A stretch of 64,000 nucleotides of DNA from Allohoeflea poritis (GTDB taxonomy: Bacteria > Pseudomonadota > Alphaproteobacteria > Rhizobiales > Rhizobiaceae). Location: the NCBI RefSeq assembly GCF_027889715.1, contig NZ_JAPJZH010000001.1, positions 496,001 through 560,000 on the forward strand, given 5' to 3'. The notes under the pieces are model-generated. The model worked only from the letters and a program-made list of their open reading frames with translations, was not told where the DNA came from and did no database searches. The position numbers were made by a program, and so were the translations under genes. Below, one piece after another: positions 1 to 64,000 of this stretch (position 1 is the stretch's first letter; every line of letters starts with the position of its first letter).

Positions 1-71
1 GAGGTCCGCCTTTGCATTGACGCTGGCGTCTGGCAATAGTCCGCCTGACAAATTGCGGATGGAGCCCACAG

Positions 72-1295
72 GTGACGAACGGTCCAATGCACATGATCAC
101 GGTTCCCGATTTTCCTGCCGTCACGGTCGGCATCATCGTTTTCTTCCTGGGCGCGTTCCTGAACCGCCGTGTCGCCTTCCTAAAGAACTACAATATCCCT
201 GAACCCGTCGCCGGCGGACTGGCAGCGGCCCTGCTGACCTGGATGGCGTTTGCCTGGCTCGATGTCGAAATCTCGTTCAACCTGGACACCAGGGACGAAT
301 TGCTGGTCGTCTTTTTCACGACGATCGGGCTGAACGCCCGTTTCTCCGATCTGATCGCCGGCGGGCGAATGCTCGGTATCCTGCTGGTGACCACGATCGC
401 CTTCATCGTGATGCAGAACTGTATCGGGCTGCTGGGCACCTACGCGTTTGACCTGCCGGCGCCGCTTGCAGTCCTGCTGGGATCGGCAGCGCTGATTGGC
501 GGCCACGGCACAGCCATAGCCTGGGGACCGACGGTGCAGGAAATGACCGGATTTGCCGCGGCAAGCGAAATCGGTATCGCCGCGGCCACCCTCGGTCTTG
601 TCAGCGCCGCGCTGATCGGCGGACCGATCGCAAAGCTGCTCATCGACCGCCACAAGCTTGAGGCAAGGGCTTCCAGCGGACCGATCGTCGGTCTGCCCTA
701 TCGGACGGACAACAAGGAGTCCGGCGCGGTCAACCACATAAGCCTCATGCGATCCATCCTGGCGATCTATATCGCCATTCTGATCGGTTATGCGGTCAAT
801 GAGGTCATTGTGGCAGCCGGGTTCAAACTGCCGCTCTTCGTCTCCTGCCTGCTTGTTGCAATCGTCATGTCGAACACGGTTCCACTGATCTTTCCCAACC
901 TTCCCTGGCCGGCACGCACGCGTGCGCTTGCCGTGATCTCCGATTATTCGCTGTCCATCTTCCTGGCCATGTCGCTGATGAGCATGCAATTGTGGACACT
1001 TGCCGGCCTCGGCGGGCCGCTTCTTGGCGTGCTTGTGCTTCAGATCGTCGGCACCAGCCTGTTTATCGTTTTCGTGTTCTTCAGGATCATGGGCCGCGAC
1101 TACACAGCCGCTGTGCTCAGCTCCGGCTTTGCCGGCTTCACGCTGGGCGCAACACCGACGGCCATCGCCAATATGTCCTCCGTCACGAAACGCTACGGCC
1201 CGGCGCCCCTCGCCTTCATTATCCTGCCGATGGTCTCGGCCTTTTTCGTCGATTTGGCCAATGCGGTTGTTATCCGGTTCTTCGTGAGCCTCTAG
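72..1295 (+). CDS. gltS: GltS-family sodium/glutamate symporter
   Basis: Product of 407 residues, the usual GltS length (about 400). It is strongly hydrophobic with many membrane segments and the glycine-rich GltS repeats, e.g. GGHGTAIAWGP near residue 147 and GFTLGATPTAIANMSS near residue 356, which form the two inverted halves of the family. Family members import glutamate with sodium across the inner membrane. A GTG start at 72 is chosen because GGAG lies 7 bases upstream; ATGs at 87 and 93 lack a well-placed ribosome site. Transcribed alone, ending before the ArsR promoter. Glutamate as substrate is family knowledge; related organic anions are possible. Confidence 0.85.
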   Translation: MTNGPMHMITVPDFPAVTVGIIVFFLGAFLNRRVAFLKNYNIPEPVAGGLAAALLTWMAFAWLDVEISFNLDTRDELLVVFFTTIGLNARFSDLIAGGRMLGILLVTTIAFIVMQNCIGLLGTYAFDLPAPLAVLLGSAALIGGHGTAIAWGPTVQEMTGFAAASEIGIAAATLGLVSAALIGGPIAKLLIDRHKLEARASSGPIVGLPYRTDNKESGAVNHISLMRSILAIYIAILIGYAVNEVIVAAGFKLPLFVSCLLVAIVMSNTVPLIFPNLPWPARTRALAVISDYSLSIFLAMSLMSMQLWTLAGLGGPLLGVLVLQIVGTSLFIVFVFFRIMGRDYTAAVLSSGFAGFTLGATPTAIANMSSVTKRYGPAPLAFIILPMVSAFFVDLANAVVIRFFVSL

Positions 1296-1323
1296 CCGGT
1301 CGGCTGTCCCGCAAGCGTTGCCG

Positions 1324-1373
1324 TTGACATAATACCCTTTGGTATTATATTAAATGATACCCTTTGGTATTAT
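1324..1373 (+). promoter_or_regulatory. ArsR-type promoter with two tandem operators
   Basis: TTGACA at 1324-1329 and TATATT at 1346-1351 (16-base spacer) form a good sigma-70 promoter. A perfect dyad ATAATACC-CTTT-GGTATTAT (1329-1348) fills the spacer, and a near-identical dyad ATGATACC-CTTT-GGTATTAT (1354-1373) lies 25 bp downstream. Two copies overlapping the promoter of an ArsR gene suggest autorepression. Confidence 0.75.
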
Positions 1374-1386
1374 TTAGGAGCGAAAC

Positions 1387-1425
1387 ATGTCAATCAACCA
1401 ATTGCGGGCACAGCGTCATGAGTGA
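1387..1425 (+). CDS. Possible 12-codon leader ORF overlapping arsR-like start
   Basis: ATG at 1387 has a strong AGGAG (1376-1380) 6 bases upstream and reads MSINQLRAQRHE before TGA at 1423-1425, overlapping the ATG (1418) of the ArsR gene. The ArsR gene has no clear ribosome site of its own, so translational coupling through this leader is plausible. It is too short for coding statistics to help. Confidence 0.3.
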   Translation: MSINQLRAQRHE

Positions 1426-1750
1426 TTCACTTCAAGGCGCCTTCAGGGCGCTCGCGGACCCCACGCGGCGGGACATACTGCTCCACCTGAGCAGCCGCGA
1501 CATGACAATCGCCGAGGTTGCCGATCACTTCTCGATCACCCGTGCCGCGGTCAGGAAACATCTGACCATCCTCGAGGAAGGCCGCCTCATCACGGTTCGC
1601 GCCGAGGGGCGTGAACGTATCAATCACCTGGAGCCCGTCGGCCTCAAGCCGGTCGCCGACTGGGTCGGCTACTTCGACCGCTTCTGGGACGACAGGCTGC
1701 TCGAACTGCAGCGTGCGGTGAAAGATCATGAAAGGACCAAAGATGACTGA
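1418..1750 (+). CDS. ArsR-family transcriptional regulator
   Basis: A 110-residue winged-helix protein. ALADPTRRDILLHL near the N terminus and the recognition helix region ITRAAVRKHLTILEEGRLI are typical of the ArsR subgroup paired with AHSA1/SRPBCC proteins. No ArsR metal-binding ELCVCDL-type motif is visible, so it is probably not a metal sensor. ATG 1418 is chosen because the protein aligns with the family from there. The stop overlaps the next gene by 8 bases, so both form one operon behind the double operator at 1324-1373. It probably represses its own operon; the inducer is unknown. Confidence 0.85.
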   Translation: MSDSLQGAFRALADPTRRDILLHLSSRDMTIAEVADHFSITRAAVRKHLTILEEGRLITVRAEGRERINHLEPVGLKPVADWVGYFDRFWDDRLLELQRAVKDHERTKDD

Positions 1751-2168
1751 CGCAGCAATCACCAAGACCGTCTTTCTGGAGGCATCGCGCGAAACCGTCT
1801 GGCATTTCCTGACCGACAGGGACAAGCTGGCAATGTGGTTCCACCGGGCGGACCAGGATCTGCGCGATGGCGAGGACTATGCCCTGCTCGGCAAGACGGA
1901 CGACGGCGCGGATATGAAACTGTGCTGGGGAACGGTGCTTGAGATGGACAGGCCGTCCAGGCTGGTCTGCTCATTTACCGTGCAGCCGCTCAATGGCGCG
2001 ATGACGACCGTCACCTGGACACTGGACGAGGTCGGAGACGGTACGCGGCTGACGCTTCAGCATACCGGACTTGCGGAGGTCGATGCCCCCTTCAGCCTGA
2101 TGATGGCCCTGGATGCCGGCTGGGACGAGCACTTTGGCGCCCTGCGCAAAGCCATGAAACCTCAGTAG
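1743..2168 (+). CDS. SRPBCC/AHSA1 domain protein
   Basis: 141 residues with an AHSA1-like START/Bet v 1 fold: the opening ITKTVFLEASRETVWHFLTD, the middle WGTVLEMDRPSRLVCSF and the late GTRLTLQHTGL are family hallmarks. These proteins form a hydrophobic pocket for small ligands; no enzymatic role can be assigned. The start overlaps the ArsR gene and has AAGGA upstream inside it. ArsR/AHSA1 pairs are common in proteobacteria and often respond to stress, but the ligand is not visible here. Confidence 0.8.
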   Translation: MTDAAITKTVFLEASRETVWHFLTDRDKLAMWFHRADQDLRDGEDYALLGKTDDGADMKLCWGTVLEMDRPSRLVCSFTVQPLNGAMTTVTWTLDEVGDGTRLTLQHTGLAEVDAPFSLMMALDAGWDEHFGALRKAMKPQ

Positions 2169-2190
2169 CCTCGAAACGATCCGCCAAAGA

Positions 2191-2217
2191 GCCTCCTGAC
2201 ATCGTCTGTCAGGAGGC
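2191..2217. terminator. Perfect 11-bp hairpin after the ArsR/AHSA1 operon
   Basis: GCCTCCTGACA (2191-2201) pairs perfectly with TGTCAGGAGGC (2207-2217) around a 5-base loop, 22 bases past the stop codon. There is no T tract, so it may terminate weakly or protect the mRNA 3' end. The inner arms TCCTGACA/TGTCAGGA recur at 36128-36147. Confidence 0.45.
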
Positions 2218-2240
2218 ACCGGTCACCAGCCTGATGCGAC

Positions 2241-2269
2241 TTGCCAATCAGAGGGGTTGTTATTTAATA
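2241..2269 (+). promoter_or_regulatory. Putative sigma-70 promoter
   Basis: TTGCCA (2241-2246) and TTAATA (2264-2269) are separated by 17 bases in an AT-rich stretch just before the 2295 gene. Confidence 0.4.
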
Positions 2270-2294
2270 TTTTTGTTAAACAATGGAGGATATC

Positions 2295-2600
2295 ATGCGC
2301 GGAATAACCATCACCTATAAATATTCCGGTCCTGAGGAAGACTGGCGAAACGCCATGGAAAGCTTCATCTCGGCGATCGACAACGACAGCGAAATCGCCG
2401 GCAAGTTCACCTATCAGGTCAGTGTCGCCGATGACGGCGAGACCCGCATCCATTGGGGCCGCTGGGACAGCCAGGATACGCTCAAGGCGCTGCAATCCCG
2501 CGATTATTTCTCGGCCTTCGCCGCGAAGGTGAAACAATTCGCAGGCGGGCAGCCGCAGACCACCGGCGCCGACATACACTTCAAGACGCAGGGCTGGTAG
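2295..2600 (+). CDS. Hypothetical protein, possible ABM-like fold
   Basis: A 101-residue soluble protein. The start at 2295 is set by GGAGG 5 bases upstream; the ATG at 2283 lies ahead of that site. The pattern (beta strand, amphipathic helix, HWGRWDSQDTLKALQSRDYFSAFAAKVKQF) resembles small dimeric alpha/beta barrel proteins of the antibiotic-biosynthesis-monooxygenase type. This is a shape-based guess only. It has its own promoter and ends facing the TPR gene. Function unknown. Confidence 0.65.
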   Translation: MRGITITYKYSGPEEDWRNAMESFISAIDNDSEIAGKFTYQVSVADDGETRIHWGRWDSQDTLKALQSRDYFSAFAAKVKQFAGGQPQTTGADIHFKTQGW

Positions 2601-2611
2601 GCCCCGACACC

Positions 2612-3277
2612 TCAGTTTTTCGGTGCGATGCGGGTCTTGGACTTGGCGCGCCGGTCGATCTGGATCTGCTGGCGCATCAGCACTTTCTCCGTGCGCTCAA
2701 TCAGATCGAGATAGTAGGCCGCTTCCTTGGAGCCGAATTGTTCGCTGGCTATTTCCAAGTGGGTGCGCGCGTCATCGAAACGCTGCGTCAGGAAGTAGAC
2801 TTCGCCAAGATTGCTGTGGACGGCGCCTTCCGTATAGGTATCAGTTCCCTTTGTCAGTTTCGCCGCGAGTAGCAACAGCCGCTCAGCCCTCCCGAGATCA
2901 CCGTTCTTCAGGCTAACCCAGCCGGCCGTGTTGACCAGCGTGAAATCGTCGATCTGCTGTTCCTTGCGTATGCGCAACGCATTGTCGAATGCAGACGTGG
3001 ATTTCTCGTAGTCACCCAGCTCGTGATAGGTCAGACCGAGATTGAAGTGGGCCCGGTAATAGTCGGGCTTTACGGAAATGACCTCCTCAAGCACCTGCGC
3101 AGACCTTTTGGGGTCGTACTTGTCCTTCTGATAGGGCAAACGCATGAGACGCGCCTGCAGCACCATCTTTTCCAGACGGGACGGAACCTCCTGGCCGAAC
3201 TTGTCCAGGGCGACGGCCGGCCCGCTGAGCAGCAGTGCCAGGACCAGCGCGGCGGCCCGAAAGAAACTGGTTTTCAT
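2612..3277 (-). CDS. Exported TPR-repeat protein
   Basis: 221 residues. A signal peptide (MKTSFFRAAALVLALLLSGPAVA) is followed by at least three TPR-like repeats: YYRAHFNLGLTYHELGDYEKSTSAFDNAL, FTLVNTAGWVSLKNGDLGRAERLL and AVHSNLGEVYFLTQRFDDARTHLEIA. TPR repeats bind other proteins, so this is probably a periplasmic adaptor. The C terminus is basic. It follows the 3282-3848 membrane protein gene after 4 bases, so the two are cotranscribed and may act together. An in-frame ATG at 3289 is less likely. The partner is unknown. Confidence 0.75.
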   Translation of the reverse strand: MKTSFFRAAALVLALLLSGPAVALDKFGQEVPSRLEKMVLQARLMRLPYQKDKYDPKRSAQVLEEVISVKPDYYRAHFNLGLTYHELGDYEKSTSAFDNALRIRKEQQIDDFTLVNTAGWVSLKNGDLGRAERLLLLAAKLTKGTDTYTEGAVHSNLGEVYFLTQRFDDARTHLEIASEQFGSKEAAYYLDLIERTEKVLMRQQIQIDRRAKSKTRIAPKN

Positions 3278-3281
3278 GCCA

Positions 3282-3848
3282 TCACCCACCGCTCAAGATC
3301 CGAATGGCGCTGACAGGCGGCGGCGGTTCGGGTCTGGCGGCCACTGGCTCATCGTCTTCCGGCCGGCCCGGTGCCCCGGTCGTTCGCCGCGCGGAGTTGA
3401 TCACCGTGAGCTGCGCCTGAATCTTGCGAATTGCACCGGCGACCTTTTCTGCATTGAGCTGGATCTCGTCGTTCTGACCGTAGGTGCCGCTATAGGGATT
3501 GTTGATAAGCTCGTGAGTCTGGCCCTTGTGAACGAGGAGAATGTCGCCATAGCCCTGCTCCCACTCCGGATGGGTCATCGTGATGTGGAGCTCGACCTCC
3601 TTGACCGATGTGTAGCTCTCCAGCGCCAACGTCACCCATTGCAACGGCCCGGCGCACAGCATGAAAACCAGCGCGATCTTGAGGAAGAACCGGCTCAGCC
3701 CGACCGCGGCTTCATTCGGATCGGGCTGGGTCACGATCTGTTTGACATTCATGTAGCCGAGCACAACGAAGATGGTCGACACGCCGAGAAAGCCGAATCC
3801 GAGGATCGTCGCCGCGTTTTGAAAAAGTCCCTGCACTGCACTATCCAT
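3282..3848 (-). CDS. Hypothetical inner-membrane protein
   Basis: 188 residues. There are two predicted membrane helices, about residues 13-33 (TILGFGFLGVSTIFVVLGYM) and 53-75 (FFLKIALVFMLCAGPLQWVTLAL), then a soluble region and a proline-rich tail ending PEPPPPVSAIRILSGG. No known family recognised. It is first in a two-gene operon with the exported TPR protein, suggesting an envelope complex. The Pro-rich tail could be a protein-docking segment. Confidence 0.6.
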   Translation of the reverse strand: MDSAVQGLFQNAATILGFGFLGVSTIFVVLGYMNVKQIVTQPDPNEAAVGLSRFFLKIALVFMLCAGPLQWVTLALESYTSVKEVELHITMTHPEWEQGYGDILLVHKGQTHELINNPYSGTYGQNDEIQLNAEKVAGAIRKIQAQLTVINSARRTTGAPGRPEDDEPVAARPEPPPPVSAIRILSGG

Positions 3849-4079
3849 GGCCGCCCCTTTACAAACGCAATGTTTTCCGGCGTGTCGGTTATTTTGTATA
3901 CAGCCGGTTACTTTTGGGCGAATGCCAGTAAGTCATTTTTATTTATATTGTTATCTTACTTTCCTAAATTTCGGAGTAATCGGTTTCGCCCATTTACAAC
4001 CGGCACTATAGCGAAAAATACATGGGCGACATAGTGCACGATTTAGGAATTGCATTGTGAATTCTGGGAATCGGTCGCT
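3849..4079. other. AT-rich intergenic region
   Basis: About 230 bases between the membrane protein gene and the end of the LysR gene. 3890-4030 is clearly AT-richer than its surroundings and should hold the promoter for the minus-strand pair. No gene, repeat or confident terminator was found. Confidence 0.5.
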
Positions 4080-5003
4080 TCATCCGGTTGTGCCGGTTGC
4101 CGGCAGGCCGCCGCACCGATCAACCAGAAAGTCGACAAAGGCGCGCACCTTTGCCGCCAGATGTACCCGGCTCGGATACAGCGCGAAGACGCCGATCGGC
4201 TCTTCTTCGTAGCGCGTGAGAATCGGAACAAGAGCGCCGGAAGCGATCTGCTTCTCACATGCCATGCTCGGCAGCCTGGTTATACCTGCGCCGGCCAGCG
4301 CCACGGACAGTTCGGTTTCCGCGCTGTTGCAGACCAGTCTCGGTGCCACGGAGACCGGAATTCTCCGGCCGCCGTCACCCTTGTATTCCCATGTCGTCGC
4401 CGTTCTGCGATAGGAAAAATCAATCAGTGTGTGGCCGGCCAGTTCCGCCGGTGTTTCGGGCATGCCGTGACGGGCAAGATAGGCCGGCGAAGCAACAGTC
4501 AGAAGACGTGTTGTCATGAGCCGCCTGGCTATGAGCCCGGTGTCGTCGAGCCGCCCCGCCCTGACAACGACATCGAAACCTTCGGCAACAACATCCGCCA
4601 TCCTGTCGCTCGCCTCGATGTGGAGCCGCACACTGGCATAGGTCTCCATGAACTCCGGCAGCCATGCATCGAGATAGTTGCGTGCAAAACTGACCGGAAC
4701 GCTGACGCGCAAAAGACCGGCAGGCTTGTCGCCGACCGCCCGGATGCGATTGCGGATCTCGCGGGCATCCTCGACGATCGTCCGCGCCTGCTCGTAGTAG
4801 GTCCGGCCGATTTCCGTCAGGCTCAAGGTTCTGGTTGTGCGGTTCAGAAGGCGCGCGCCGAGACGCTGCTCGAGGCGCGCGACCTCCTTGCTGATATGGG
4901 ATGCGGAATGACCGAGGCGTTCAGCAGCGGCAGCAAATCCGTTTTCATCGACCACCGCACAAAAGATGACCATGCCATCAAAGAGATCTCTATTATTATC
5001 CAT
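4080..5003 (-). CDS. LysR-family transcriptional regulator
   Basis: 307 residues. The N-terminal winged helix (FAAAAERLGHSASHISKEVARLEQRLGARLLNRTTRTLSLTEIG) is followed by a LysR substrate-binding domain starting about residue 90 (LLRVSVPVSFARNYLDAWLPEFMETYASVRLHI). It belongs to the CrgA/DsdC-like group by overall pattern. Divergent from the VOC and isochorismatase-like genes, which it probably controls. A TTATTAT/ATAATAA dyad covers its start codon. The effector is unknown. Confidence 0.88.
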   Translation of the reverse strand: MDNNRDLFDGMVIFCAVVDENGFAAAAERLGHSASHISKEVARLEQRLGARLLNRTTRTLSLTEIGRTYYEQARTIVEDAREIRNRIRAVGDKPAGLLRVSVPVSFARNYLDAWLPEFMETYASVRLHIEASDRMADVVAEGFDVVVRAGRLDDTGLIARRLMTTRLLTVASPAYLARHGMPETPAELAGHTLIDFSYRRTATTWEYKGDGGRRIPVSVAPRLVCNSAETELSVALAGAGITRLPSMACEKQIASGALVPILTRYEEEPIGVFALYPSRVHLAAKVRAFVDFLVDRCGGLPATGTTG

Positions 5004-5016
5004 ATAGAAATAATAA
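4993..5016. promoter_or_regulatory. Candidate LysR autoregulatory dyad
   Basis: TTATTAT (4993-4999) and ATAATAA (5010-5016) are inverted arms 10 bases apart, overlapping the LysR start codon (5003). Spacing fits a LysR T-N11-A type site, but the AT-rich context weakens the call. Confidence 0.35.
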
Positions 5017-5119
5017 CCTTCTTTATCCTCTATTAAAATGAGATTCGAAGCGAATTAGATTTGCTCCTGCCGGGTTGCAAGCCCTCGCCTGCCCCGCCAA
5101 CCCGAAACAGGAGCGTGCA

Positions 5120-5551
5120 ATGCTGAAGATAAGGAATGTGGACCACATCGGCATCCGCATCAGCGACCGGGAGAGGTCCGTCGCCTTCTACCAGTTGCTC
5201 GGATTTGAGCTTGTCGCCGATGGCGGCTTCGAAAACGGCCACCCGCTGGTCATGGTTCATCCGAGCGGCATCAACTTCAACCTGCTCGGTCCTGCCAATG
5301 CACGCGCGGGCGAGAACGTCCTGATGGATGAGGACGCCAAATATCCGGGCATCACCCATGTCGCGCTCAAGGTCGAGTCGGCGGAGGCGTTTGTTTCCGA
5401 AAACGGCATTGCAATCACCGGCAGGCGCGATTTCCGCGGAACCAGGACGATCTTCATCCGCGATCCCGACCGCAACGTGCTCGAACTGGTCGGACCCGGC
5501 CCTGCCGTTTCCGAACTGATCAGGGAGCATGTTGCGGAAAACAAAAGCTGA
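5120..5551 (+). CDS. VOC (glyoxalase/dioxygenase-fold) protein
   Basis: 143 residues with one vicinal-oxygen-chelate unit: VDHIGIRISDRERSVAFYQLLGF at the N terminus and IFIRDPDRNVLELVGPG at the C terminus, carrying the usual His and Glu metal-ligand positions. Start at 5120 follows CAGGAG 7 bases upstream. The isochorismatase-like gene follows 23 bases later, and the LysR gene is divergent. Substrate cannot be read from the sequence; lactoylglutathione lyase-like or dioxygenase roles are both possible. Confidence 0.8.
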   Translation: MLKIRNVDHIGIRISDRERSVAFYQLLGFELVADGGFENGHPLVMVHPSGINFNLLGPANARAGENVLMDEDAKYPGITHVALKVESAEAFVSENGIAITGRRDFRGTRTIFIRDPDRNVLELVGPGPAVSELIREHVAENKS

Positions 5552-5574
5552 TCCTCAAGAGAAAGGCCAGAACA

Positions 5575-6333
5575 ATGAAACTAGCAACCATGATGTCAGC
5601 CGGCGCGTTTGCCTTGGCAACCGCACTCACGCCACTGCAGGTCGGTGCGGCCAATGCCGTCGAGATCAAAACCGTCAATGGTGTCGCGTCCTACCCGGAA
5701 GGCTATCAGGGAACGCCGCACCGGGCCGCCGACGAGGACCCGTTCCTGTCGCCGTCCAACGCGGCGCTTATCCTGATCGACTACCAGCCGCCGATCCTTC
5801 AAGGGGTGCACAGCATCGATCACGATGAGCTGATCAACAACACCACCGGTCTCATCAAGACCGCGGTGATCTACGACATACCGATCATCTTTTCACATGT
5901 CGCCGTCGGTCTGAACGGCTACGCCCCGATGATCGAAGAGTTGCGGGCGCTTGCACCCGACGCGGTCTTCGTCGACCGCACCAATGTCAATGCCTGGGAA
6001 GAGCCGGAATTCGTTGCAGCCGTCGAGGCGACCGGACGCAAGAAGCTGATCATGGGCGGGCTGTGGACCGATGTATGTCTGGCCTATCCCGCGATCGAAG
6101 CCGAAAAGGCCGGCTACGACGTCTATGTGCCCGAAGATACGGTCGGCAGCATTTCGCAGATGTCCCACGAGAACGGCATGCGCCGGATGATCGAAGCCGG
6201 CGTGGAGCCGATCACCTGGAATGTGGTGCCGGCCGAGTTGCAACGCGATCACGCACGGACAGACCGGCTGAAGGAAGTCACACGGGTCTTCATGGAACAC
6301 CTGTTCAAGGTCGACCCGGATTCAACCTGGTAG
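5575..6333 (+). CDS. Exported YcaC-like isochorismatase-fold hydrolase
   Basis: 252 residues. A cleavable-looking signal peptide (MKLATMMSAGAFALATALTPLQVGAANA) precedes an isochorismatase-like cysteine hydrolase domain. The catalytic Asp is in LILIDYQ (D69) and the nucleophile in GGLWTDVCLAYPA (C168). RTNVNAWEEPEF resembles the YcaC subgroup (R/x-x-N-x-NAW) rather than nicotinamidases. Secretion is unusual for this mostly cytosolic family. Cotranscribed with the VOC gene. The substrate is unknown, probably an amide or related small molecule. Confidence 0.8.
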   Translation: MKLATMMSAGAFALATALTPLQVGAANAVEIKTVNGVASYPEGYQGTPHRAADEDPFLSPSNAALILIDYQPPILQGVHSIDHDELINNTTGLIKTAVIYDIPIIFSHVAVGLNGYAPMIEELRALAPDAVFVDRTNVNAWEEPEFVAAVEATGRKKLIMGGLWTDVCLAYPAIEAEKAGYDVYVPEDTVGSISQMSHENGMRRMIEAGVEPITWNVVPAELQRDHARTDRLKEVTRVFMEHLFKVDPDSTW

Positions 6334-6351
6334 ACGCCGCAGCCCGGCCGG

Positions 6352-6383
6352 GAGACGGACGGCGCGATCAGCGCCGCCGTCTC
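6352..6383. terminator. Hairpin between convergent genes
   Basis: GAGACGG (6352-6358) and CGGCGC (6360-6365) pair with GCGCCG (6371-6376) and CCGTCTC (6377-6383), with one bulged A and a 5-base loop. It sits between the convergent hydrolase and peroxiredoxin genes, with no T tract on either strand. Confidence 0.5.
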
Positions 6384-6403
6384 ACCATGTCGCGTGATCC
6401 GAA

Positions 6404-7066
6404 TTACTTTGGCTGCGGAACAACCCGCAGATACGGCTTGAGTGTCTTCCAGCCACCCGGGAATTTCTTCTCGGCATCCTCGTTCGATACCGCCGGTACG
6501 ATGATGACGTCGTCGCCGTCTTCCCAGTTCACCGGTGTTGCCACCTGGTGTTTTGCAGTCAGTTGCATGGAATCGATGACCCGCAGGATCTCGTTGAAAT
6601 TGCGGCCCGTGCTCATCGGGTAGGAAATCATCAGTTTGATGGACTTGTCCGGCGCGATCACGAACACGGTGCGGACGGTCTGATTGTCGACTGCCGTGCG
6701 CCCTTCGGACGTTTCGCCGGAACCGGCCGGCAGCATGCCGTAGAGCTTGGCGACATTCAGGTCCGTATCGCCGATCATCGGATAGTTGGGCATGAAGCCC
6801 TGCGTCTCCTCGATATCGGCAGCCCATTCAGCATGATTGTCGACAGGATCGACGCTCAATCCGATGATCTTGACGTTTCGCTTCTCGAATTCGGGATTGA
6901 TCCTGGCCATGTATCCCAGTTCGGTGGTGCACACCGGGGTAAAATCCTTCGGGTGCGAAAACAGGACACCCCAGGAATCGCCAAGCCATTCGTGAAACCT
7001 GATCTTTCCCTGTGTGGTTTCCGCCTCGAAATCGGGCGCCGTATCGCCAATTCTCAGATTCGTCAT
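6404..7066 (-). CDS. 1-Cys peroxiredoxin (Prx6 type)
   Basis: 220 residues. The peroxidatic motif HPKDFTPVCTTEL carries C46, and there is the long C-terminal extension of the Prx6 group (PVNWEDGDDVIIVPAVS, then KKFPGGWKTLKPYLR). There is no resolving cysteine in the usual 2-Cys place. It should reduce peroxides in the cytosol. Start at 7066 is supported by AGGAG 8 bases upstream. Transcribed alone, convergent with the hydrolase gene. No OxyR site could be identified. Confidence 0.9.
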   Translation of the reverse strand: MTNLRIGDTAPDFEAETTQGKIRFHEWLGDSWGVLFSHPKDFTPVCTTELGYMARINPEFEKRNVKIIGLSVDPVDNHAEWAADIEETQGFMPNYPMIGDTDLNVAKLYGMLPAGSGETSEGRTAVDNQTVRTVFVIAPDKSIKLMISYPMSTGRNFNEILRVIDSMQLTAKHQVATPVNWEDGDDVIIVPAVSNEDAEKKFPGGWKTLKPYLRVVPQPK

Positions 7067-7303
7067 ACCCTGAACTCCTGTAAGGATGCGGCAAAGTCGG
7101 AACGACAATTGCCCACTTTTGGTGCACATGCCGGCGTCAGTGAACACCAACGAATACAGACATTCAACTCATATGGTGCGGCCGCGTGGCTATTGCGACC
7201 ATGTGCGCACCCTGCAAGGATGGAATGGCCAATGCGACGGTCGCCCTGCGATTTCAGCGCAAGACCCGGCGCCGAAACGCGGTTGACGAAGAAAGGAAAT
7301 GCC

Positions 7304-7519
7304 ATGGCAAAGAAGCGGCTGCCTCTTCCGAAACGTTTCTCGGCCGGACTGACGGAATCGGCCTATGCCCGGCTGCGCGCGCTCAACGCGGATTGGGGGC
7401 TCGGCAACAACTATCTGCTTGTCGTGCTGCTCGAAAATCTCGACCGTTACGCGGACCAGGACAAGCTGGACGATGTCTTCCGCGCGTTCATAGAAGAATA
7501 CGGCGCACCATCGAAATAG
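7304..7519 (+). CDS. Small conserved-looking hypothetical protein
   Basis: 71 residues, starting at ATG 7304 with GAAAGGAA upstream. It has a basic N terminus (MAKKRLPLPKRF), then LTESAYARLRALNADWGLGNNYLLVVLLENLD, a strand-helix-helix pattern resembling ribbon-helix-helix DNA-binding proteins, and an acidic tail. A DNA-binding role is a guess. It is a single-gene unit closed by the hairpin at 7519-7557. Confidence 0.55.
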   Translation: MAKKRLPLPKRFSAGLTESAYARLRALNADWGLGNNYLLVVLLENLDRYADQDKLDDVFRAFIEEYGAPSK

Positions 7520-7557
7520 GCTGCGGCCAGCGCCGCCGGATCGGCGCTATCGCAGCC
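7519..7557. terminator. Long two-part hairpin between convergent genes
   Basis: GGCTGCG (7519-7525) pairs with CGCAGCC (7551-7557) and AGCGCCG (7529-7535) with CGGCGCT (7542-7548). It begins in the stop codon of the 71-residue gene and lies before the end of the convergent CDF gene. No T tract. Confidence 0.5.
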
Positions 7558-7577
7558 ATATGTGAGCCGCTTCGCCG

Positions 7578-8213
7578 TCATGCCGGCTCTTCCATGAAAC
7601 GCGCGGCCCGCCGTTCTCGGAGTCCCTGGCGGACGATCTGCACCGCGGATGTCAGGAAAAGCCCGGCCATGATTGCCGCGACCAGAAGATCCGGCCAACC
7701 GGTCCGGGTGCCCCAAACACCAATGGCCGCGAACATGACGGCGATGTTGCCGATCGCGTCATTGCGCGAGCAGAGCCAGACCGAGCGCACATTGGCGTCG
7801 CCGTCCTTGTAGCGCACCAGCAGCAGAACGCTTGCGATGTTTGCGGCCAGAGCCAATGCACCGACGACGCCCATGACGTGCGCCTCGGGCAAACCGACGA
7901 AAAACACATGCCAGGCGGTGGAGCCGAAGACCCAAAGCCCCATCAGCAGCAGGCTGATCCCTTTCGCCAGTGCGGCCGTTGTGCGAACCGCCACGGATGA
8001 ACCGATGACCGCCAGTGAAATCCCGTAGGTCGACGCATCGCCAAAGAAGTCGAGCGCGTCTGCCTGGAGCGCCTGCGACCCCGCCATTTGCCCCGCCACG
8101 ATCTCCACGGCGAACATGATCGCATTCAAGCCGATGACCAACCAGAGCCTGCGCTTGTAGTCATCGGACATGCCGTCAAATGCTTGGTTGTCGTTGCCGC
8201 AGCAGGTGCCCAT
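7578..8213 (-). CDS. Cation diffusion facilitator (metal efflux)
   Basis: 211 residues with about six membrane helices. Transmembrane metal-site motifs are visible in TM2 (ADALDFFGDAS) and TM5 (RNDAIGN), matching the CDF site arrangement with D/N ligands. The long cytoplasmic C-terminal domain of many CDF proteins is absent. A CC pair lies at the N terminus (MGTCCGND). It is divergent from a MerR regulator and driven by a 19-bp-spacer promoter, so it is almost certainly a metal-induced exporter; Zn, Cd or Pb are likely by regulator type. Confidence 0.85.
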   Translation of the reverse strand: MGTCCGNDNQAFDGMSDDYKRRLWLVIGLNAIMFAVEIVAGQMAGSQALQADALDFFGDASTYGISLAVIGSSVAVRTTAALAKGISLLLMGLWVFGSTAWHVFFVGLPEAHVMGVVGALALAANIASVLLLVRYKDGDANVRSVWLCSRNDAIGNIAVMFAAIGVWGTRTGWPDLLVAAIMAGLFLTSAVQIVRQGLRERRAARFMEEPA

Positions 8214-8242
8214 TGCCAGTCCCTTGTTTAACTGTCGGCACA

Positions 8243-8273
8243 AATGTAATCTCTCTAGCGGCTATAGCTTCAA
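8243..8273 (-). promoter_or_regulatory. MerR-type promoter with 19-bp spacer
   Basis: On the minus strand, TTGAAG (8273-8268) and TACATT (8248-8243) are separated by exactly 19 bases, the over-long spacer characteristic of MerR-activated promoters. The spacer contains the dyad CTATAG-CCG-CTAGAG. It drives the CDF gene, whose start codon is 30 bases downstream. Confidence 0.85.
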
Positions 8274-8286
8274 GGGGTCATCGAAC

Positions 8287-8700
8287 GTGTTCTCCATCGG
8301 GCAGATCGCACGCCGCACCGGCGTGAAAGTTCCCACCATCCGCTACTATGAGCAGATGGGGCTGATAGAGGCTCCGGAACGCTCGCAAGGCAATCAGCGC
8401 CGCTACTCGAAAGCTGAGCTCGAGCAGCTCGGCTTTATCAAACATGCGCGTGACCTGGGGCTATCGATCGACGCAATCCGCGATCTGCTTCGGCTCAATG
8501 CGCATCCCGAAATGCCGTGCGCGGAGGCGGACCGGATCGCCAGTGAACACCTGGCAAACATACGCGAGCGCATCGAACGCCTGCAAAGGCTGGAGAGCGA
8601 ACTTTCGCGCATCGTGAAGTCCTGCAACGCAGGCACCGTCAAAGACTGTTATGTCATTCGCGCCCTTTCGGACCATTCACTGTGCAGGGACGAGCATTGA
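8287..8700 (+). CDS. MerR-family heavy-metal-responsive regulator
   Basis: 137 residues from a GTG start at 8287; earlier in-frame ATGs would run back through the divergent promoter. The N-terminal MerR helix-turn-helix (SIGQIARRTGVKVPTIRYYEQMGLI) is followed by a long dimerisation helix. Cysteines occur in HPEMPCAEAD and in the C-terminal loop CNAGTVKDC, the ZntR/CadR/PbrR arrangement of a first Cys plus a C-x7-C loop. There is an extra Cys/His tail (HSLCRDEH). It should sense a soft divalent metal and activate the divergent CDF exporter. Confidence 0.88.
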   Translation: MFSIGQIARRTGVKVPTIRYYEQMGLIEAPERSQGNQRRYSKAELEQLGFIKHARDLGLSIDAIRDLLRLNAHPEMPCAEADRIASEHLANIRERIERLQRLESELSRIVKSCNAGTVKDCYVIRALSDHSLCRDEH

Positions 8701-8701
8701 G

Positions 8702-9013
8702 ATGAGCGACAAGACAAAACCAGGCAGCGCCCAGGCGACAGTATTGATCGACAATGAACGCACACGCGTGACGGAATGGCGCTTTCCGAAACGCGGCGAC
8801 AATACCGGCTGGCACCGGCACCGGTGGGACTATGTCGTCGTACCGCTTTTCGATGGCGTTCTGGAAATCGACAATGGTGGCGGAGAGATTGCCAAAGCCG
8901 GCATGTCGAACGGCGTGCCGTACTTTCGCAAGGCCGGCGTCGAGCACGATGTCATCAATGGCAATGACTTCGAATGCGCCTTTATAGAAGTGGAATTCCT
9001 GGATCGGGAATAG
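8702..9013 (+). CDS. Small cupin-fold protein
   Basis: 103 residues with cupin-like features: TGWHRHRWDYVVVPLFDGVLEI contains a His-x-His pair in the position of cupin motif 1, and the later GVEHDVIN has the motif 2 His. Start codon lies one base after the MerR stop, so it is translationally coupled to the regulator. This is unexpected for a metal-efflux locus. It could bind a metal. Function otherwise unknown. Confidence 0.7.
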   Translation: MSDKTKPGSAQATVLIDNERTRVTEWRFPKRGDNTGWHRHRWDYVVVPLFDGVLEIDNGGGEIAKAGMSNGVPYFRKAGVEHDVINGNDFECAFIEVEFLDRE

Positions 9014-9021
9014 TCAGACCC

Positions 9022-9043
9022 GGCGGGACCGCACAGTCCTGCC
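9022..9043. terminator. Hairpin between convergent genes
   Basis: GGCGGGAC (9022-9029) pairs with GTCCTGCC (9036-9043) with one G-T wobble and a 6-base loop, just after the cupin gene and before the end of the minus-strand gene. No T tract. Confidence 0.4.
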
Positions 9044-9048
9044 GATGC

Positions 9049-9390
9049 CTACCCCGTCGTCAGATACACGCCCGCATTTGTACGCTCGACGGCAAGATCG
9101 GTGCATTCTGTACCGAGCGCATCATACTGTTCTGAAAAGTCCCGCAGGAAATTCAGGAAGTCCTCGCGGGACTGCCAGTAATCGCCGGTGCGATACCGCG
9201 TCGGATCGTCCGGATCACGCAACAACTCGGTTCTGACATAACCTTGCGCGCGTTGAAACAGTTCCGCCCATTTTCCCTGCGCGCCGTAAAACGCCTCAAA
9301 CGCCGCAGCGTTGTGGGGCTCCACCTTGTACTCCCAGAAGAAGGCGCAATGGGCTTCGTTCCAGTCGCGACCGTTGGTATCTTGTGTCAT
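9049..9390 (-). CDS. Hypothetical small protein, possible dimeric alpha/beta barrel
   Basis: 113 residues. HCAFFWEYKVEPHNAAAFEAFYGAQGKWAELFQRAQGY and later YWQSREDFLNFLRDFSEQYDAL give the strand-helix-strand-helix rhythm and WxS region of antibiotic-biosynthesis-monooxygenase-like proteins. No catalytic assignment is possible. It stands alone, convergent with the cupin gene. Confidence 0.65.
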   Translation of the reverse strand: MTQDTNGRDWNEAHCAFFWEYKVEPHNAAAFEAFYGAQGKWAELFQRAQGYVRTELLRDPDDPTRYRTGDYWQSREDFLNFLRDFSEQYDALGTECTDLAVERTNAGVYLTTG

Positions 9391-9562
9391 ATGGTCCGCC
9401 CGCCATTTACACCCGTTGTCACCGCGAAGAATGGTCCGTCACACATTAAATTTGGTTTAACTGGCGTTGCGATCTTTCACCCGCTCCGCGGCCGTCTGAA
9501 CCTCGGCTGTGCGGAGAACCCGTTTCGTATGAGCGCCTGGACCAAAGGATTGATCTTTGATG

Positions 9563-10294
9563 TCAGCCCGGTCTGCCGACAGAGCCGTCACCTCCGGCAC
9601 AACCCGCAACAACCTTCGAACATACCCCGACGAAGGCGCGTATCGCGGGGTCTGGCGAATTGCGGGCCGATTGGTCCGCATGGCGGTCGTGGCTTGTGCC
9701 GGAGGACGTGATGGCGACCCGCTTTCCGGATGCCACCGTTTCGCAATCTGCGCCGGACTCGGGATTCGCGGGTCTGTTGCACCTATTACCTTCGCTGACG
9801 GACAACATCTGTGATGTGCCGTCTCGCGACAATTTCGGACCGAAGTCCTCAAGGTCTGTTGCCGCTCCCCTTTCGACAACCATGCACGTCTGTGCCGGCT
9901 GTTCCGATGGAACCTGCCGCACGGCATGGTTGCCGAGCCGGACACGCAATCCAGTGACATCGACTGTCCTGCCCCAGGCCACAGGGATCGATCCCGCAGA
10001 GCGATCAATCGGCTCGAATATCCCCGCATTACGCGCGTTGATGTCCGTGTGTCCGAAGGAACGGCAACAGTGGTCGACTGCAGCGTTGAGTGGAGCAGTT
10101 TCAACAGAAAGAGTCGCATTTGTTAAAGATGCGCCCGCTCCGCCGCGGATTGATTGCGCGACGGGGTCAACGGCACCGCCGGAATACGTGACGAGAAGGT
10201 CGGAAGCGCATCGCCCTGCATTCTCCCGAGCTTTTGCCTCGCCCAACTCCTGGCCTGTGCCGGCTAACAACACACCTTTACCACCAAGCTCCAT
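9563..10294 (-). pseudogene. Degenerate short-chain dehydrogenase (SDR)
   Basis: An open frame of 243 codons, normal SDR length, aligns by eye to an SDR from its first residues (GGKGVLLAGTGQELG for the GKxxLVTGxxxGxG motif; FGHTDINARNAGIFEP for FGxxDILVNNAGI). The key positions are lost: the first Gly motif reads AGTGQELG (residues 11-18), NNAG reads ARNAG (87-91), and YxxxK appears as DGTSQ (about 158-162). The C-terminal third no longer resembles the family. It is divergent from the LysR gene at 10411, a common SDR arrangement. Either a decaying pseudogene with its frame kept by chance or a diverged pseudoenzyme. Confidence 0.55.
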
Positions 10295-10410
10295 CTGTGA
10301 TCCTGATCGGTCTCAGACTCAACATCGCAGCCGCCCGATTCGAGAGTAGTTGGCCCTCCCGGAACAATAAATTGCTCGACGGGCAGTATATTCGTGCATA
10401 TTGTGCAGCA

Positions 10411-11331
10411 ATGGACCTGGAGACACTCAAACTGTTTGTGGATGTCGCAAAGCGAAACAGTTTCGCCGGCGTCGCCCGCGAAAACAATCAGGATCCATCA
10501 ACAGTCTCCCGGGCAGTGGCGAACCTTGAAACCGAACTCGGCATCCGGCTGTTCCAGAGGACGACCCGCAGCATGACGCTGACGGAAGCCGGCGAAATCT
10601 ATCTCAACCGAATGGAAGCGCTGATCGAATACATGGACAATGCCCGCGAGGAAGCGCTGGCCGTCAGCGCACGGGCCACCGGCAGCATGCGCATAACAGC
10701 AAGCGTTGCATTCGGTCAGATCTGCCTTGCACCGCTTTTGCCACAGATGCGCGCCGAATTCCCGGATTTGCGAATAGAACTTCATCTGACGGATTCCCAG
10801 GTCGACCTGGTGGCCAACCGCATCGATCTCGCAATTCGCCTCAGCCGCCGGATCGAGGGCGACCTGATCGCGACCAAATTGTTCAATACCCGGTATATTG
10901 TCTGTGCAAGCCCCCGTTACCTCAAGTCACACGCACCAATCAAACACCCGTTGGACCTCGCGGATCATCGATGCCTGCTTTTCCGCGCACCCGCCTACAA
11001 TCAGAACTGGGTAGCGATGGATGCGGAGGGCAAGGAATTCAATATCCCTGTCGATGGCGATATCATCATATCGTCGGTGCAAGCCCTGCAGCAATGCGCC
11101 TGCGACGGGCTCGGCCCAACACTGCTGGCGGAGTGGATGGTTCAGGCCGATATCAACGCGGGAAGACTGGTCAATGTGCTGCCCTCGTTCGAAATGGCCG
11201 GCGGCCACGCGCAGGCCGCCGCATGGCTGGTCTATCCGAGCCGGCGCTACCTGCCCTACAAGGTCCGGGCCGTCGTCGACTTCCTGAAACGGCGCTTCAG
11301 CGACGGCTGGTTCGCCCCCGAACATCACTGA
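10411..11331 (+). CDS. LysR-family transcriptional regulator
   Basis: 306 residues. The N-terminal HTH reads DLETLKLFVDVAKRNSFAGVARENNQDPSTVSRAVANLETELGIRLFQRTTRSMTLTEAG, and the effector domain starts about residue 90 (GSMRITASVAFGQICLAPLLPQM). Start at ATG 10411 matches the usual family N terminus. The divergent neighbour is the degenerate SDR gene, so its ancestral target may be decaying. The aminotransferase gene follows on the same strand after 150 bases, but control of it is not shown. Confidence 0.88.
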   Translation: MDLETLKLFVDVAKRNSFAGVARENNQDPSTVSRAVANLETELGIRLFQRTTRSMTLTEAGEIYLNRMEALIEYMDNAREEALAVSARATGSMRITASVAFGQICLAPLLPQMRAEFPDLRIELHLTDSQVDLVANRIDLAIRLSRRIEGDLIATKLFNTRYIVCASPRYLKSHAPIKHPLDLADHRCLLFRAPAYNQNWVAMDAEGKEFNIPVDGDIIISSVQALQQCACDGLGPTLLAEWMVQADINAGRLVNVLPSFEMAGGHAQAAAWLVYPSRRYLPYKVRAVVDFLKRRFSDGWFAPEHH

Positions 11332-11482
11332 GCCTGCGCGCGGCCGATATCTGGCGTCATCAAGCGCTCGGAACTGGGGCTATCGCCGGACCGTGCTTGC
11401 ATGGGATTGTCGCCGGAAATACGAGACTGAGCGATCGGTGACACGGCGTGGTCAACCGATCAGCCGCTTTTGGAGCAAGACC

Positions 11483-12865
11483 ATGAACCTGACACCGGGC
11501 AACAATGATTTCAGCGAAGCCATCGAGAACGATCGCACGCATGTCTGGCACCATCTGAGCCAGCACAAGCGTTATGAAACCAGTGATCCGATGGTCGTCA
11601 TCGAAGGCAAGGGTATGCGCGTATGGGATGCAAGAGGAAGAGAATTTCTCGATGCAGTCTCCGGCGGTGTCTGGACCGTCAATGTCGGGTATGGGCGCGA
11701 GACAATCGCCGATGCCGTGCGCGAACAGCTGGTAAGGCTCAACTACTTCGCAAATACCGCCGGCAATGTGCCGGGCGCACAATTCGCCGGAAAGCTGATT
11801 GGCAAAATGCCGGGGCTGAGCCGCGTCTATCTGTCCAATTCAGGCTCGGAGGCAAATGAAAAGGCCTACAAGATCGTCAGGCAGATCGCGCACAACAAGT
11901 ATGGCGGCAAGAAGCACAAGATTCTCTATCGCGAGCGCGACTACCACGGCACGACCATTACCGCGCTGAGCTCGACGGGCCAGATTCAGCGCAAGGGCCA
12001 GTACGGCCCGTTCACGCCGGGCTTCGTCGAAGTGCCGCATTGCCTGGAATACCGCTCGCAATACGGCGATTGCGCCGACTACGGAGAAAAGGCCGCGCGC
12101 GCGATCGAGGACGTTATCCTGCGCGAGGGCCCCGATACGGTCGGCGCCATTGTACTGGAGCCGATCACCGCCGGCGGCGGCGTCATAACGCCGCCAGAGG
12201 GCTACTGGCCAACCGTCCAGGAAATCTGCCGCAAATACGATATCCTTCTGCACATTGACGAGGTCGTGTGCGGTGTCGGCCGCACTGGCAAATGGTTCGG
12301 CTATCAGCATTACGATATCCAGCCCGACATCGTGACGATGGCGAAGGGCGTTGCTTCCGGCTATGCGGCGATCTCGTGCACCGTGACAACGGAGGATGTG
12401 TTCAACGAGTTCAAATCCGATCCGGCGGATCCGATGAGCTATTTCCGTGACATATCGACCTTCGGCGGTTGTGCCGCGGGTCCGGCGGCAGCGCTGGAAA
12501 ACATGCGCATCATCGAGGATGAGAACCTCCTGGAGAATACAACCGCCATGGGCGGTTACCTGCTGGATCGACTGCACATGCTCAAGGAGCGGCACGAACT
12601 CATCGGTGACGTACGCGGCAAAGGCCTGTTTTGCGGCGTGGAACTTGTGAAGGACCGGGCATCGAAAGAGCCCGTCGATGAGAGCACGGCCCAAGCCATC
12701 GTTGCGGACTGCATGTCCAATGGTGTGATCATCGGCGCGACGAACCGGAGCTTCGACGTTTACAACAACACGCTGTGCCTTAGCCCGGCGCTGATATGCA
12801 CCAAGGACGATCTGGACGCGATTGTCGACGCCATTGACAATGCGCTCGCGCGCGTAAGCGCCTAA
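11483..12865 (+). CDS. tpa: Class III aminotransferase, taurine-pyruvate type
   Basis: 460 residues of a PLP-dependent class III (omega) aminotransferase. NSGSEANEKA binds the cofactor phosphate, IDEVVCGVGRTGKWF carries the Asp contacting PLP nitrogen, and TMAKGVASGYAAIS holds the Schiff-base Lys. SGGVWTVNVGYGRE, GFVEVPHCLEYRSQYG and YFRDISTFGGCAAGPAAALEN closely recall taurine:pyruvate aminotransferase (taurine + pyruvate to sulfoacetaldehyde + alanine). ATG 11483 follows TGGAG. No xsc, ald or tauABC lies nearby, so beta-alanine or hypotaurine specificity is also possible. Confidence 0.75.
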   Translation: MNLTPGNNDFSEAIENDRTHVWHHLSQHKRYETSDPMVVIEGKGMRVWDARGREFLDAVSGGVWTVNVGYGRETIADAVREQLVRLNYFANTAGNVPGAQFAGKLIGKMPGLSRVYLSNSGSEANEKAYKIVRQIAHNKYGGKKHKILYRERDYHGTTITALSSTGQIQRKGQYGPFTPGFVEVPHCLEYRSQYGDCADYGEKAARAIEDVILREGPDTVGAIVLEPITAGGGVITPPEGYWPTVQEICRKYDILLHIDEVVCGVGRTGKWFGYQHYDIQPDIVTMAKGVASGYAAISCTVTTEDVFNEFKSDPADPMSYFRDISTFGGCAAGPAAALENMRIIEDENLLENTTAMGGYLLDRLHMLKERHELIGDVRGKGLFCGVELVKDRASKEPVDESTAQAIVADCMSNGVIIGATNRSFDVYNNTLCLSPALICTKDDLDAIVDAIDNALARVSA

Positions 12866-13156
12866 CCGGCACGGCAGACCGGGACGGTGGGCTCCTTTGA
12901 GGGCCCATCGGGCTCAAATCGCCCATACACTCAAATATCCAGTTATTTTGATGTAAACAGTCGTATTTTTACTATTCGGTCAATATGTATTTTTGCTCGT
13001 TCATGGCTAAAATTCATACATCCACACCCATTCGGACGCTCCCGCAATACTTTATTTTGTCAAATAGACTGAATTTGTCAGATTATGCTCCACAGATCTG
13101 CAAATTTCCGCTTTGCCGGATTGCATGAACCGAAGTTTTTATTGTTAATACTCAGG

Positions 13157-13362
13157 AAGACAATTCCGGTGCCGGCGCATAGGCTCAATTGGCCCATTGA
13201 CCTCCTTTGGCGATGAGCGGTGTTCCGGCGCACTGGAATGCGCTTCCTGTACGGTTGGCCGTAACGGCTGGACGGGAAGGCTCGGTTCCTTGCGAGAACT
13301 CACCCATCCCATCACTCGCGGGTTCCGGCGGGCAAGAATCGACGGTTCTTGCCCGCTTTTTT
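13157..13362 (+). ncRNA. Candidate small RNA ending in an intrinsic terminator
   Basis: The 615-base gap between the aminotransferase and VOC genes has no convincing ORF, yet ends in a textbook terminator (13328-13362). Before it lie consecutive short hairpins: TCAAT/ATTGA (about 13185-13200), GCGCA/TGCGC (about 13238-13252), GCCG/CGGC (about 13258-13268) and GCGAG/CTCGC, the last enclosing an unpaired CACCCATCCCAT loop. TTGCAT (13121-13126) with a TAATAC-like -10 (13146-13151) would start transcription near 13157; the 5' end is an estimate. It was not recognised as 6S, SRP or tmRNA. 12866-13120 is AT-rich with nothing else seen. Confidence 0.4.
13328..13362 (+). terminator. Strong intrinsic terminator
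   Basis: GCGGGCAAGAA (13328-13338) pairs perfectly with TTCTTGCCCGC (13346-13356) around a 7-base loop and is followed by six T (13357-13362). The reverse strand lacks a T tract, so it acts on plus-strand transcripts, i.e. upstream of the VOC gene. Confidence 0.85.
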
Positions 13363-13480
13363 ACGGCGAAGTCACCGCAGTTCATTCTCGCCACCGGGCA
13401 AAACGATACCGGTTATGCCAAATGTGCCGCTCCGGGCTATAGTTTCGCCGGAAGCTTCAAAGAATCAGGTTGACTGCCCA

Positions 13481-13864
13481 ATGGAATTCTCGACTCGCAT
13501 CGAACGCTGCACGCCCGTCATACGGGTCGCGAGTTTCAAACAGGCGATGCCATTCTATCGAAGCATCGGATTTTCCGAGGATTGGCGGCGGCAGGTGGAT
13601 CCCGCCTTTCCGGTCTTTGCGGCTTTGAGCCGCGACGGTGTGGCGCTTTATCTGTCAGAACACGCCGAGGACGGGGCTGTCGGCATAAGGCTGATGCTTG
13701 ACGTTGCGGATGTGGACCAGTTTCACGCCGAGTGTACCCGCAACGGGGTGCACATATTCGAGCCGCCGCAGGACACGATCTCGGGCACGCGTCAAATGAG
13801 CCTGCGTGATGTCGACGGCAATATCCTCACTTTTGTCAGGCCGCTTTCCCAGCGTCTGTTCTGA
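13481..13864 (+). CDS. VOC-family (bleomycin-resistance-like) protein
   Basis: 127 residues with one VOC unit: TPVIRVASFKQAMPFYRSIGF at the start and TRQMSLRDVDGNILTFVRPL at the end. The fold suits binding proteins of the bleomycin-resistance type as well as glyoxalase/dioxygenase enzymes; usual metal-ligand positions are not all obvious, so a binding role is possible. Start at 13481 follows TCAGG about 12 bases upstream. It ends 16 bases from the convergent Anbu operon. Confidence 0.75.
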   Translation: MEFSTRIERCTPVIRVASFKQAMPFYRSIGFSEDWRRQVDPAFPVFAALSRDGVALYLSEHAEDGAVGIRLMLDVADVDQFHAECTRNGVHIFEPPQDTISGTRQMSLRDVDGNILTFVRPLSQRLF

Positions 13865-13880
13865 TCAAAAAACCGGACGC

Positions 13881-14615
13881 TCAAAATACGTGCGGAAGAT
13901 CGTGAAACGCGGAATTCAACGCCTGTGACCATGCATCGGAAAGCCTTCCGAAATCCTTGTCGTCCGGTTCGATGCGGCGGCGTTCGGAAATTTCATAGGA
14001 ATCCGTTTTGATAATGGCGAGATCGAGCGGCATGCCCACCGAAAGGTTGCTGCGCAAGGTCGAATCCATGGAGACACAAGCCGCCAGTTTTGCCTTTTCG
14101 AGCGGCGTTTGCGGCGTGATCACCCGGTCCAGGATGGGCTTGCCGTATTTGTGCTCGCCGATCTGGAAAAACGGCGTGTCGGCGGTCGCCTCAATGAAAT
14201 TTCCGGCGGAGTAGACGAGAAACAGCCGCAGCGAACCGCCTTTTCTCTGGCCTCCGACCAGAACGGTCGCGTTGAAAGCGGTGCCCTGTGCTTCCATGCC
14301 CTCGCGGTGCCTTTCCTGGACCTGGCGCATGGTCTCGCCGACGATCTGCGCGACACGGAACATGCTGTCGGCATTCAGGATGGTCTCCACCTCGGGATCG
14401 ACCGCCGTCATTTCGATCTGTTTTTCCAGCCGGGTGATGACCCCTTGCGTGATCGAAAGATTGCCGGCTGTCAGGAGCACGATCGCGCGCTCCTGCGGCA
14501 CCTCCCAGCTGTGCATTTTGCCGTAGCGGGAGATATTGTCCATTCCTGCGTTGGTGCGCGTGTCGGAGAGCAACACCAGACCGGCGTCCAGCTTGATGGC
14601 AACACAATATGTCAA
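13881..14615 (-). CDS. Anbu proteasome-like peptidase (ancestral beta subunit)
   Basis: 244 residues with the Ntn-hydrolase proteasome-beta fold. After Met removal the second residue, Thr, would be the nucleophile (MTYCVAIKLDAG). Asp in LLSDTRTNAG falls at position 17 counting from Thr1, as in proteasome subunits, and Lys in YGKMHSW at position 32. Downstream of transglutaminase-like, alpha-E and ATP-grasp genes it completes the conserved Anbu operon. Anbu forms open helical or ring-like assemblies; its physiological substrates are not known. Confidence 0.9.
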   Translation of the reverse strand: MTYCVAIKLDAGLVLLSDTRTNAGMDNISRYGKMHSWEVPQERAIVLLTAGNLSITQGVITRLEKQIEMTAVDPEVETILNADSMFRVAQIVGETMRQVQERHREGMEAQGTAFNATVLVGGQRKGGSLRLFLVYSAGNFIEATADTPFFQIGEHKYGKPILDRVITPQTPLEKAKLAACVSMDSTLRSNLSVGMPLDLAIIKTDSYEISERRRIEPDDKDFGRLSDAWSQALNSAFHDLPHVF

Positions 14616-14624
14616 GCAAAGTTC

Positions 14625-15434
14625 CTACTGCTGCTGATTGTCGGAAACCGCGACATCCGCCGAGAGCGTGATTTGCGATCCGCCGACCACATGGCCTTTT
14701 ATCGGAGTCGCATCGTCGGCGTCCAGCCCACAGGCGATCCGAATGTAATGATCCGTCGGCGAAATGCCATTCGACGGATCGAGCCCCACCCAGCCAAATT
14801 GCCTGATGTGAGCCTCCACCCAGGCATGGGTCTCGAGCAGCTCGTCCTCGTCATCGGCCGCCTTCAGGTAACCGGTGACATAGCGCGCCGGTATATCGAG
14901 CGCCCGGCAGGCGGAAATGAGGACATGGGAATGGTCCTGGCAGACGCCTGCGCCGATCGCCATCGCCTCGGCCGCTGTGGTGGTCGCCGTGGTGGCTTCA
15001 GGCCGGTAGTCGATCGCTTCGCGCACCGCCAGCGATAGCGCATGCGTGGTCTCGAGCGCATCTTCCTTGCGCGCGGCTTCCGCCAGCGTGCGGATCGCTT
15101 CGTCCGCGCGTGTCAAATCCGTATCGCGCAGGAATATCGAAGATGGCGGCTTTTTCGGGAGATCACGCACCACCCCGGACTTGTCTTCGGTTGAAACCAC
15201 GCCATTCGCCAGAACCTCGACCCGGGACACAGCGCCTTCGCTTTGCCACAACGCGATTTCGTCGCCATAGCCGGTGATGTAGATGGGCGCGACCGGATCG
15301 CCATTGACCGTCACGGTCCAGCCTTCGACCGACTGTCCGTCATAGACCGACGGAAACAGCTTGAGCCGCAGCGAGACGCGCGCTGCCGCGGGTTCGTAAC
15401 CGTATTCGGAACGGTGACGCACGCTCAGCCGCAT
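14625..15434 (-). CDS. Transglutaminase-like cysteine protease family protein
   Basis: 269 residues. An N-terminal bacterial transglutaminase-like domain (MRLSVRHRSEYGYEPAAARVSLRLKLFPS) is followed by a papain-fold core with the triad Cys in GAGVCQDHSHV, His in ETHAWVEA and Asp in GLDPSNG. It is third in the Anbu operon, 9 bases before the Anbu gene and 12 after alpha-E. By family it could cleave or crosslink amide bonds; with the ATP-grasp partner it may process a peptide made by that ligase, an inference. Confidence 0.88.
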   Translation of the reverse strand: MRLSVRHRSEYGYEPAAARVSLRLKLFPSVYDGQSVEGWTVTVNGDPVAPIYITGYGDEIALWQSEGAVSRVEVLANGVVSTEDKSGVVRDLPKKPPSSIFLRDTDLTRADEAIRTLAEAARKEDALETTHALSLAVREAIDYRPEATTATTTAAEAMAIGAGVCQDHSHVLISACRALDIPARYVTGYLKAADDEDELLETHAWVEAHIRQFGWVGLDPSNGISPTDHYIRIACGLDADDATPIKGHVVGGSQITLSADVAVSDNQQQ

Positions 15435-15446
15435 CAGCTTTTCCCG

Positions 15447-16370
15447 TCAGAAGTGATAAGCATCCGACACCTCCTTGCTGATACGCGCGGTCGTGGCGAT
15501 CTGATCGTTGATGAATTCATGCAAGCCATCGCTGAAGACGGCGTTGATGTCGAGGCGGGTCAAACGTCCCAGTTCCGTCTGCGCGGTACGCTGGCATTTG
15601 TGCGCGCCGCCGTGGTTCTTGTCGAGCCTGTCGAGACAGCCGTGGATCTGGCTGTAGCTGAAAGCGACGGAGCGCGGGAATGTCTGATTGAGCAGCAGGA
15701 AATCGGCGATGTTCCAGGGTGCGTAGTCGCCGCCATAGTGGTGGTGATAGGCGCGCAGGCCGGACACCGCGTGCAGCATCGACATCCACTGGTGATGGTC
15801 GCGGCCGCCGCCCACGACCTCGGTTTCCGGCAACAGCAGGAAATATTTCACGTTGAGGAGCCGCAATGTCATGTCGGCCCGCTCGATATTGCTGCCAAGG
15901 CGCAGGAAGAAGTAGCCCTCGTTCCGCAACATGGCCGTCTCAACAGCGCCGCGGAAGACCGCCGCCCGCTTGCGGATCCATTCCAGCAGATGATCGAGCT
16001 GGCGGCGGGCGGCCTGCGTGTCCATCGATTCCAGATAGCGCCAGTCTTCGTTGAGGCTCTCCCACATCTCCTGCGTCAGCGCCGTGCGGACGGCGCGACC
16101 GTTTTCCCTGGCCTTCGAAAAACAGGCCTGTACCGCTGATGGGCTGACAGGATCGAGAATGAGCTCGGCCACGATATCGGCCTCGGTGACCGGCCGGTCC
16201 TCAGGCGCGGGCGCACCGGTTGCCTGTAACAGGGAGGTCCATTCGGACTGCCCCATGCTGCCCGGCAGCGTCGCCATGCGCTGTCCCATCGAAATCATTC
16301 TGGCGGTCGCCTCGGCACGCTCCATGTAGCGGCCCAGCCAGAACAGGTTTTCGGCGGCACGGCTCAGCAT
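15447..16370 (-). CDS. Alpha-E domain protein
   Basis: 307 residues, almost all helical. The opening MLSRAAENLFWLGRYMERAEATARM is the signature of the alpha-E family, and the second half repeats it (FLRLGSNIERADMTLRLLNVKYF). Alpha-E proteins occur with circularly permuted ATP-grasp and transglutaminase partners in Anbu operons and predicted peptide-modifying systems; no catalytic role is established. The gene starts 4 bases after the ATP-grasp stop, so the two are tightly coupled. Confidence 0.88.
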   Translation of the reverse strand: MLSRAAENLFWLGRYMERAEATARMISMGQRMATLPGSMGQSEWTSLLQATGAPAPEDRPVTEADIVAELILDPVSPSAVQACFSKARENGRAVRTALTQEMWESLNEDWRYLESMDTQAARRQLDHLLEWIRKRAAVFRGAVETAMLRNEGYFFLRLGSNIERADMTLRLLNVKYFLLLPETEVVGGGRDHHQWMSMLHAVSGLRAYHHHYGGDYAPWNIADFLLLNQTFPRSVAFSYSQIHGCLDRLDKNHGGAHKCQRTAQTELGRLTRLDINAVFSDGLHEFINDQIATTARISKEVSDAYHF

Positions 16371-16374
16371 GGCA

Positions 16375-17781
16375 TCATTCCCGCAGCACCCATGTGTCCT
16401 TGACGCCGCCGCCCTGGCTTGAATTGACGACGAGCGAGCCGGCCTTCAGCGCCACCCGGGTCAGACCGCCCGGCACCAGCCTTATGTTCTTGCCGACAAG
16501 GCAGAACGGCCTGAAATCGACGTGCCTGCCCATGATCTGGTTGCTTTGAAGCGTCGGCGCCGTGGACAGGTCGAGCGTCGGCTGGGCGATGAACTCGGCG
16601 GGATCCGCGATGATGCGTTTGCGGTAATCCTTGATCTCCTGCTCGGTGCTCTTCGGCCCGATCAGCATGCCATAGCCACCCGAGCCATGCACTTCCTTGA
16701 CCACAAGCTCTTCGAGATTATCCAGCACATGCGCAAGTTCATCGTCCCGGCTGCACTGATAGGTGGGAATGTTTTCCAGCACCGGCTCCTCGCCGAGATA
16801 AAATCGGATCATCTCCGGGACATAGATGTAGATCGCCTTGTCGTCCGCAACGCCGGCGCCCGGAGCCGAGCAGATATTGACGTTGCCGGCCCGGTAAGCA
16901 TCGAAGAGACCGGCAATGCCGAGCATGCTGTCGGGCCGGAATGTCAGCGGATCGATATAGTCGTCGTCAATGCGCCGGTAGATGACATCGACCCGTTGCG
17001 GGCCGCGCGTCGTGCGCATCCACACCTTGGCTTCATCGACGAACAGGTCCTGCGGCTCGACGAGTTCTATGCCCATCAGGTCGGCCAGGAAGGAATGCTC
17101 GTAATAGGCGGAGTTGAGCGATCCGGGCGTCAGCAGAACGACGGTCGGCTCGCCCGATGCGGAAGCCGGCGCCACTTCTTTCAGCGTGCGCAGCAGTTCG
17201 TCCGGATAGTGATCGACCGGCTGCACCGGCCCGCCGCTGAAAACATCAGGGAACATGCGCGCCATGATCTCCCGGTTTTCCAGCATGTAGCTGACACCCG
17301 AGGGCGTGCGGCAATTGTCTTCCAGAACCTGGAAGCTGCCGGGTCCGGTACGCACGATATCGATGCCGACGATGTGGCTGTAGACGCGGCCGGGCGGTGC
17401 GAACCCGACCATCTGCGGCAAGAACGCGGAGTTGCAGTAGACCAGACGGCCGGGAATGATGCCCGCCTTGATGATCTCGCCGCGGTGGTAGATGTCATAG
17501 AGGAAGGCGTTCAGCGCCCGGGCGCGCTGACGTATGCCGCGGTCGAGTTGCGCCCATTCGGTTGCTGAGAAGGCGCGCGGTATCAGGTCGAACGGGATCA
17601 ATCTTTCCGGGTCGCCCCCTTCGCCGTAGACGGCGAACGTAATTCCGATTTTCCGGAAGATTGCCTCCGCCTCGTCATTGCGGCGGCCAAGAAGCTCGGT
17701 TCCCGTTTCTTCAATCCAGTCGGCAATACGCCTGTAAGGGGCGCGAATGCCGTCCGTCTCTTCCATCTCGTTAAAGGGCAC
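16375..17781 (-). CDS. Circularly permuted ATP-grasp type 2 protein
   Basis: 468 residues matching the circularly permuted ATP-grasp family: RAFSATEWAQLDRGIRQRARALNAFLYDIYH near residue 88, a central FQVLEDNCRTPSGVSYMLENR nucleotide/metal-binding segment, ELVVKEVHGSGGYGMLIGP near residue 355 and a C-terminal PFCLVGKNIRLVPGGLTRVAL. ATP-grasp enzymes join a carboxylate to an amine, often making peptides. It leads the four-gene Anbu operon; an upstream 160-base gap separates it from the dehalogenase gene and should hold its promoter. Confidence 0.9.
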   Translation of the reverse strand: MPFNEMEETDGIRAPYRRIADWIEETGTELLGRRNDEAEAIFRKIGITFAVYGEGGDPERLIPFDLIPRAFSATEWAQLDRGIRQRARALNAFLYDIYHRGEIIKAGIIPGRLVYCNSAFLPQMVGFAPPGRVYSHIVGIDIVRTGPGSFQVLEDNCRTPSGVSYMLENREIMARMFPDVFSGGPVQPVDHYPDELLRTLKEVAPASASGEPTVVLLTPGSLNSAYYEHSFLADLMGIELVEPQDLFVDEAKVWMRTTRGPQRVDVIYRRIDDDYIDPLTFRPDSMLGIAGLFDAYRAGNVNICSAPGAGVADDKAIYIYVPEMIRFYLGEEPVLENIPTYQCSRDDELAHVLDNLEELVVKEVHGSGGYGMLIGPKSTEQEIKDYRKRIIADPAEFIAQPTLDLSTAPTLQSNQIMGRHVDFRPFCLVGKNIRLVPGGLTRVALKAGSLVVNSSQGGGVKDTWVLRE

Positions 17782-17942
17782 GCCGAGCCTTTTTTACTGT
17801 TTCCCCTCCGCACTTTTTCGTGCGTATCGGGAAAGCCTAGCAAAACTCTTTGCAATCAGGAAGATGTGGTCCTGCATGAATATTGGGCAGACGTTTAACC
17901 CATCAATGTCGAATTTCTAGGCCGATCGAGGTAAGGCGGGAA

Positions 17943-20900
17943 TTACAGGTCCACCTTTACCACGCCGCCTTTCTCCTGCGCGCGTGAACAGCACAGGATG
18001 ATCTTTTGCTCCCGCTCCCTCGCAGACAGGACGTGGTCGCGGTGTTCCACGTCTCCGGTGACAAGCGGCGCGGAACAGACGCCGCAAAGGCCATCGCTGC
18101 ATTTCACATCGACGGCAATGCCGGCGGCATTGAGCGCATCGGCGGCGGTTTCGTCCGCGGGCACCTTTATGGTGCGACCGGATTTCGTGAGCTCCAGTTC
18201 AAAATCAAAATTGACATAGTCCGGTGCCTCTGGAACGGAGAAGTACTCCTTGAGAAGCGCCTCTTCCGGCCAGCCCTTGGCCCCGGCGGCCTCGAATACG
18301 CCGTCCATGTAGCGGTCAGCGCCGCAGGTATAGAGCCGGAAACCCTCCCGGTAGCCGGGTATCAGCTCGGGCAAGTTGGCGCGCTTGCCGTCGGCGGAGA
18401 AATGGAAGAATACGCGCTCGGACCAGGGCATTGCCTTCAGTTGACGCGCGAAGCCGGACTGCTGTTCGGATTTGGCGCTGTAATGGAAGATGAACTCACG
18501 TCCGAGTGCGTGGAGCCGGTGCGCCATGGTGATCAGCGGCGTGACCCCGATGCCGCCCGCCATGAGGATGGAAAAAGGCGCTTCCTCGTCCAGCGGAAAA
18601 TGATTGCGCGGCTCGGAGATAAAGACCCGCCTGCCCTCCTTGAAGACACGGTACATGAGGAGCGATCCGCCGCGGCCCTTTTCCTCTTTCTGAACGCCGA
18701 GAACATATTTGCTGTTGTCCGAGGGATCACCGGCGAGCGAATACTGGCGCTGATATTCGGGCGCGATGACGACGTCGACATGGGCACCTGCATCAACCGG
18801 CGGCAACAGCTTTCCATCGGCCCGCGTGAGTTCGAAAAGGACGATGTCATCGGCAAGGTCCTCACGTTTCGAGACGATCACCGGAAAGACCGGCGGCGGC
18901 CCGTCCAGCGAGCGCGCCTTCGGCGTCAGGCCCTCGGTATCGCCGGCTGCGAGTTTTTTGCGGTAATCCTCCGGCGTCAGCATGGTGCGGTAGCGCTCAA
19001 TGCCCTCTTCGCGGTTGAGCGGATGCGTTACCGGATAGGGCAGCGGCATGACATCCGCCGGATAGACGGCAAGCGTCTGGTCCTCATATCTGACGTCGAG
19101 TTGTTTTGAGAGCCCGCGCCGGTTTGCCGACTCTGCCTGCACATAACGGCCCTGTTGTGTGTCGAGTTCGACGTCCCACCACCATGTCTTGACGGGATTG
19201 ATCTCGCCGCGCCCCAGCGCGTCATCCATTGCCGCCAGCGTTTTGGCGCTTTTCGGCGCGTTGATCGCCAGCCAGCGAAACGCCTCGTCGGCAAAGAGGC
19301 CCTCCAGGTTCCAGGGACAGGTCTTCATGCAGCGCCCGCACATGCCGCCGGCCGTATTGGTGATACGGTATCGGGCGCACTTCTCGGCATCGGATTTCCA
19401 GATCTCGTAGCCATTGTACATCAGCTTGGGGCCGGCCGTGATCGCACCGGACGGACATTCACGGGCACATTTGTTGCAGGAGTTGCAGAAATGCTGAAGA
19501 CCGAAATCGATCGGCTTGTCGTGGGTCATCGGCATGGATGTCGTCACGACACCGGATTTCAAACGCGGGCCGAGAAACGGATTGAGGATGACCTCGCCGA
19601 TCCGGCTCACCTCCCCCAGACCGGACAGCAATAGGAGCGGCGGCTGCAGGACGTCGCCGTCAAGCACCGAATGAACCCGGGCGGAGTAGCCCAGCCGGCG
19701 TATCTGCTCGCCAATCACGCCGCCAAGCAGCGAAAAACGCAAATAGGCACGCATCGATTGCGCCACCGAGATCCAGTCGTCGCCGCTCGCGCCCTCCATC
19801 GTCTCGAAGCCCTGGTCGAGCAGCAGCGAAACGCCATTGTCGTGGTAGGGCTGCAGCGGATTGCCGCCGGCATCGTGCGAATAATAGGCCCATTCGGGCA
19901 CCCGGCTGAGACCCACCGCATCGGCGGACAGATAGTAGGAGGCGGCCTTGAGATTGTCGGCGTTGCGGGCCGGGTCCGTCGCCTGCGGCGAGACCGGTCC
20001 CCGCGCCTCGCCGAACTGAAGAAGCAGCAGTGCGCCGAGCGCCCGGCGCGCGCAGGCGCCGATTGGGCTTTTCATGACATACATGCCGCCCTTGGCGCCT
20101 TCCTGGACCTGTTTGCCCATATCGCCGAAAAGCGCCCGGGCAAAGAAATCGGCCCGTTTGGGAAAGCGCGGCACACGCTCCTCGTCGATGAAGGTGGTCG
20201 GCTCGTCGCGGCGCTTGATCGTCTCGAAGGGGTGCGGCCCCATGCGGAAATCGCGGTCGCGATACGGAATGGCTGTCGCCGCCCGCCGGTCCGTTCCCCG
20301 GCCCATCCACCAGTCCGGGCCGTGGGACCGCCATCCGGCACGGCCGCCATGCTCGCCGAGCGGCGCATCCGGCACCATCTCAAGCGTTGTGGTCACCGCG
20401 GCGAGCCCGAACCGCGGACCAACAAAGGGATTTGCCAGAACAACGCCGTCCTCACCGCGCTCCACCGAGCACAGACCCGACGACACGCCGAGCCGGTTCA
20501 GATCGACATCCGACGTTGTCGCCGTATGGGCACGGGCCTCGTAACCGAGCATCCGCAGATAGTTGGCGATCACCACGGCGACATTGGAGGTCAGCAGTGC
20601 GGCGCGCTCAGCCTGAGTGTCAACGAACCACTCCGTGCCCGGCTCATCCGGGCGCGGGTCGCGCGTATGCTCGACAAGAAAGACCAGCGCATATTTGTGG
20701 TGATCGACCGGCCCAAGCTCCACGCGGGTCGATTCCAGCACGTCGGCATAGATCGCATCGATGCCGGAGGCGAAACTTTTCGGCTGGCCGGCTTCCAGCT
20801 CCGCCTTGATGTCGTCGATCATCGGGTTGCGGAACGGCTCTGCCAGGAAATGTTCTCCCTCAAGACGCGCGATACCGACCATGGAGGCATCGAAATAGTA

Positions 20901-21176
20901 GCCCGCTGCCTTGAGATGATTGGAGCGTTCCTGGAGATCGTCCGGAATCTCCGCTTCGCCGTGGACGATCTTGCCGTCGCGCACGGTGTCCATCATGGCA
21001 AGGAACCGGGCCATGGCATGGGCCAGCGATTCCTGCGGATGGCGCGCGAAATCCATCGGCCGCATTGGCGCGATATCCGAGAGATCCGGATCGGCCGTTG
21101 ACCGGTTCAGCCTTTCGAGCGGAAAGGGGCCAAGATGGAAGGGGCGTTTTCTGGTCGAGAAGAGATTGACGTTCAT
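17943..21176 (-). CDS. rdhA: Self-sufficient catabolic reductive dehalogenase
   Basis: 1077 residues. Region 1 (about 40-275) and region 2 (about 400-555) are two copies of the reductive-dehalogenase B12-binding fold (LKAAGYYFDASMVGIAR against LKAASYYLSADAVGLSR; NPFVGPRFGLAAVTTTLEM against NPFLGPRLKSGVVTTSMPM). Two 4Fe-4S sites follow, C564-x2-C567-x2-C570-x3-C574 and C600/C613/C616/C620. From about 765 comes a fused phthalate-dioxygenase-reductase-type module: flavin-binding RQYSL, NAD(P)-binding MAGGIGVTPLI, and a C-terminal 2Fe-2S ferredoxin (C1026, C1031, C1034, C1062 or C1063). No Tat signal, so cytoplasmic. This is the BhbA/NpRdhA type, which removes halogens from haloaromatics with NAD(P)H as electron source. 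MarR gene just upstream. Confidence 0.92.
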   Translation of the reverse strand: MNVNLFSTRKRPFHLGPFPLERLNRSTADPDLSDIAPMRPMDFARHPQESLAHAMARFLAMMDTVRDGKIVHGEAEIPDDLQERSNHLKAAGYYFDASMVGIARLEGEHFLAEPFRNPMIDDIKAELEAGQPKSFASGIDAIYADVLESTRVELGPVDHHKYALVFLVEHTRDPRPDEPGTEWFVDTQAERAALLTSNVAVVIANYLRMLGYEARAHTATTSDVDLNRLGVSSGLCSVERGEDGVVLANPFVGPRFGLAAVTTTLEMVPDAPLGEHGGRAGWRSHGPDWWMGRGTDRRAATAIPYRDRDFRMGPHPFETIKRRDEPTTFIDEERVPRFPKRADFFARALFGDMGKQVQEGAKGGMYVMKSPIGACARRALGALLLLQFGEARGPVSPQATDPARNADNLKAASYYLSADAVGLSRVPEWAYYSHDAGGNPLQPYHDNGVSLLLDQGFETMEGASGDDWISVAQSMRAYLRFSLLGGVIGEQIRRLGYSARVHSVLDGDVLQPPLLLLSGLGEVSRIGEVILNPFLGPRLKSGVVTTSMPMTHDKPIDFGLQHFCNSCNKCARECPSGAITAGPKLMYNGYEIWKSDAEKCARYRITNTAGGMCGRCMKTCPWNLEGLFADEAFRWLAINAPKSAKTLAAMDDALGRGEINPVKTWWWDVELDTQQGRYVQAESANRRGLSKQLDVRYEDQTLAVYPADVMPLPYPVTHPLNREEGIERYRTMLTPEDYRKKLAAGDTEGLTPKARSLDGPPPVFPVIVSKREDLADDIVLFELTRADGKLLPPVDAGAHVDVVIAPEYQRQYSLAGDPSDNSKYVLGVQKEEKGRGGSLLMYRVFKEGRRVFISEPRNHFPLDEEAPFSILMAGGIGVTPLITMAHRLHALGREFIFHYSAKSEQQSGFARQLKAMPWSERVFFHFSADGKRANLPELIPGYREGFRLYTCGADRYMDGVFEAAGAKGWPEEALLKEYFSVPEAPDYVNFDFELELTKSGRTIKVPADETAADALNAAGIAVDVKCSDGLCGVCSAPLVTGDVEHRDHVLSAREREQKIILCCSRAQEKGGVVKVDL

Positions 21177-21181
21177 GGCTT

Positions 21182-21631
21182 TTAAAGGCGGACCAGCTCC
21201 CTCGTTTCGCCGGCCGACAAAGCGTCGATCAGGCGCAGCACGGCATCAAGGTCGTCCTTTGCGATCTTGCCGGCATATTGATCGTTGAGCTGTTCAACCA
21301 GCGGGCGGCATTCTTCCATGACCGCCCTGCCCTTTTGCGTCAGCCTGATCTCGACGCCGCGGCCGTCGCCATCGACCCCGCAACGCCGAATCAAATCCAT
21401 GTCTTCCATGTTCCGCAGGGCGCGCGAAACCGCCGAACGCGCAATGCCGACATAATTTGCCAGCGCCGAAGGCGTGTTGACATTCTCCAACCCCACACCG
21501 CTCAGGATGCACCACATCAGACGCGTTATGCCGAGCGGGCTGATCATCTCCTCGAGCTCGGTCTCCATCAATCGGGCAAGGCGGGAAACCTTGTATCCGA
21601 GCCTGGAGTGCAGCCGGTAGCCGCAATCCAT
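21182..21631 (-). CDS. MarR-family regulator of the dehalogenase
   Basis: 149 residues with a MarR winged helix: PSALANYVGIARSAVSRALRNMEDMDLIRRCGVDGDGRGVEIRLTQKGRAVMEECRPL, where the DGDGRGVEIRLT wing is diagnostic. It starts the operon and ends 5 bases before the dehalogenase gene. MarR proteins commonly release DNA on binding aromatic acids, which would fit induction by a haloaromatic substrate; this is inference. ATG 21631 follows CCGGAGGAA. Its TTGACA and a GTTAATTAAC palindrome lie just upstream. Confidence 0.9.
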   Translation of the reverse strand: MDCGYRLHSRLGYKVSRLARLMETELEEMISPLGITRLMWCILSGVGLENVNTPSALANYVGIARSAVSRALRNMEDMDLIRRCGVDGDGRGVEIRLTQKGRAVMEECRPLVEQLNDQYAGKIAKDDLDAVLRLIDALSAGETRELVRL

Positions 21632-21667
21632 TGCAAGTTCCTCCGGACATCGCTGGTTCGTCCGATA

Positions 21668-21722
21668 TGGTTACCGACGTTAATTAACAATGTCAATTAT
21701 TTACTTGCGATGTTAATCAACA
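21668..21722. promoter_or_regulatory. Divergent promoter region with MarR-type dyads
   Basis: A perfect palindrome GTTAATTAAC (21679-21688) sits inside the spacer of a minus-strand promoter (TTGACA at 21696-21691, TAACCA at 21673-21668), and a near copy, TGTTAATCAACA, occurs at 21711-21722, centres 33 bp apart. The pair lies between the MarR gene and the divergent dehydrogenase gene, so one regulator could control both operons. Confidence 0.55.
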
Positions 21723-21802
21723 CGGCACACCGGACGAAAACTTTGTCTTCAAGGATCGGCCCGATCGAACTAAAAGAAATCTCCAACAACGGGACCCAAA
21801 CG

Positions 21803-22765
21803 ATGCAGAAACCTGAAATCCTGATCGCCGGCCGGCTGATGCCGGCTGCGCTTGAAAGCCTCAAGCACGCCTTCACCGTGCACGAGGCCTATGAGACGGA
21901 TGCGTTGGAAGCCGTGATCCAGGCGTCCGGCGAACGCATTCGCGGCGTCGCTAGCAGCCCGTTTCGAAGCGTGAACCGAGATCTGATCCTTCGTCTTCCC
22001 AATCTGGAAATCATTGCGAATTTCGGCGTCGGCTATGACAATATCGACGCCTCGCTCGCCGCAGAAAATGATGTCATCGTGACGAATACGCCCGATGTGC
22101 TGACCGACGAGGTGGCCGATACGGCGATCGGCCTCCTGATCATGACGGCCCGCGAACTCTCCGCGGCGGAACGTTGGCTTCGCGCCGGCAACTGGCAAAA
22201 AAGCTACCCGCTCACGCGCGGTACATTGCGCGACAAGAGGCTTGGCATTTTCGGCCTCGGGCGAATCGGCCGCGCGATTGCCCATCGGGCACAGGCCATT
22301 GGCATGGAGGTCTGTTACCACAACAGATCGCGCTTGCGCGATGTAAACTATCCATACATTTCAAGCCTGCGTGAACTGGCGACCCACTGCGACGTGCTTT
22401 TGTGCGCCGCCCCCGGCGGAGAAGCCACGCGCGGCCTGATCGGTCCCGACATCTTCGAGGCACTGGGTCCGGACGGCATATTCATCAATATCGGTCGGGG
22501 TTCCACCGTCGACGAGACCGCCCTCATCAAGGCGTTGAAGGACGGGACCATCATGTCGGCCGGCCTCGATGTCTTTGAAGACGAACCCAATGTCCCGGCG
22601 GAATTGCTGGCAATGGATCACGTTGTTCTGCTGCCGCATGTGGCCTCCGCCTCACAGCATACACGCAACGCGATGGCGCAGTTGCAGGTCGACAATCTGA
22701 CCGGCTGGTTCGAGAAAGGCGCACCTGTAACGCCGGTCGCCGAAACGCCCTGGCCACGTTCGTGA
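21803..22765 (+). CDS. D-2-hydroxyacid dehydrogenase (NAD(P)-dependent)
   Basis: 320 residues of the 2-hydroxyacid dehydrogenase family. The Rossmann motif is GIFGLGRIGRAIAHRAQAIG, the substrate/cofactor segment INIGRGSTVDETAL precedes the catalytic Arg and Glu region (SAGLDVFEDEPNVPAEL), and the catalytic His lies in VLLPHVASAS. By pattern it is closest to glyoxylate/hydroxypyruvate reductases. It is first in a plus-strand unit with two transporters, divergent from marR-rdhA, so it may work on a 2-oxo or 2-hydroxy acid formed from or imported with the dehalogenase substrate. Confidence 0.88.
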   Translation: MQKPEILIAGRLMPAALESLKHAFTVHEAYETDALEAVIQASGERIRGVASSPFRSVNRDLILRLPNLEIIANFGVGYDNIDASLAAENDVIVTNTPDVLTDEVADTAIGLLIMTARELSAAERWLRAGNWQKSYPLTRGTLRDKRLGIFGLGRIGRAIAHRAQAIGMEVCYHNRSRLRDVNYPYISSLRELATHCDVLLCAAPGGEATRGLIGPDIFEALGPDGIFINIGRGSTVDETALIKALKDGTIMSAGLDVFEDEPNVPAELLAMDHVVLLPHVASASQHTRNAMAQLQVDNLTGWFEKGAPVTPVAETPWPRS

Positions 22766-22808
22766 CAAGTTGAGGCAAGCCAGCATCCGGAACTTGCGCA
22801 AGAGCAAT

Positions 22809-24098
22809 ATGGGCACACAGCAGGTAAATCCAGACGAGAAGCGCAATCTGTCGGTCCTGTTCGGCCAGCGCGCGCTTCAAACCGTTGGCTGGTCCATGTC
22901 CAACCCGGCCGTTGTGCTGTCCTATCTGGCAATTTCGATGGAGATGCCGATCTTACTGGCGGGCCTGCTTGTCAGCGTGCGGCGATCCGGCAATGTCGGG
23001 ATGGCCGTGTTCGGCTCCAGCGCCGCGGCCCGCCTTGTCAACAAGAAAGTCGTCATCGCCCGGACGGATTTCATACTCGCCCTGTGCGCCCTTCTCGCTA
23101 TTGCCTCGGTCCTGACGACGTCTACAGCTGTCGTGACAGCCACGTTTTTCTTCGTCGTCCTGATGATCGGCATGGTCGAGGAATATCAGAATCTCATCAA
23201 CTGGGATTTCCTGGCCGATGTGCTTGAGTCCCAAAACCGCCAGCGCCTGATCTACGCGGCCATGGGCATCGGCGGCACATGCACGATCGCATTTACCTGG
23301 GCCGTGCATGTCGCAACGCAGGAATACCCGGCCTTTGCCCGGCACGCGGCGGTTGTCGCCATCGCGGTCCTCAGCTTCTCCATCGCGGCATTGTCCGTGT
23401 TGCAGGTTCGCGACCTGAGAGTTGCAACAAACGACAATCGCGCGACAGGTGAGCGCCGAAACTTTCCACAATCGGCCCGGCTCGCCCTTCTGGATTTTGT
23501 CTCCAAATTGCGGGACCTGCTGACCATGCCGTGGTTCCGCCGGTTCCTGATGATCCGGCTGGCGCTGCAGACCGTCGAACTGTCCATACCGTTTTTCGCG
23601 ATCCTTGCCGCCATTGCCCACAGCGCCTCGCACAAGGGATTGACTGCGCTGATTATCTCTTCCGCGGCTGCACTGATGCTTGCCGGCCCTATCTGGCGTT
23701 CGATCGGTCGGCTGTCGAACGGGATGGTCATGGCCTGCGGCTCTCTGCTTGCGGCGGCGAGCGGAGCCGCGCTGGTCCTCAATCACTATGTGCCCACAGT
23801 CGACGATACCATCGCCCACTCGGCCGCGCTGTTCGCCGTCACGGTCGGTGTTCAGGGCGTTACCAATGCCCGGGCGCTTTGGTATCTGGACAACGCGCCC
23901 AAGGCGCATCGGGTGGCCGGCCTTGCAACATCCAAAAGTGTCGTCAAGGTATGGAGCGTCGTGCTTGCGGCCCTCATGGCGGCACTGGCGCACGCACAGC
24001 ACATTGCCCTGGCAGTTTCCCTTGTATCCTTTCTTAACCTCTGTACGGCAATATTCATCCTGTCGATCTCGGGCCGCGCGAAAGCTGCAGCGGCCTAG
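22809..24098 (+). CDS. MFS-like transporter, copy 1
   Basis: 429 residues, about ten to twelve membrane helices, no well-known MFS signature. It opens EKRNLSVLFGQRALQTVGWSMSNPAVVLSYLAIS. Other features are MPWFRRFLMIRLALQTVELSIPFFAILAA (centre) and GVQGVTNARALWYLDNAP (late), which all recur in the next gene. Start at 22809; the gene begins 43 bases after the dehydrogenase. Position opposite the dehalogenase suggests import of the substrate or export of a product; the substrate is unknown. Confidence 0.75.
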   Translation: MGTQQVNPDEKRNLSVLFGQRALQTVGWSMSNPAVVLSYLAISMEMPILLAGLLVSVRRSGNVGMAVFGSSAAARLVNKKVVIARTDFILALCALLAIASVLTTSTAVVTATFFFVVLMIGMVEEYQNLINWDFLADVLESQNRQRLIYAAMGIGGTCTIAFTWAVHVATQEYPAFARHAAVVAIAVLSFSIAALSVLQVRDLRVATNDNRATGERRNFPQSARLALLDFVSKLRDLLTMPWFRRFLMIRLALQTVELSIPFFAILAAIAHSASHKGLTALIISSAAALMLAGPIWRSIGRLSNGMVMACGSLLAAASGAALVLNHYVPTVDDTIAHSAALFAVTVGVQGVTNARALWYLDNAPKAHRVAGLATSKSVVKVWSVVLAALMAALAHAQHIALAVSLVSFLNLCTAIFILSISGRAKAAAA

Positions 24099-24127
24099 GT
24101 TGTAAATTGCGATGGCACAGCATTGGT

Positions 24128-25420
24128 ATGAACGACACTCAGTCTCTAACTGAAAAACGCAACCTGTCCGTCCTGTTCGGCCAAGGGACGTTTTCGACCA
24201 CAGCCTGGACAATGGCCAATCCGTCCGTTGTCCTGACCTATCTTGCAATCTCGCTGGAACTCCCCGTCTTGCTGGCCGGTATGCTCGTCACATTCGGTCA
24301 GGCTGCATGTCTGATGACGGCGATTTTTGCGACGCCGATCGCGGCACAAAGACCGCAGAAAAAAAGAGACCTGGCGGCAACCGATATTGTTCTGGCGGTT
24401 GCATTCGCCGTGGCATTGGCTGCCGCCGCTTTCGGAACACCTCTTGTGGTCGGGATCTGCTTCGTTTTTGTCATACTCGTTGTCAAAGCGACGTCCGAGT
24501 ATCAGGCCATCATAACCGCCGGGTTTTACGGGGAAGTTCTCAATTCGCGGTCGCGTACACTGCTGATGTATTCGGTCATGACCCTGGGCGGAATCGTAAC
24601 CGGTACGTTGGCCTGGTCGGCGCATCGGGCGTTCTTTGACGATCCGCCCTTTGACCGCCATGTGGTGCTGGTCACGATCGGTGTTGCCTGTTTTGTTGTC
24701 GCGAGCGCCGTTATCCTGCTGGTCCGCGAATTCGAGAGGGTGGCGCGGGAGACACCGGCCTCCGTCGATAAAGCAGTTCACAAGTTCTCGATTGCCGCAC
24801 AAACAAGCGAGGCCATTGACAATTTGCGCCTGCTGATCGGGATGCAGTGGTTCCGTCGCTACCTGCGCGTCCGGCTGGCATTGCTGACCGTCGAACTTTC
24901 CATCCCCTTCTATGCCATCCTTGCCGCCCTGGCACACCACACGTCGCCCAAGGGCCTTGCCGCGCTTATCCTGTCATCGGCGACCGCGCTCATCGTTTCC
25001 GGACCGCTTTGGGGATTGGTGGGAACCAAATCGACACGAACCGTCATGACGGCAGGTGCAAGCCTGGCAGCCCTGGCCGGTGCCATTCTGGTTGCGAACT
25101 TCTTTTATCCGGTCATCGACTCGCCCTATATCCACGCGATCGCGTTGTTCATCGTGACCGTTGCGGTGCGAGGCGTATCGACGGCGCGCTATCTCTATTT
25201 CATGGATGTCGCGCCGGAAGAATACGCCGTCATCGGTATCGGCGTCTCCAAGGTCGTGGTTCGAACCGTTGGAATCGCTTTGTCCTTTGCCATGGCGTCC
25301 GTTGCCCATCTGCAGCATGTGATCTGGGCGATCCTGGCGCTGGCGCTGATCAACGCCATCACGGCGGCGCTCACCTATCGCACGGCCGGCAATCCCGACA
25401 CGAAGACTCAGCTGATATAG
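24128..25420 (+). CDS. MFS-like transporter, copy 2
   Basis: 430 residues and a clear paralogue of the preceding gene: EKRNLSVLFGQGTFSTTAWTMANPSVVLTYLAIS, MQWFRRYLRVRLALLTVELSIPFYAILAA and AVRGVSTARYLYFMDVAP match the copy-1 motifs position for position, with lower identity between them. Twelve or so membrane helices. The 29-base gap shows cotranscription. The two could form a heterodimer or handle different substrates. It ends 6 bases from the convergent glutamate-synthase-like gene. Confidence 0.75.
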   Translation: MNDTQSLTEKRNLSVLFGQGTFSTTAWTMANPSVVLTYLAISLELPVLLAGMLVTFGQAACLMTAIFATPIAAQRPQKKRDLAATDIVLAVAFAVALAAAAFGTPLVVGICFVFVILVVKATSEYQAIITAGFYGEVLNSRSRTLLMYSVMTLGGIVTGTLAWSAHRAFFDDPPFDRHVVLVTIGVACFVVASAVILLVREFERVARETPASVDKAVHKFSIAAQTSEAIDNLRLLIGMQWFRRYLRVRLALLTVELSIPFYAILAALAHHTSPKGLAALILSSATALIVSGPLWGLVGTKSTRTVMTAGASLAALAGAILVANFFYPVIDSPYIHAIALFIVTVAVRGVSTARYLYFMDVAPEEYAVIGIGVSKVVVRTVGIALSFAMASVAHLQHVIWAILALALINAITAALTYRTAGNPDTKTQLI

Positions 25421-25426
25421 GCTTTA

Positions 25427-27013
25427 TCAGAAGGCTTCGGCGCTGGCCTTCTGCCAATGATGCGCGAAAACGGGGTTGATATCCTTGCCGAGAAGTTCTC
25501 CCGGTTCGAGGAACGGGTAGATCTCGTTGTAGGTGCGCTCGGTTTCATCCGCGACACGCTGATAGATCAGGTCCGGCGTCAGTTGCTCGGGCGATTCGAG
25601 ACCCATTGCACCGACCAGGTCAAGAAAACTCTCAACCGTTGCATCGTGAAAATTCGCGACCCGGACCTGCCGCGATTCAATGTCCACCGCCTTGGCCCGC
25701 TGCCGGTCCTGCGTGGCGATGCCGGTCGGGCAGGTGTTGGTGTTGCAGCGCACCGCCTGTATGCAGCCGAGCGCGAAGAGCATCGGCCGCGCCATGTTGC
25801 ACATGTCGGCCCCAAGCGCCAGCTTCTCCACCATGTGGAAACCGGTGACGACCTTGGCGCTTGCAATGAGGCGCAGCTTGTCGCGAAGCGATGCGCCGAC
25901 AAGACAGGAATGCACGAAGGACAGGCCTTCATTGATGGGCACGCCGAGGCGATCGGTGAATTCCAGCGGCGCCGCACCGGTGCCGCCTTCCGCACCGTCA
26001 ACGGTGATGAAATCCGGCAGGATCTTGGTCTTGAGCATCGCCTTTACGATGCCCATGAACTCGTGACGCCGGCCGACGCAGAGTTTGAAGCCGACCGGTT
26101 TGCCGTTGCTGACCTCGCGCAGGCGCGCTACCCACTCAAGCAATCCTTCCGGCGAGGAAAAAGTCGTATGCGCAGGCGGTGAGATAACGTCCTTTCCCAC
26201 CGGAACGCCGCGGATCCGGGCAATCTCCTCATCCACCTTCGCTGCCGGCAATACGCCGCCATGGGCCGGCTTGGCGCCCTGGGAAAGCTTGATTTCAATC
26301 ATCTTCACCACATCGCGGTTGGCGATTGCGATGAACTTGTCCTCGTCAAACGTGCCCTCCGGGGTGCGGCAACTGAAATAGCCGGTGCCGATCTGGAAGA
26401 TGATGTCGCCGCCGCCAGCCAAGTGGTAGGGGCTCAGCCCGCCCTCGCCCGTATTGTGCGCGAAGTTGCCGCGCTTGGCGCCGGCATTCAGCGCGTGGAT
26501 CGCCGTCGGGCTCAAGGCTCCGAAGCTCATGGCGGAAATATTGAGCCTGGATGCCGAATAGGGCTGCTTGCATTCCGAACCGCCGACGACAATACGCGCC
26601 TCGTCGCGCGAGACTTTCCTGGGCGCCAGAGAGTGGCTGCCGCGGGTGAAACCCACATCCATGATGTCCCGCTGCGTGCCGAAAGGCTGGGTGTCGACGG
26701 TTCCCGAGGCCCGGGCATAGACAAGGTTGCGATGGATCCGGTTGTAGGGCTTGCCGTCCTCATTGTTCTCGACGAAATACTGCCTGATTTCCGGACTGAT
26801 GAACTCGAAAGCGTAGCGCAGGTGGCCGATCACCGGATAGTTGCGCAACACATTGTGGTCTGACCAGTGAATGTCGTAGAAACCGACAAGTATCAGCGGC
26901 ACCACGATCACCAGTGCCCATACAAAGGGCGGCCACGCCAGGGCGATCAGCCAAACGGCGAGCAGTGCCACGACCGACACGACGTAAAAGACTGTTCGCA
27001 TCATAAGGCGCAT
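25427..27013 (-). CDS. FMN-binding glutamate synthase family protein
   Basis: 528 residues. Two membrane helices at the N terminus (about 7-45) anchor a domain matching the FMN-binding central region of glutamate synthase large subunits: ISAMSFGALSPTAIHALNAGA, GEGGLSPYH, FITVDGAEGGTGAAPLEF and the 3Fe-4S motif C-x5-C-x4-C in LGCIQAVRCNTNTCPTGIAT. The glutaminase and C-terminal beta-helix domains are missing, so it is not a full GltB. Function of this membrane-anchored group is unproven. Transcribed alone. Confidence 0.85.
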   Translation of the reverse strand: MRLMMRTVFYVVSVVALLAVWLIALAWPPFVWALVIVVPLILVGFYDIHWSDHNVLRNYPVIGHLRYAFEFISPEIRQYFVENNEDGKPYNRIHRNLVYARASGTVDTQPFGTQRDIMDVGFTRGSHSLAPRKVSRDEARIVVGGSECKQPYSASRLNISAMSFGALSPTAIHALNAGAKRGNFAHNTGEGGLSPYHLAGGGDIIFQIGTGYFSCRTPEGTFDEDKFIAIANRDVVKMIEIKLSQGAKPAHGGVLPAAKVDEEIARIRGVPVGKDVISPPAHTTFSSPEGLLEWVARLREVSNGKPVGFKLCVGRRHEFMGIVKAMLKTKILPDFITVDGAEGGTGAAPLEFTDRLGVPINEGLSFVHSCLVGASLRDKLRLIASAKVVTGFHMVEKLALGADMCNMARPMLFALGCIQAVRCNTNTCPTGIATQDRQRAKAVDIESRQVRVANFHDATVESFLDLVGAMGLESPEQLTPDLIYQRVADETERTYNEIYPFLEPGELLGKDINPVFAHHWQKASAEAF

Positions 27014-27329
27014 CCTCCGCGATCCTGCGCAGTTCGGTACTGCGCGATAAGGCCGCCGTAGTTTGCGGCTTAGAGCGACTCTAGCTTTCGCCCAATTGCA
27101 CGATCAAGAATTATTGTGAAAAATTCGCGATGTAGCGGTCTGTGCATCCACGGCGCGCCGACCGGAGACTGCCAGGGAGCGGCACAGGATTACCCGACAA
27201 GCAACACAATCTCGGCCCACTTTGGCCGCGAATCCGCATTTTGTATTGGCCTCCGGCAAATACCCGCACCGCTGAGACAAGGGTTGCGGAATCGAACCGG
27301 ACCGAGATTTTGTGAGCAGGAGAGTCACG
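27014..27329. other. Intergenic region upstream of the DUF992 gene
   Basis: 316 bases between two divergent genes. It must hold promoters for both. Reading frames crossing it have no ribosome site and no recognisable product. No repeat or strong dyad seen. Confidence 0.5.
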
Positions 27330-27872
27330 ATGAAATCAACAAACCCGGCAGTTGCCCTGGTGGCCGCAACGACAGCAATCCTTGTTGCAGCAACACCGAT
27401 TCGGGCTGCCGATACACCGCCGGCTGAAATTCCGGAGGCAGCGGCCCCGAAACGCCACTTTACCAAAATCGGCATGCTGAGCTGCTCCAGCGATGGCGGC
27501 TTCGGCTACGTCGTCGGTTCGTCCAGTGACCTGAGCTGCACATTCTCGAACCGCCACGCCGGGCAGGCCCACGAATATTACAGCGGATCCATCACCAAGG
27601 TCGGCCCGGATATCGGCTTCAAGAGCCGCGAGAGGCTGATCTGGGCCGTATACGCGCCGAGCTACCAGGTTCCGCAGGGCCGACTCGACGGCACGTATGT
27701 CGGCGTGTCGGCCGCCGCCGGTCTCGGCATCGGGGTCGGAGCCAATGTCCTGGTCGGCAATCTGAAAAACAACCTCAACCTCGTTCCGGTGAGCGTCAGC
27801 GGCAATATCGGTCTGAACGCGTCTGCCGGCATCGGGGCACTGACACTCTCCAGCGAAGCGGCATCACGCTGA
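27330..27872 (+). CDS. Exported DUF992 family protein
   Basis: 180 residues. A signal peptide (MKSTNPAVALVAATTAILVAATPIRA) precedes a DUF992 domain: KIGMLSCSSDGGFGYVVGSSSDLSCTF with two conserved cysteines and a glycine-rich end (GVSAAAGLGIGVGANVLVGN). Such proteins are typical of Rhizobiales and related groups; function is not known, but periplasmic or outer-membrane location is likely. ATG 27330 is preceded by GCAGGAG. Monocistronic. Confidence 0.82.
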   Translation: MKSTNPAVALVAATTAILVAATPIRAADTPPAEIPEAAAPKRHFTKIGMLSCSSDGGFGYVVGSSSDLSCTFSNRHAGQAHEYYSGSITKVGPDIGFKSRERLIWAVYAPSYQVPQGRLDGTYVGVSAAAGLGIGVGANVLVGNLKNNLNLVPVSVSGNIGLNASAGIGALTLSSEAASR

Positions 27873-27987
27873 ACATCCTTCCGGCGCCCGGCTGTTGAAT
27901 TGCGGCGGCCGGGTGTCGCACCGCTGGTAATTTTAGTTAAAGATTACATATTATAAGCTGCATTTGCGCGAGCCAGCGGAGCCATGA

Positions 27988-30387
27988 ATGCGTGAAAAGA
28001 CAGATGCGGCGCCGGCACATACCCCTTGCGGGGATGTGCCGAACAGCAACCAGGACGATGTTTTGACAGCCGTTGAGGAAACGGCGGAGGAGAACGGTCC
28101 GCCGACCGACCCGGTCTGCGGCATGCAGGTCAATGTGACAGAGCACACGCCGCGGTCGCAATTCGGTGGCGAGGATTATGTGTTTTGTTCGGCGAAATGC
28201 CACGAGACGTTCGACACGGACCCTTATTTCTACGCCTCCGGAAACGCAAAGCGCATCAAGCAGGTGGCGCATGCCGATGCCACCTACACCTGCCCCATGC
28301 ATCCCGAGATCATTCGCGATGAACCGGGCTCCTGCCCGATCTGCGGGATGGCTCTCGAACCGGTCGGCGTCGTGCCGAATGGCCCCAACGAGGAGTTGGT
28401 CGATTTCACACGCCGGCTGATCGTCAGCCTCATATGCGCCGTTCCCCTGCTCGTTCTGACCATGGGGCCGATGGTCGGGCTTCCCGTTCGCTCGCTCTTC
28501 GGCGAGCGATTGGCGATCTATATCGAATTCGTTCTGGCCAGCCCGGTTGTGCTCTGGGCGGCCCTGCCCTTTTTCGAGCGCGGCGTGCAATCGATCCGCA
28601 CGCTGAACTTCAACATGTGGACGCTGATCACGCTCGGCGTGTGCGCCGCTTACGGATACAGCGTTGTCGCCACCTTCGTGCCGGGACTGTTTCCCGACCG
28701 GTTCCAGATGGACGGTGGTCATGTGCCTGTCTACTTTGAGGCCGCTGCGGTCATTATCGCTCTGATCTTCGCGGGCCAGGTGCTCGAATTGCGGGCGCGC
28801 GAGCGCACAGGCGATGCCATCAGGGCCTTGCTTGATCTCGCTCCCAAGTCGGCCCGGCGTATTCTTGATGACGGCTCGGAATACGACGCGCCCCTGGAGA
28901 ACGTTCTGGAGGGCGACCGTTTGCGCGTAAGGCCGGGCGAGCGCGTTCCTGTCGACGGGATTGTGATCGATGGCCGCAGCGCCGTCGACGAAAGCATGAT
29001 CACGGGTGAACCGGTGGCGGTTGAGAAAACCGCCGGCGATCCTGTGACAGGCGGAACGCTGAACAAGAACGGCAGCCTCGTCATGGAGGCAAGGCGAGTC
29101 GGCAGCGAAACGACGCTCGCGCAGATCGTTGACATGGTGTCGAGCGCGCAGCGCTCGAAGGCATCGATCCAGGGACTGGCCGATACCGTCGCGTCCTATT
29201 TCGTCCCGGTTGTGATCGCGGTTGCCGTGATCGCATTTTTCGTATGGCTTGCGGTCGGCCCGTCTCCGGCGTTCATTTTCGCGATGATCTCGGCGGTTTC
29301 CGTGCTTATCATCGCCTGCCCCTGCGCGCTTGGCCTCGCGACGCCCATGTCCATCATGACGGCCACCGGACGCGGTGCGCAGGCCGGCGTGCTGGTCAAG
29401 GACGCCGGAGCCCTGGAGAGCCTCGCCAGCGTCGATGTGCTCGTCGTCGACAAGACCGGAACGCTCACCGAGGGCCGTCCGAAACTGACCAACGTCATCA
29501 GCCTCTCGCGGCACAGCAAGGACACCATCCTGAAGCTAGTCGCCACGCTTGAAAAAGGATCCGAGCACCCGCTCGCCGAAGCGATCGTTCAGGGCGCGGA
29601 AGACGCAAAGCTGACACTGGAAACGATGATCAATTTCGAGGCAATGACCGGCAAGGGTGTAGCGGGCAAAGTGACCGGACGCGAAGTGGCGCTCGGCAAT
29701 GATGCGATGATGGAAGCACTGCAGATCGACCTGTCGGCGGCCAGGCCGGTGGCGGACGGCCTGCGACAGGAAGGCAAGACCGCGATGTTCGTGGCCATAG
29801 AGGCCGAATTCGCCGGCATCGTAGCGGTCGCCGATCCGATCAAGGCCAATGCGGCCGAGGCCATCCGGGCCTTGCACGAACAGGGCCTGACCATCGTGAT
29901 GGCGACCGGTGACAACGAGACGACCGCCAACGCGGCCGCAGCGCAACTGGGAATCGATCAGGTCAATGCCGGCGTTCTGCCTGCCGACAAGAAGCAGCTT
30001 GTCGATGACCTGAAGTCGCAGGGCAAGCGTGTGGCCATGGCCGGCGACGGCGTCAACGACGCACCGGCGCTTGCCGCCGCGGATGTCGGCATCGCCATGG
30101 GAACCGGCGCGGATGTCGCTGTCGAAAGCGCGGGCATCACTTTGTTGAAGGGCGACCTTTCGGGGATCGTGCGGGCGCGCAAGCTGGCGCGCGGCACCTT
30201 GCGCAATATCAAGCAGAACCTGTTCTTCGCGTTCGCCTACAATACGGCGGGCATTCCCATCGCCGCAGGCGTACTCTATCCGCTGACCGGCAGCCTGCTG
30301 TCGCCGATGATCGCCGCGGCTGCCATGAGCCTGTCATCGGTTTCGGTCATCACAAATGCGCTGAGACTGCGGACGATCAAGCTGTAG
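27988..30387 (+). CDS. copA: Copper-translocating P1B-type ATPase
   Basis: 799 residues. Instead of an HMA domain, the N terminus carries a YHS-type motif (DPVCGMQV near 42) and a heavy-metal-binding domain YTCPMHPEI...[10 protein letters not shown] (about 99-125). Then come eight membrane helices, the CPC site (C444-P-C446), phosphorylation motif DKTGTLTEG (D488), the HP motif ([10 protein letters not shown]) and [20 protein letters not shown]7 YNTAGIP and TM8 MSLSSVSV fit Cu(+) exporters. ATG 27988 follows GGAG. It exports Cu(+) to the periplasm. No CueR gene lies nearby. Confidence 0.93.
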
Positions 30388-30417
30388 AGGCTCAAACCGG
30401 AAAATGGTCCGGCTCGC

Positions 30418-30951
30418 TCAAGTACCCTCCAACCGCTGCAGCACGCCTTCGCACCATGCGATCCAGCCTTGCTCATACTGGATGCCGAGTTCCAGCCCCA
30501 TCAGCTTGCCCAGGTCTTCGGGCGCTGGCTTTCCGTCGCTGAAGCGCACGTCGCGGATGTGATGATACTGCCCAAGCTGTTCGCGATGTGCAGCAAGGCG
30601 CGCGCGGATCTGCTCGCGCAGGGCATCCTTGTCGACATATTCGATGGCCTGCAGCCGCACGAGCAGATCGTCCTTGATCAACGGCAGGGCGACCGGCTCG
30701 CGCGACCAGTCCTTCAGAGCCTGCTTGCCCGCATCGGTGATGCTGTAGACAAAGCGGTTGGGCTTGCCGGACTGAACCTCCTCGGCCGATGTCACATAAC
30801 CCTGCCCGCCGAGCTTTTTCAGTTCGCGATAGATCTGCGGATGGGTGGCCTTCCAGAAGAACGCGATTGACGTGTCGAAGAACTTGGCAAGGTCATAGCC
30901 CGACATCGGGCGCTCGGTCAGGCATACGAGAATGGCGTGTGAGAGGGCCAA
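30418..30951 (-). CDS. PadR-family transcriptional regulator
   Basis: 177 residues from a TTG start at 30951, which follows GGAG and aligns with the usual PadR N terminus (ALSHAILVCLTERPMSGYDLAKFFDTSIAFFWKATHPQIYRELKKL); an upstream ATG at 30999 would lie inside the operator. The C terminus is the long PadR coiled-coil dimerisation domain. It is divergent from the SnoaL-like and FadH-like genes, with a PadR consensus operator between, so it probably represses that operon and itself. Confidence 0.85.
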   Translation of the reverse strand: MALSHAILVCLTERPMSGYDLAKFFDTSIAFFWKATHPQIYRELKKLGGQGYVTSAEEVQSGKPNRFVYSITDAGKQALKDWSREPVALPLIKDDLLVRLQAIEYVDKDALREQIRARLAAHREQLGQYHHIRDVRFSDGKPAPEDLGKLMGLELGIQYEQGWIAWCEGVLQRLEGT

Positions 30952-30999
30952 CTTTAGAACGACTCCATTTTCTCTTGTCTTTTTTATTGAACATAGCAT

Positions 31000-31019
31000 A
31001 TATGTGTCAATGCACATAT
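31000..31019. promoter_or_regulatory. PadR operator
   Basis: ATATGTG (31000-31006) and CACATAT (31013-31019) are perfect inverted arms around TCAATG; inside it is ATGT-N8-ACAT, the published PadR recognition pattern. On the minus strand TTGACA lies within the dyad, so binding would block the PadR promoter. Confidence 0.75.
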
Positions 31020-31050
31020 GAATTGCTTTGCAGCAGACGGGAGGACGCTG

Positions 31051-33562
<2,512 letters not shown>

Positions 33563-33569
33563 CAATTGC

Positions 33570-33595
33570 GCCTGCCGCACCGGGGTGCGGCAGGC
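33570..33595. terminator. Perfect hairpin between convergent genes
   Basis: GCCTGCCGCAC (33570-33580) and GTGCGGCAGGC (33585-33595) form an 11-bp perfect stem with a 4-base loop, just after the FadH-like gene and 7 bases before the convergent gene. No long T tract. Confidence 0.55.
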
Positions 33596-33601
33596 CTTGC
33601 T

Positions 33602-34036
33602 TCACAAATGCAGTTGCAAATGCGGGTTTCCGTTTGACGTCTTCTGCTGCGTGGTGCCACGCGAGTCGATGATCGCCTTGACCCTCTGCCGGTAGGCGGA
33701 GAAGCTGTCGAAGGTCACCACGTCGACGGGCTCGTCGAAGTGCAGCGTGATCCGAAAACGGTCATGGGCCGGCAGCGCGTAGATACCCAGCACCCGCCCC
33801 GTGAAGGGCTGGCCGAGATAGGTTCCGCTGACCGCCTCGCCCACATATACGGGCGCAAGCGGCGGCGTGTTGGACGCCCGCGCGCTGATGGTATTCCAGT
33901 CCTTGAAGCCGTACTGATGTGCAACGGCTTCCAGCGCCCTGGAATGGCTCATGGACTGACCTTGGCGCTCCAGCGACTTGCGCAGCCGGCGTGCCTGGTC
34001 TTTCAGTGTTTCAATCGTCGGTAATGCGTCGTTCAT
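33602..34036 (-). CDS. Glyoxalase-superfamily-related hypothetical protein
   Basis: 144 residues. The N-terminal IETLKDQARRLRKSLERQGQSMSHSRALEAVAHQYGFKDWNTISA is a conserved helical module annotated in public records as a glyoxalase-superfamily protein, found alone in Rhizobiales. The second half (beta-rich, FRITLHFDEPVDVVTFDSFSAYRQRVKAI) is unassigned. An in-frame ATG at 34048 is also possible. No neighbours in the same unit. Confidence 0.65.
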   Translation of the reverse strand: MNDALPTIETLKDQARRLRKSLERQGQSMSHSRALEAVAHQYGFKDWNTISARASNTPPLAPVYVGEAVSGTYLGQPFTGRVLGIYALPAHDRFRITLHFDEPVDVVTFDSFSAYRQRVKAIIDSRGTTQQKTSNGNPHLQLHL

Positions 34037-34313
34037 TCTTCGCCTCATACGAATAGCGCATCACGGTAAATGAAGGTGCTCGCATTGCCATCGATCCAGA
34101 TGCTCTGAATTGGCGTTGAATGTCTGTTGGAGGGCTTCACCATGGCTTTCGCCAGCGAGCGGCAGGCGCCTCTTGCCGAGGAACGCTAGATGGCGACGCG
34201 GGGCTTGATTGTCAAGCCCGGTGCACGGGCCAAACATGAAAGCCTTTCACATTCGGCGCTTGAACGAACCTCGCGGGATACATAACTGCAATGAGCAGCA
34301 TTGCGGAGACTCA
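34037..34313 (+). other. Leader region upstream of the glycosyltransferase
   Basis: A 15-codon ORF (ATG 34142 to TAG 34189, MAFASERQAPLAEER) has a strong GGAGG about 8 bases upstream, and is followed by a perfect hairpin GGGCTTGA/TCAAGCCC (34201-34208 and 34212-34219). This could be a leader peptide or chance; no function is implied by its sequence. Confidence 0.3.
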
Positions 34314-35615
34314 ATGAAAATCCTCATCCTGACAATCGGATCGCGCGGGGATGTGCAGCCCTATGTCGCCCTCGGTAAGGGATTGAAGGCAGCGGGCCAT
34401 GAAGTGACGCTTGCCACCTGCGAGCGGTTCCGCGAATTCATCGAAGACCACGGCTTAACCTACGGTCATATCAGCGACGACCTGATGAAGATCGTCGATT
34501 CCGATGAAGGCAAGGCGCTGATGGAGGACACGACCAATATCGTGCGAACCGTTTCGGCAATGATCCGCATGCGGCGGCAGGTGGCGCCGCTTCAAAGGCA
34601 GGCAATCGAAGACAGCTGGGCTGTCGCGCAGGAATTCATGCCGGAGCTGGTCATTTTTCATCCCAAGGCCGTGCTCGGTCCGGCGATCGGCGAGAAGCTG
34701 GGCATTCCGTGCATCCTTGCATCCCCGATCCCGATGATTGTTCCGACAGGCGAATTTCCCTGTGTGGGCTTCGCCGATCTGGGCCTCGGCGGTTGGTACA
34801 ACCGCCTCGGCTACAGCATCGTCAATTTCTTCATCAAGGTGTCGGCGGGAAAGGATGTGCGCGCCTGGCGCGAGGCGACGAACACGCCCGTCAAACGCGT
34901 CAATCTCGATTATCTTGCCGACCAGGACGGCAATACGATCCCTGCATTGCATGCGATCAGCGAGCACGTGCTGCCAAGGCCCGGCGACTGGCCGCGAACC
35001 GCGATCATGTCGGGATACTGGTTCCTGGATGCTGAAGACGACTGGCGGCCCTCGCGGGAACTGAGCGATTTCCTTTCAGGCGGCTCCCCGCCCATCTATG
35101 TCGGCTTCGGTTCGATGGCCGGTCGAAATCCCGAGCGGCTCGCCGCCGCCGTCATCGGCGCGCTCCAGAAAACCGGACAACGCGGCCTTCTTGCAAGCGG
35201 CTGGGGCGGTCTCAGCGCCAGTGACCTTCCGGATAATGTCTTCATGATCGACCAGGCGCCGCATGACTGGCTCTTCCCGCAGGTCGCCGCCGTTGTTCAC
35301 CACGGCGGCGCCGGCAGCACTGCGGCCGGCCTTCGCGCCGGAAAACCGACGCTTGTCTGCCCGTTTTTTGCCGACCAGCCTTTCTGGGGCAAGACCGTTC
35401 GACGGCTCGGCGCCGGCCCGGAGCCGATCCCGCAAAAACAGGTCACGGCCGACAAGCTGGCCAATGTGTTCGACCAGTTGATCTACAATGAACGCATGCG
35501 CGAACGGGCAGCGGCCATCGGAGAACGGTTGCGGTCCGAGGATGGTGTCGCGACTGCCGTCTCCTTCGTTGAGAATATCGCTGAGCGCACCGCGCAGCCA
35601 ACTAAGGCAGCTTGA
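34314..35615 (+). CDS. UGT-like glycosyltransferase (GT1 family)
   Basis: 433 residues with a GT-B fold. The N terminus MKILILTIGSRGDVQPYVALGKGLKAAGHEVTLATCERF is typical of sterol/flavonoid-type glucosyltransferases, and the C-terminal donor site reads PHDWLFPQVAAVVHHGGAGSTAAGLRAGKPTLVCPFFADQPFWG, the UGT signature (HGGxGT-like). It transfers a sugar from a UDP donor to a small or lipid acceptor; related bacterial enzymes act on sterols, hopanoids or macrolides. ATG 34314 lacks a strong ribosome site. Its end overlaps the convergent VOC gene by 14 bases. Confidence 0.88.
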   Translation: MKILILTIGSRGDVQPYVALGKGLKAAGHEVTLATCERFREFIEDHGLTYGHISDDLMKIVDSDEGKALMEDTTNIVRTVSAMIRMRRQVAPLQRQAIEDSWAVAQEFMPELVIFHPKAVLGPAIGEKLGIPCILASPIPMIVPTGEFPCVGFADLGLGGWYNRLGYSIVNFFIKVSAGKDVRAWREATNTPVKRVNLDYLADQDGNTIPALHAISEHVLPRPGDWPRTAIMSGYWFLDAEDDWRPSRELSDFLSGGSPPIYVGFGSMAGRNPERLAAAVIGALQKTGQRGLLASGWGGLSASDLPDNVFMIDQAPHDWLFPQVAAVVHHGGAGSTAAGLRAGKPTLVCPFFADQPFWGKTVRRLGAGPEPIPQKQVTADKLANVFDQLIYNERMRERAAAIGERLRSEDGVATAVSFVENIAERTAQPTKAA

Positions 35616-35976
35616 ATTCGGGGTTGTAAATAAGCCCGACGACATTACCCCACGGGTCGCTGACGCCGGCGACCACGATCTCACCGCCGACATTCGTCGG
35701 TTTCTCGACAACGCTCGCGCCCAGCGCCACGAAATGCGCGACCGCCTCCTCGATATTTTCTACGCCCCAGTAGGTCAGGACCGTGCCGGCTTTGCCGTCC
35801 GCCGGCGTTTCATCCGGCATCAGCCCCAGCTCGTAGCCCGCTACGTTGAAGCCGACATAGGACGGTTGGTCGAAATAGGGCTTCGTGCCGAAAGCGTCGC
35901 TGTACCAGGCCTTGGCCTTTTCCAGATCGGCTACCATGTAGATCGTGGTTCTGAGACCGAGGATGTTCGATGACAT
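35602..35976 (-). CDS. VOC-family protein
   Basis: 124 residues with a single VOC unit: LRTTIYMVADLEKAKAWYSDAFGTKPYF, then WGVENIEEAVAHFVALGASVVEKPTNVGG and the C-terminal VSDPWGNVVGLIYNP. Ligand residues are partly degenerate, so a binding rather than catalytic role is possible. ATG 35976 follows CAGGAG. Divergent from the dehydratase gene across a dyad-rich region. Confidence 0.78.
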   Translation of the reverse strand: MSSNILGLRTTIYMVADLEKAKAWYSDAFGTKPYFDQPSYVGFNVAGYELGLMPDETPADGKAGTVLTYWGVENIEEAVAHFVALGASVVEKPTNVGGEIVVAGVSDPWGNVVGLIYNPEFKLP

Positions 35977-36088
35977 GATCAATGCTCCTGACGTTACTGA
36001 TGTTTCGGGGCGGATATCCTGTTGCCGGCCGATTGGCCTGGAAAGCGTCACTGCCCGGAATTGATTCTCCCTACAATCTGTTCTCATA

Positions 36089-36147
36089 CCGGTTTCGCGA
36101 ACCGGCGAACACAAACGAACGCCGCGCTCCTGACATTCCTGTCAGGA
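36089..36147. promoter_or_regulatory. Two dyads in a divergent intergenic region
   Basis: CCGGTT (36089-36094) and AACCGG (36100-36105) flank a 5-base centre, and TCCTGACA (36128-36135) and TGTCAGGA (36140-36147) flank TTCC. Both lie between the VOC and dehydratase starts. The second repeats arms seen at 2191-2217. They may be operators or a hairpin; regulators unknown. Confidence 0.35.
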
Positions 36148-36275
36148 TCAAAACCGGCCCTGCAAACATTGCTCCCGAACGGCGGCTACCCAATATTCGA
36201 TTGTCGTTGTGCGCGGCATTGGAACGTGCTGTAGGTTCTCCACGCCGTTTGGCCACGCTAACCAATTGATCGACG

Positions 36276-37256
36276 ATGCAAGACGACATTCCAAATCAAG
36301 AAGATATCCGCAATGCCGCGAAAGCGATCGAAGGCGAAATCATCCGCACGCCAATGCTGCCGCTTCGACAGGACGCGTTTGCCGACCTTTTCGGCGATGC
36401 GCGCTCGGTTTCCATGAAGCTGGAGCTGTTCCAGCATGCGGGATCCTTCAAGGCGCGCGGCAATCTTCTCGGCATCGGCGCGCTCTCGGCTCAGGAACGG
36501 GCCGCCGGCGTAATCGCCGCCAGCGGCGGCAATCACGCGCTCGCCGTTTCCTGGGCGGCCGCCAAGCAGCATGTCCGTGCGACGCTGGTGATGCCGAAGG
36601 CGACGGATCGGCTGCGTGTCGATGGCTGCCGCAAGACGGGCGCCGAGGTAATTCTCGTCGACGACATCGCTGCCGCATTCGAGGAGATGAACCGGTTGTC
36701 CGTGGCCGAAGGCATGACGGTCATGCATCCTTTCGAGGGGATACACATGACTCTCGGGGCAGCCACGCTGGGGGCGGAAATCATCGAGGACCTTCCCGGG
36801 CTTGACTGTATGATCGTCGCCGTCGGCGGCGGCGGGCTTATCGGTGGTGTCGCCGCCGCAATCCGGCAGAATAAGCCCGATTGCGAAGTCATCGGCGTCG
36901 AGCCGTTTGGCGCCGACAGCCTGTCACAGAGCTTCGAACGGGGCGAGCCGGTCCGTATCGGCAAGGTCGACACGATTGCGGACAGCCTCGGATCGCCCGC
37001 CGCCCTGCCCTTTTCCTATGCGGTCGCCCGGAATTTCGTCAGCCGCATCGTGCGCATCGAGGACGGCGCGATGCTTGATGCCATGGCGCTGATGCGCGAT
37101 GGGTTGAAGCTCGTGGCGGAGCCCGCCTGCGCCGCGGCCCTTGCCGCCGCCACCGGGCCGCTGCGCCGGCAGCTTGCCGGAAAGAATGTCTGCGTTCTCG
37201 CCTGCGGCTCCAATATCGGCGCGGCGCGCTACAACGCCTTACTGGATGGCCGGTGA
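36276..37256 (+). CDS. Threonine/serine dehydratase-like PLP enzyme
   Basis: 326 residues of fold-type II PLP enzymes. The Schiff-base Lys is in AGSFKARGNLLG, the substrate loop is ASGGNHALA, and the phosphate-binding loop is VAVGGGGLIGGVAA. There is no C-terminal ACT domain, so it is a catabolic-type threonine/serine dehydratase, serine racemase or related enzyme rather than biosynthetic IlvA. Its 3' end overlaps the end of thiE by 18 bases on the opposite strand. Confidence 0.85.
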   Translation: MQDDIPNQEDIRNAAKAIEGEIIRTPMLPLRQDAFADLFGDARSVSMKLELFQHAGSFKARGNLLGIGALSAQERAAGVIAASGGNHALAVSWAAAKQHVRATLVMPKATDRLRVDGCRKTGAEVILVDDIAAAFEEMNRLSVAEGMTVMHPFEGIHMTLGAATLGAEIIEDLPGLDCMIVAVGGGGLIGGVAAAIRQNKPDCEVIGVEPFGADSLSQSFERGEPVRIGKVDTIADSLGSPAALPFSYAVARNFVSRIVRIEDGAMLDAMALMRDGLKLVAEPACAAALAAATGPLRRQLAGKNVCVLACGSNIGAARYNALLDGR

Positions 37257-37874
37257 TACGGACGTACTGCCGATCAACCGCCGGGTCCTTTCGATCCATT
37301 CCCTGGTGCGTCCTTCCGGATCGTCATTCAGCGTGATGTCGGTCACGACGGCCGCACTGTCGGCACCTGCTGCAAAGACACCCGGCAGACGCTGCGGATC
37401 AAGGCCGCCAATGGCAACGAGCGGCAGTGGCGCGGCTTGTTTTTTCCAGTCGGAGATGCGTTCCAGCCCCTGCGGCGCCCAGCGCATCTTCTTCAACCGC
37501 GTCTCGTAAATGGGGCCCAGGGCGATGTAGTCGGGTACTGCCGAGAGCGCCGTTTCAAGTTCCGCTTCGTCGTGGGTGCTGATGCCGAGGCGGATACCGG
37601 CGGCGCGGATATTGCGAAGATCGGCCGCGGCAAGATCCTCCTGCCCCAGATGGACAAAGTCGCAATCCAGTTCGATCGCAAGTTGCCAGTAATCGTTGAG
37701 GATGAGCTGGCAGCCATGGCGTTCGCAGACGGTCTTGGCTTCGGCGATCTCGCGGCGCATCGACATCTCGTCCATGTCCTTCATGCGAAGTTGCACCAGG
37801 CGCACGCCGAGCGGCACAAGACGGCGAATCCAAGCGGCGCTGTCGACTATGAGGTAGAACGGATCGAGCTTCAC
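37239..37874 (-). CDS. thiE: Thiamine phosphate synthase
   Basis: 211 residues, TIM barrel. Motifs: [10 protein letters not shown] near residue 27, [58 protein letters not shown] and [30 protein letters not shown], all ThiE landmarks. It joins HMP-diphosphate and thiazole phosphate to thiamine phosphate. The start overlaps thiG by 4 bases. It is last in the riboswitch-controlled thiOSGE operon. Confidence 0.93.
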
Positions 37875-38656
37875 TGGAATGTCGCCATGCCGATGACCGG
37901 TGTGGATGGAACGGCAAAATCGCGTGGCTCGAGCAACCCGGCGTGCCAGGCGGTCCGTCCGGCCTTGATCGCGCCGGCAAAGGCTCGGGCCATATAGACC
38001 GGATCGCCGGCGCGAGCCACCGCGGTATTCAGCAGCACCGCGTCATAACCCAGTTCCATGACGGTCGCCGCGTGGGACGGGCGACCGATACCGGCATCGA
38101 CAATCAGGCAGATATCGGGGAAGTGAGCGCGCATTGAACGCAGCGCGTCGAGGTTCACCGGTCCCCTCGCCGAACCGATGGGAGCGCACCAGGGCATCAG
38201 CACGCGGCAACCGGCATCGAGCAGCCGTTCCGCGACGACCAGGTCGTCGGTCGTGTATGGAAAGACGTCGAACCCCTCGTCACACAGGATCCTTGCCGCC
38301 TCCACCAGTTCGAACACGTCCGGCTGCAGCGTGTCATGATTGCCGATGACCTCCAGCTTGATCCAGTTGGTGCCGAAGACATCCCGGGCCATCTGCGCCG
38401 TCGTGACGGCTTCGCGCGCCGTGTGGCAGCCGGCCGTGTTCGGCAGCACCGGCACGCCGAGCGATCGGACCATGGACCAGAATATTCCGCCCGGGCCGGC
38501 CGCTGCAGTATCCTGCGCGCTCTCGCGCCTCAGCGATACCGTTACAGCGCACGCGCCTCCGGCCCGGACGGCTTCGCCAATCATTTCTGGCGAAGGATAT
38601 TGCGCGGTTCCGAGGATCAACCGCGATGAAAGCTTTTTGCCATAGACCTCCAGCAT
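37871..38656 (-). CDS. thiG: Thiazole synthase
   Basis: 261 residues from the ATG at 38656. Motifs: [32 protein letters not shown] with the ThiG N terminus, [32 protein letters not shown] containing the Schiff-base Lys, and [32 protein letters not shown]. It makes the thiamin thiazole phosphate from DXP, dehydroglycine and ThiS thiocarboxylate. It sits between thiS and thiE with 1- and 4-base junctions. Confidence 0.94.
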
Positions 38657-38657
38657 C

Positions 38658-38864
38658 TCAGCCTCCTTGCATTGGCGAAAGGATCTCGACGCGATCGCCC
38701 GGACGAAGCGCATATGCAACTCGGTCGTCGCGCCGGATGACGACACCGTTCACCGCCGTCGCCAGCCAATCGCCGTCATAGGAAAGTTCGGTCAGCAGCG
38801 TGGCCAGATCACGCGAAGCGACATTGGCGGGCTGCCCGTTGACGATCAGGGAAATCTCACGCAT
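38658..38864 (-). CDS. thiS: Sulfur carrier protein ThiS
   Basis: 68 residues of ubiquitin-like fold: [43 protein letters not shown], and it ends in the diagnostic Gly-Gly (SPMQGG) that is thiocarboxylated to supply sulfur to ThiG. It overlaps thiO by 8 bases and is 1 base from thiG. Confidence 0.93.
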
Positions 38865-39825
38865 GCGCCGCCTCCCCTATTTTCAGGGCCATGGACGCCG
38901 CGTCGACGGCCAGCGCCGGGGCCAGCAGAAATCCATGCCTGTAGAGGCCGTTAATGCTGATCGTATCGCCATTGCGGGATACGCGCGGGAAATTATCGGC
39001 AAATGCCGGTCGAACACCGACACCGATCTCGACAATTTCCGCATCGCCGAAAGCCGGATGCAATGCATAGGCCGCATTCAGCAGTTCCATGACGGAACGC
39101 GCGCTGGCGCCGCCGTCGGATGTGCTCTCGACCATCGTTGCGCCGACCATGAAAAAGCCGTTGCCGCGCGGCACGACATAGACCGGGATGCGCGGGTGCA
39201 GCAGCCGTACCGGCCGCGACAAATGAAGGCCGACGGCCTTGAGGATCAGCATTTCGCCGCGCACGCCCCGCAACCCGCGGACCGGGCTTGCCATGCCCGT
39301 GCAATCGATCACCGCATCGAAGCCGTCCATATTGGCGTCCCGGTTGTCGAGGTGGAACCGACAACCGCTTTGCACCAGGCGTTCCTGCAGCGACCGCATG
39401 GCCGCGCGCGGATCCAGATGCGCTTCGTTTTCGAAAAAGAGCCCGCGTCGGAATCGGCCGGCCAGAACAGGTTCCAGCACCCCGATCTCCCCTTCGTCCA
39501 CCGGTTTGTGGCCGCAAGTCCGCACGGCGAACCGGTCCAACTCGGCGCGGTCACGCACCGGTGCGACCACAAGCGTTCCCATTCGTTCGACATGACCGTG
39601 CGCCGCCTCGGCCCACCAGTCTGCCGCCCCGATGCCGAGCCGGGTTACTTTTTCATCGGCATTTTCGCCTTCGCACCAGGGTGCCAGCATGCCGCCCGCG
39701 TACCAGGAAGCCGCGCCGCCGACCCTGCCGCAACGGTCGGTGACCGTCACATCCGCTCCGTGCCGGCACAGCTCCCGGGCCGATGCCAGACCGGCGACGC
39801 CCGCACCCTTGATCAGAACTTTCAT
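38857..39825 (-). CDS. thiO: Glycine oxidase
   Basis: 322 residues. The FAD Rossmann motif is VLIKGAGVAGLASARELCRHGADVTVTD, followed by a D-amino-acid-oxidase-like fold (GGMLAPWCEGENAD; GFFMVGATMVES; YRHGFLLAPALA). It oxidises glycine to dehydroglycine for thiazole synthesis. It is first in the operon, 170 bases downstream of the TPP riboswitch. No thiC, which is usually found ahead of thiO in rhizobia, is present in the window. Confidence 0.92.
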   Translation of the reverse strand: MKVLIKGAGVAGLASARELCRHGADVTVTDRCGRVGGAASWYAGGMLAPWCEGENADEKVTRLGIGAADWWAEAAHGHVERMGTLVVAPVRDRAELDRFAVRTCGHKPVDEGEIGVLEPVLAGRFRRGLFFENEAHLDPRAAMRSLQERLVQSGCRFHLDNRDANMDGFDAVIDCTGMASPVRGLRGVRGEMLILKAVGLHLSRPVRLLHPRIPVYVVPRGNGFFMVGATMVESTSDGGASARSVMELLNAAYALHPAFGDAEIVEIGVGVRPAFADNFPRVSRNGDTISINGLYRHGFLLAPALAVDAASMALKIGEAAHA

Positions 39826-39997
39826 GGTCTGTCATCCCGGTCGGATGCTTCATCCGCATCGAGGCGTGTCAGCGGCAGCGTGCAAATCAAATCGGCCTCC
39901 ATCGTCCCAATCGACGTGGATCCAGAAATGCCGGAACAGGTATGGAATTTGCGCTGCCATTGTCCGCCGAACGGCTGTCTGCCCGCAACGCTCGCAC

Positions 39998-40092
39998 CAT
40001 CCCTACGCCAGCATGAACTGGATCAGGTTCAACGGGTCACTGCGCCGCTTGCGCCAGCAGTATCTCAGCCCCTTGCCGGGACCCCCCTGGTG
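39998..40092 (-). promoter_or_regulatory. TPP riboswitch (THI element)
   Basis: On the minus strand the conserved blocks occur in order: GGGGTCCCGGC, then GGCTGAGATACTG, ACCC followed by TTGAACCTGATC, and GCTGGCGTAGGGA. The helices P1 to P5 can be drawn. It lies upstream of thiO and should reduce expression when TPP is high. 40093-40321 holds promoters for it and for fpr, with TTGACA at 40130-40125 a weak candidate. Confidence 0.95.
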
Positions 40093-40321
40093 AATGTCAG
40101 AAGAAGAACAACATGGAGACGCCTTGTCAAGCCAATCCCTGTCCGGCGGCAAAGCTTCGCAGAACTGTCTTATTGTTGCGGAGCGATGGTGTTGCGCCTG
40201 CGACATAGAAACGCAATCTCCAAATTGCCCCCAATTTGGAACTTTTAACGCTTTCATTCGAATGTCCGCCTGATATTTTCCGCAGCCGGATGACACTCTT
40301 GGCGTTTCTGACGGAGTATTC

Positions 40322-41095
40322 ATGAAAGGCTTCAACGAGGAGACCGTGCTGTCGGTCCATCACTGGAACGACACACTGTTCAGCTTCAAGACGACGCGGG
40401 ATGCGGGTTTTCGCTTCCGCAACGGCGAATTCACCATGGTCGGGCTTCAGGTCGAAGGCCGGCCGCTCATGCGTGCCTATTCGATGGCCAGCGCCAATCA
40501 TGAGGAAACGCTTGAATTCTTCAGCATCAAGGTCCCCGACGGTCCGCTGACCTCAAGGCTGCAGCATCTCAAGGAAGGCGAATCCGTGCTGATCGGCACA
40601 AAGCCGACGGGTACGCTTGTCACGGACCACCTCCTGCCGGGCAAGAACCTCTACCTTCTTGGAACAGGAACCGGCCTGGCACCGTTCCTGAGCCTGATCA
40701 AGGACCCGGGGGTTTATGAAGCCTTCGAGAAGATCGTGCTGGTTCACGGGGTTCGCTTCATCAAGGATCTGGCCTATCAGGGCTACATCACGCACGAATT
40801 GCCCAATCACGAATATCTGGGCGAGATGGTCAAAGATCAGCTGATCTACTATCCGACCGTCACACGCGAGCCCTTCCGCAACAATGGCCGCATCACCGAG
40901 CTCATGGAAAGCGGAAAGCTGTTCGACGATATCGGTCTGCCCCCGATCGACAAGGAAAACGACCGGGTGATTCTATGCGGCGGACCGCAAATGCTGGACG
41001 ACACGCGCAACTTCTTCGAAAAACGCGGCTTTACCGAAGGCACGCGCTCCCAGCTGGGCAGCTATCTGATCGAAAAGGCGTTCGTGGAAAAGTGA
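40322..41095 (+). CDS. fpr: Ferredoxin/flavodoxin-NADP reductase
   Basis: 257 residues, subclass I bacterial FNR. FAD-binding RAYSMAS, the NADP-binding LGTGTGLAPFLSLIK, LCGGPQML and the C terminus ending KAFVEK of the proteobacterial Fpr group are present. It exchanges electrons between NADPH and ferredoxin or flavodoxin, often in oxidative stress. Divergent from the thiamin operon, closed by a terminator at 41104-41125. In principle it could support other ferredoxin enzymes; the dehalogenase does not need it. Confidence 0.92.
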   Translation: MKGFNEETVLSVHHWNDTLFSFKTTRDAGFRFRNGEFTMVGLQVEGRPLMRAYSMASANHEETLEFFSIKVPDGPLTSRLQHLKEGESVLIGTKPTGTLVTDHLLPGKNLYLLGTGTGLAPFLSLIKDPGVYEAFEKIVLVHGVRFIKDLAYQGYITHELPNHEYLGEMVKDQLIYYPTVTREPFRNNGRITELMESGKLFDDIGLPPIDKENDRVILCGGPQMLDDTRNFFEKRGFTEGTRSQLGSYLIEKAFVEK

Positions 41096-41103
41096 CGCGA
41101 TGC

Positions 41104-41125
41104 GCAGGTCATTCGGCCTGCTTTT
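41104..41125 (+). terminator. Intrinsic terminator of fpr
   Basis: GCAGGTC (41104-41110) pairs with GGCCTGC (41115-41121, one G-T) around ATTC, followed by TTTT, 8 bases after the fpr stop. Confidence 0.7.
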
Positions 41126-41284
41126 CGCGTTTTGTCTTGCTTGGAACCAACTTCATTTCCGGCACATTCCCGAGATAATCTTGTAACGGCGCTCCTGCGA
41201 AACTGTGAGCGTCGTTATTTTGACCGCATATGATGCTACAGAAGGCGCGACGATCTTTTCAACATTGACGGACCTGCGGCGGGC

Positions 41285-42523
41285 ATGCCCGAAAAAACTG
41301 ATAGCGACCCAAACAGCCGGCCCTTCGTGCGCTGGATGCTGATTCCGGCGCCGCTGGCCGTCGTCGCGATCGCGCTACTGGTCTATATGATGGCGCCCTA
41401 CCTGCCGCGGCTCATCTATGAAGGCTATCCAGCGCAGCACTGGCCGGCATCCGGGTCTTATGCGACCGTGCGCGGCACAGCGGAACCGAAACCTCACTGG
41501 ATCGCCGCATCCAAGGCATTGAACGCGCGGGCGCAAGACCTGTTCGAGCAAAATGGCGGCACCGCGTTGCTGGTGTGGCAGGGCGGCCTGTTGCAAGCCG
41601 AGCACTATGCACCCGGTTTCGACACGAAAACGCAATTCAACTCGTTTTCGATGGTCAAATCGCTTGTTGGCGCCCTCGTTTTGCGGGCCCATGCGGAAGG
41701 CCGCATAGCCGAACTTTCCGATCCCATCGGCAACTATTTGCCCAATATCGGCAACGCCCGCTTTCGCAGCGTCCCGGTTGAACAATTTCTGACCATGCGG
41801 AGCGGAGTGGTTTTCGACAGGAATGGCTCCAAGGCCTTATCCAGCAACGAACCGAAGCATGTCGACAGCAGATCATTGAATCCGTTCGGCCCGAATGCAC
41901 GGCTGCATATGCAGGGCCTTGATGCACTGGCCACCAGCCTGCGCACGGATGCAAGCCGTGCCGGCCAATATGACTACCAGAATGTCAACACGGCCGTCCT
42001 CGGCCGGCTTTTGTCGGCCATCTACGATCGGCCGCTCGAGGACATCCTTGCAGACCAGATCTGGCGACCGAGCGGCGCGGCCAATGCCCATTGGCGCCTG
42101 GCCGGTGAAGGAAAGCCCGTATCGGCCTATTGCTGCCTCTTTGCGACGGCACGTGACTGGATAAGGGTGGCGATCTTCCTCTCACACAACGGCAAGCCGA
42201 ATGAACCGTTTCTTCCACCGGACCTGTGGCAGCAATATTTCGGACATGCGGTGACACAAGCGCAGCGCCGGCTGGGGCACTACGGCACCCAGATTTTTCA
42301 CAATGTTCTCGACCGGCAAGGCGAACCGCTGCAAGGGCCGTTCACTTACATGCTGGGGCGCGGCGGCCAGACCACCTACATGATGCCGCAACACGATCTT
42401 GTTGTCGTGCGGTTCGGCGAACGCATACCGCTTCTGCACTCAACCCTCTATGCGGCCTGGGACAGCGTAAGCACGGGCATGTCGCAATCTAGTTCTCAAC
42501 GGTCAGCCAGCTCTTCGGAATAA
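41285..42523 (+). CDS. Membrane-anchored serine hydrolase (beta-lactamase family)
   Basis: 412 residues. One N-terminal membrane helix (about 16-36) places the catalytic domain outside. Catalytic residues: S122-x-x-K125 in NSFSMVKSLVG and Y231-Q-N233 in YDYQNVNTAVLG, the class C beta-lactamase/esterase signature. The late RGGQTTYMMPQHDLVVVRFG replaces the KTG box. Members include esterases, D-peptidases and nylon hydrolase; substrate unknown. The 3' end overlaps the convergent fucosyltransferase by 35 bases. Confidence 0.85.
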   Translation: MPEKTDSDPNSRPFVRWMLIPAPLAVVAIALLVYMMAPYLPRLIYEGYPAQHWPASGSYATVRGTAEPKPHWIAASKALNARAQDLFEQNGGTALLVWQGGLLQAEHYAPGFDTKTQFNSFSMVKSLVGALVLRAHAEGRIAELSDPIGNYLPNIGNARFRSVPVEQFLTMRSGVVFDRNGSKALSSNEPKHVDSRSLNPFGPNARLHMQGLDALATSLRTDASRAGQYDYQNVNTAVLGRLLSAIYDRPLEDILADQIWRPSGAANAHWRLAGEGKPVSAYCCLFATARDWIRVAIFLSHNGKPNEPFLPPDLWQQYFGHAVTQAQRRLGHYGTQIFHNVLDRQGEPLQGPFTYMLGRGGQTTYMMPQHDLVVVRFGERIPLLHSTLYAAWDSVSTGMSQSSSQRSASSSE

Positions 42524-43352
42524 TGTCCGGGTTGGATTTCTCCGGATCGGCAAACCATTTTTCCGGTGCGACCACGATCTTGCTTTCGGACGGGTTGAGC
42601 CAGGCGCCCCACCAGGAAAAGGAACTGTTGGCAACGATATGATGTCTGCACGCGGACATCAGTCGCATGTCCTCGAAATTGCGATCGCCGCTGTTGTGAT
42701 CCACGACACGGATGTCAAAAGGCAGTTCAAGGTTGGCGGCGGCCCATTGCGGCTCATCGGAGAACACGTAGAAAACCGGATTTTCATCCATGCGTTCCGC
42801 TATAAGCTTTGCCGCCCTTTTATAGTAAGCCAGTGAACAGGTGCCATGCAGGGCATTGGCCTTTGGATTGGTGACGTAATCACCACGCCTGATGTGCAGT
42901 GAGACCGCCGGCTCCGCTCCCATCTGCCGCAACAAGGCGGTATTGGCTTTATCGGGAGGCGTTTTGACCGAAAGCTCCTGCCGCAGCCTTTGCGCAAAGT
43001 CGCAAAAATAACGCTCAGACTGCCAGTACCCGTGCAGGAAGACATCGCCCGGCAGTGCAATGACCTTCGGGTCGAAGGCCATGCCCTGCTCGCGGACAAT
43101 TCTCGGCGGAAGTTTCAGCGCACGCCACACAAGATAGCGCAGGCGTTGCTTTTTTGACGGAGGCAATTTCCCGGCAGCAACCTTGCCGGAAACAACATTC
43201 AGGTGGTGCAACCCCGGCTCCTGGCCAGGCCCGGCAAAGAAATCCCGTTCGTCCAGAACAAGTTCGTTGCCGGTGCGCAGCGCCAGCGCCCGCCCACAGG
43301 CATACTGAAACATCTGATTGCCGAGCCCGCCGAAAATGCGCGTAATGACCAT
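42489..43352 (-). CDS. Alpha-1,2-fucosyltransferase (GT11)
   Basis: 287 residues of GT11. The N terminus ITRIFGGLGNQMFQYACGRALA and the donor motif SLHIRRGDYVTNP (HxRRxD-type) with VANSSFSWWGAWLNP near the C terminus are conserved. It transfers fucose from GDP-fucose to a glycan, likely LPS O-antigen or exopolysaccharide. Downstream of the sulfotransferase gene on the same strand (16 bases), so the two may modify one cell-surface glycan. Homologues modify Nod factors in some rhizobia; no other nod genes are present. Confidence 0.9.
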   Translation of the reverse strand: MVITRIFGGLGNQMFQYACGRALALRTGNELVLDERDFFAGPGQEPGLHHLNVVSGKVAAGKLPPSKKQRLRYLVWRALKLPPRIVREQGMAFDPKVIALPGDVFLHGYWQSERYFCDFAQRLRQELSVKTPPDKANTALLRQMGAEPAVSLHIRRGDYVTNPKANALHGTCSLAYYKRAAKLIAERMDENPVFYVFSDEPQWAAANLELPFDIRVVDHNSGDRNFEDMRLMSACRHHIVANSSFSWWGAWLNPSESKIVVAPEKWFADPEKSNPDIIPKSWLTVEN

Positions 43353-43368
43353 GCAAGCCGCCGGTTAT

Positions 43369-44145
43369 CTAGTCGTCATCGACGTCATTTGCTTTGCCGC
43401 CATCTGCTTTGCCCGAGAGGTAAGGTTCAAGCCGGGAATTCCTGCCCCGCAGTGTCTTCCATACCAATGGCGCGTGCTTCCCGGCAAATGTTTTACGCGC
43501 GTCGTCATAGTCGGGGCGATCGGGCACGACCCGGTGGTCGTGGGCTGTCAGGTTCTTTACCTCTCCCTTTGAAACCGTCCGGGCAACACGTCTCAGCCTC
43601 TGCCGATCCAATTTTTCGCTGAAATGCGCGCAAAGCGAGGAGAACTCCCGCTCCAAGTCCTCGCGCATGCGATCGTAACACAGCACCGTCTTGTGCTGCG
43701 TGAATGTTTCACTGAAAATCCACTTGTCGAGATGGCGCGCATAAAGATCGCTCCAATGCACAATGCGCGAAACATCGTCGACATTCTCGCCATGATAGGA
43801 CAATTGCGAGAATATGGTGGCTACCGGTTCGCGATAAAGATAGACAACGTTTCGCCGTTCGACATCAAGATCGTGATCGTGCACATGGCAGGCGAGAAAA
43901 TCGGATTTTTCGGGATAGTAAAACGCCCTGACAAGAGACGGCCGCCTGAAATAGAGTTCCATGAGCAGCCGCAGCCAGTGACTGCCGGTCCGCGGAAAGC
44001 TGACGATAAACGGATTGTCGGGATTTTCGGTGAACGACCGCACGAACCGGTCTTTGTACACAAAGCCCTCATTGCGGCTTTTTGCCTTCAGCGCGGCCTT
44101 GATGAGATAGATTCGCCGTGCGAGCTTGATGGGGTTGAATGTCAT
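43369..44145 (-). CDS. Sulfotransferase-domain protein
   Basis: 258 residues. The PAPS 5'-phosphosulfate loop is IVSFPRTGSHWLRLLMEL (residues 47-64), and NVVYLYREPVATIFSQLSYHGE gives the 3'-phosphate-binding arginine/serine region. It transfers sulfate from PAPS to a hydroxyl on a glycan or small molecule. ATG 44145 is chosen over an upstream in-frame ATG at 44190. It directly precedes the GT11 gene, so a sulfated, fucosylated surface glycan is plausible. No PAPS synthesis genes are nearby. Confidence 0.8.
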   Translation of the reverse strand: MTFNPIKLARRIYLIKAALKAKSRNEGFVYKDRFVRSFTENPDNPFIVSFPRTGSHWLRLLMELYFRRPSLVRAFYYPEKSDFLACHVHDHDLDVERRNVVYLYREPVATIFSQLSYHGENVDDVSRIVHWSDLYARHLDKWIFSETFTQHKTVLCYDRMREDLEREFSSLCAHFSEKLDRQRLRRVARTVSKGEVKNLTAHDHRVVPDRPDYDDARKTFAGKHAPLVWKTLRGRNSRLEPYLSGKADGGKANDVDDD

Positions 44146-44275
44146 AGCATCGCTTCGTGCCGGCGAGACATCAAGCCGGCTGCCGCACACACTGATGTTC
44201 GCCCGTCGCCCCTTCCACAGCTTAGCTTATCAGCGGCATGCGTGAAAGGCGGTTCTCACGCGCAAAGACGACCCG

Positions 44276-45682
44276 TCACACTGTCTCGCGCGGCAGCACC
44301 ACCTTTGCCGAAAGTCCACCTGCTTTGCGGTTCTCCAGCTTTAGCGTTCCGCCATGGGCCTGAATATTGGACCGGGCGATGGCCAGTCCGAGGCCGATGC
44401 CGCCGGTTTCCTCGCTGCGCGAATCCTCAAGCCGCAGGAACGGTTCGAAAACCTCTTCCAGTTGATCTCCCGGAATGCCAGGCCCGTTGTCGGAGATGGT
44501 GATCGTCACGTTTTTCGGGTCGGCGGCATATCCGATCGATGCTTCCTTGCCGTAGCGGACCGCGTTGTCGATCAGGTTGCGCAGCGCCCGTTTCATGGCG
44601 ATGGGGCGGCAGGCGACAACGACCCTGTGTGCGCCCTGCCCCGGTCCGTCCTCCAGCCGCACCGGCTGATCCATGTCCTGGTAATCCGCGACGATGGCGT
44701 CAAGGAACTCCCCGAGATCGACCCGGCTCTGTTCTTCGCGCCTGGCCTCGTCGCGCGCCAGTGCCAGTGTGGCCTCCACCATGCGCTGCATTTCATCAAG
44801 CGTCATGATGATGCGGTTGCGGTTTTCCTCGTCCTCGATGAATTCGGCACGGATGCGCAGCGAGGTTATCGGCGTTCGCAGGTCGTGACTGATGGCGGCC
44901 AGCATGCGCGTCCTGTCCTGTACGTAACGCATCAACCGCTCCTGCATGACGTTGAATGCGTGGATCGCGCTTCTGACCTCATGCGGCCCGGCCTCCTTGA
45001 CACTCAGCCCCTCGGCGCCGCGGCCGAGCTGGTCGGCGGCTTCCGCCAGATTGCTCAATGGCTTCGTCAGGCGGCGAACGGTAAAGGCGACGATGACAAT
45101 GACGGCCGCGCCCATCAGTGCGATGGAGACAAAGAGGCGCGGCAGCGAGTTCGGCTGCATGTCCAGGCTGGACGCCATATTGAGCCAGCGGCCATTGTCC
45201 AGTTGCACCGACATGGCCACGACCAGCGGCACCAGTCGGGTTGCCGGCTTTTTCTTGGCCTGATCGGCCCGCTGACGGGCATGACGGTAGCGCGGCACCT
45301 CGACATTGCGTCCGACCTGCGTGCGCACCGCCCGGTCGGTGCCGATTTCCTCGGCGAGCGCCTGCTGGATACGCAAATCCGTGCGGCTGGTACCGCTCTT
45401 GGAAAGCGCCGGCCGGTTCGATATCCAGAAATAGGAAACCGGGCTGGATGCCGCCCTGCGGATCTGCTCGTGCAGTTCGGGCGGCGTGTCGTCGAGCAAT
45501 TCGACGAGCGCGGCCGTGCGCGACACGACGCGGCCGCCGGCAAGTTCGAGCAATGCGCCGCGTCGCTCATCGGTGAAAAGCCACAGCGTGAAAATCTGCG
45601 AGACGACCACCGCCACAAGGATGAGACCGATCAACTGTCCGGCGAGGCTTCGCGGCAGCAGGCTGAGATGCTTCCAGCTCAT
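44276..45682 (-). CDS. EnvZ-type sensor histidine kinase
   Basis: 468 residues. Membrane helices at about 15-37 and 182-202 flank a periplasmic sensor of roughly 145 residues that is rich in basic residues near 130-150. HAMP follows (RRLTKPLSNLAEAADQLGRG), then the H box AAISHDLRTPITSLRIRAEF (H266), then N (RNLIDNAVRYG), G1 (ISDNGPGIPGDQ) and G2 (GGIGLGLAIARS) boxes. It is translationally coupled to the response regulator (4-base overlap). Stimulus unknown; a link to the divergent EF-hand gene is inferred. Confidence 0.92.
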   Translation of the reverse strand: MSWKHLSLLPRSLAGQLIGLILVAVVVSQIFTLWLFTDERRGALLELAGGRVVSRTAALVELLDDTPPELHEQIRRAASSPVSYFWISNRPALSKSGTSRTDLRIQQALAEEIGTDRAVRTQVGRNVEVPRYRHARQRADQAKKKPATRLVPLVVAMSVQLDNGRWLNMASSLDMQPNSLPRLFVSIALMGAAVIVIVAFTVRRLTKPLSNLAEAADQLGRGAEGLSVKEAGPHEVRSAIHAFNVMQERLMRYVQDRTRMLAAISHDLRTPITSLRIRAEFIEDEENRNRIIMTLDEMQRMVEATLALARDEARREEQSRVDLGEFLDAIVADYQDMDQPVRLEDGPGQGAHRVVVACRPIAMKRALRNLIDNAVRYGKEASIGYAADPKNVTITISDNGPGIPGDQLEEVFEPFLRLEDSRSEETGGIGLGLAIARSNIQAHGGTLKLENRKAGGLSAKVVLPRETV

Positions 45683-46407
45683 GCGTCAGGATCCCTGACC
45701 GGCGCGGTGAATGTGTAACCGCCGCCCCAGACAGTCTTGATGAACTCGGGCTTCTTCGGATCGGGCTCGATCTTGCGGCGCAGGCGGCTGACCTGGTTGT
45801 CGATGGAGCGATCGAAAACATTGGGCGTGCGCCCCGTGGTCAGATCGAGAAGCTGATCACGCGACAGCACCATCTTCGGGCGCTTCAAAAACGCCACCAG
45901 CAACTGGAACTCGCCGGTCGACAACGGCACGATCACGTCGTCGGGTCCGATAAGGTGCCGTTGCGACAGGTCCAGCACCCATTTGTCGAACGCAAGGCGC
46001 TCGCTGGAAACGGGATCGCGTTCCTTCGGGACAAGGGAGGTCCGCCGCAGCACGGCGCGAATCCGGGCAAGCAGTTCGCGCGGATTGAAAGGCTTTGTCA
46101 CATAGTCGTCCGCGCCGATTTCCAGACCGACCACACGATCGGTGTCTTCGGCCATCGCCGTCAGCAGGATGACGGGCGGCCCGCCCTTCTCGACCAGATG
46201 CCGGCACAGCGACAGCCCGTCCTCACCCGGCATCATGACGTCGAGCACCACAAGATCGATGGACGAGGCCGCCAGGATCTTGCGGGCCTGCGCGGCTCCA
46301 TCGGCCATCGAGGAGCGCAGGCCGCTCTTGACGAGATAGCGGGCGAGCGTCTCGCGAATATCGCGATGGTCATCGACAACCAAAATATGCGCACTGATCT
46401 CATTCAT
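45679..46407 (-). CDS. OmpR-family response regulator
   Basis: 242 residues. Receiver domain with acidic DD in VVDDHRDIRE, phosphoacceptor D56 in DLVVLDVMMPGEDG, T in LTAMAEDTD and K in YVTKPFNPRELLARI, followed by an OmpR winged helix (LSTGEFQLLVAFLKRPKMVLSRDQLLDLTTGRTPNVFDRSIDNQVSRLRRKI). First in the operon with the kinase. A 10-bp-period direct repeat upstream is a probable binding site. Confidence 0.93.
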   Translation of the reverse strand: MNEISAHILVVDDHRDIRETLARYLVKSGLRSSMADGAAQARKILAASSIDLVVLDVMMPGEDGLSLCRHLVEKGGPPVILLTAMAEDTDRVVGLEIGADDYVTKPFNPRELLARIRAVLRRTSLVPKERDPVSSERLAFDKWVLDLSQRHLIGPDDVIVPLSTGEFQLLVAFLKRPKMVLSRDQLLDLTTGRTPNVFDRSIDNQVSRLRRKIEPDPKKPEFIKTVWGGGYTFTAPVRDPDA

Positions 46408-46486
46408 CGCCAGGAACCTGAAATTGGCAAAGCATTGCTCCGATAATCAGAGAGTTAGCGGTTCATTGTCCAATGCGAAAATTGAA

Positions 46487-46505
46487 ATTGTATCAATTTG
46501 TATCA
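46487..46505. promoter_or_regulatory. Tandem direct repeat, probable OmpR-type site
   Basis: ATTGTATCA (46487-46495) and TTTGTATCA (46497-46505) repeat with a 10-bp period, the head-to-tail arrangement OmpR-family dimers bind. It lies in the 211-base region between the response regulator and the EF-hand gene, so it could control either or both. Confidence 0.5.
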
Positions 46506-46618
46506 CGCGCGAGGCTGGCGACAGTTGGTGACACATTCGTGCTTTTTCAACCGTAGTTTTGCGACAAGTGCGAACTAGCTTCTGGTCATCGCAGCAAAAA
46601 ACCGAAAGGACAGGAGCG

Positions 46619-47635
46619 ATGAACAGAACGCAGAAAATCGCCGTATCCCTGCTGGCCACGACATTCCTTGGCGCCAGCGTGTTGCCCACGCTCGCCCAGT
46701 CGGCATCCGTCGACAACAAGCCGGTTGCCGAGAAACGCATGGCGCATGCCGGCGGCAAGCAAGGAAAGCGCGCCAAACGCGGAGACCGAGGCATGAAGCG
46801 TGCCTTCGAGCGGTATGATGTCAACAAGGACGGCGTCATCACACAGGAAGAAGTCGAAGCCGTGATCGTCGAGCGTTTCAACGCATATGCCGGCGAGGAT
46901 GGCGTCATCAACCTGGACGACTTCCGCACCGCCTGGGTCGAGAATTCGCGCAATCCCATGGTACGCGCCTTCCAGCGGCTTGACCGCGATGGCGACGGCG
47001 CCGTGACCGTCGAAGAATTCGACACCGCGTCCGAGCGCATGTTCAATCGCCTTGACCGCGACGGAAACGGCGAGCTGACACGCCCCGCCCATGGTGAAAA
47101 GGCCGGTGCCAAGAAGGACGGCGCCAAGAAAGAAGGCGCCAAGTCCGGACAGCGCGGCCACGGCAAGAAAATGGCCAAACGTGGCGGATCGCACCGCGGC
47201 GGGCCCGGTGCGAGCCAGCTCATGGAGCGCTTTGACACCGACAAGGACGGCAAGATCACCCGGGCCGAATTCGACCAGGTTCGCACGGCGCTGTTCGGCA
47301 ATGCCGATGCCGACAACAACCAGTCCGTCTCGCTCGAAGAGTTCGCAACCGTCTGGCAGGACATGAACAACGAGCGCATTGTCCGCGGCTTCCAGCGCTA
47401 CGATACCAATGGCGACCTCAGCATCACGCTTGAGGAATACACCGCCGGGAACATCGACTTCGTCAAGAACCATGACCGTAACGGCGATGGTGTTGTGACC
47501 AAGGCGGATGCCAAGCGCGGCAAACATCACGGCAAGCGCTCGGATCACCGCAAGCACAAGAAAGGCAGCGAGCGCGCTTCCGCGCCGAAGCAGCTCAAGC
47601 CGGTTCAGCCGATCCAGCCGGAAGAAAAAAGCTGA
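46619..47635 (+). CDS. Exported multi-EF-hand calcium-binding protein
   Basis: 338 residues. After a signal peptide (cut near AQS, residue 27) come EF-hand loops at about 67 (DVNKDGVITQEE), 122 (DRDGDGAVTVEE), 146 (DRDGNGELT), 206 (DTDKDGKITRAE), 230 (DADNNQSVSLEE), 262 (DTNGDLSITLEE) and 286 (DRNGDGVVTKAD). A Lys/Gly/Ala-rich basic linker (about 157-200) splits them into two groups, and the C-terminal tail is basic and proline-rich. CAGGAG precedes ATG 46619. It probably buffers or senses periplasmic Ca(2+). Divergent from the two-component operon. Confidence 0.88.
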   Translation: MNRTQKIAVSLLATTFLGASVLPTLAQSASVDNKPVAEKRMAHAGGKQGKRAKRGDRGMKRAFERYDVNKDGVITQEEVEAVIVERFNAYAGEDGVINLDDFRTAWVENSRNPMVRAFQRLDRDGDGAVTVEEFDTASERMFNRLDRDGNGELTRPAHGEKAGAKKDGAKKEGAKSGQRGHGKKMAKRGGSHRGGPGASQLMERFDTDKDGKITRAEFDQVRTALFGNADADNNQSVSLEEFATVWQDMNNERIVRGFQRYDTNGDLSITLEEYTAGNIDFVKNHDRNGDGVVTKADAKRGKHHGKRSDHRKHKKGSERASAPKQLKPVQPIQPEEKS

Positions 47636-47661
47636 CTGCGGCTTCGGACCAACAAGACAAG

Positions 47662-47685
47662 GGGCCGGTACCGACCGGCCCTTTT
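47662..47685 (+). terminator. Intrinsic terminator of the EF-hand gene
   Basis: GGGCCGGT (47662-47669) pairs with ACCGGCCC (47674-47681) around ACCG, followed by TTTT. The dyad could also serve the convergent ROK gene. Confidence 0.75.
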
Positions 47686-47702
47686 GCATGAGCGGCGATC
47701 GA

Positions 47703-48938
47703 TCAGACCGGCTCCTTGATCAGCACGTTCTGATCGATCATGAAGCGATTGAAAATCGGCAGGCTGGCGCCACCGATCACACGGGCTTCCGCACCGACTT
47801 CGGCTTCGACGATCCGTGGCTCCTGGATACCCTGCCGGTCAAGCTTCTCGAATTCCGACCTGACGGCCTCGACGAGCCGCTTGCGGACATCTTCCGGAAA
47901 TCCGCCGTCGATGAGGACCGCCTCCGTGTCGATGATTGCAGCAATCGCCAACGCGGCGATCGCGATGTTGCGCGCGGTTTCGATTATCCATTCCGAGAGG
48001 ATATCCCCGAAATCCGGCCAGTCGTCAGGATTGAGCCAAAGGGGCGACGGATCGAGCCCAGCCTCCTTCAAACGGTTTTCGAGCACAAAGATCGATGCCT
48101 GGTTGAGCAGTTGTCGCGGCCTACCGTCAGGCCCCGGGACCGGGATCGGGCCGAATGCACCGGCATTGCCGGTTCGGCCGGTGAAGACGGCATGATTGAG
48201 GACCAGGCCGCCGCCGATGAATGAGCCGACATAAAAATAGGCGAAATCGGCAAATTCGCGTCCGCGTCCGAACACCAGTTCGGCGCCGCAGGCCGCCGTT
48301 GCATCATTCTGCACAATCACGGGAAGGTCGGTCACGCGGGCGAACGCCTCGGCGAAATCAAATTCACGCCAGGCGTCCATCTCGTCGGACGGCGCGCCGA
48401 CCTGATCGAGCCAGTTCCACAATTCGAATGGCGACGCTATGCCGATGCCGGTTATGCGGTTTCGCGCGGCCTCGTCGAGCTCGGCGCGAAATCCCTCGAG
48501 GCCGCTTTCGGCAAACTGCATGATCTGGTCCGGCAGCGGATAGGCAAACGTCTCGCGCAGTTGGCGGCGCACCCCACCAACAAAGTCCATCAGCACGAGA
48601 TCGGCACTGCGGCGGCCGATCTTCAGGCCAACCGAGAAGACGGCATCCGGGTTGAGCGCCATCGGAATGGATGGCTGTCCGACACGGCCGCGCACCGGAT
48701 CGCCGCGTATGAGCAGCGAGTCTTTCTCCAATGCCCGCATGATGACGGAAACCGTCTGGGGCGAAAGTCCGGTGCGGCGCGCGATCTCGGCCTTGGCCAG
48801 GCTTCCGTGACGGCGCACCAGCGACATGACGAGCCGCTCATTATGCGCCCGTACGCGCGTCTGGTTCGATCCGCCGCTCGGATCCTTGATCCTGGGAGCG
48901 TCATCCCGGGCCGCGCTGTCCGGCTGCATGTTCAACAA
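47703..48938 (-). CDS. frcR: ROK-family repressor (FrcR-like)
   Basis: 411 residues. An N-terminal winged helix (NERLVMSLVRRHGSLAKAEIARRTGLSPQTVSVIMRALEKDSLL) precedes a ROK sugar-binding domain (VFSVGLKIGRRSADLVLMDFVGG; ITGIGIASPFEL; VIVQNDATAACGAELVFG; YFYVGSFIGGGLVLNHAVFTGRTGNAGAFG). The zinc-binding cysteine cluster common in ROK kinases is not evident. Divergent from frcBCAK, where rhizobial FrcR sits; it probably represses the fructose operon until sugar binds. Confidence 0.88.
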   Translation of the reverse strand: MLNMQPDSAARDDAPRIKDPSGGSNQTRVRAHNERLVMSLVRRHGSLAKAEIARRTGLSPQTVSVIMRALEKDSLLIRGDPVRGRVGQPSIPMALNPDAVFSVGLKIGRRSADLVLMDFVGGVRRQLRETFAYPLPDQIMQFAESGLEGFRAELDEAARNRITGIGIASPFELWNWLDQVGAPSDEMDAWREFDFAEAFARVTDLPVIVQNDATAACGAELVFGRGREFADFAYFYVGSFIGGGLVLNHAVFTGRTGNAGAFGPIPVPGPDGRPRQLLNQASIFVLENRLKEAGLDPSPLWLNPDDWPDFGDILSEWIIETARNIAIAALAIAAIIDTEAVLIDGGFPEDVRKRLVEAVRSEFEKLDRQGIQEPRIVEAEVGAEARVIGGASLPIFNRFMIDQNVLIKEPV

Positions 48939-49026
48939 GGTCCTCCCGGGCGTTCGTCGGCGTGTGTTGGTTATTCTATATGCGCAAGATCACGTTTTCT
49001 TCGCCCCATTCAACTTTGGCACAGAA

Positions 49027-49082
49027 AATAAATAAATCAAGTGGATTTATTTATTGACAAGCGCAAGGTTTGCGTGTGTGAT
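49027..49082 (+). promoter_or_regulatory. frcB promoter with ROK-type operator
   Basis: Perfect 12-bp inverted arms AATAAATAAATC (49027-49038) and GATTTATTTATT (49044-49055) around AAGTG directly abut TTGACA (49054-49059); TGTGAT follows after 17 bases (49077-49082). The dyad overlaps the -35 box of the frc promoter. The remaining 49083-49324 leader shows no other gene. Confidence 0.7.
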
Positions 49083-49324
49083 TGACCATGAAGCGGTGGT
49101 CGCCCGCACCTGAACCGGCGGACCGTCATGCAGGTGCGGTTCCGCTTCAACCAAAACGGACCATATGGCCGGACCCGGCCACATGGTCCCCGTAAGCCAA
49201 TGCGACGCGGCGGATGCTTAATCCGGTCGACTTCCTCCGGGTGGTCTCTGCGTCATGGTCACCATGGACGTCCGCCGAACGCGGACGCCGGGGTGGCGAA
49301 ATCGGATGAATCGGGAGGATCATC

Positions 49325-50350
49325 ATGAAGCGTACACTCATCTCAGCAACCCTCGGCGCGCTTGCACTCGGCGTGGCCGGGATCAGTACGGCGCAAGCAG
49401 AAAACATCGGCGCCTGCCTGATTACCAAGACCGACACCAACCCGTTCTTCGTGAAAATGAAGGAAGGCGCGACGGCCAAGGCCAACGAACTCGGCATCGA
49501 ACTTAAATCCTATGCCGGCCGGATTGATGGCGACTCCGAAAGCCAGGTCGCGGCAATCGAAACCTGCATCGCCGACGGTGCGAAGGGAATCCTGATCACG
49601 GCATCGGATACGAAAGGCATCGTCCCCGCTGTCACTCAGGCGCGGGATGCGGGATTGCTTGTCATCGCACTCGACACGCCCCTTGAGCCGATCGATGCTG
49701 CCGACGCCACGTTCGCGACTGACAACTTCCTTGCGGGCGAGTTGATCGGCCAATGGGCAGCCGCGACGCTTGGCGACGAGGCCAACAACGCGAAGATCGG
49801 GATGCTTGATCTTGCCGTCAGCCAGCCGTCCGTCGGCGTATTGCGCGATCAGGGTTTCCTGACCGGCTTCGGTATCGACGTGAAGGACCCCGGCAAATGG
49901 GGCGATGAGGACGATCCGCGCATCGTCGGCAACGACGTCACCGCCGGCAACGAGGAAGGCGGCCGCACCGCCATGGAGAACCTCCTGCAGAAAGATCCTT
50001 TCATCAACGTCGTCTACACGATCAACGAACCGGCCGCCGCCGGCGCCTATGAGGCGCTCAAGGCCGTCGGCCGCGAAAACGACGTGCTGATCGTTTCTGT
50101 CGACGGCGGGTGCCCGGGCGTTCAGAACATCGTCGATGGTGTTATCGGCGCGACCTCGCAGCAATATCCGCTGCTCATGGCATCTCTCGGCATCGAGGCT
50201 ATTGCCGCCTGGGCGAAGGATGGCACCAAGCCGACCAACACCGAGGGCAAGGACTTCTACGACACGGGCGTCGCGCTGGTTACGGACAAGCCCGCCGACG
50301 GCGTGCCCTCCATCGACACCAAGGAAGGCATGGACAAGTGCTGGGGCTGA
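49325..50350 (+). CDS. frcB: Fructose ABC transporter substrate-binding protein
   Basis: 341 residues of the CUT2/ribose-binding family. The signal peptide ends near [12 protein letters not shown]. The core motifs [61 protein letters not shown] and the C-terminal [27 protein letters not shown] closely match rhizobial FrcB. It binds fructose (also mannose and ribose in Sinorhizobium) in the periplasm. ATG 49325 has GGAGG upstream. A strong hairpin separates it from frcC. Confidence 0.92.
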
Positions 50351-50371
50351 TCCCGGCCTGACAGCCACAAC

Positions 50372-50395
50372 GCCCGGGCAGCCAACTGCCCGGGC
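50372..50395. repeat. frcB-frcC intergenic hairpin
   Basis: GCCCGGGCAG (50372-50381) pairs perfectly with CTGCCCGGGC (50386-50395) around CCAA, 22 bases after the frcB stop and without a T tract. This should stabilise or partly terminate the frcB message, giving more binding protein than permease. Confidence 0.7.
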
Positions 50396-50521
50396 CGCGG
50401 CCGACATTTACAAAGCCGCACACGTCCACAACAATGCTTGACAGACGGCGACGCAGCCAACGGCGATCCATGAGAACGGATCGGGCCGGCCGGCACCGCC
50501 AACACAAGCGGGGGAAATACA

Positions 50522-51598
50522 ATGCCCGAAACGAATGAAAAAGCAGGGCAGGATTTCGAACAGGTCCTGGATCAAAGCGCGACCGAGGTCGCGTCGTTCG
50601 ATCACCGTGACCGCTCGCCTGTGGAGCGGGTGCAGCACACGCTGCACTCCAACCCGGCCGCCGTACCGCTAATCGTGCTTGTCATGTCGCTGATCGTGTT
50701 CGGCTTGATCATCGGCTCGAAATTCTTCTCGCCATTTGCCATGACACTGATCCTTCAGCAGGTGGCGATTGTCGGCTTCGTCGGCGCGGCGCAGACACTG
50801 GTCATCCTGACCGCCGGCATCGATCTTTCCGTCGGCGCAATCATGGTGCTGTCCTCGGTCGTCATGGGCCAGTTCACCTTCCGCTATGGGCTGCCGCCGG
50901 AACTCGCCGTTCTGTGCGGTTTCATTGTCGGCGGCCTGTGCGGCTTCATCAACGGTGCGCTCGTCGCGCTTGTGCGGCTGCCGCCCTTTATCGTCACGCT
51001 GGGTATGTGGCAGATCATCCTGGCATCCAACTTCCTTTATTCGGCCAACGAGACCATCCGCAGCCAGGACATATCCAAGGCCGCCCCCCTGCTTCAGTTC
51101 TTCGGAAACAAGATCAATATCGGCGGCGCGGTGCTGACCTTCGGCGTCATCACCATGGTGCTGCTTGTCCTGTTACTCAATTATATCCTCAACCACACCT
51201 CCTGGGGCCGGCATGTCTATGCCATCGGCGATGATCCGGACGCGGCAGAACTTGCCGGCGTGCGGGTCAAGCGCACCCTCATTTCGGTCTATGTCTGCGC
51301 CGGTCTCATCTGCGCCCTTGCCGGCTGGGTGCTGATCGGCCGCATCGGCTCGGTTTCACCGACAGCCGGACAATTCGCCAATATCGAATCCATCACCGCC
51401 GTGGTGATCGGCGGCATATCGCTCTTCGGCGGGCGCGGCTCGATCCTCGGCATGATGTTCGGTGCGCTGATTGTCGGCGTCTTCTCGCTCGGCCTGCGCA
51501 TGATCGGCACGGACCCGCAATGGACCTATCTGCTCATCGGCGTGCTTATCATCTCGGCGGTCGCAATCGACCAGTGGATAAGGAAGATTTCAGTATGA
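50522..51598 (+). CDS. frcC: Fructose ABC transporter permease
   Basis: 358 residues of the CUT2 permease family with about ten membrane helices. The conserved cytoplasmic loop GDDPDAAELAGVRVKRTLISVYVCAGLICALAGW and the LTAGIDLSVGAIMVLSS segment identify it. Its stop overlaps the frcA start (ATGA). It forms the membrane channel, probably as a homodimer, for fructose uptake. Confidence 0.92.
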   Translation: MPETNEKAGQDFEQVLDQSATEVASFDHRDRSPVERVQHTLHSNPAAVPLIVLVMSLIVFGLIIGSKFFSPFAMTLILQQVAIVGFVGAAQTLVILTAGIDLSVGAIMVLSSVVMGQFTFRYGLPPELAVLCGFIVGGLCGFINGALVALVRLPPFIVTLGMWQIILASNFLYSANETIRSQDISKAAPLLQFFGNKINIGGAVLTFGVITMVLLVLLLNYILNHTSWGRHVYAIGDDPDAAELAGVRVKRTLISVYVCAGLICALAGWVLIGRIGSVSPTAGQFANIESITAVVIGGISLFGGRGSILGMMFGALIVGVFSLGLRMIGTDPQWTYLLIGVLIISAVAIDQWIRKISV

Positions 51599-52371
51599 CC
51601 GAGCCAATCCTGACCGCGCGCAACCTCGTCAAACGCTATGGGCGGGTGGTTGCTCTGGACCACGCGGATTTCGACCTTTATCCGGGCGAGATCCTGGCAG
51701 TCATCGGCGACAACGGCGCCGGAAAGTCGACCATGATCAAGGCGATATCCGGCGCGGTCGTACCCGATGAGGGCGAGATCATGCTGGAGGGAAAACCGGT
51801 TCTTTTCAGCAATCCGATGGAGGCACAGCAGGCTGGTATCGAGACGGTTTACCAGAATCTGGCGCTGTCCCCTGCCCTTTCCATCGCCGACAACATGTTC
51901 CTCGGCCGCGAATGGCGCAAACCCGGCATCGCCGGACGGCTATTCCGCCAGCTCGACCGGCCGGCCATGGAGAAATTCGCCCGTGACAAGCTGAGCGAAC
52001 TCGGCCTGCTCACCATCCAGAACATTGGCCAGGCCGTGGAGACATTGTCCGGCGGTCAGCGCCAGGGCGTGGCGGTGGCAAGGGCGGCGGCCTTCGGCTC
52101 CAAGGTCATCATCATGGACGAACCCACGGCAGCCCTCGGCGTCAAGGAATCACGGCGCGTCCTTGATCTCATTCTCGACGTCAAATCGCGCGGCCTGCCG
52201 ATCGTGCTGATCTCGCATAACATGCCGCATGTGTTCGAGGTTGCCGACCGTATCCACGTTCACAGGCTCGGCCGCAGGCTTTGCGTCATCGACCCGAAAG
52301 AGCACTCGATGTCCGACGCGGTTGCCTATATGACGGGCGCCAAGATGCCGGAACAAATGGAAGCCGCATGA
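51595..52371 (+). CDS. frcA: Fructose ABC transporter ATPase
   Basis: 258 residues, one ABC domain: Walker A GDNGAGKST, Q loop VYQNLAL, signature LSGGQRQGV, Walker B VIIMDEPTAALG and H loop ISHNM. Sugar CUT2 ATPases usually have two ABC halves (about 500 residues); FrcA is naturally a single half, as in Sinorhizobium. Overlaps frcC and frcK by 4 bases each. It powers fructose import. Confidence 0.93.
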   Translation: MTEPILTARNLVKRYGRVVALDHADFDLYPGEILAVIGDNGAGKSTMIKAISGAVVPDEGEIMLEGKPVLFSNPMEAQQAGIETVYQNLALSPALSIADNMFLGREWRKPGIAGRLFRQLDRPAMEKFARDKLSELGLLTIQNIGQAVETLSGGQRQGVAVARAAAFGSKVIIMDEPTAALGVKESRRVLDLILDVKSRGLPIVLISHNMPHVFEVADRIHVHRLGRRLCVIDPKEHSMSDAVAYMTGAKMPEQMEAA

Positions 52372-53018
52372 GCGCAATTCCGCCGCGGGACCTTCTGGAT
52401 ACCGTCGTGGTGGCGGCAGACCGGCGCGCGCGCGTGATCGTTGCCATTGCCGGACCGCCGGGCGCCGGAAAATCCACCCTTTCCTCCAGCCTGGCGCAGC
52501 AACTCACCACGGCCGGCCACAGCGCCGCGGTGGTTCCCATGGACGGCTTTCACCTCGACAACGACACGCTTGACCGGCTGGGCATGCGCGACCGAAAGGG
52601 CGCGCCCGAGACCTTCAACGCCGACGGTTTCATCGCCCTGGTCGAACAGTTGCGGATCAATGCGGGTGACGTCGCGGTTCCGGAATTCGACCGCGCCAGC
52701 GACAGCGTCCGTACGAAGGGCGGCGTTGTTTCAAAGGATTGCAGGTTTGTGCTGGTGGAGGGCAATTACCTCCTTCTTGACGACGAACCCTGGAGCCGGC
52801 TGCGCCCGCTCTTCGACCTGACGGTGTTCCTCACCGCGCCAATGACAGACTTGCGCGAGCGCCTGATCGCACGCTGGCTTGAACACGGCTATGACCGCCG
52901 CACGGCGGAGGAAAAAGCCGGCGGCAACGATATCCCGAATGCCCAGCTTGTGCTGTCAGGTTCCCGCACAGCCGATGTGATCGTGCAATCGGCGGGTGCA
53001 GCCGTCCACAGCCCATAA
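52368..53018 (+). CDS. frcK: FrcK nucleoside/sugar-kinase-like protein
   Basis: 216 residues of the uridine kinase/pantothenate kinase-like P-loop group. Walker A is AGPPGAGKST near residue 29, followed by DGFHLDNDTLDRLGMRDRKGAPETFNADGF, the acceptor region of this family, and VEGNYLLLDDEPW. It occupies the frcK slot of the rhizobial frcBCAK operon. It is presumed to phosphorylate a sugar or nucleoside; fructose kinase activity is inferred from context. Confidence 0.85.
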   Translation: MSAIPPRDLLDTVVVAADRRARVIVAIAGPPGAGKSTLSSSLAQQLTTAGHSAAVVPMDGFHLDNDTLDRLGMRDRKGAPETFNADGFIALVEQLRINAGDVAVPEFDRASDSVRTKGGVVSKDCRFVLVEGNYLLLDDEPWSRLRPLFDLTVFLTAPMTDLRERLIARWLEHGYDRRTAEEKAGGNDIPNAQLVLSGSRTADVIVQSAGAAVHSP

Positions 53019-53163
53019 TGCTTCGTCTCGAGGCAGCCTCGTCGGCGCTCAACCATTCGAAACCGTTGATTCCACTAAACACTTTTCGGCCCGCCTCAAT
53101 TTTCCCCGTTCGCACATCAAGCGGGCCATCGGACTGCCTCCGACGGATTGGCGGGAAGCCTGA
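53018..53163 (+). pseudogene. Relic of an AraC-family regulator
   Basis: An ATG overlapping the frcK stop opens MLRLEAASSAL, like the start of the AraC second HTH helix, then the match moves to another frame and resumes at about 53055 as STKHFSARLNFPRSHIKRAIGLPPTDWREA before TGA at 53161-53163. This is the typical AraC C terminus (FSRxFKRxxGxxPxxWR). Only the last 45 or so codons remain, frame-shifted, with no N-terminal domain. Confidence 0.45.
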
Positions 53164-53207
53164 ATTAATAACTTGACAGACTGGAGCGGAGCACGCATCC
53201 TTACGAA

Positions 53208-53252
53208 TGTAATCGATTACAAAGTGACATACCGCCTTATGTAATCGATTAC
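53208..53252. promoter_or_regulatory. Two LacI-type operators ahead of the sugar operon
   Basis: The perfect palindrome GTAATCGATTAC occurs at 53209-53220 (flanked by T/A pairs at 53208 and 53221) and again at 53241-53252, centres 32 bp apart, three helical turns. TTACAA (53217-53222) and TGTAAT (53240-53245) could form the -35/-10 pair, 17 bases apart, so both operators overlap it. TTGACA also occurs at 53173-53178. No LacI gene lies in the window. Confidence 0.8.
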
Positions 53253-53319
53253 TTATGCATCAGTCTTTTAAGACTAGCCGGGCGCACCGGGAGAAATGCG
53301 CCCCTCATGGGAGGATCAA

Positions 53320-54561
53320 ATGGATCGCATCAGGACAGCTCTTGCAGCAACGACAATCCTTGCCGGTTCGGTCGCAGCCTCTGCGACGGAACTGGAAGTC
53401 ACACATTGGTGGACCTCGGGCGGCGAAGCGGCCGCGGTGAAGGTTTTCGCCGACGCCTTCAACGCCAGCGGCAACACCTGGGTCGACGGCGCCATTGCCG
53501 GCGGCGGCAATGCGCGGCCGATCATCATCAGCCGTATTTCGGGCGGTGACCCGATGGGCGCAACGCAGCTCAACACCGGGCGCGACGCCGAGGACCTGGT
53601 CAAGGCCGGCCTGATGACCGACCTGACCGAACTTGCCGAGAAGGAAGGCTGGGCCGATATCATCCGCCCCGCCAAGCTGCTCGATGCCTGCCGTTACGAG
53701 GGCAGGATCTATTGCGTGCCGGTCAATATCCATTCCTTCCAGTGGATGTGGCTGAACCGGGGTGTCTTCGAAGACAACGGCATGGCCGTTCCCACCAACT
53801 GGAATGAATTTGCAGCCGCCGCGCCGAAACTGCGCGAAGCCGGCGTTATCCCCCTCGCCGTCGGTGGCGAGCCATGGCAGATCAACGGCATGGCCGGCGT
53901 CTTTACGGTGGCACTCGGCGGCGTCGACCTTTACCGGAAAGTCAATGCGGACAAGAGCGCGGAAGCCGCCGCCAGTCCCGAAATGACGCAGGTGTTCGAA
54001 GCGATCGCCGCTGCCCGAGACATGGTCGATGACGGCTATGTGGGCCGCGCCTGGAACGACGCCGCCAACATGGTGATCACCGGCAAAGCCGGCGCACAGA
54101 TCATGGGCGACTGGGCCCAGGGCGAGTTCGGCGTGGCCGGTCAGACCGCCGGCAAGGAATATGACTGTCTTCCCGGTCTTGGCGTGCACCCGGTTCTCGA
54201 CACCGGTGGCGATGCTTTCTACTTCCCGAAACCGGCGGACGACAATCCCGACCTCGTCAAGGCACAGCTTGATCTTGCTTCCCTGCTGGTCTCGAAGGCC
54301 GTCCAGGTCGATTTCAACCTGAAGAAGGGCTCACTGCCCATTCGCGGCGACATCGATCTGTCGGCAGCCAATGACTGCATGAAGAAGGGCCTCGCCATCC
54401 TCGAGAAACCGGAAAACATCCTGCCCTCGGGCGAGCAGACCTGGTCGCCCGACACGCAGGGTCAGTTCGAGGATCTTTGGGTCGAGTTCTTCAACGATCC
54501 GGGCATGACGCCACAGGAAGCCCAGGAGCGCTACGTCGAGATCGTCGCAAACGCCGACTGA
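53320..54561 (+). CDS. CUT1 sugar ABC transporter substrate-binding protein
   Basis: 413 residues of the extracellular solute-binding family 1. The signal peptide ends at SVAASATE, then LEVTHWWTSGGEAAAVKVFADAFNASGNTWVDGAIAGGGNARPIIISRISGGDP resembles the glucose/mannose-binding GtsA group. It has GGAGG before ATG 53320 (an in-frame ATG at 53296 is poorer). It captures a sugar in the periplasm for the following permeases. Target sugar unknown, glucose/mannose-like by pattern. Confidence 0.88.
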   Translation: MDRIRTALAATTILAGSVAASATELEVTHWWTSGGEAAAVKVFADAFNASGNTWVDGAIAGGGNARPIIISRISGGDPMGATQLNTGRDAEDLVKAGLMTDLTELAEKEGWADIIRPAKLLDACRYEGRIYCVPVNIHSFQWMWLNRGVFEDNGMAVPTNWNEFAAAAPKLREAGVIPLAVGGEPWQINGMAGVFTVALGGVDLYRKVNADKSAEAAASPEMTQVFEAIAAARDMVDDGYVGRAWNDAANMVITGKAGAQIMGDWAQGEFGVAGQTAGKEYDCLPGLGVHPVLDTGGDAFYFPKPADDNPDLVKAQLDLASLLVSKAVQVDFNLKKGSLPIRGDIDLSAANDCMKKGLAILEKPENILPSGEQTWSPDTQGQFEDLWVEFFNDPGMTPQEAQERYVEIVANAD

Positions 54562-54591
54562 TCGCGACCTATACGCCCAGCATATCCCGGG

Positions 54592-54609
54592 TGCCGGCCA
54601 CCGCCGGCA
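54592..54609. repeat. Hairpin between binding-protein and permease genes
   Basis: TGCCGGC (54592-54598) pairs perfectly with GCCGGCA (54603-54609) around CACC, 30 bases after the binding-protein stop. It mirrors the frcB-frcC hairpin and should favour the binding protein. Confidence 0.6.
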
Positions 54610-54630
54610 TCCGCCTCCCGGAGCAAAGCC

Positions 54631-55521
54631 ATGGCGAACCAGGACCGACCTAATCCCTATTTTCGCAATATGAATGCCAAGGTCGCGGCGACACCGATGA
54701 TCCTGACGACAATGATCGTCTTCGTCGGATGCTCGCTGTGGACCGTCATCTATTCGTTCTCGGCCTCACGGGCCCTGCCCGTCAACGAATTTGTCGGATT
54801 TGCCCAGTACGACCGGCTTTTCAACACGTCGCGCTGGAACAAATCGGTCGAGAACATTGCGTTCTACGGGATCTTCTCACTGGTCTTTTCCCTGGTCGTG
54901 GGCTTTGTTCTGGCAGCCTTCATGGACCAGAAGATCCGCTTCGAAAACACGTTCCGGACCATCTATCTCTATCCCTTCGCGCTTTCCTTCATCGTGACGG
55001 GTGTCGTCTGGCAGTGGATCCTCAATCCGACGCTGGGCCTGCAGGAGGCGGTGCGCAATCTCGGCTGGGAGAGCTTCACATTCGACCTCATCGCCGACCG
55101 CGACACGGTTATCTACGCGCTGCTGATTGCAGGCATCTGGCAAGGCACCGGCTTTGTCATGGCGCTGATGCTCGCGGGCCTCAGGGCTGTCGACGATGAA
55201 ATCTGGAAGGCCGCGCGCGTCGACGGCATCCCGAAATGGAAGACCTATATTTTCGTGGTCATTCCGATGATGCGGGGCGTCTTCGTCACGACGCTCGTCA
55301 TTATCGCATCCGGCATTGTGCGCCTCTACGACCTCGTGGTCGCCATGACGGCGGGCGGGCCCGGCATCGCCTCGGAGGTTCCGGCGAAATATGTCTACGA
55401 CTTCATGTTCGCGCGCGCCAATGTGGGCCAAGCCCTTGCCGCATCCACCGTCATGCTGACGACGGTTCTCATCATCCTGATCCCCTGGATCTATCTCGAA
55501 TACGGCAAGAAGAAAGGGTAG
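54631..55521 (+). CDS. Sugar ABC transporter permease (MalF-like)
   Basis: 296 residues with six membrane helices. The EAA loop WKAARVDGIPKWKTYIFVVIPMMRGVF identifies a CUT1 permease and contacts the ATPase. It also matches GtsB-type proteins (QGTGFVMALMLAGLRAVDDEIWK). Starts 69 bases after the binding-protein gene and ends 4 bases before the second permease gene. First of two different permease subunits. Confidence 0.9.
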   Translation: MANQDRPNPYFRNMNAKVAATPMILTTMIVFVGCSLWTVIYSFSASRALPVNEFVGFAQYDRLFNTSRWNKSVENIAFYGIFSLVFSLVVGFVLAAFMDQKIRFENTFRTIYLYPFALSFIVTGVVWQWILNPTLGLQEAVRNLGWESFTFDLIADRDTVIYALLIAGIWQGTGFVMALMLAGLRAVDDEIWKAARVDGIPKWKTYIFVVIPMMRGVFVTTLVIIASGIVRLYDLVVAMTAGGPGIASEVPAKYVYDFMFARANVGQALAASTVMLTTVLIILIPWIYLEYGKKKG

Positions 55522-55525
55522 CGCC

Positions 55526-56413
55526 ATGACGACCATGGAAGCCATCGGCCCGCGTCCGAAACGCGCCCTCGACCCGGCAAGGATCATGATCTATTCGGTC
55601 CTCATCGTCGCGGCCCTTTACTACCTCCTGCCGCTTTACGTGATGGTCATGACCTCGCTGAAGGGCATGCCGGAAATCCGCCTCGGCAATATCTTCGCGC
55701 CTCCCGTTGAAGTCACGTTCGAGCCCTGGATCAAGGCCTGGGATACAGCCTGCACCGGCCTTTACTGCGAGGGCCTGAAGGTCGGCTTCTGGAATTCGGT
55801 GCAGATCCTGATCCCGAGCGTCATCATCTCGATCGCGATTGCCTCGGTGAACGGCTACGCCCTCTCCTTCTGGCGCTTCCGCGGCGCCGAGGTGTTTTTC
55901 ACGATCCTTATCTTCGGCTCGTTCATTCCCTACCAGGTGATGCTGTATCCGCTTGTCATCATCACCCGGGAGCTTGGCATATTCGGATCGCTCGCCGGTG
56001 TGATCTTCATTCACACGATCTTCGGAATGCCGATCCTGACGCTGCTGTTCCGCAACTATTTCGCGTCGCTGCCGCAGGAACTGTTCAAGGCGGCCCGGGT
56101 GGACGGCGCGGGCTTCTGGGGCGTCTTCCTGAAGATCATGGTGCCGATGTCGCCGCCGATCTTCGTCGTCGCCATCATCCTGCAGGTCACCGGCATCTGG
56201 AACGACTTCCTGTTCGGCGTCATCTTCGCCGGCACCCAGAACTTTCCCATGACGGTCCAGCTCAACAACATCGTCAACACCACGCAGGGTGTGAAGGAAT
56301 ACAACGTCAACATGGCCGCAACGATCCTGACGGGCGGCGTCCCTCTGCTCATCTACTTCCTGTCAGGCAAATATTTCGTCCGCGGCATCGCGGCGGGTGC
56401 GGTGAAGGGCTAA
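55526..56413 (+). CDS. Sugar ABC transporter permease (MalG-like)
   Basis: 295 residues with about six membrane helices. The EAA loop LFKAARVDGAGFWGVFLKIMVPMSPP lies near residue 190, and the upstream VMVMTSLKGMPEI segment is typical of the MalG-type subunit. It partners the preceding permease to form the channel. Four bases from the ATPase gene. Confidence 0.9.
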   Translation: MTTMEAIGPRPKRALDPARIMIYSVLIVAALYYLLPLYVMVMTSLKGMPEIRLGNIFAPPVEVTFEPWIKAWDTACTGLYCEGLKVGFWNSVQILIPSVIISIAIASVNGYALSFWRFRGAEVFFTILIFGSFIPYQVMLYPLVIITRELGIFGSLAGVIFIHTIFGMPILTLLFRNYFASLPQELFKAARVDGAGFWGVFLKIMVPMSPPIFVVAIILQVTGIWNDFLFGVIFAGTQNFPMTVQLNNIVNTTQGVKEYNVNMAATILTGGVPLLIYFLSGKYFVRGIAAGAVKG

Positions 56414-56417
56414 TCCG

Positions 56418-57518
56418 ATGACAGCTACCGACAAAAGCATCGAAATCAAGAACCTTTCCTTGAACTTCGGCGATTTGAAAGTTCTCGAAGACCTCAATCT
56501 GGAGATTACCGACGGCGAGTTCCTCGTGCTGCTCGGGGCATCGGGCTGCGGCAAGTCCACCCTGCTCAACTGCATTGCCGGGCTGCTCGATATCTCGGAC
56601 GGCCAGATCTTCATCAAGGGGAAAAATGTCACCTGGAAGGAGCCGAAGGACCGCGGCATCGGCATGGTCTTCCAGTCCTACGCGCTCTACCCGCAGATGA
56701 GCGTCGAAGGCAATCTGTCCTTCGGGCTCAAGAATGCGGGCGTTCCCAGGGCCGAGATCGCGGAACGGGTGGCGCGCGCCGCCGCGGTCCTGCAGATCGA
56801 GCCGCTGCTCAAGCGCAAGCCTTCGCAGCTTTCGGGCGGCCAGCGCCAGCGCGTCGCCATTGGCCGCGCCCTGGTGCGCGAGGTCGATGTCTTCCTGTTC
56901 GACGAGCCGCTTTCGAACCTCGACGCAAAGCTGCGCGCCGAGCTGCGCGTCGAGATCAAACGCCTGCACCAGCGTCTCAACAATACGATGATCTATGTGA
57001 CCCACGACCAGATCGAAGCGCTGACGCTCGCCGACCGCATCGCCATCATGCGCGGCGGCAAGGTTCAGCAGCTCGACACGCCGCATGTGATCTACAATCA
57101 CCCGGTCAACAAATATGTGGCCGGCTTCATCGGCTCACCCGGCATGAACTTCATGCAAGGCAAATTCAATGGCGGCGACAAGCCCCTGTTTGCGACCGGC
57201 GGCCTCGACGTCGACCTGTCGCGGTACAATTTCGAGAACGGCCATGCGCTGGAGGGTTCCGAGGCCTGGCTCGGCGTGCGGCCCGAACACGTTTCCGTCG
57301 GTCAGGACGCGGCCCAGAAGGCCTTCTCGCAGGAGATCCAGGTCGAAGTCGTGGAGCCGATGGGATCGGATACACTCGTGTGGACCACCCTGGCCGATCA
57401 GGAATTCCGTTTCCGCATGGACGGGCAGAAGAATGTCGAGGTCGGCGAAACGCTGAATATCGGATTTGATCCGGTCAGTGCTTCCGTGTTCGACGTGCAG
57501 ACAGAAAACAGACTTTAA
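56418..57518 (+). CDS. Sugar ABC transporter ATPase (MalK/UgpC-like)
   Basis: 366 residues. Walker A GASGCGKSTLL, signature LSGGQRQRVAIGRALVREV, Walker B FLFDEPLSNLDAKLR and H loop VTHDQ; from about residue 240 the TOBE-type regulatory domain typical of MalK-like subunits. It powers import; the C-terminal domain can take regulatory inputs. Follows the second permease by 4 bases. Confidence 0.93.
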   Translation: MTATDKSIEIKNLSLNFGDLKVLEDLNLEITDGEFLVLLGASGCGKSTLLNCIAGLLDISDGQIFIKGKNVTWKEPKDRGIGMVFQSYALYPQMSVEGNLSFGLKNAGVPRAEIAERVARAAAVLQIEPLLKRKPSQLSGGQRQRVAIGRALVREVDVFLFDEPLSNLDAKLRAELRVEIKRLHQRLNNTMIYVTHDQIEALTLADRIAIMRGGKVQQLDTPHVIYNHPVNKYVAGFIGSPGMNFMQGKFNGGDKPLFATGGLDVDLSRYNFENGHALEGSEAWLGVRPEHVSVGQDAAQKAFSQEIQVEVVEPMGSDTLVWTTLADQEFRFRMDGQKNVEVGETLNIGFDPVSASVFDVQTENRL

Positions 57519-57547
57519 AACAAACGCTTATTTTGATTGGATCACGC

Positions 57548-58312
57548 ATGGAACTGTCGTTTCAACTTTACAGCGCGCGCAATTTTCTGCCATGGGACAA
57601 GGTGCTCCCGACACTCTCTGCACTCGGCTATACGCAGGTTGAAGGGTTCGGTGGGGTCTATGAGACGCCGGAGGCGTTTCGTGACCTGATGGACCGGAAC
57701 GGTCTGACAATGCCGTCCGGCCATTTCGGCATCGAGACCCTGGAAAATGATTTTGACGGTGTGATTGCCCGAAGCGAAACACTCGGCATCCGGTCGATCT
57801 TCTGCCCCTATCTCGATGAGGACCAGCGGCCATCGGACGCGGCCGGCTGGGCAGCATTTGCCCACCGCCTTTCCGCGATCAACGAGAAGGTCCGCGCCAC
57901 GGGCCGGCGGTTCGGCTGGCACAATCACGACTTCGAGTTCAAGCAGCTGGCCGACGGCACGGTACCGCAAACGGTGATCCTCGAGGAAGCGCCGGATATC
58001 GACTGGGAGGCAGACATTGCCTGGATTTTGCGCGGCGGCGCGGAGCCCCTGGAGTGGATCGGGCGCTACGGTCCACGCATCACGGCAATCCATATCAAGG
58101 ACATCGCGCCTGCCGGACGTTGCGAGGATGAGGATGGATGGGAGGATGTCGGTCATGGCATCGTTGCCTGGAGGAATATCCTCAAGGCGTTGGATGCGCA
58201 TGCGAATGTCACTCACAATGTCGTGGAACATGACAATCCGAACGATTTCGACCGTTTTGCGCGGCGTTCCATCGAGGCTCTGCGCAATTTGAACGAGGTG
58301 CAGCATGCCTGA
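57548..58312 (+). CDS. Sugar phosphate isomerase/epimerase (TIM barrel)
   Basis: 254 residues of the AP endonuclease 2-like sugar isomerase superfamily: LSFQLYSARNFLPWDKVLPTLSALGYTQVEGFGG at the N terminus, WHNHDFEF with two likely metal ligands, and ITAIHIKDIAP later. The substrate is not predictable. ATG 57548 is used rather than the ATG at 57533. It overlaps the following oxidoreductase by 8 bases, so it is one enzyme pair of a sugar pathway. Confidence 0.85.
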   Translation: MELSFQLYSARNFLPWDKVLPTLSALGYTQVEGFGGVYETPEAFRDLMDRNGLTMPSGHFGIETLENDFDGVIARSETLGIRSIFCPYLDEDQRPSDAAGWAAFAHRLSAINEKVRATGRRFGWHNHDFEFKQLADGTVPQTVILEEAPDIDWEADIAWILRGGAEPLEWIGRYGPRITAIHIKDIAPAGRCEDEDGWEDVGHGIVAWRNILKALDAHANVTHNVVEHDNPNDFDRFARRSIEALRNLNEVQHA

Positions 58313-59438
58313 ACAGATTGGCGTGGGAATCATCGGCTGCGGTAACATCTCCGCTGCCTATATGCGGCTCGCACCGTTGTTTCGCGGCTTTGAAATCAGA
58401 GCCTGCGCGGATATCAGCGAAGAGGCGGCAAAGGCGCGCGCGGAGGAATTCGGCTTGCGCCCCGAGACCGTCGATGGCCTGCTGGCAGCCGACGATATCG
58501 ACATTATCGTCAACCTGACGATCCCGGCAGCCCATTTCGAAGTCTCCGAAAGGATCCTGAATGCCGGAAAGCACGTCTATTCCGAAAAGCCTTTTGTGCT
58601 GTCTGTCGAAGAGGGCCATGGACTGGCCGATCTGGCCCGTTCCAGGGGCCTGCGGATCGGTTCGGCTCCCGATACCTTCCTTGGCGGCTCACACCAGCTT
58701 GCGCGTCACCTGATCGACAGCGGCGCGATCGGCAAGGTGACGAGCGGCACGTGCCATGTTCTGAGCCATGGCATGGAGGACTGGCATCCCAATCCGGATT
58801 TCTTCTTCAAGCCCGGCGGCGGGCCGGTCCTTGATATCGGCCCCTATTACATCACCAATCTCGTCCAGTTGATCGGACCGGTAAAGCGTGTTGCGGCGAT
58901 GTCCGCGACACCGTCGCCGGAGCGCACGATCACCTCGCAGCCACGCCATGGCGAGAAGATAACGGTGGAAACGCCGACGACATTCCAGGCCCTGCTGGAG
59001 TTCGAAAGCGGCGCCGTCGTTACGCTCGGCGCGAGCTGGGACGTGTGGCGTCACGGACACGCGCCGATGGAGCTGTATGGCGAGGACGGTTCGCTTTTCC
59101 TGCCGGATCCGAACTTCTTCAGCGGCGCGCTGCAGATGACGAGGAAGTCCGAATTCACAAATGATCTTCCGGCGTGGGAGCACCCCATGAGCATCGTCAA
59201 TGAGGGCGATGGCGACAATGGTGTCGCCAACTACCGGGCTTCGGGCCTCGCCGACATGGCACAGGCCATAACCGAGGAGCGGCCGCACCGATGCTCGCTC
59301 GAGCTTGCGCTCCACGTGGTCGAGATCATGACGGCAATCCTGCAATCGGGTGAGGACGGGCGCTTCAGAGCCTTGGAAACACGATGCGAGCGCCCGGACG
59401 CACTGTCGCCCGCCGATGCCGCGGCACTGATGGCCTGA
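58305..59438 (+). CDS. Gfo/Idh/MocA-family oxidoreductase
   Basis: 377 residues. The Rossmann motif GIIGCGNISAAYMRLAPLF is followed by the family motif AGKHVYSEKPFVLSVEEGHGLADLARSRG (the EKP triad with the catalytic Lys) and GPVLDIGPYYITNLVQLIGPVKRV in the substrate half. These enzymes oxidise or reduce sugars at one carbon with NAD(P). It is paired with the upstream isomerase gene. Confidence 0.9.
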   Translation: MPEQIGVGIIGCGNISAAYMRLAPLFRGFEIRACADISEEAAKARAEEFGLRPETVDGLLAADDIDIIVNLTIPAAHFEVSERILNAGKHVYSEKPFVLSVEEGHGLADLARSRGLRIGSAPDTFLGGSHQLARHLIDSGAIGKVTSGTCHVLSHGMEDWHPNPDFFFKPGGGPVLDIGPYYITNLVQLIGPVKRVAAMSATPSPERTITSQPRHGEKITVETPTTFQALLEFESGAVVTLGASWDVWRHGHAPMELYGEDGSLFLPDPNFFSGALQMTRKSEFTNDLPAWEHPMSIVNEGDGDNGVANYRASGLADMAQAITEERPHRCSLELALHVVEIMTAILQSGEDGRFRALETRCERPDALSPADAAALMA

Positions 59439-59455
59439 ACCGCCGAGGCGGTTTT
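59438..59455 (+). terminator. Small hairpin with T tract inside the operon
   Basis: AACCGC (59438-59443) pairs with GCGGTT (59448-59453) around CGAG, followed by two further T, directly before the ribosome site of the next gene. It could act as a weak attenuator or hide that site. Confidence 0.4.
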
Positions 59456-59467
59456 ACGGAGATAAAA

Positions 59468-60523
59468 ATGGCAACCAATATCAAGGGGCCGGCAATATTT
59501 CTGGCCCAGTTTGCCGGCGATGACGCGCCGTTCAACTCACTTCCTGCAATGGCCGGCTGGGCGGCATCACTGGGCTATGAGGGCATCCAGATACCGAGTT
59601 TCGACAACCGTCTCTTCGATCTTGTACTGGCATCTGAATCAAAAATCTATTGCGACGATATCAAGGGCCAGTGCGCCGAGGCCGGTGTAGAGATCACCGA
59701 ACTTTCGACCCATCTGCAGGGCCAGCTCGTGGCCGTCCATCCGGCCTATGACAGCCAGTTCGACGCCTTCGCGCCGTCCGAAGTGCATGGCAATCCCGTC
59801 GCCCGCCAGGAATGGGCCGTCGACCAGATGAAGCGCGCCGCAATCGCCTCGCGCAATCTCGGTCTGGATGTCTCGGTTTCGTTCACCGGCGCCCTCGCCT
59901 TTCCCTATCTCTACCCCTGGCCGCAACGTCCGGCAGGCCTTGTCGAGGAAGCGTTCGGCGAACTGGCCCGCCGCTGGCGGCCGATTCTCGATGTCTATGA
60001 CGAGCATGGCGTCGATGTCGGCTACGAGATCCACCCGGGTGAAGATGTCTTCGACGGCGCCACTTTCGAAATGTTCCTTGACGCGCTCGGCGGCCATCGC
60101 CGCTGCACGATCAACTACGACCCGTCGCATTTCCTGTTGCAGCAGCTGGATTATCTGGGCTTCATCGACATCTATCACGAGCGCATCTCGGCGTTTCATG
60201 TGAAAGACGCCGAATTCAATCCAACGGGACGCCAGGGCGTCTATTCCGGCTATCAGGGATGGATGGAGCGGGCCGGACGGTTCCGATCACTGGGCGATGG
60301 CCAGGTGAATTTCCCGGCGATCTTCTCGAAGCTTGCCCAGTACGATTACGACAGCTGGGCCGTGCTGGAATGGGAATGCTGTCTGAAGCATCCCGAACAG
60401 GGCGCGGCGGAAGGCGCACCCTTCATTGCCGACCACATCATCCGGGTCACGGAAAAGGCGTTCGACGATTTCGCCGGCGGCGAGACGGACCGCAATCAGA
60501 TCAGGCAGATGATGGGGCTTTAG
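59468..60523 (+). CDS. Second sugar phosphate isomerase/epimerase
   Basis: 351 residues, a larger TIM-barrel isomerase than the first. Motifs: FLAQFAGDDAPFNSLPAMAGWAASLGYEGIQIPSFDN, the metal-ligand region DVGYEIHPGEDVFDG, CTINYDPSHFLLQQLDYLGFIDIYHERISAFHVKDAEF, and AVLEWECCLKHPEQGAAEG. ATG 59468 has ACGGAG upstream. Sits between the two Gfo/Idh/MocA genes, 8 bases before the second. Substrate unknown. Confidence 0.88.
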   Translation: MATNIKGPAIFLAQFAGDDAPFNSLPAMAGWAASLGYEGIQIPSFDNRLFDLVLASESKIYCDDIKGQCAEAGVEITELSTHLQGQLVAVHPAYDSQFDAFAPSEVHGNPVARQEWAVDQMKRAAIASRNLGLDVSVSFTGALAFPYLYPWPQRPAGLVEEAFGELARRWRPILDVYDEHGVDVGYEIHPGEDVFDGATFEMFLDALGGHRRCTINYDPSHFLLQQLDYLGFIDIYHERISAFHVKDAEFNPTGRQGVYSGYQGWMERAGRFRSLGDGQVNFPAIFSKLAQYDYDSWAVLEWECCLKHPEQGAAEGAPFIADHIIRVTEKAFDDFAGGETDRNQIRQMMGL

Positions 60524-60531
60524 GAGACATC

Positions 60532-61707
60532 ATGGTCAGCGCATCGAATTCCGGTCCGGTCCGCCTGGGAATGGTCGGCGGCGGCCAGGGCGCGTTCATC
60601 GGCGCGGTGCACCGCATCGCCGCCCGGCTGGACGGTGACTACCAGCTTGTCGCCGGCGCCCTCTCCTCCGATGCGAAGCGCTCCCTGGCATCCGGGATTG
60701 AACTCGGTCTCGACCCCGACCGCTGTTACGGCTCCTTCAAGGACATGGCCAGGAGCGAGGCAGCGCGCGCCGATGGTATCGAGGCGGTTTCGATCGTCAC
60801 GCCCAACCACATGCATTATCCTGTGGCCAAGGCGTTCCTGGAAGCCGGCATTCATGTCATCTGCGACAAGCCGCTGACCTCGACGCTGGACGACGCCAAA
60901 AAACTGGCGAAACTTGCAAAACGCTCCGGAAGTCTCTTCATCCTGACGCACAATTACACCGGCTACCCGATGATCCGTCAGGCACGGGACATGGTGGCGC
61001 GGGGCCGTCTCGGCCCGATACGGCTCGTGCATGTCGAATATGTTCAGGACTGGCTCACCGAAGCGGAGGAAGACAGCGGCAACAAGCAGGCCGAATGGCG
61101 AACCGATCCCGCGCAATCCGGCGCGGGCGGCTGCGTCGGTGACATCGGAACCCATGCCTGGAACCTTGCCACATGCGTCAGCGGGCTTGAGACGCACAGC
61201 CTCGCGGCCGATCTCGACAGCTTTGTGGATGGACGGCGTCTGGACGACAATGTGCATGTGATGCTCCGCTTCAAGGCAAAAGGCGATGAAAAGCCTGCAA
61301 AGGGCATGCTGTGGTCGAGCCAGGTGGCGCCCGGCAATGAGAACAGTCTGAAACTGCGCATCTACGGCAGCAAGGGCGGCCTGGAATGGCAGCAGGAGGA
61401 ACCGAACCGGCTCTGGTTCACACCCTTCGGCAAACCCAAGCAGTTGCTGACCCGCGGCGGCGCGTCGACAGGGGCTGCGGCGGCGCGGATGACACGGGTA
61501 CCGCCCGGCCATCCGGAAGGCTATCTGGAGGGTTTCGCCAATATCTATGCCGAGGCCGCACGCGCCATCCGAGCGCGCCGGAAGGCCGGCGGCAAAATCC
61601 CGGCGGATGTCCTTTATCCGACCGTTGAGGACGGCCTCGACGGCATGCGTTTCATCGACGCGTGTGTGCGCTCATCGGAAAAGAATGCGGCATGGGTGAA
61701 ACTCTGA
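60532..61707 (+). CDS. Second Gfo/Idh/MocA-family oxidoreductase
   Basis: 391 residues. LGMVGGGQGAFIGAVHRIAARL is the dinucleotide-binding motif, EAGIHVICDKPLTSTLDDAKKLAKL the DKP variant of the active-site motif, and the later HNYTGYPMIRQARDMVARGRLGPIRLVHVEY is characteristic of this group. The pairing of two isomerases and two such dehydrogenases fits a pathway through a keto-sugar intermediate. Last clear gene of the LacI-operator operon. Confidence 0.9.
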   Translation: MVSASNSGPVRLGMVGGGQGAFIGAVHRIAARLDGDYQLVAGALSSDAKRSLASGIELGLDPDRCYGSFKDMARSEAARADGIEAVSIVTPNHMHYPVAKAFLEAGIHVICDKPLTSTLDDAKKLAKLAKRSGSLFILTHNYTGYPMIRQARDMVARGRLGPIRLVHVEYVQDWLTEAEEDSGNKQAEWRTDPAQSGAGGCVGDIGTHAWNLATCVSGLETHSLAADLDSFVDGRRLDDNVHVMLRFKAKGDEKPAKGMLWSSQVAPGNENSLKLRIYGSKGGLEWQQEEPNRLWFTPFGKPKQLLTRGGASTGAAAARMTRVPPGHPEGYLEGFANIYAEAARAIRARRKAGGKIPADVLYPTVEDGLDGMRFIDACVRSSEKNAAWVKL

Positions 61708-61743
61708 GCGACGCCGACCGGGCCGCAATACGGGCACCAGCCC

Positions 61744-61770
61744 AAAGGCCGGCATCGAACCGGCTCCTTT
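61744..61770. terminator. Hairpin after the sugar operon
   Basis: AAAGG-CCGG (61744-61752) pairs with CCGG and CCTTT (61760-61770) around a 7-base loop with a 2-base bulge, in the 195-base gap before the AEC gene. No T tract. The rest of the gap (to 61902) shows no gene. Confidence 0.45.
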
Positions 61771-61902
61771 GCGAAGCGCTTGGCCGCTGATGACATGTTG
61801 CTGACGCCCCTATTTGCTTCTGGCGCGGAATCCGTCATCTTCCGAAAACCGCGCTCGGGCGGTGCGGGGGATTGGGCGGCAAAAGGCGGGTAGCACAGCG
61901 CG

Positions 61903-62853
61903 ATGTCACAGTTTCAGGGCCTGGTGGAAGCTCTTATCATTCTTGTCGCCCTGTGCGGGGCCGCCATATGGCTGCGCAGCCGCAATACGATTCTGCCCGA
62001 GGAACAGGACGTATTCGGCCGGCTGGTCACCGACTTCGCCCTGCCGGCCGTCATCCTGCTCAGCCTGAGCAAAGTCCCCTTCTCGCTTCAGGCGCTCTTG
62101 CCGGCGCTTCTATTGTTCGCCGTGAGCATCGCGATCATGGTTCCGGCGTGGATGATCGGAAATGCGCTTGGACTGAAGCGCAAGGTTCTCGGATCGATCA
62201 TTCTCGTATCCGGCTTTGGCGGATCATCGACCCTCGGGCTGTCGCTCATCCGCCGTGCATTCCACGACGATTCCGTAGTCATGCGTGACAGCGTGCTGAT
62301 GGGCGAATATGGCGGCTTGTTGTCCGTCTTCACGCTCGGTGTGGCCGTTGCCATCTATTTCGGTCGGGACGAAGACAAGGAAACCAGCCTTTGGGAGGCG
62401 TGCAGACCCTTTTTCGTCTCGCCGATCTTCATTGCCATGATCCTCGGCACCGCGATCTCCATGATCGGCCTGCCGCAAAACAACATGTTGGTCCACATCG
62501 TGGAAGATGCGCTGCGGGTCGCCGGACGGTCCCTCATTGTGCTGGTCGCCTTCAGCATCGGCCTTTCGCTGCGTCCGATCGCGCTTCGTGAACTGGCGGC
62601 CCTGATCATCGTCGCCGGGTTGCTGAAACTGATCGCGGAACCGCTGTTTGCCTGGTCGTTGTCGCTTTCGTTCGCGCTGCCCCACCTTGAAGCCGAGTTG
62701 CTCGTCCTCCAGGCCGCCATGCCATCCGGCGCGATATCTGCCGTACTTGCAAAACGCTATGGCTGCGACGGCGCGGTCGCTTCCGCGCTGGTGCTCGCAA
62801 CGGCTGTGCTCAGCCTGGTCTCTCTGCCGCTGACCCTTTATCTCGGCGGCTGA
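61903..62853 (+). CDS. AEC-family permease
   Basis: 316 residues with about ten membrane helices in two halves, as in auxin-efflux-carrier-like transporters: VFGRLVTDFALPAVILLSLSKVPFSLQAL near the start and ELLVLQAAMPSGAISAVLAKRYGCDGAVASALVLATAVLSLVSLPLTLYL at the end, where the MPSG motif is typical. Bacterial members move malate or other anions. Separated from the sugar operon by a hairpin, so probably its own unit. Substrate not predictable. Confidence 0.85.
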   Translation: MSQFQGLVEALIILVALCGAAIWLRSRNTILPEEQDVFGRLVTDFALPAVILLSLSKVPFSLQALLPALLLFAVSIAIMVPAWMIGNALGLKRKVLGSIILVSGFGGSSTLGLSLIRRAFHDDSVVMRDSVLMGEYGGLLSVFTLGVAVAIYFGRDEDKETSLWEACRPFFVSPIFIAMILGTAISMIGLPQNNMLVHIVEDALRVAGRSLIVLVAFSIGLSLRPIALRELAALIIVAGLLKLIAEPLFAWSLSLSFALPHLEAELLVLQAAMPSGAISAVLAKRYGCDGAVASALVLATAVLSLVSLPLTLYLGG

Positions 62854-63090
62854 TACCCACCACATTGCCGCGTGCGAAACGACTTCGATCTATCGGAAAA
62901 TGCATCGCTTTAAAGATCTCTTAAGCCGGCTCAGTGATATTCGGACCCGGCAGTACGCGAACTGAGTCGACCGCCTTCCCATGAGTCGATGATCGCCTGT
63001 CTGCATGACGCATCCCTGCCAGCCCATCGGGCATGTCCAGCGCCCGTCCATTCGGACGGTATCCCTTTTTCAATAGGTCAGGATTACCGG
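62854..63090 (+). other. Leader region of the chemotaxis receptor
   Basis: 237 bases. CCGTCC (63044-63049) pairs with GGACGG (63054-63059) and is followed by CCCTTTTT (63063-63070), 20 bases before the receptor start: a small terminator-like hairpin, either for upstream transcripts or as a 5' element. Nothing else recognised. Confidence 0.4.
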
Positions 63091-64000
63091 ATGCAAATTT
63101 CCCGCAAATTGCCTTTGGCCGCAGTCCTCATGACTCTGTTTGCCGTCGCCGCCACCAGCATGGGCGGGCTTTATGTTGCAGCACAAGCCAACATCTCGGA
63201 AGTGGAGGACAAGCTTACGGCCCTGGCGATCGGCAAGAAAAATGAGCTTTTTCAATATTTTTCCAGCATCAACAAAGACATCGAATTCGTTTCTGAAAAC
63301 CGCACGACAATCGAGGCGCTTGAACTGATCGCGTTTGAGTACAGCCTGTATGAGGGAAAAGCTCAGGACACGCTGCAGCAGCGCTACATCACGGACAACC
63401 CGAACCCGGATGAACTGCATCTCCTGACCAATCCGGACATCGATGTGTATGACAACGTCCATGCGCACTATCACGACTATTTTTCCCGTTTTGTCGTCGA
63501 CTACGGATATAGTGACATACTGCTTGTCGAGCCCGGCGGAGAGGTGGTCTACTCGGTCTCGAAGCAACCCGATTTCGCGACGAACCTCGTCAATGGCGAC
63601 TGGAAGAGTTCCGGTCTCGCCGAAGGCTTCTCCGCGGCAATGAAACTGCCGAAAGGCGAAAACGCAGCGTTCGTCGATATGAAACGTTACGGCCCGGCCG
63701 GCGGCGCGCCCGCGGCTTTTGTTGCCCGACCGGTTTTCAAGAAAGACAAGCCAATCGGTGCCGTGGTGCTCAGCGTACCATCATTGAAAATCGCGCAGAT
63801 CCTGTCCGGCCGGGAAGGCCTTGGGAAAACCGGGGAAACCATCCTGCTCAACCGGGACGGATATATGCTCTTCGATTCTGCGTATACCGAGGGCGACGAT
63901 ACGCTGACGCACCAGGTAACGTCCCCGCTTCTGGCTGAAGCTCTGGCCGATGGTACGGCGACCGGTGCATTTGACGGTTTTCGAGACGGTTCGGTCCGCG
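63091..64000 (+). CDS. Methyl-accepting chemotaxis protein, 5' part
   Basis: 303 complete codons before the window ends. An N-terminal membrane helix (about 8-28) precedes a periplasmic sensor with the dCache/McpS-type signature YHDYFSRFVVDYGYSDILLVEPGGEVVYSVSKQPDFATNLVNGDWKSSGLAEGF and a second LBD part KPIGAVVLSVPSLKIAQILSGREGLGKTGETILLNRDGYMLFDS. The second membrane helix, HAMP and signalling tip lie beyond 64000. Small-molecule attractant unknown. Confidence 0.85.
   Translation, partial: MQISRKLPLAAVLMTLFAVAATSMGGLYVAAQANISEVEDKLTALAIGKKNELFQYFSSINKDIEFVSENRTTIEALELIAFEYSLYEGKAQDTLQQRYITDNPNPDELHLLTNPDIDVYDNVHAHYHDYFSRFVVDYGYSDILLVEPGGEVVYSVSKQPDFATNLVNGDWKSSGLAEGFSAAMKLPKGENAAFVDMKRYGPAGGAPAAFVARPVFKKDKPIGAVVLSVPSLKIAQILSGREGLGKTGETILLNRDGYMLFDSAYTEGDDTLTHQVTSPLLAEALADGTATGAFDGFRDGSVR

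Follow-up and report, generated by a model that had tools for sequence, protein, structure and literature searches.

The window, a 64,000-nucleotide stretch of the Allohoeflea poritis genome, carries a gene for a 1077-residue reductive dehalogenase, RdhA, preceded by a gene for a MarR-family regulator with which it likely forms one operon. An operator-like palindrome sits between the MarR gene and a divergent D-2-hydroxyacid dehydrogenase gene, beyond which lie two tandem genes the second of which encodes a protein with a weak resemblance to MFS proteins (30 bits; cut-off, 33.4). No aromatic-ring gene was recognised adjoining this rdhA. A first-pass annotation, made from the letters of this DNA, had placed the reading frame and its length exactly and left unstated the strand, which is minus.

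Table 1. Features of the rdhA region (window positions)
Feature	Position	Strand	Basis or remark
rdhA, 1077-aa self-sufficient catabolic reductive dehalogenase	17943..21176	-	ATG start; ORF call, family model, structure-chain matches, homologues, internal-repeat test
rdhA domain order			vestigial core, B12/2x4Fe-4S core, FMN/NAD(P)H/2Fe-2S reductase
Vestigial duplicate of cobalamin core, ~residues 1-290	20307..21176	-	BLASTP and profile-profile comparison
Catalytic core, ~residues 306-660	19197..20261	-	alignment to NpRdhA
Two 4Fe-4S motifs, C564-C620	19317..19487	-	motif search and homologue alignment
Phthalate-dioxygenase-reductase-like domain, ~residues 760-1077	17946..18899	-	profile and structure-chain matches, alignment
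2Fe-2S motif C1026, C1031, C1034, C1062	17991..18101	-	motif search and alignment
MarR-family regulator	21182..21631	-	same strand as rdhA, ends 5 bp before rdhA start
Operator-like palindrome TAATTAACAATGTCAATTA	21681..21699		49 bp upstream of MarR start codon; putative site
Second, weaker palindrome copy, overlapping	21668..21686		2 mismatches, shifted 13 bp
Divergent D-2-hydroxyacid dehydrogenase	21803..22765	+	best to glyoxylate reductase models, under their cut-offs
Two tandem related proteins (42%), ~440 aa each	22770..25420	+	starts uncertain

The profile search that the first-pass annotation had proposed gave a score of 199.1 bits (cut-off, 160.35) for the reductive dehalogenase model TIGR02486. 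Residues 2-108 and 159-743 matched the NpRdhA chains 6zxu (7e-161) and 4ras (1e-160), PceA was also matched, and full-length homologues were found at 50-90% identity. PF13486 was absent from the Pfam results for RdhA and had 0 matches in the genome, but it was silent in the control genomes too (0/14). AlphaFold2 models of the whole protein (mean pLDDT, 42.2, with parts of the reductase domain alone at 60-87) and of the core (residues 305-745; mean pLDDT, 31.1) were of low confidence, probably because the alignment, with 7 similar rows in each case, was not deep.

The polypeptide contains the cobalamin core twice, a duplication which the first-pass annotation had overlooked: residues 1-305 matched residues 306-745 in BLASTP (2e-16) and in profile-profile comparison (probability, 99.5%). 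Judged from its sequence, the N-terminal copy is vestigial and lacks the catalytic Tyr and Lys, with Ala193 at the equivalent of Tyr478 and Gly257 at that of Lys540; it may be a catalytically dead stand-in for a dimer partner. In the catalytic core, F345, S474, M475, Y478, K540, and R604 align with NpRdhA F291, S422, M423, Y426, K488, and R552, and all six are invariant across 24/24 aligned homologues; their roles are assigned here from PMC7565698 and PMC10463259. The eight cysteines of the two 4Fe-4S clusters proposed earlier at C564-C574 and C600-C620 (C564/567/570/574 and C600/613/616/620) are invariant in the same 24 homologues, which bears out both clusters.

The C-terminal domain resembles phthalate dioxygenase reductase (PDB 2PIA; 9.5e-52 over residues 768-1068), and two P450-fused reductases match it slightly better (8.5e-57 and 1.6e-56). 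Phthalate dioxygenase reductase is a stand-alone partner of an oxygenase, unlike the fused domain of RdhA. We take R810-x-Y812-S813 and G875-x-G877-x-T879 to be the FMN and pyridine-nucleotide motifs, respectively; Y812 is replaced by Phe in 2/24 aligned homologues. The 2Fe-2S cysteines C1026, C1031, C1034, and C1062 are present in all 24 homologues, whereas C1063 is Cys in only 12. The fourth ligand is most likely C1062, and so the earlier "C1026-C1063" had the cluster and its first cysteine right and the last ligand wrong. Together with the TIGR02486 and NpRdhA matches, these results uphold the reading of RdhA as a fusion between a B12/4Fe-4S dehalogenase core and an FMN/2Fe-2S reductase. 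Electrons would pass from NAD(P)H to the FMN of the reductase, then to the 2Fe-2S cluster, the two 4Fe-4S clusters, and the cobalamin in the core. The earlier statement that the enzyme needs no separate electron donor is correct in that no separate redox partner protein is needed, but NAD(P)H is still required.

No twin-arginine motif was seen by eye in the first 60 residues, and the genes directly adjoining rdhA, for the MarR regulator and an ATP-grasp protein, include no membrane anchor, in agreement with the first-pass annotation. It had concluded that the enzyme is catabolic rather than respiratory, and these two features, the fused NAD(P)H reductase, and the duplicated core are the published marks of a catabolic enzyme. 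A respiratory, energy-conserving enzyme would share the TIGR02486 family with RdhA but was rejected on the missing Tat signal and adjacent RdhB anchor, and with the catabolic marks against it we find this reading hardly credible. It is also very improbable that RdhA is a QueG-like epoxyqueuosine reductase or some other B12/Fe-S reductase that does not dehalogenate. QueG is a related family (PMC10463259), and TIGR00276 matches RdhA weakly, but at 25.3 bits against a cut-off of 200, on which QueG identity was rejected; all six NpRdhA active-site residues are retained, and the genome has two separate open reading frames of QueG size (330 and 338 aa) and weak similarity.

The enzyme type is already published, in BhbA and JtRdhA. 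BhbA (Comamonas sp. 7D-2, plasmid pBHB, WP_015585978) is likewise full-length and fused, is 51.2% identical to RdhA over the whole protein, and has all the catalytic and cluster residues in common with it. Unlike RdhA, it is plasmid-borne and belongs to a separate clade, a well-supported separation in an rdhA tree built without locus L064. The bhbA neighbors include protocatechuate 4,5-dioxygenase genes and a gene for a tripartite-tricarboxylate-transporter binding protein, and the 1.5 kb upstream contain no MarR homologue or palindrome, in contrast to the window rdhA. JtRdhA (Jhaorihella thermophila, WP_104007082), the one self-sufficient RdhA that has been studied in detail, has by its published description the same domain order, no Tat signal, a duplicated core, and the same six active-site residues (PMC10463259). 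NpRdhA (Nitratireductor pacificus, PDB 4RAS and 6ZXU; E ~1e-160) shares the catalytic and vestigial cores and the active-site residues but belongs to a "truncated" subfamily without the fused reductase (PMC10463259); of the "BhbA/NpRdhA architecture" named in the first-pass annotation, the BhbA part stands, and the type is that of BhbA and JtRdhA.

What is new here is the MarR gene and palindrome at rdhA, an arrangement which suggests how the bacterium may switch the enzyme on. The palindrome was surveyed at 32 fused rdhA loci and, in addition, at L032. Loci that repeat a place already covered were not counted (the short copies L001-L015, and L021, L022, and L026, which correspond to L035, L033, and L037), nor were L016, truncated at the end of its contig, and the partial or unfused L017-L020, L048, and L069-L085. 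It was present at 12 of 14 MarR-linked loci against 0 of 19 loci without MarR, counts that include the near-copies L024 and L037 and the close pair of the window and L033. The two MarR-near loci that lack it are L064, where the MarR identity is 23%, and L032, where the rdhA match is in two pieces and a TRAP operon lies between it and MarR. The consensus was drawn after the initial loci had been viewed, and the held-out loci are L061-L068 only; among these, L061 has a MarR gene and a 16/16 site. Of the eight genus genomes, the five with this rdhA each have a single perfect palindrome, which lies at MarR-rdhA, and the remaining three have none. It is conceivable that the pair is an unrelated neighbor merely carried along with the locus: the tree indicates that the MarR/palindrome label is partly common by descent, with near-copies inflating the count, and MarR genes are common. 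We consider this improbable, as the pair turns up in three distinct regions of the rdhA tree, with at least four changes, and in differing chromosomal or plasmid surroundings, and as both the held-out L061 site and the absence of other perfect sites from the eight genus genomes argue against it.

With two mismatches allowed, matches in the genome itself are about as frequent as those of the reversed control (7 versus 6). One of these, at C11:366707 between MatE and TetR genes, was set aside as a TetR site. A weaker palindrome elsewhere in the genome, between a second MarR gene and a TRAP transporter, likewise has two mismatches, where the reversed control matches as often. The proteins of this second locus are similar to those encoded by rdhA-linked genes in the sister species G001 (identity: MarR, 72%; DctP, 75-80%; DctQ, 67%; DctM, 85%). 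We hypothesize, at what we judge to be even odds, that an alphaproteobacterial MarR/palindrome switch joins self-sufficient RdhAs with TRAP uptake of a natural halogenated aromatic acid, and that in this genome the regulon occupies two separate loci, both equipped with a MarR gene and a site, such that uptake and dehalogenation would be co-induced in trans. If true, MarR would offer an off-the-shelf sensor for ortho-halogenated phenolic acids. A search of the literature accessible without subscription gave no report of a catabolic rdhA with a MarR operator or a TRAP transporter. PMC12016517 describes a comparable regulator, BhbR2 of Pigmentiphaga kullae H8, which is also of the MarR family, with an AT-rich palindromic operator and a role in a halogenated hydroxybenzoate pathway; it differs from the window MarR in that it activates an operon for 3-bromo-4-hydroxybenzoate whose first gene encodes a hydroxylase, and in its operator, TTGATT-N5-AATCAA.

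JtRdhA catalyzes NAD(P)H-driven dehalogenation of ortho-halophenols; brominated and iodinated compounds are substrates, and the chlorinated ones tested are not (PMC10463259). By analogy, RdhA would carry out the same reaction, most likely removing halogens from phenol-like acids with NAD(P)H as the reductant. Tyr478, tuned by Lys540 and Arg604, would give a proton as the ortho halogen leaves the phenolic substrate, a scheme in agreement with the mechanism and cofactors of JtRdhA and NpRdhA as reported in PMC10463259 and PMC7565698. The genome encodes CobN (1321.8 bits against a cut-off of 24.5), PobA (662.1 against 538.7), and PcaH (366.6 against 296.4), with the pobA and pcaH matches on other contigs than rdhA. 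The first-pass annotation had called the substrate unknown; the conserved active site and the characterized relatives narrow it to ortho-halogenated phenols, and in a genome with pobA and pcaH it is likely an ortho-halogenated 4-hydroxybenzoate-like acid. The neighbors of the closest homologues, which include MTTB-like methyltransferases at L035 and L036 and, at L034, ubiTUV with a histidine kinase, gave no substrate hint. In the proposed scheme, the acid would probably be taken up by the TRAP transporter encoded beside the second MarR and its related site; the upstream-encoded MarR would bind the palindrome and, in response to the substrate or a related compound, permit expression of MarR-rdhA; and the dehalogenated product, most likely 4-hydroxybenzoate-like, would pass through PobA to protocatechuate 3,4-dioxygenase. 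The divergent dehydrogenase gene is a possible second target of the putative operator. We place the probability of this proposal as a whole, a self-sufficient B12 dehalogenase with MarR/palindrome control, TRAP import, and a PobA/protocatechuate route, at roughly 0.8.

The same fold and cofactors could instead serve a native substrate other than a halo-hydroxybenzoate, for instance a tyrosine-derived acid (3-halo-4-hydroxyphenyl-acetate, -lactate, or -pyruvate) in whose route the divergent 2-hydroxyacid dehydrogenase would also act. JtRdhA acts on 3-bromo-4-hydroxyphenylacetate at 99.3% of its top rate, which makes it as good a substrate as dibromohydroxybenzoate (PMC10463259), a dehydrogenase gene runs divergently out of the MarR intergenic region in the window, L033, and L034, and the window clade stands apart from that of BhbA. 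Against this, the dehydrogenase best fits glyoxylate reductase models, below their cut-offs; no homologue of it lies beside MarR-rdhA in L035, L037, L045, L023, L024, L028, L030, or L032, and the one in L036 is ~7.5 kb away; and the literature search found no paper joining bromotyrosine with an aerobic reductive dehalogenase. We regard a native substrate outside the halo-hydroxybenzoates as unlikely, if worth keeping in view, and prefer the halo-hydroxybenzoate-like acid.

One-polypeptide, oxygen-tolerant dehalogenases are sought for the clean-up of brominated and iodinated phenols. The value of this locus may lie less in the enzyme than in its switch, as MarR and the conserved palindrome would mark which homologues pair with which transporter and would offer a direct experimental way to find the inducer and hence the natural substrate. 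The first-pass annotation had described the architecture as known from few organisms, but it is a named subfamily (PMC10463259), and a fused copy was found in 15 of 101 sampled related genomes. These include 8/8 genomes sampled from the genus, in which the fused enzyme is usual rather than rare.

Two kinds of evidence identify the product of rdhA as a reductive dehalogenase fused to a reductase, as the first-pass annotation had claimed from the sequence. The profile search proposed there as a check placed it in NCBIfam TIGR02486 (199.1 bits; cut-off, 160.35). In a comparison with solved structures, the unfused NpRdhA (6zxu, 7e-161; 4ras, 1e-160) aligned to residues 2-108 and 159-743. Phthalate dioxygenase reductase (2pia) aligned to residues 768-1068 at 9.5e-52, and two P450-fused reductases scored slightly better on this C-terminal part. 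Pfam matches to the protein were Fer2 and 4Fe-4S domains; PF13486 was absent from them and from a genome-wide search, which says little because the profile found nothing in any of the control genomes (0/14). Two structure predictions were of low confidence (mean pLDDT, 42.2 and 31.1). The enzyme adds to a kind that is already known.

NpRdhA residues F291, S422, M423, Y426, K488, and R552 align with F345, S474, M475, Y478, K540, and R604 of the window protein, each invariant in 24/24 aligned homologues. In NpRdhA, K488, R552, and S422 are reported to bind the substrate hydroxyl, and Y426 is described as the likely proton donor (PMC7565698). Equally invariant are C564, C567, C570, C574, C600, C613, C616, and C620 and, in the reductase part, C1026, C1031, C1034, and C1062. 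The earlier interpretation as a whole was partly supported: the observation of the fusion stood, but C1063, named as a ligand, is Cys in only 12 of the 24 homologues, whereas C1062 is Cys in all. Residues 1-305 match residues 306-745 of the same protein (2e-16; profile-profile, 99.5%), with A193 of the N-terminal copy aligned to Y478 and G257 to K540. Judged from its sequence, this copy is the vestigial core described as a trait of catabolic RdhAs (PMC10463259). For JtRdhA, an NAD(P)H-FMN-2Fe-2S-4Fe-4S-cobalamin-substrate route was proposed from spectroscopy and kinetics in the same report; by analogy, electrons in the window enzyme would pass from NAD(P)H through FMN, 2Fe-2S, two 4Fe-4S clusters, and cobalamin to the substrate. 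Because the pocket is conserved, and from the substrates of JtRdhA and NpRdhA, we infer that the substrates would be ortho-halogenated phenols, with those of 4-hydroxybenzoate or 4-hydroxyphenylacetate as the best candidates. The genome encodes PobA (662.1 bits; cut-off, 538.7) and PcaH (366.6 bits; cut-off, 296.4), markers by which it could take the dehalogenated product further, and the B12-synthesis marker CobN (1321.8 bits; cut-off, 24.5). None of these three genes adjoins rdhA, and the window gene has no direct positional link to an aromatic pathway gene.

A survey of 101 genomes gave 16 full-length fused copies of rdhA, carried by 15 genomes (own included); all eight of the genus carry the fused form. 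One further copy (G083) is interrupted by a contig end, and the unfused NpRdhA form gave strong matches (E 3e-121 or better) in four further genomes (G080, G091, G096, and G097). An even sample of the class (385 genomes) gave 24 genomes with a match at E values up to 1e-130, 9 fused (own included) and 15 unfused. Named relatives were Nitratireductor sp. XY-223 (90%), an alphaproteobacterial MAG (79%), Chelativorans sp. ZYF759 and Mesorhizobium sp. Z1-4 (72% each), a Rhizobiaceae MAG (71%), and a Hydrogenophaga MAG (67%). Of 955 plasmid records with a match, 8 spanned 80% or more of the protein, including BhbA's pBHB (51%). In a tree of 31 rows, the window groups with four genus genomes (G007, G006, G003, and G004; 100/99), adjoined by Chelativorans and two others, whereas BhbA lies far away and pairs with Nitratireductor sp. 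OM-1. The place of rdhA is common to five genus genomes, with an ATP-grasp/alpha-E/transglutaminase cluster after it in the window and in L033-L036. The rdhA identities in those loci (90, 81, 79, and 78%) fall within the 70-95% seen for the genes of the flanking cluster, which suggests vertical descent within this branch.

The surroundings vary in some of these genomes. In G006, ubiT, ubiU, and ubiV (oxygen-independent ubiquinone synthesis; L034:5434-7894) follow rdhA immediately and in the same orientation, separating it from the cluster. In G003 (L035:6521-8140) and G004 (L036:6788-8326), the position held in the window by the 2-hydroxyacid dehydrogenase is taken by MTTB-family (trimethylamine methyltransferase-like) genes, which are divergent from MarR-rdhA.

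MarR-type control of rdhA is known from Dehalococcoides. The palindrome beside the window's MarR gene was scored by the consensus TARTTRACNNNGTYAAYTA (16 positions), written without L061-L068, and homologues of the window's MarR were sought within 1.5 kb upstream of rdhA (tblastn, 1e-5). Such a homologue preceded 12 of 32 fused loci, and all 12 had the site at 13 to 16 of 16 positions, a count inflated by near-copies; block shuffles were as good as the real site in 0/200 cases at eleven loci and 2/200 at L030. At L064 the MarR is a distant one (23%) and the site is absent; the site is also absent from L032, a Yoonia sp. SS1-5 plasmid locus outside the set, where a MarR is present. The site was thus present at 12/13 MarR loci (12/14 with L032) and at 0/19 loci without MarR (best, at most 12/16). 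Among the held-out loci, L061 had MarR and a 16/16 site, and L062, L063, and L065-L068 had neither. Across the eight genus genomes the perfect pattern occurred five times, once per genome with window-type rdhA and always ahead of MarR-rdhA, while the remaining three lacked it; the own genome (5.58 Mb) has one perfect site. With up to one mismatch, the pattern occurred at 14 places and its reversed control at 5. On the tree, the MarR label needed 4 changes, against an average of 9.8 for shuffled labels. We infer that MarR binds the palindrome and responds to a ligand, for which BhbR2, a MarR protein reported to bind 3-bromo-4-hydroxybenzoate and a palindrome (PMC12016517), is a precedent.

Coordinates of rdhA, its putative control elements, and the second MarR locus
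Feature	Location	Strand	Remarks
rdhA	17943-21176	-	single ORF, ATG to stop, 1077 aa
MarR gene	21182-21631	-	ends 5 bp ahead of rdhA
Palindrome TAATTAACAATGTCAATTA	21681-21699		between MarR and divergent 2-hydroxyacid dehydrogenase (ATG at 21803)
2-mismatch site	C22:144469-144487, own genome		between second MarR and DctP-DctQ-DctM genes
Second MarR/site/TRAP DctPQM locus (L093)	G000:C22:141400-147400, 2557-5954		no rdhA; closely related to rdhA-linked set of G001

At some loci, the regulator and site are linked in turn to a transporter. An annotated TRAP transporter is encoded divergently from MarR in an Aminobacter locus (L028), as are homologues of that transporter in L037 and G001. Clusters that include the TRAP genes annotated in L028 and L032 comprise six loci each, the members from L035 and L040 being distant. 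No TRAP transporter was recognised among the genes neighbouring the window rdhA. In the own genome, the second MarR stands at 72% to that of G001 and 55% to that of the window, and the DctP and DctM beside it are 75% and 85% identical to the rdhA-linked TRAP of G001; the best rdhA-like match in this 6-kb stretch has an E value of 0.14. The own genome holds 6 two-mismatch sites against 7 for the reversed control, so that the C22 site alone is at control level; it draws attention through the genes around it. About 2 kb beyond the second MarR is a pcaD-like gene (263.6 bits; cut-off, 255.85). No earlier description of a regulator-site-transporter link at rdhA was found in the portions of the literature searched. 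The new part here is the regulation.

Several further observations were made. LysR-like and membrane-protein-like ORFs, their translations judged by eye, occupy the MarR side of the C22 locus (L097). Behind the window's 2-hydroxyacid dehydrogenase, two tandem related transporter-like genes (22770-25420; 42% mutual identity) have at most a sub-threshold Pfam match. At L032, the match to rdhA is split in two, without gene annotation beneath it, alongside a TRAP operon and MarR, and is possibly a decaying copy. One QueG per genome is expected; two QueG-size ORFs (330 and 338 aa; G000:C1:169336 and G000:C11:52956) show weak similarity to the rdhA core, and G007 likewise has two. A TTGACA-type palindrome lies between divergent MatE and TetR genes (L092, G000:C11:366707), and one-mismatch sites resembling it occur in G001, G002, G003, G004, and G005.
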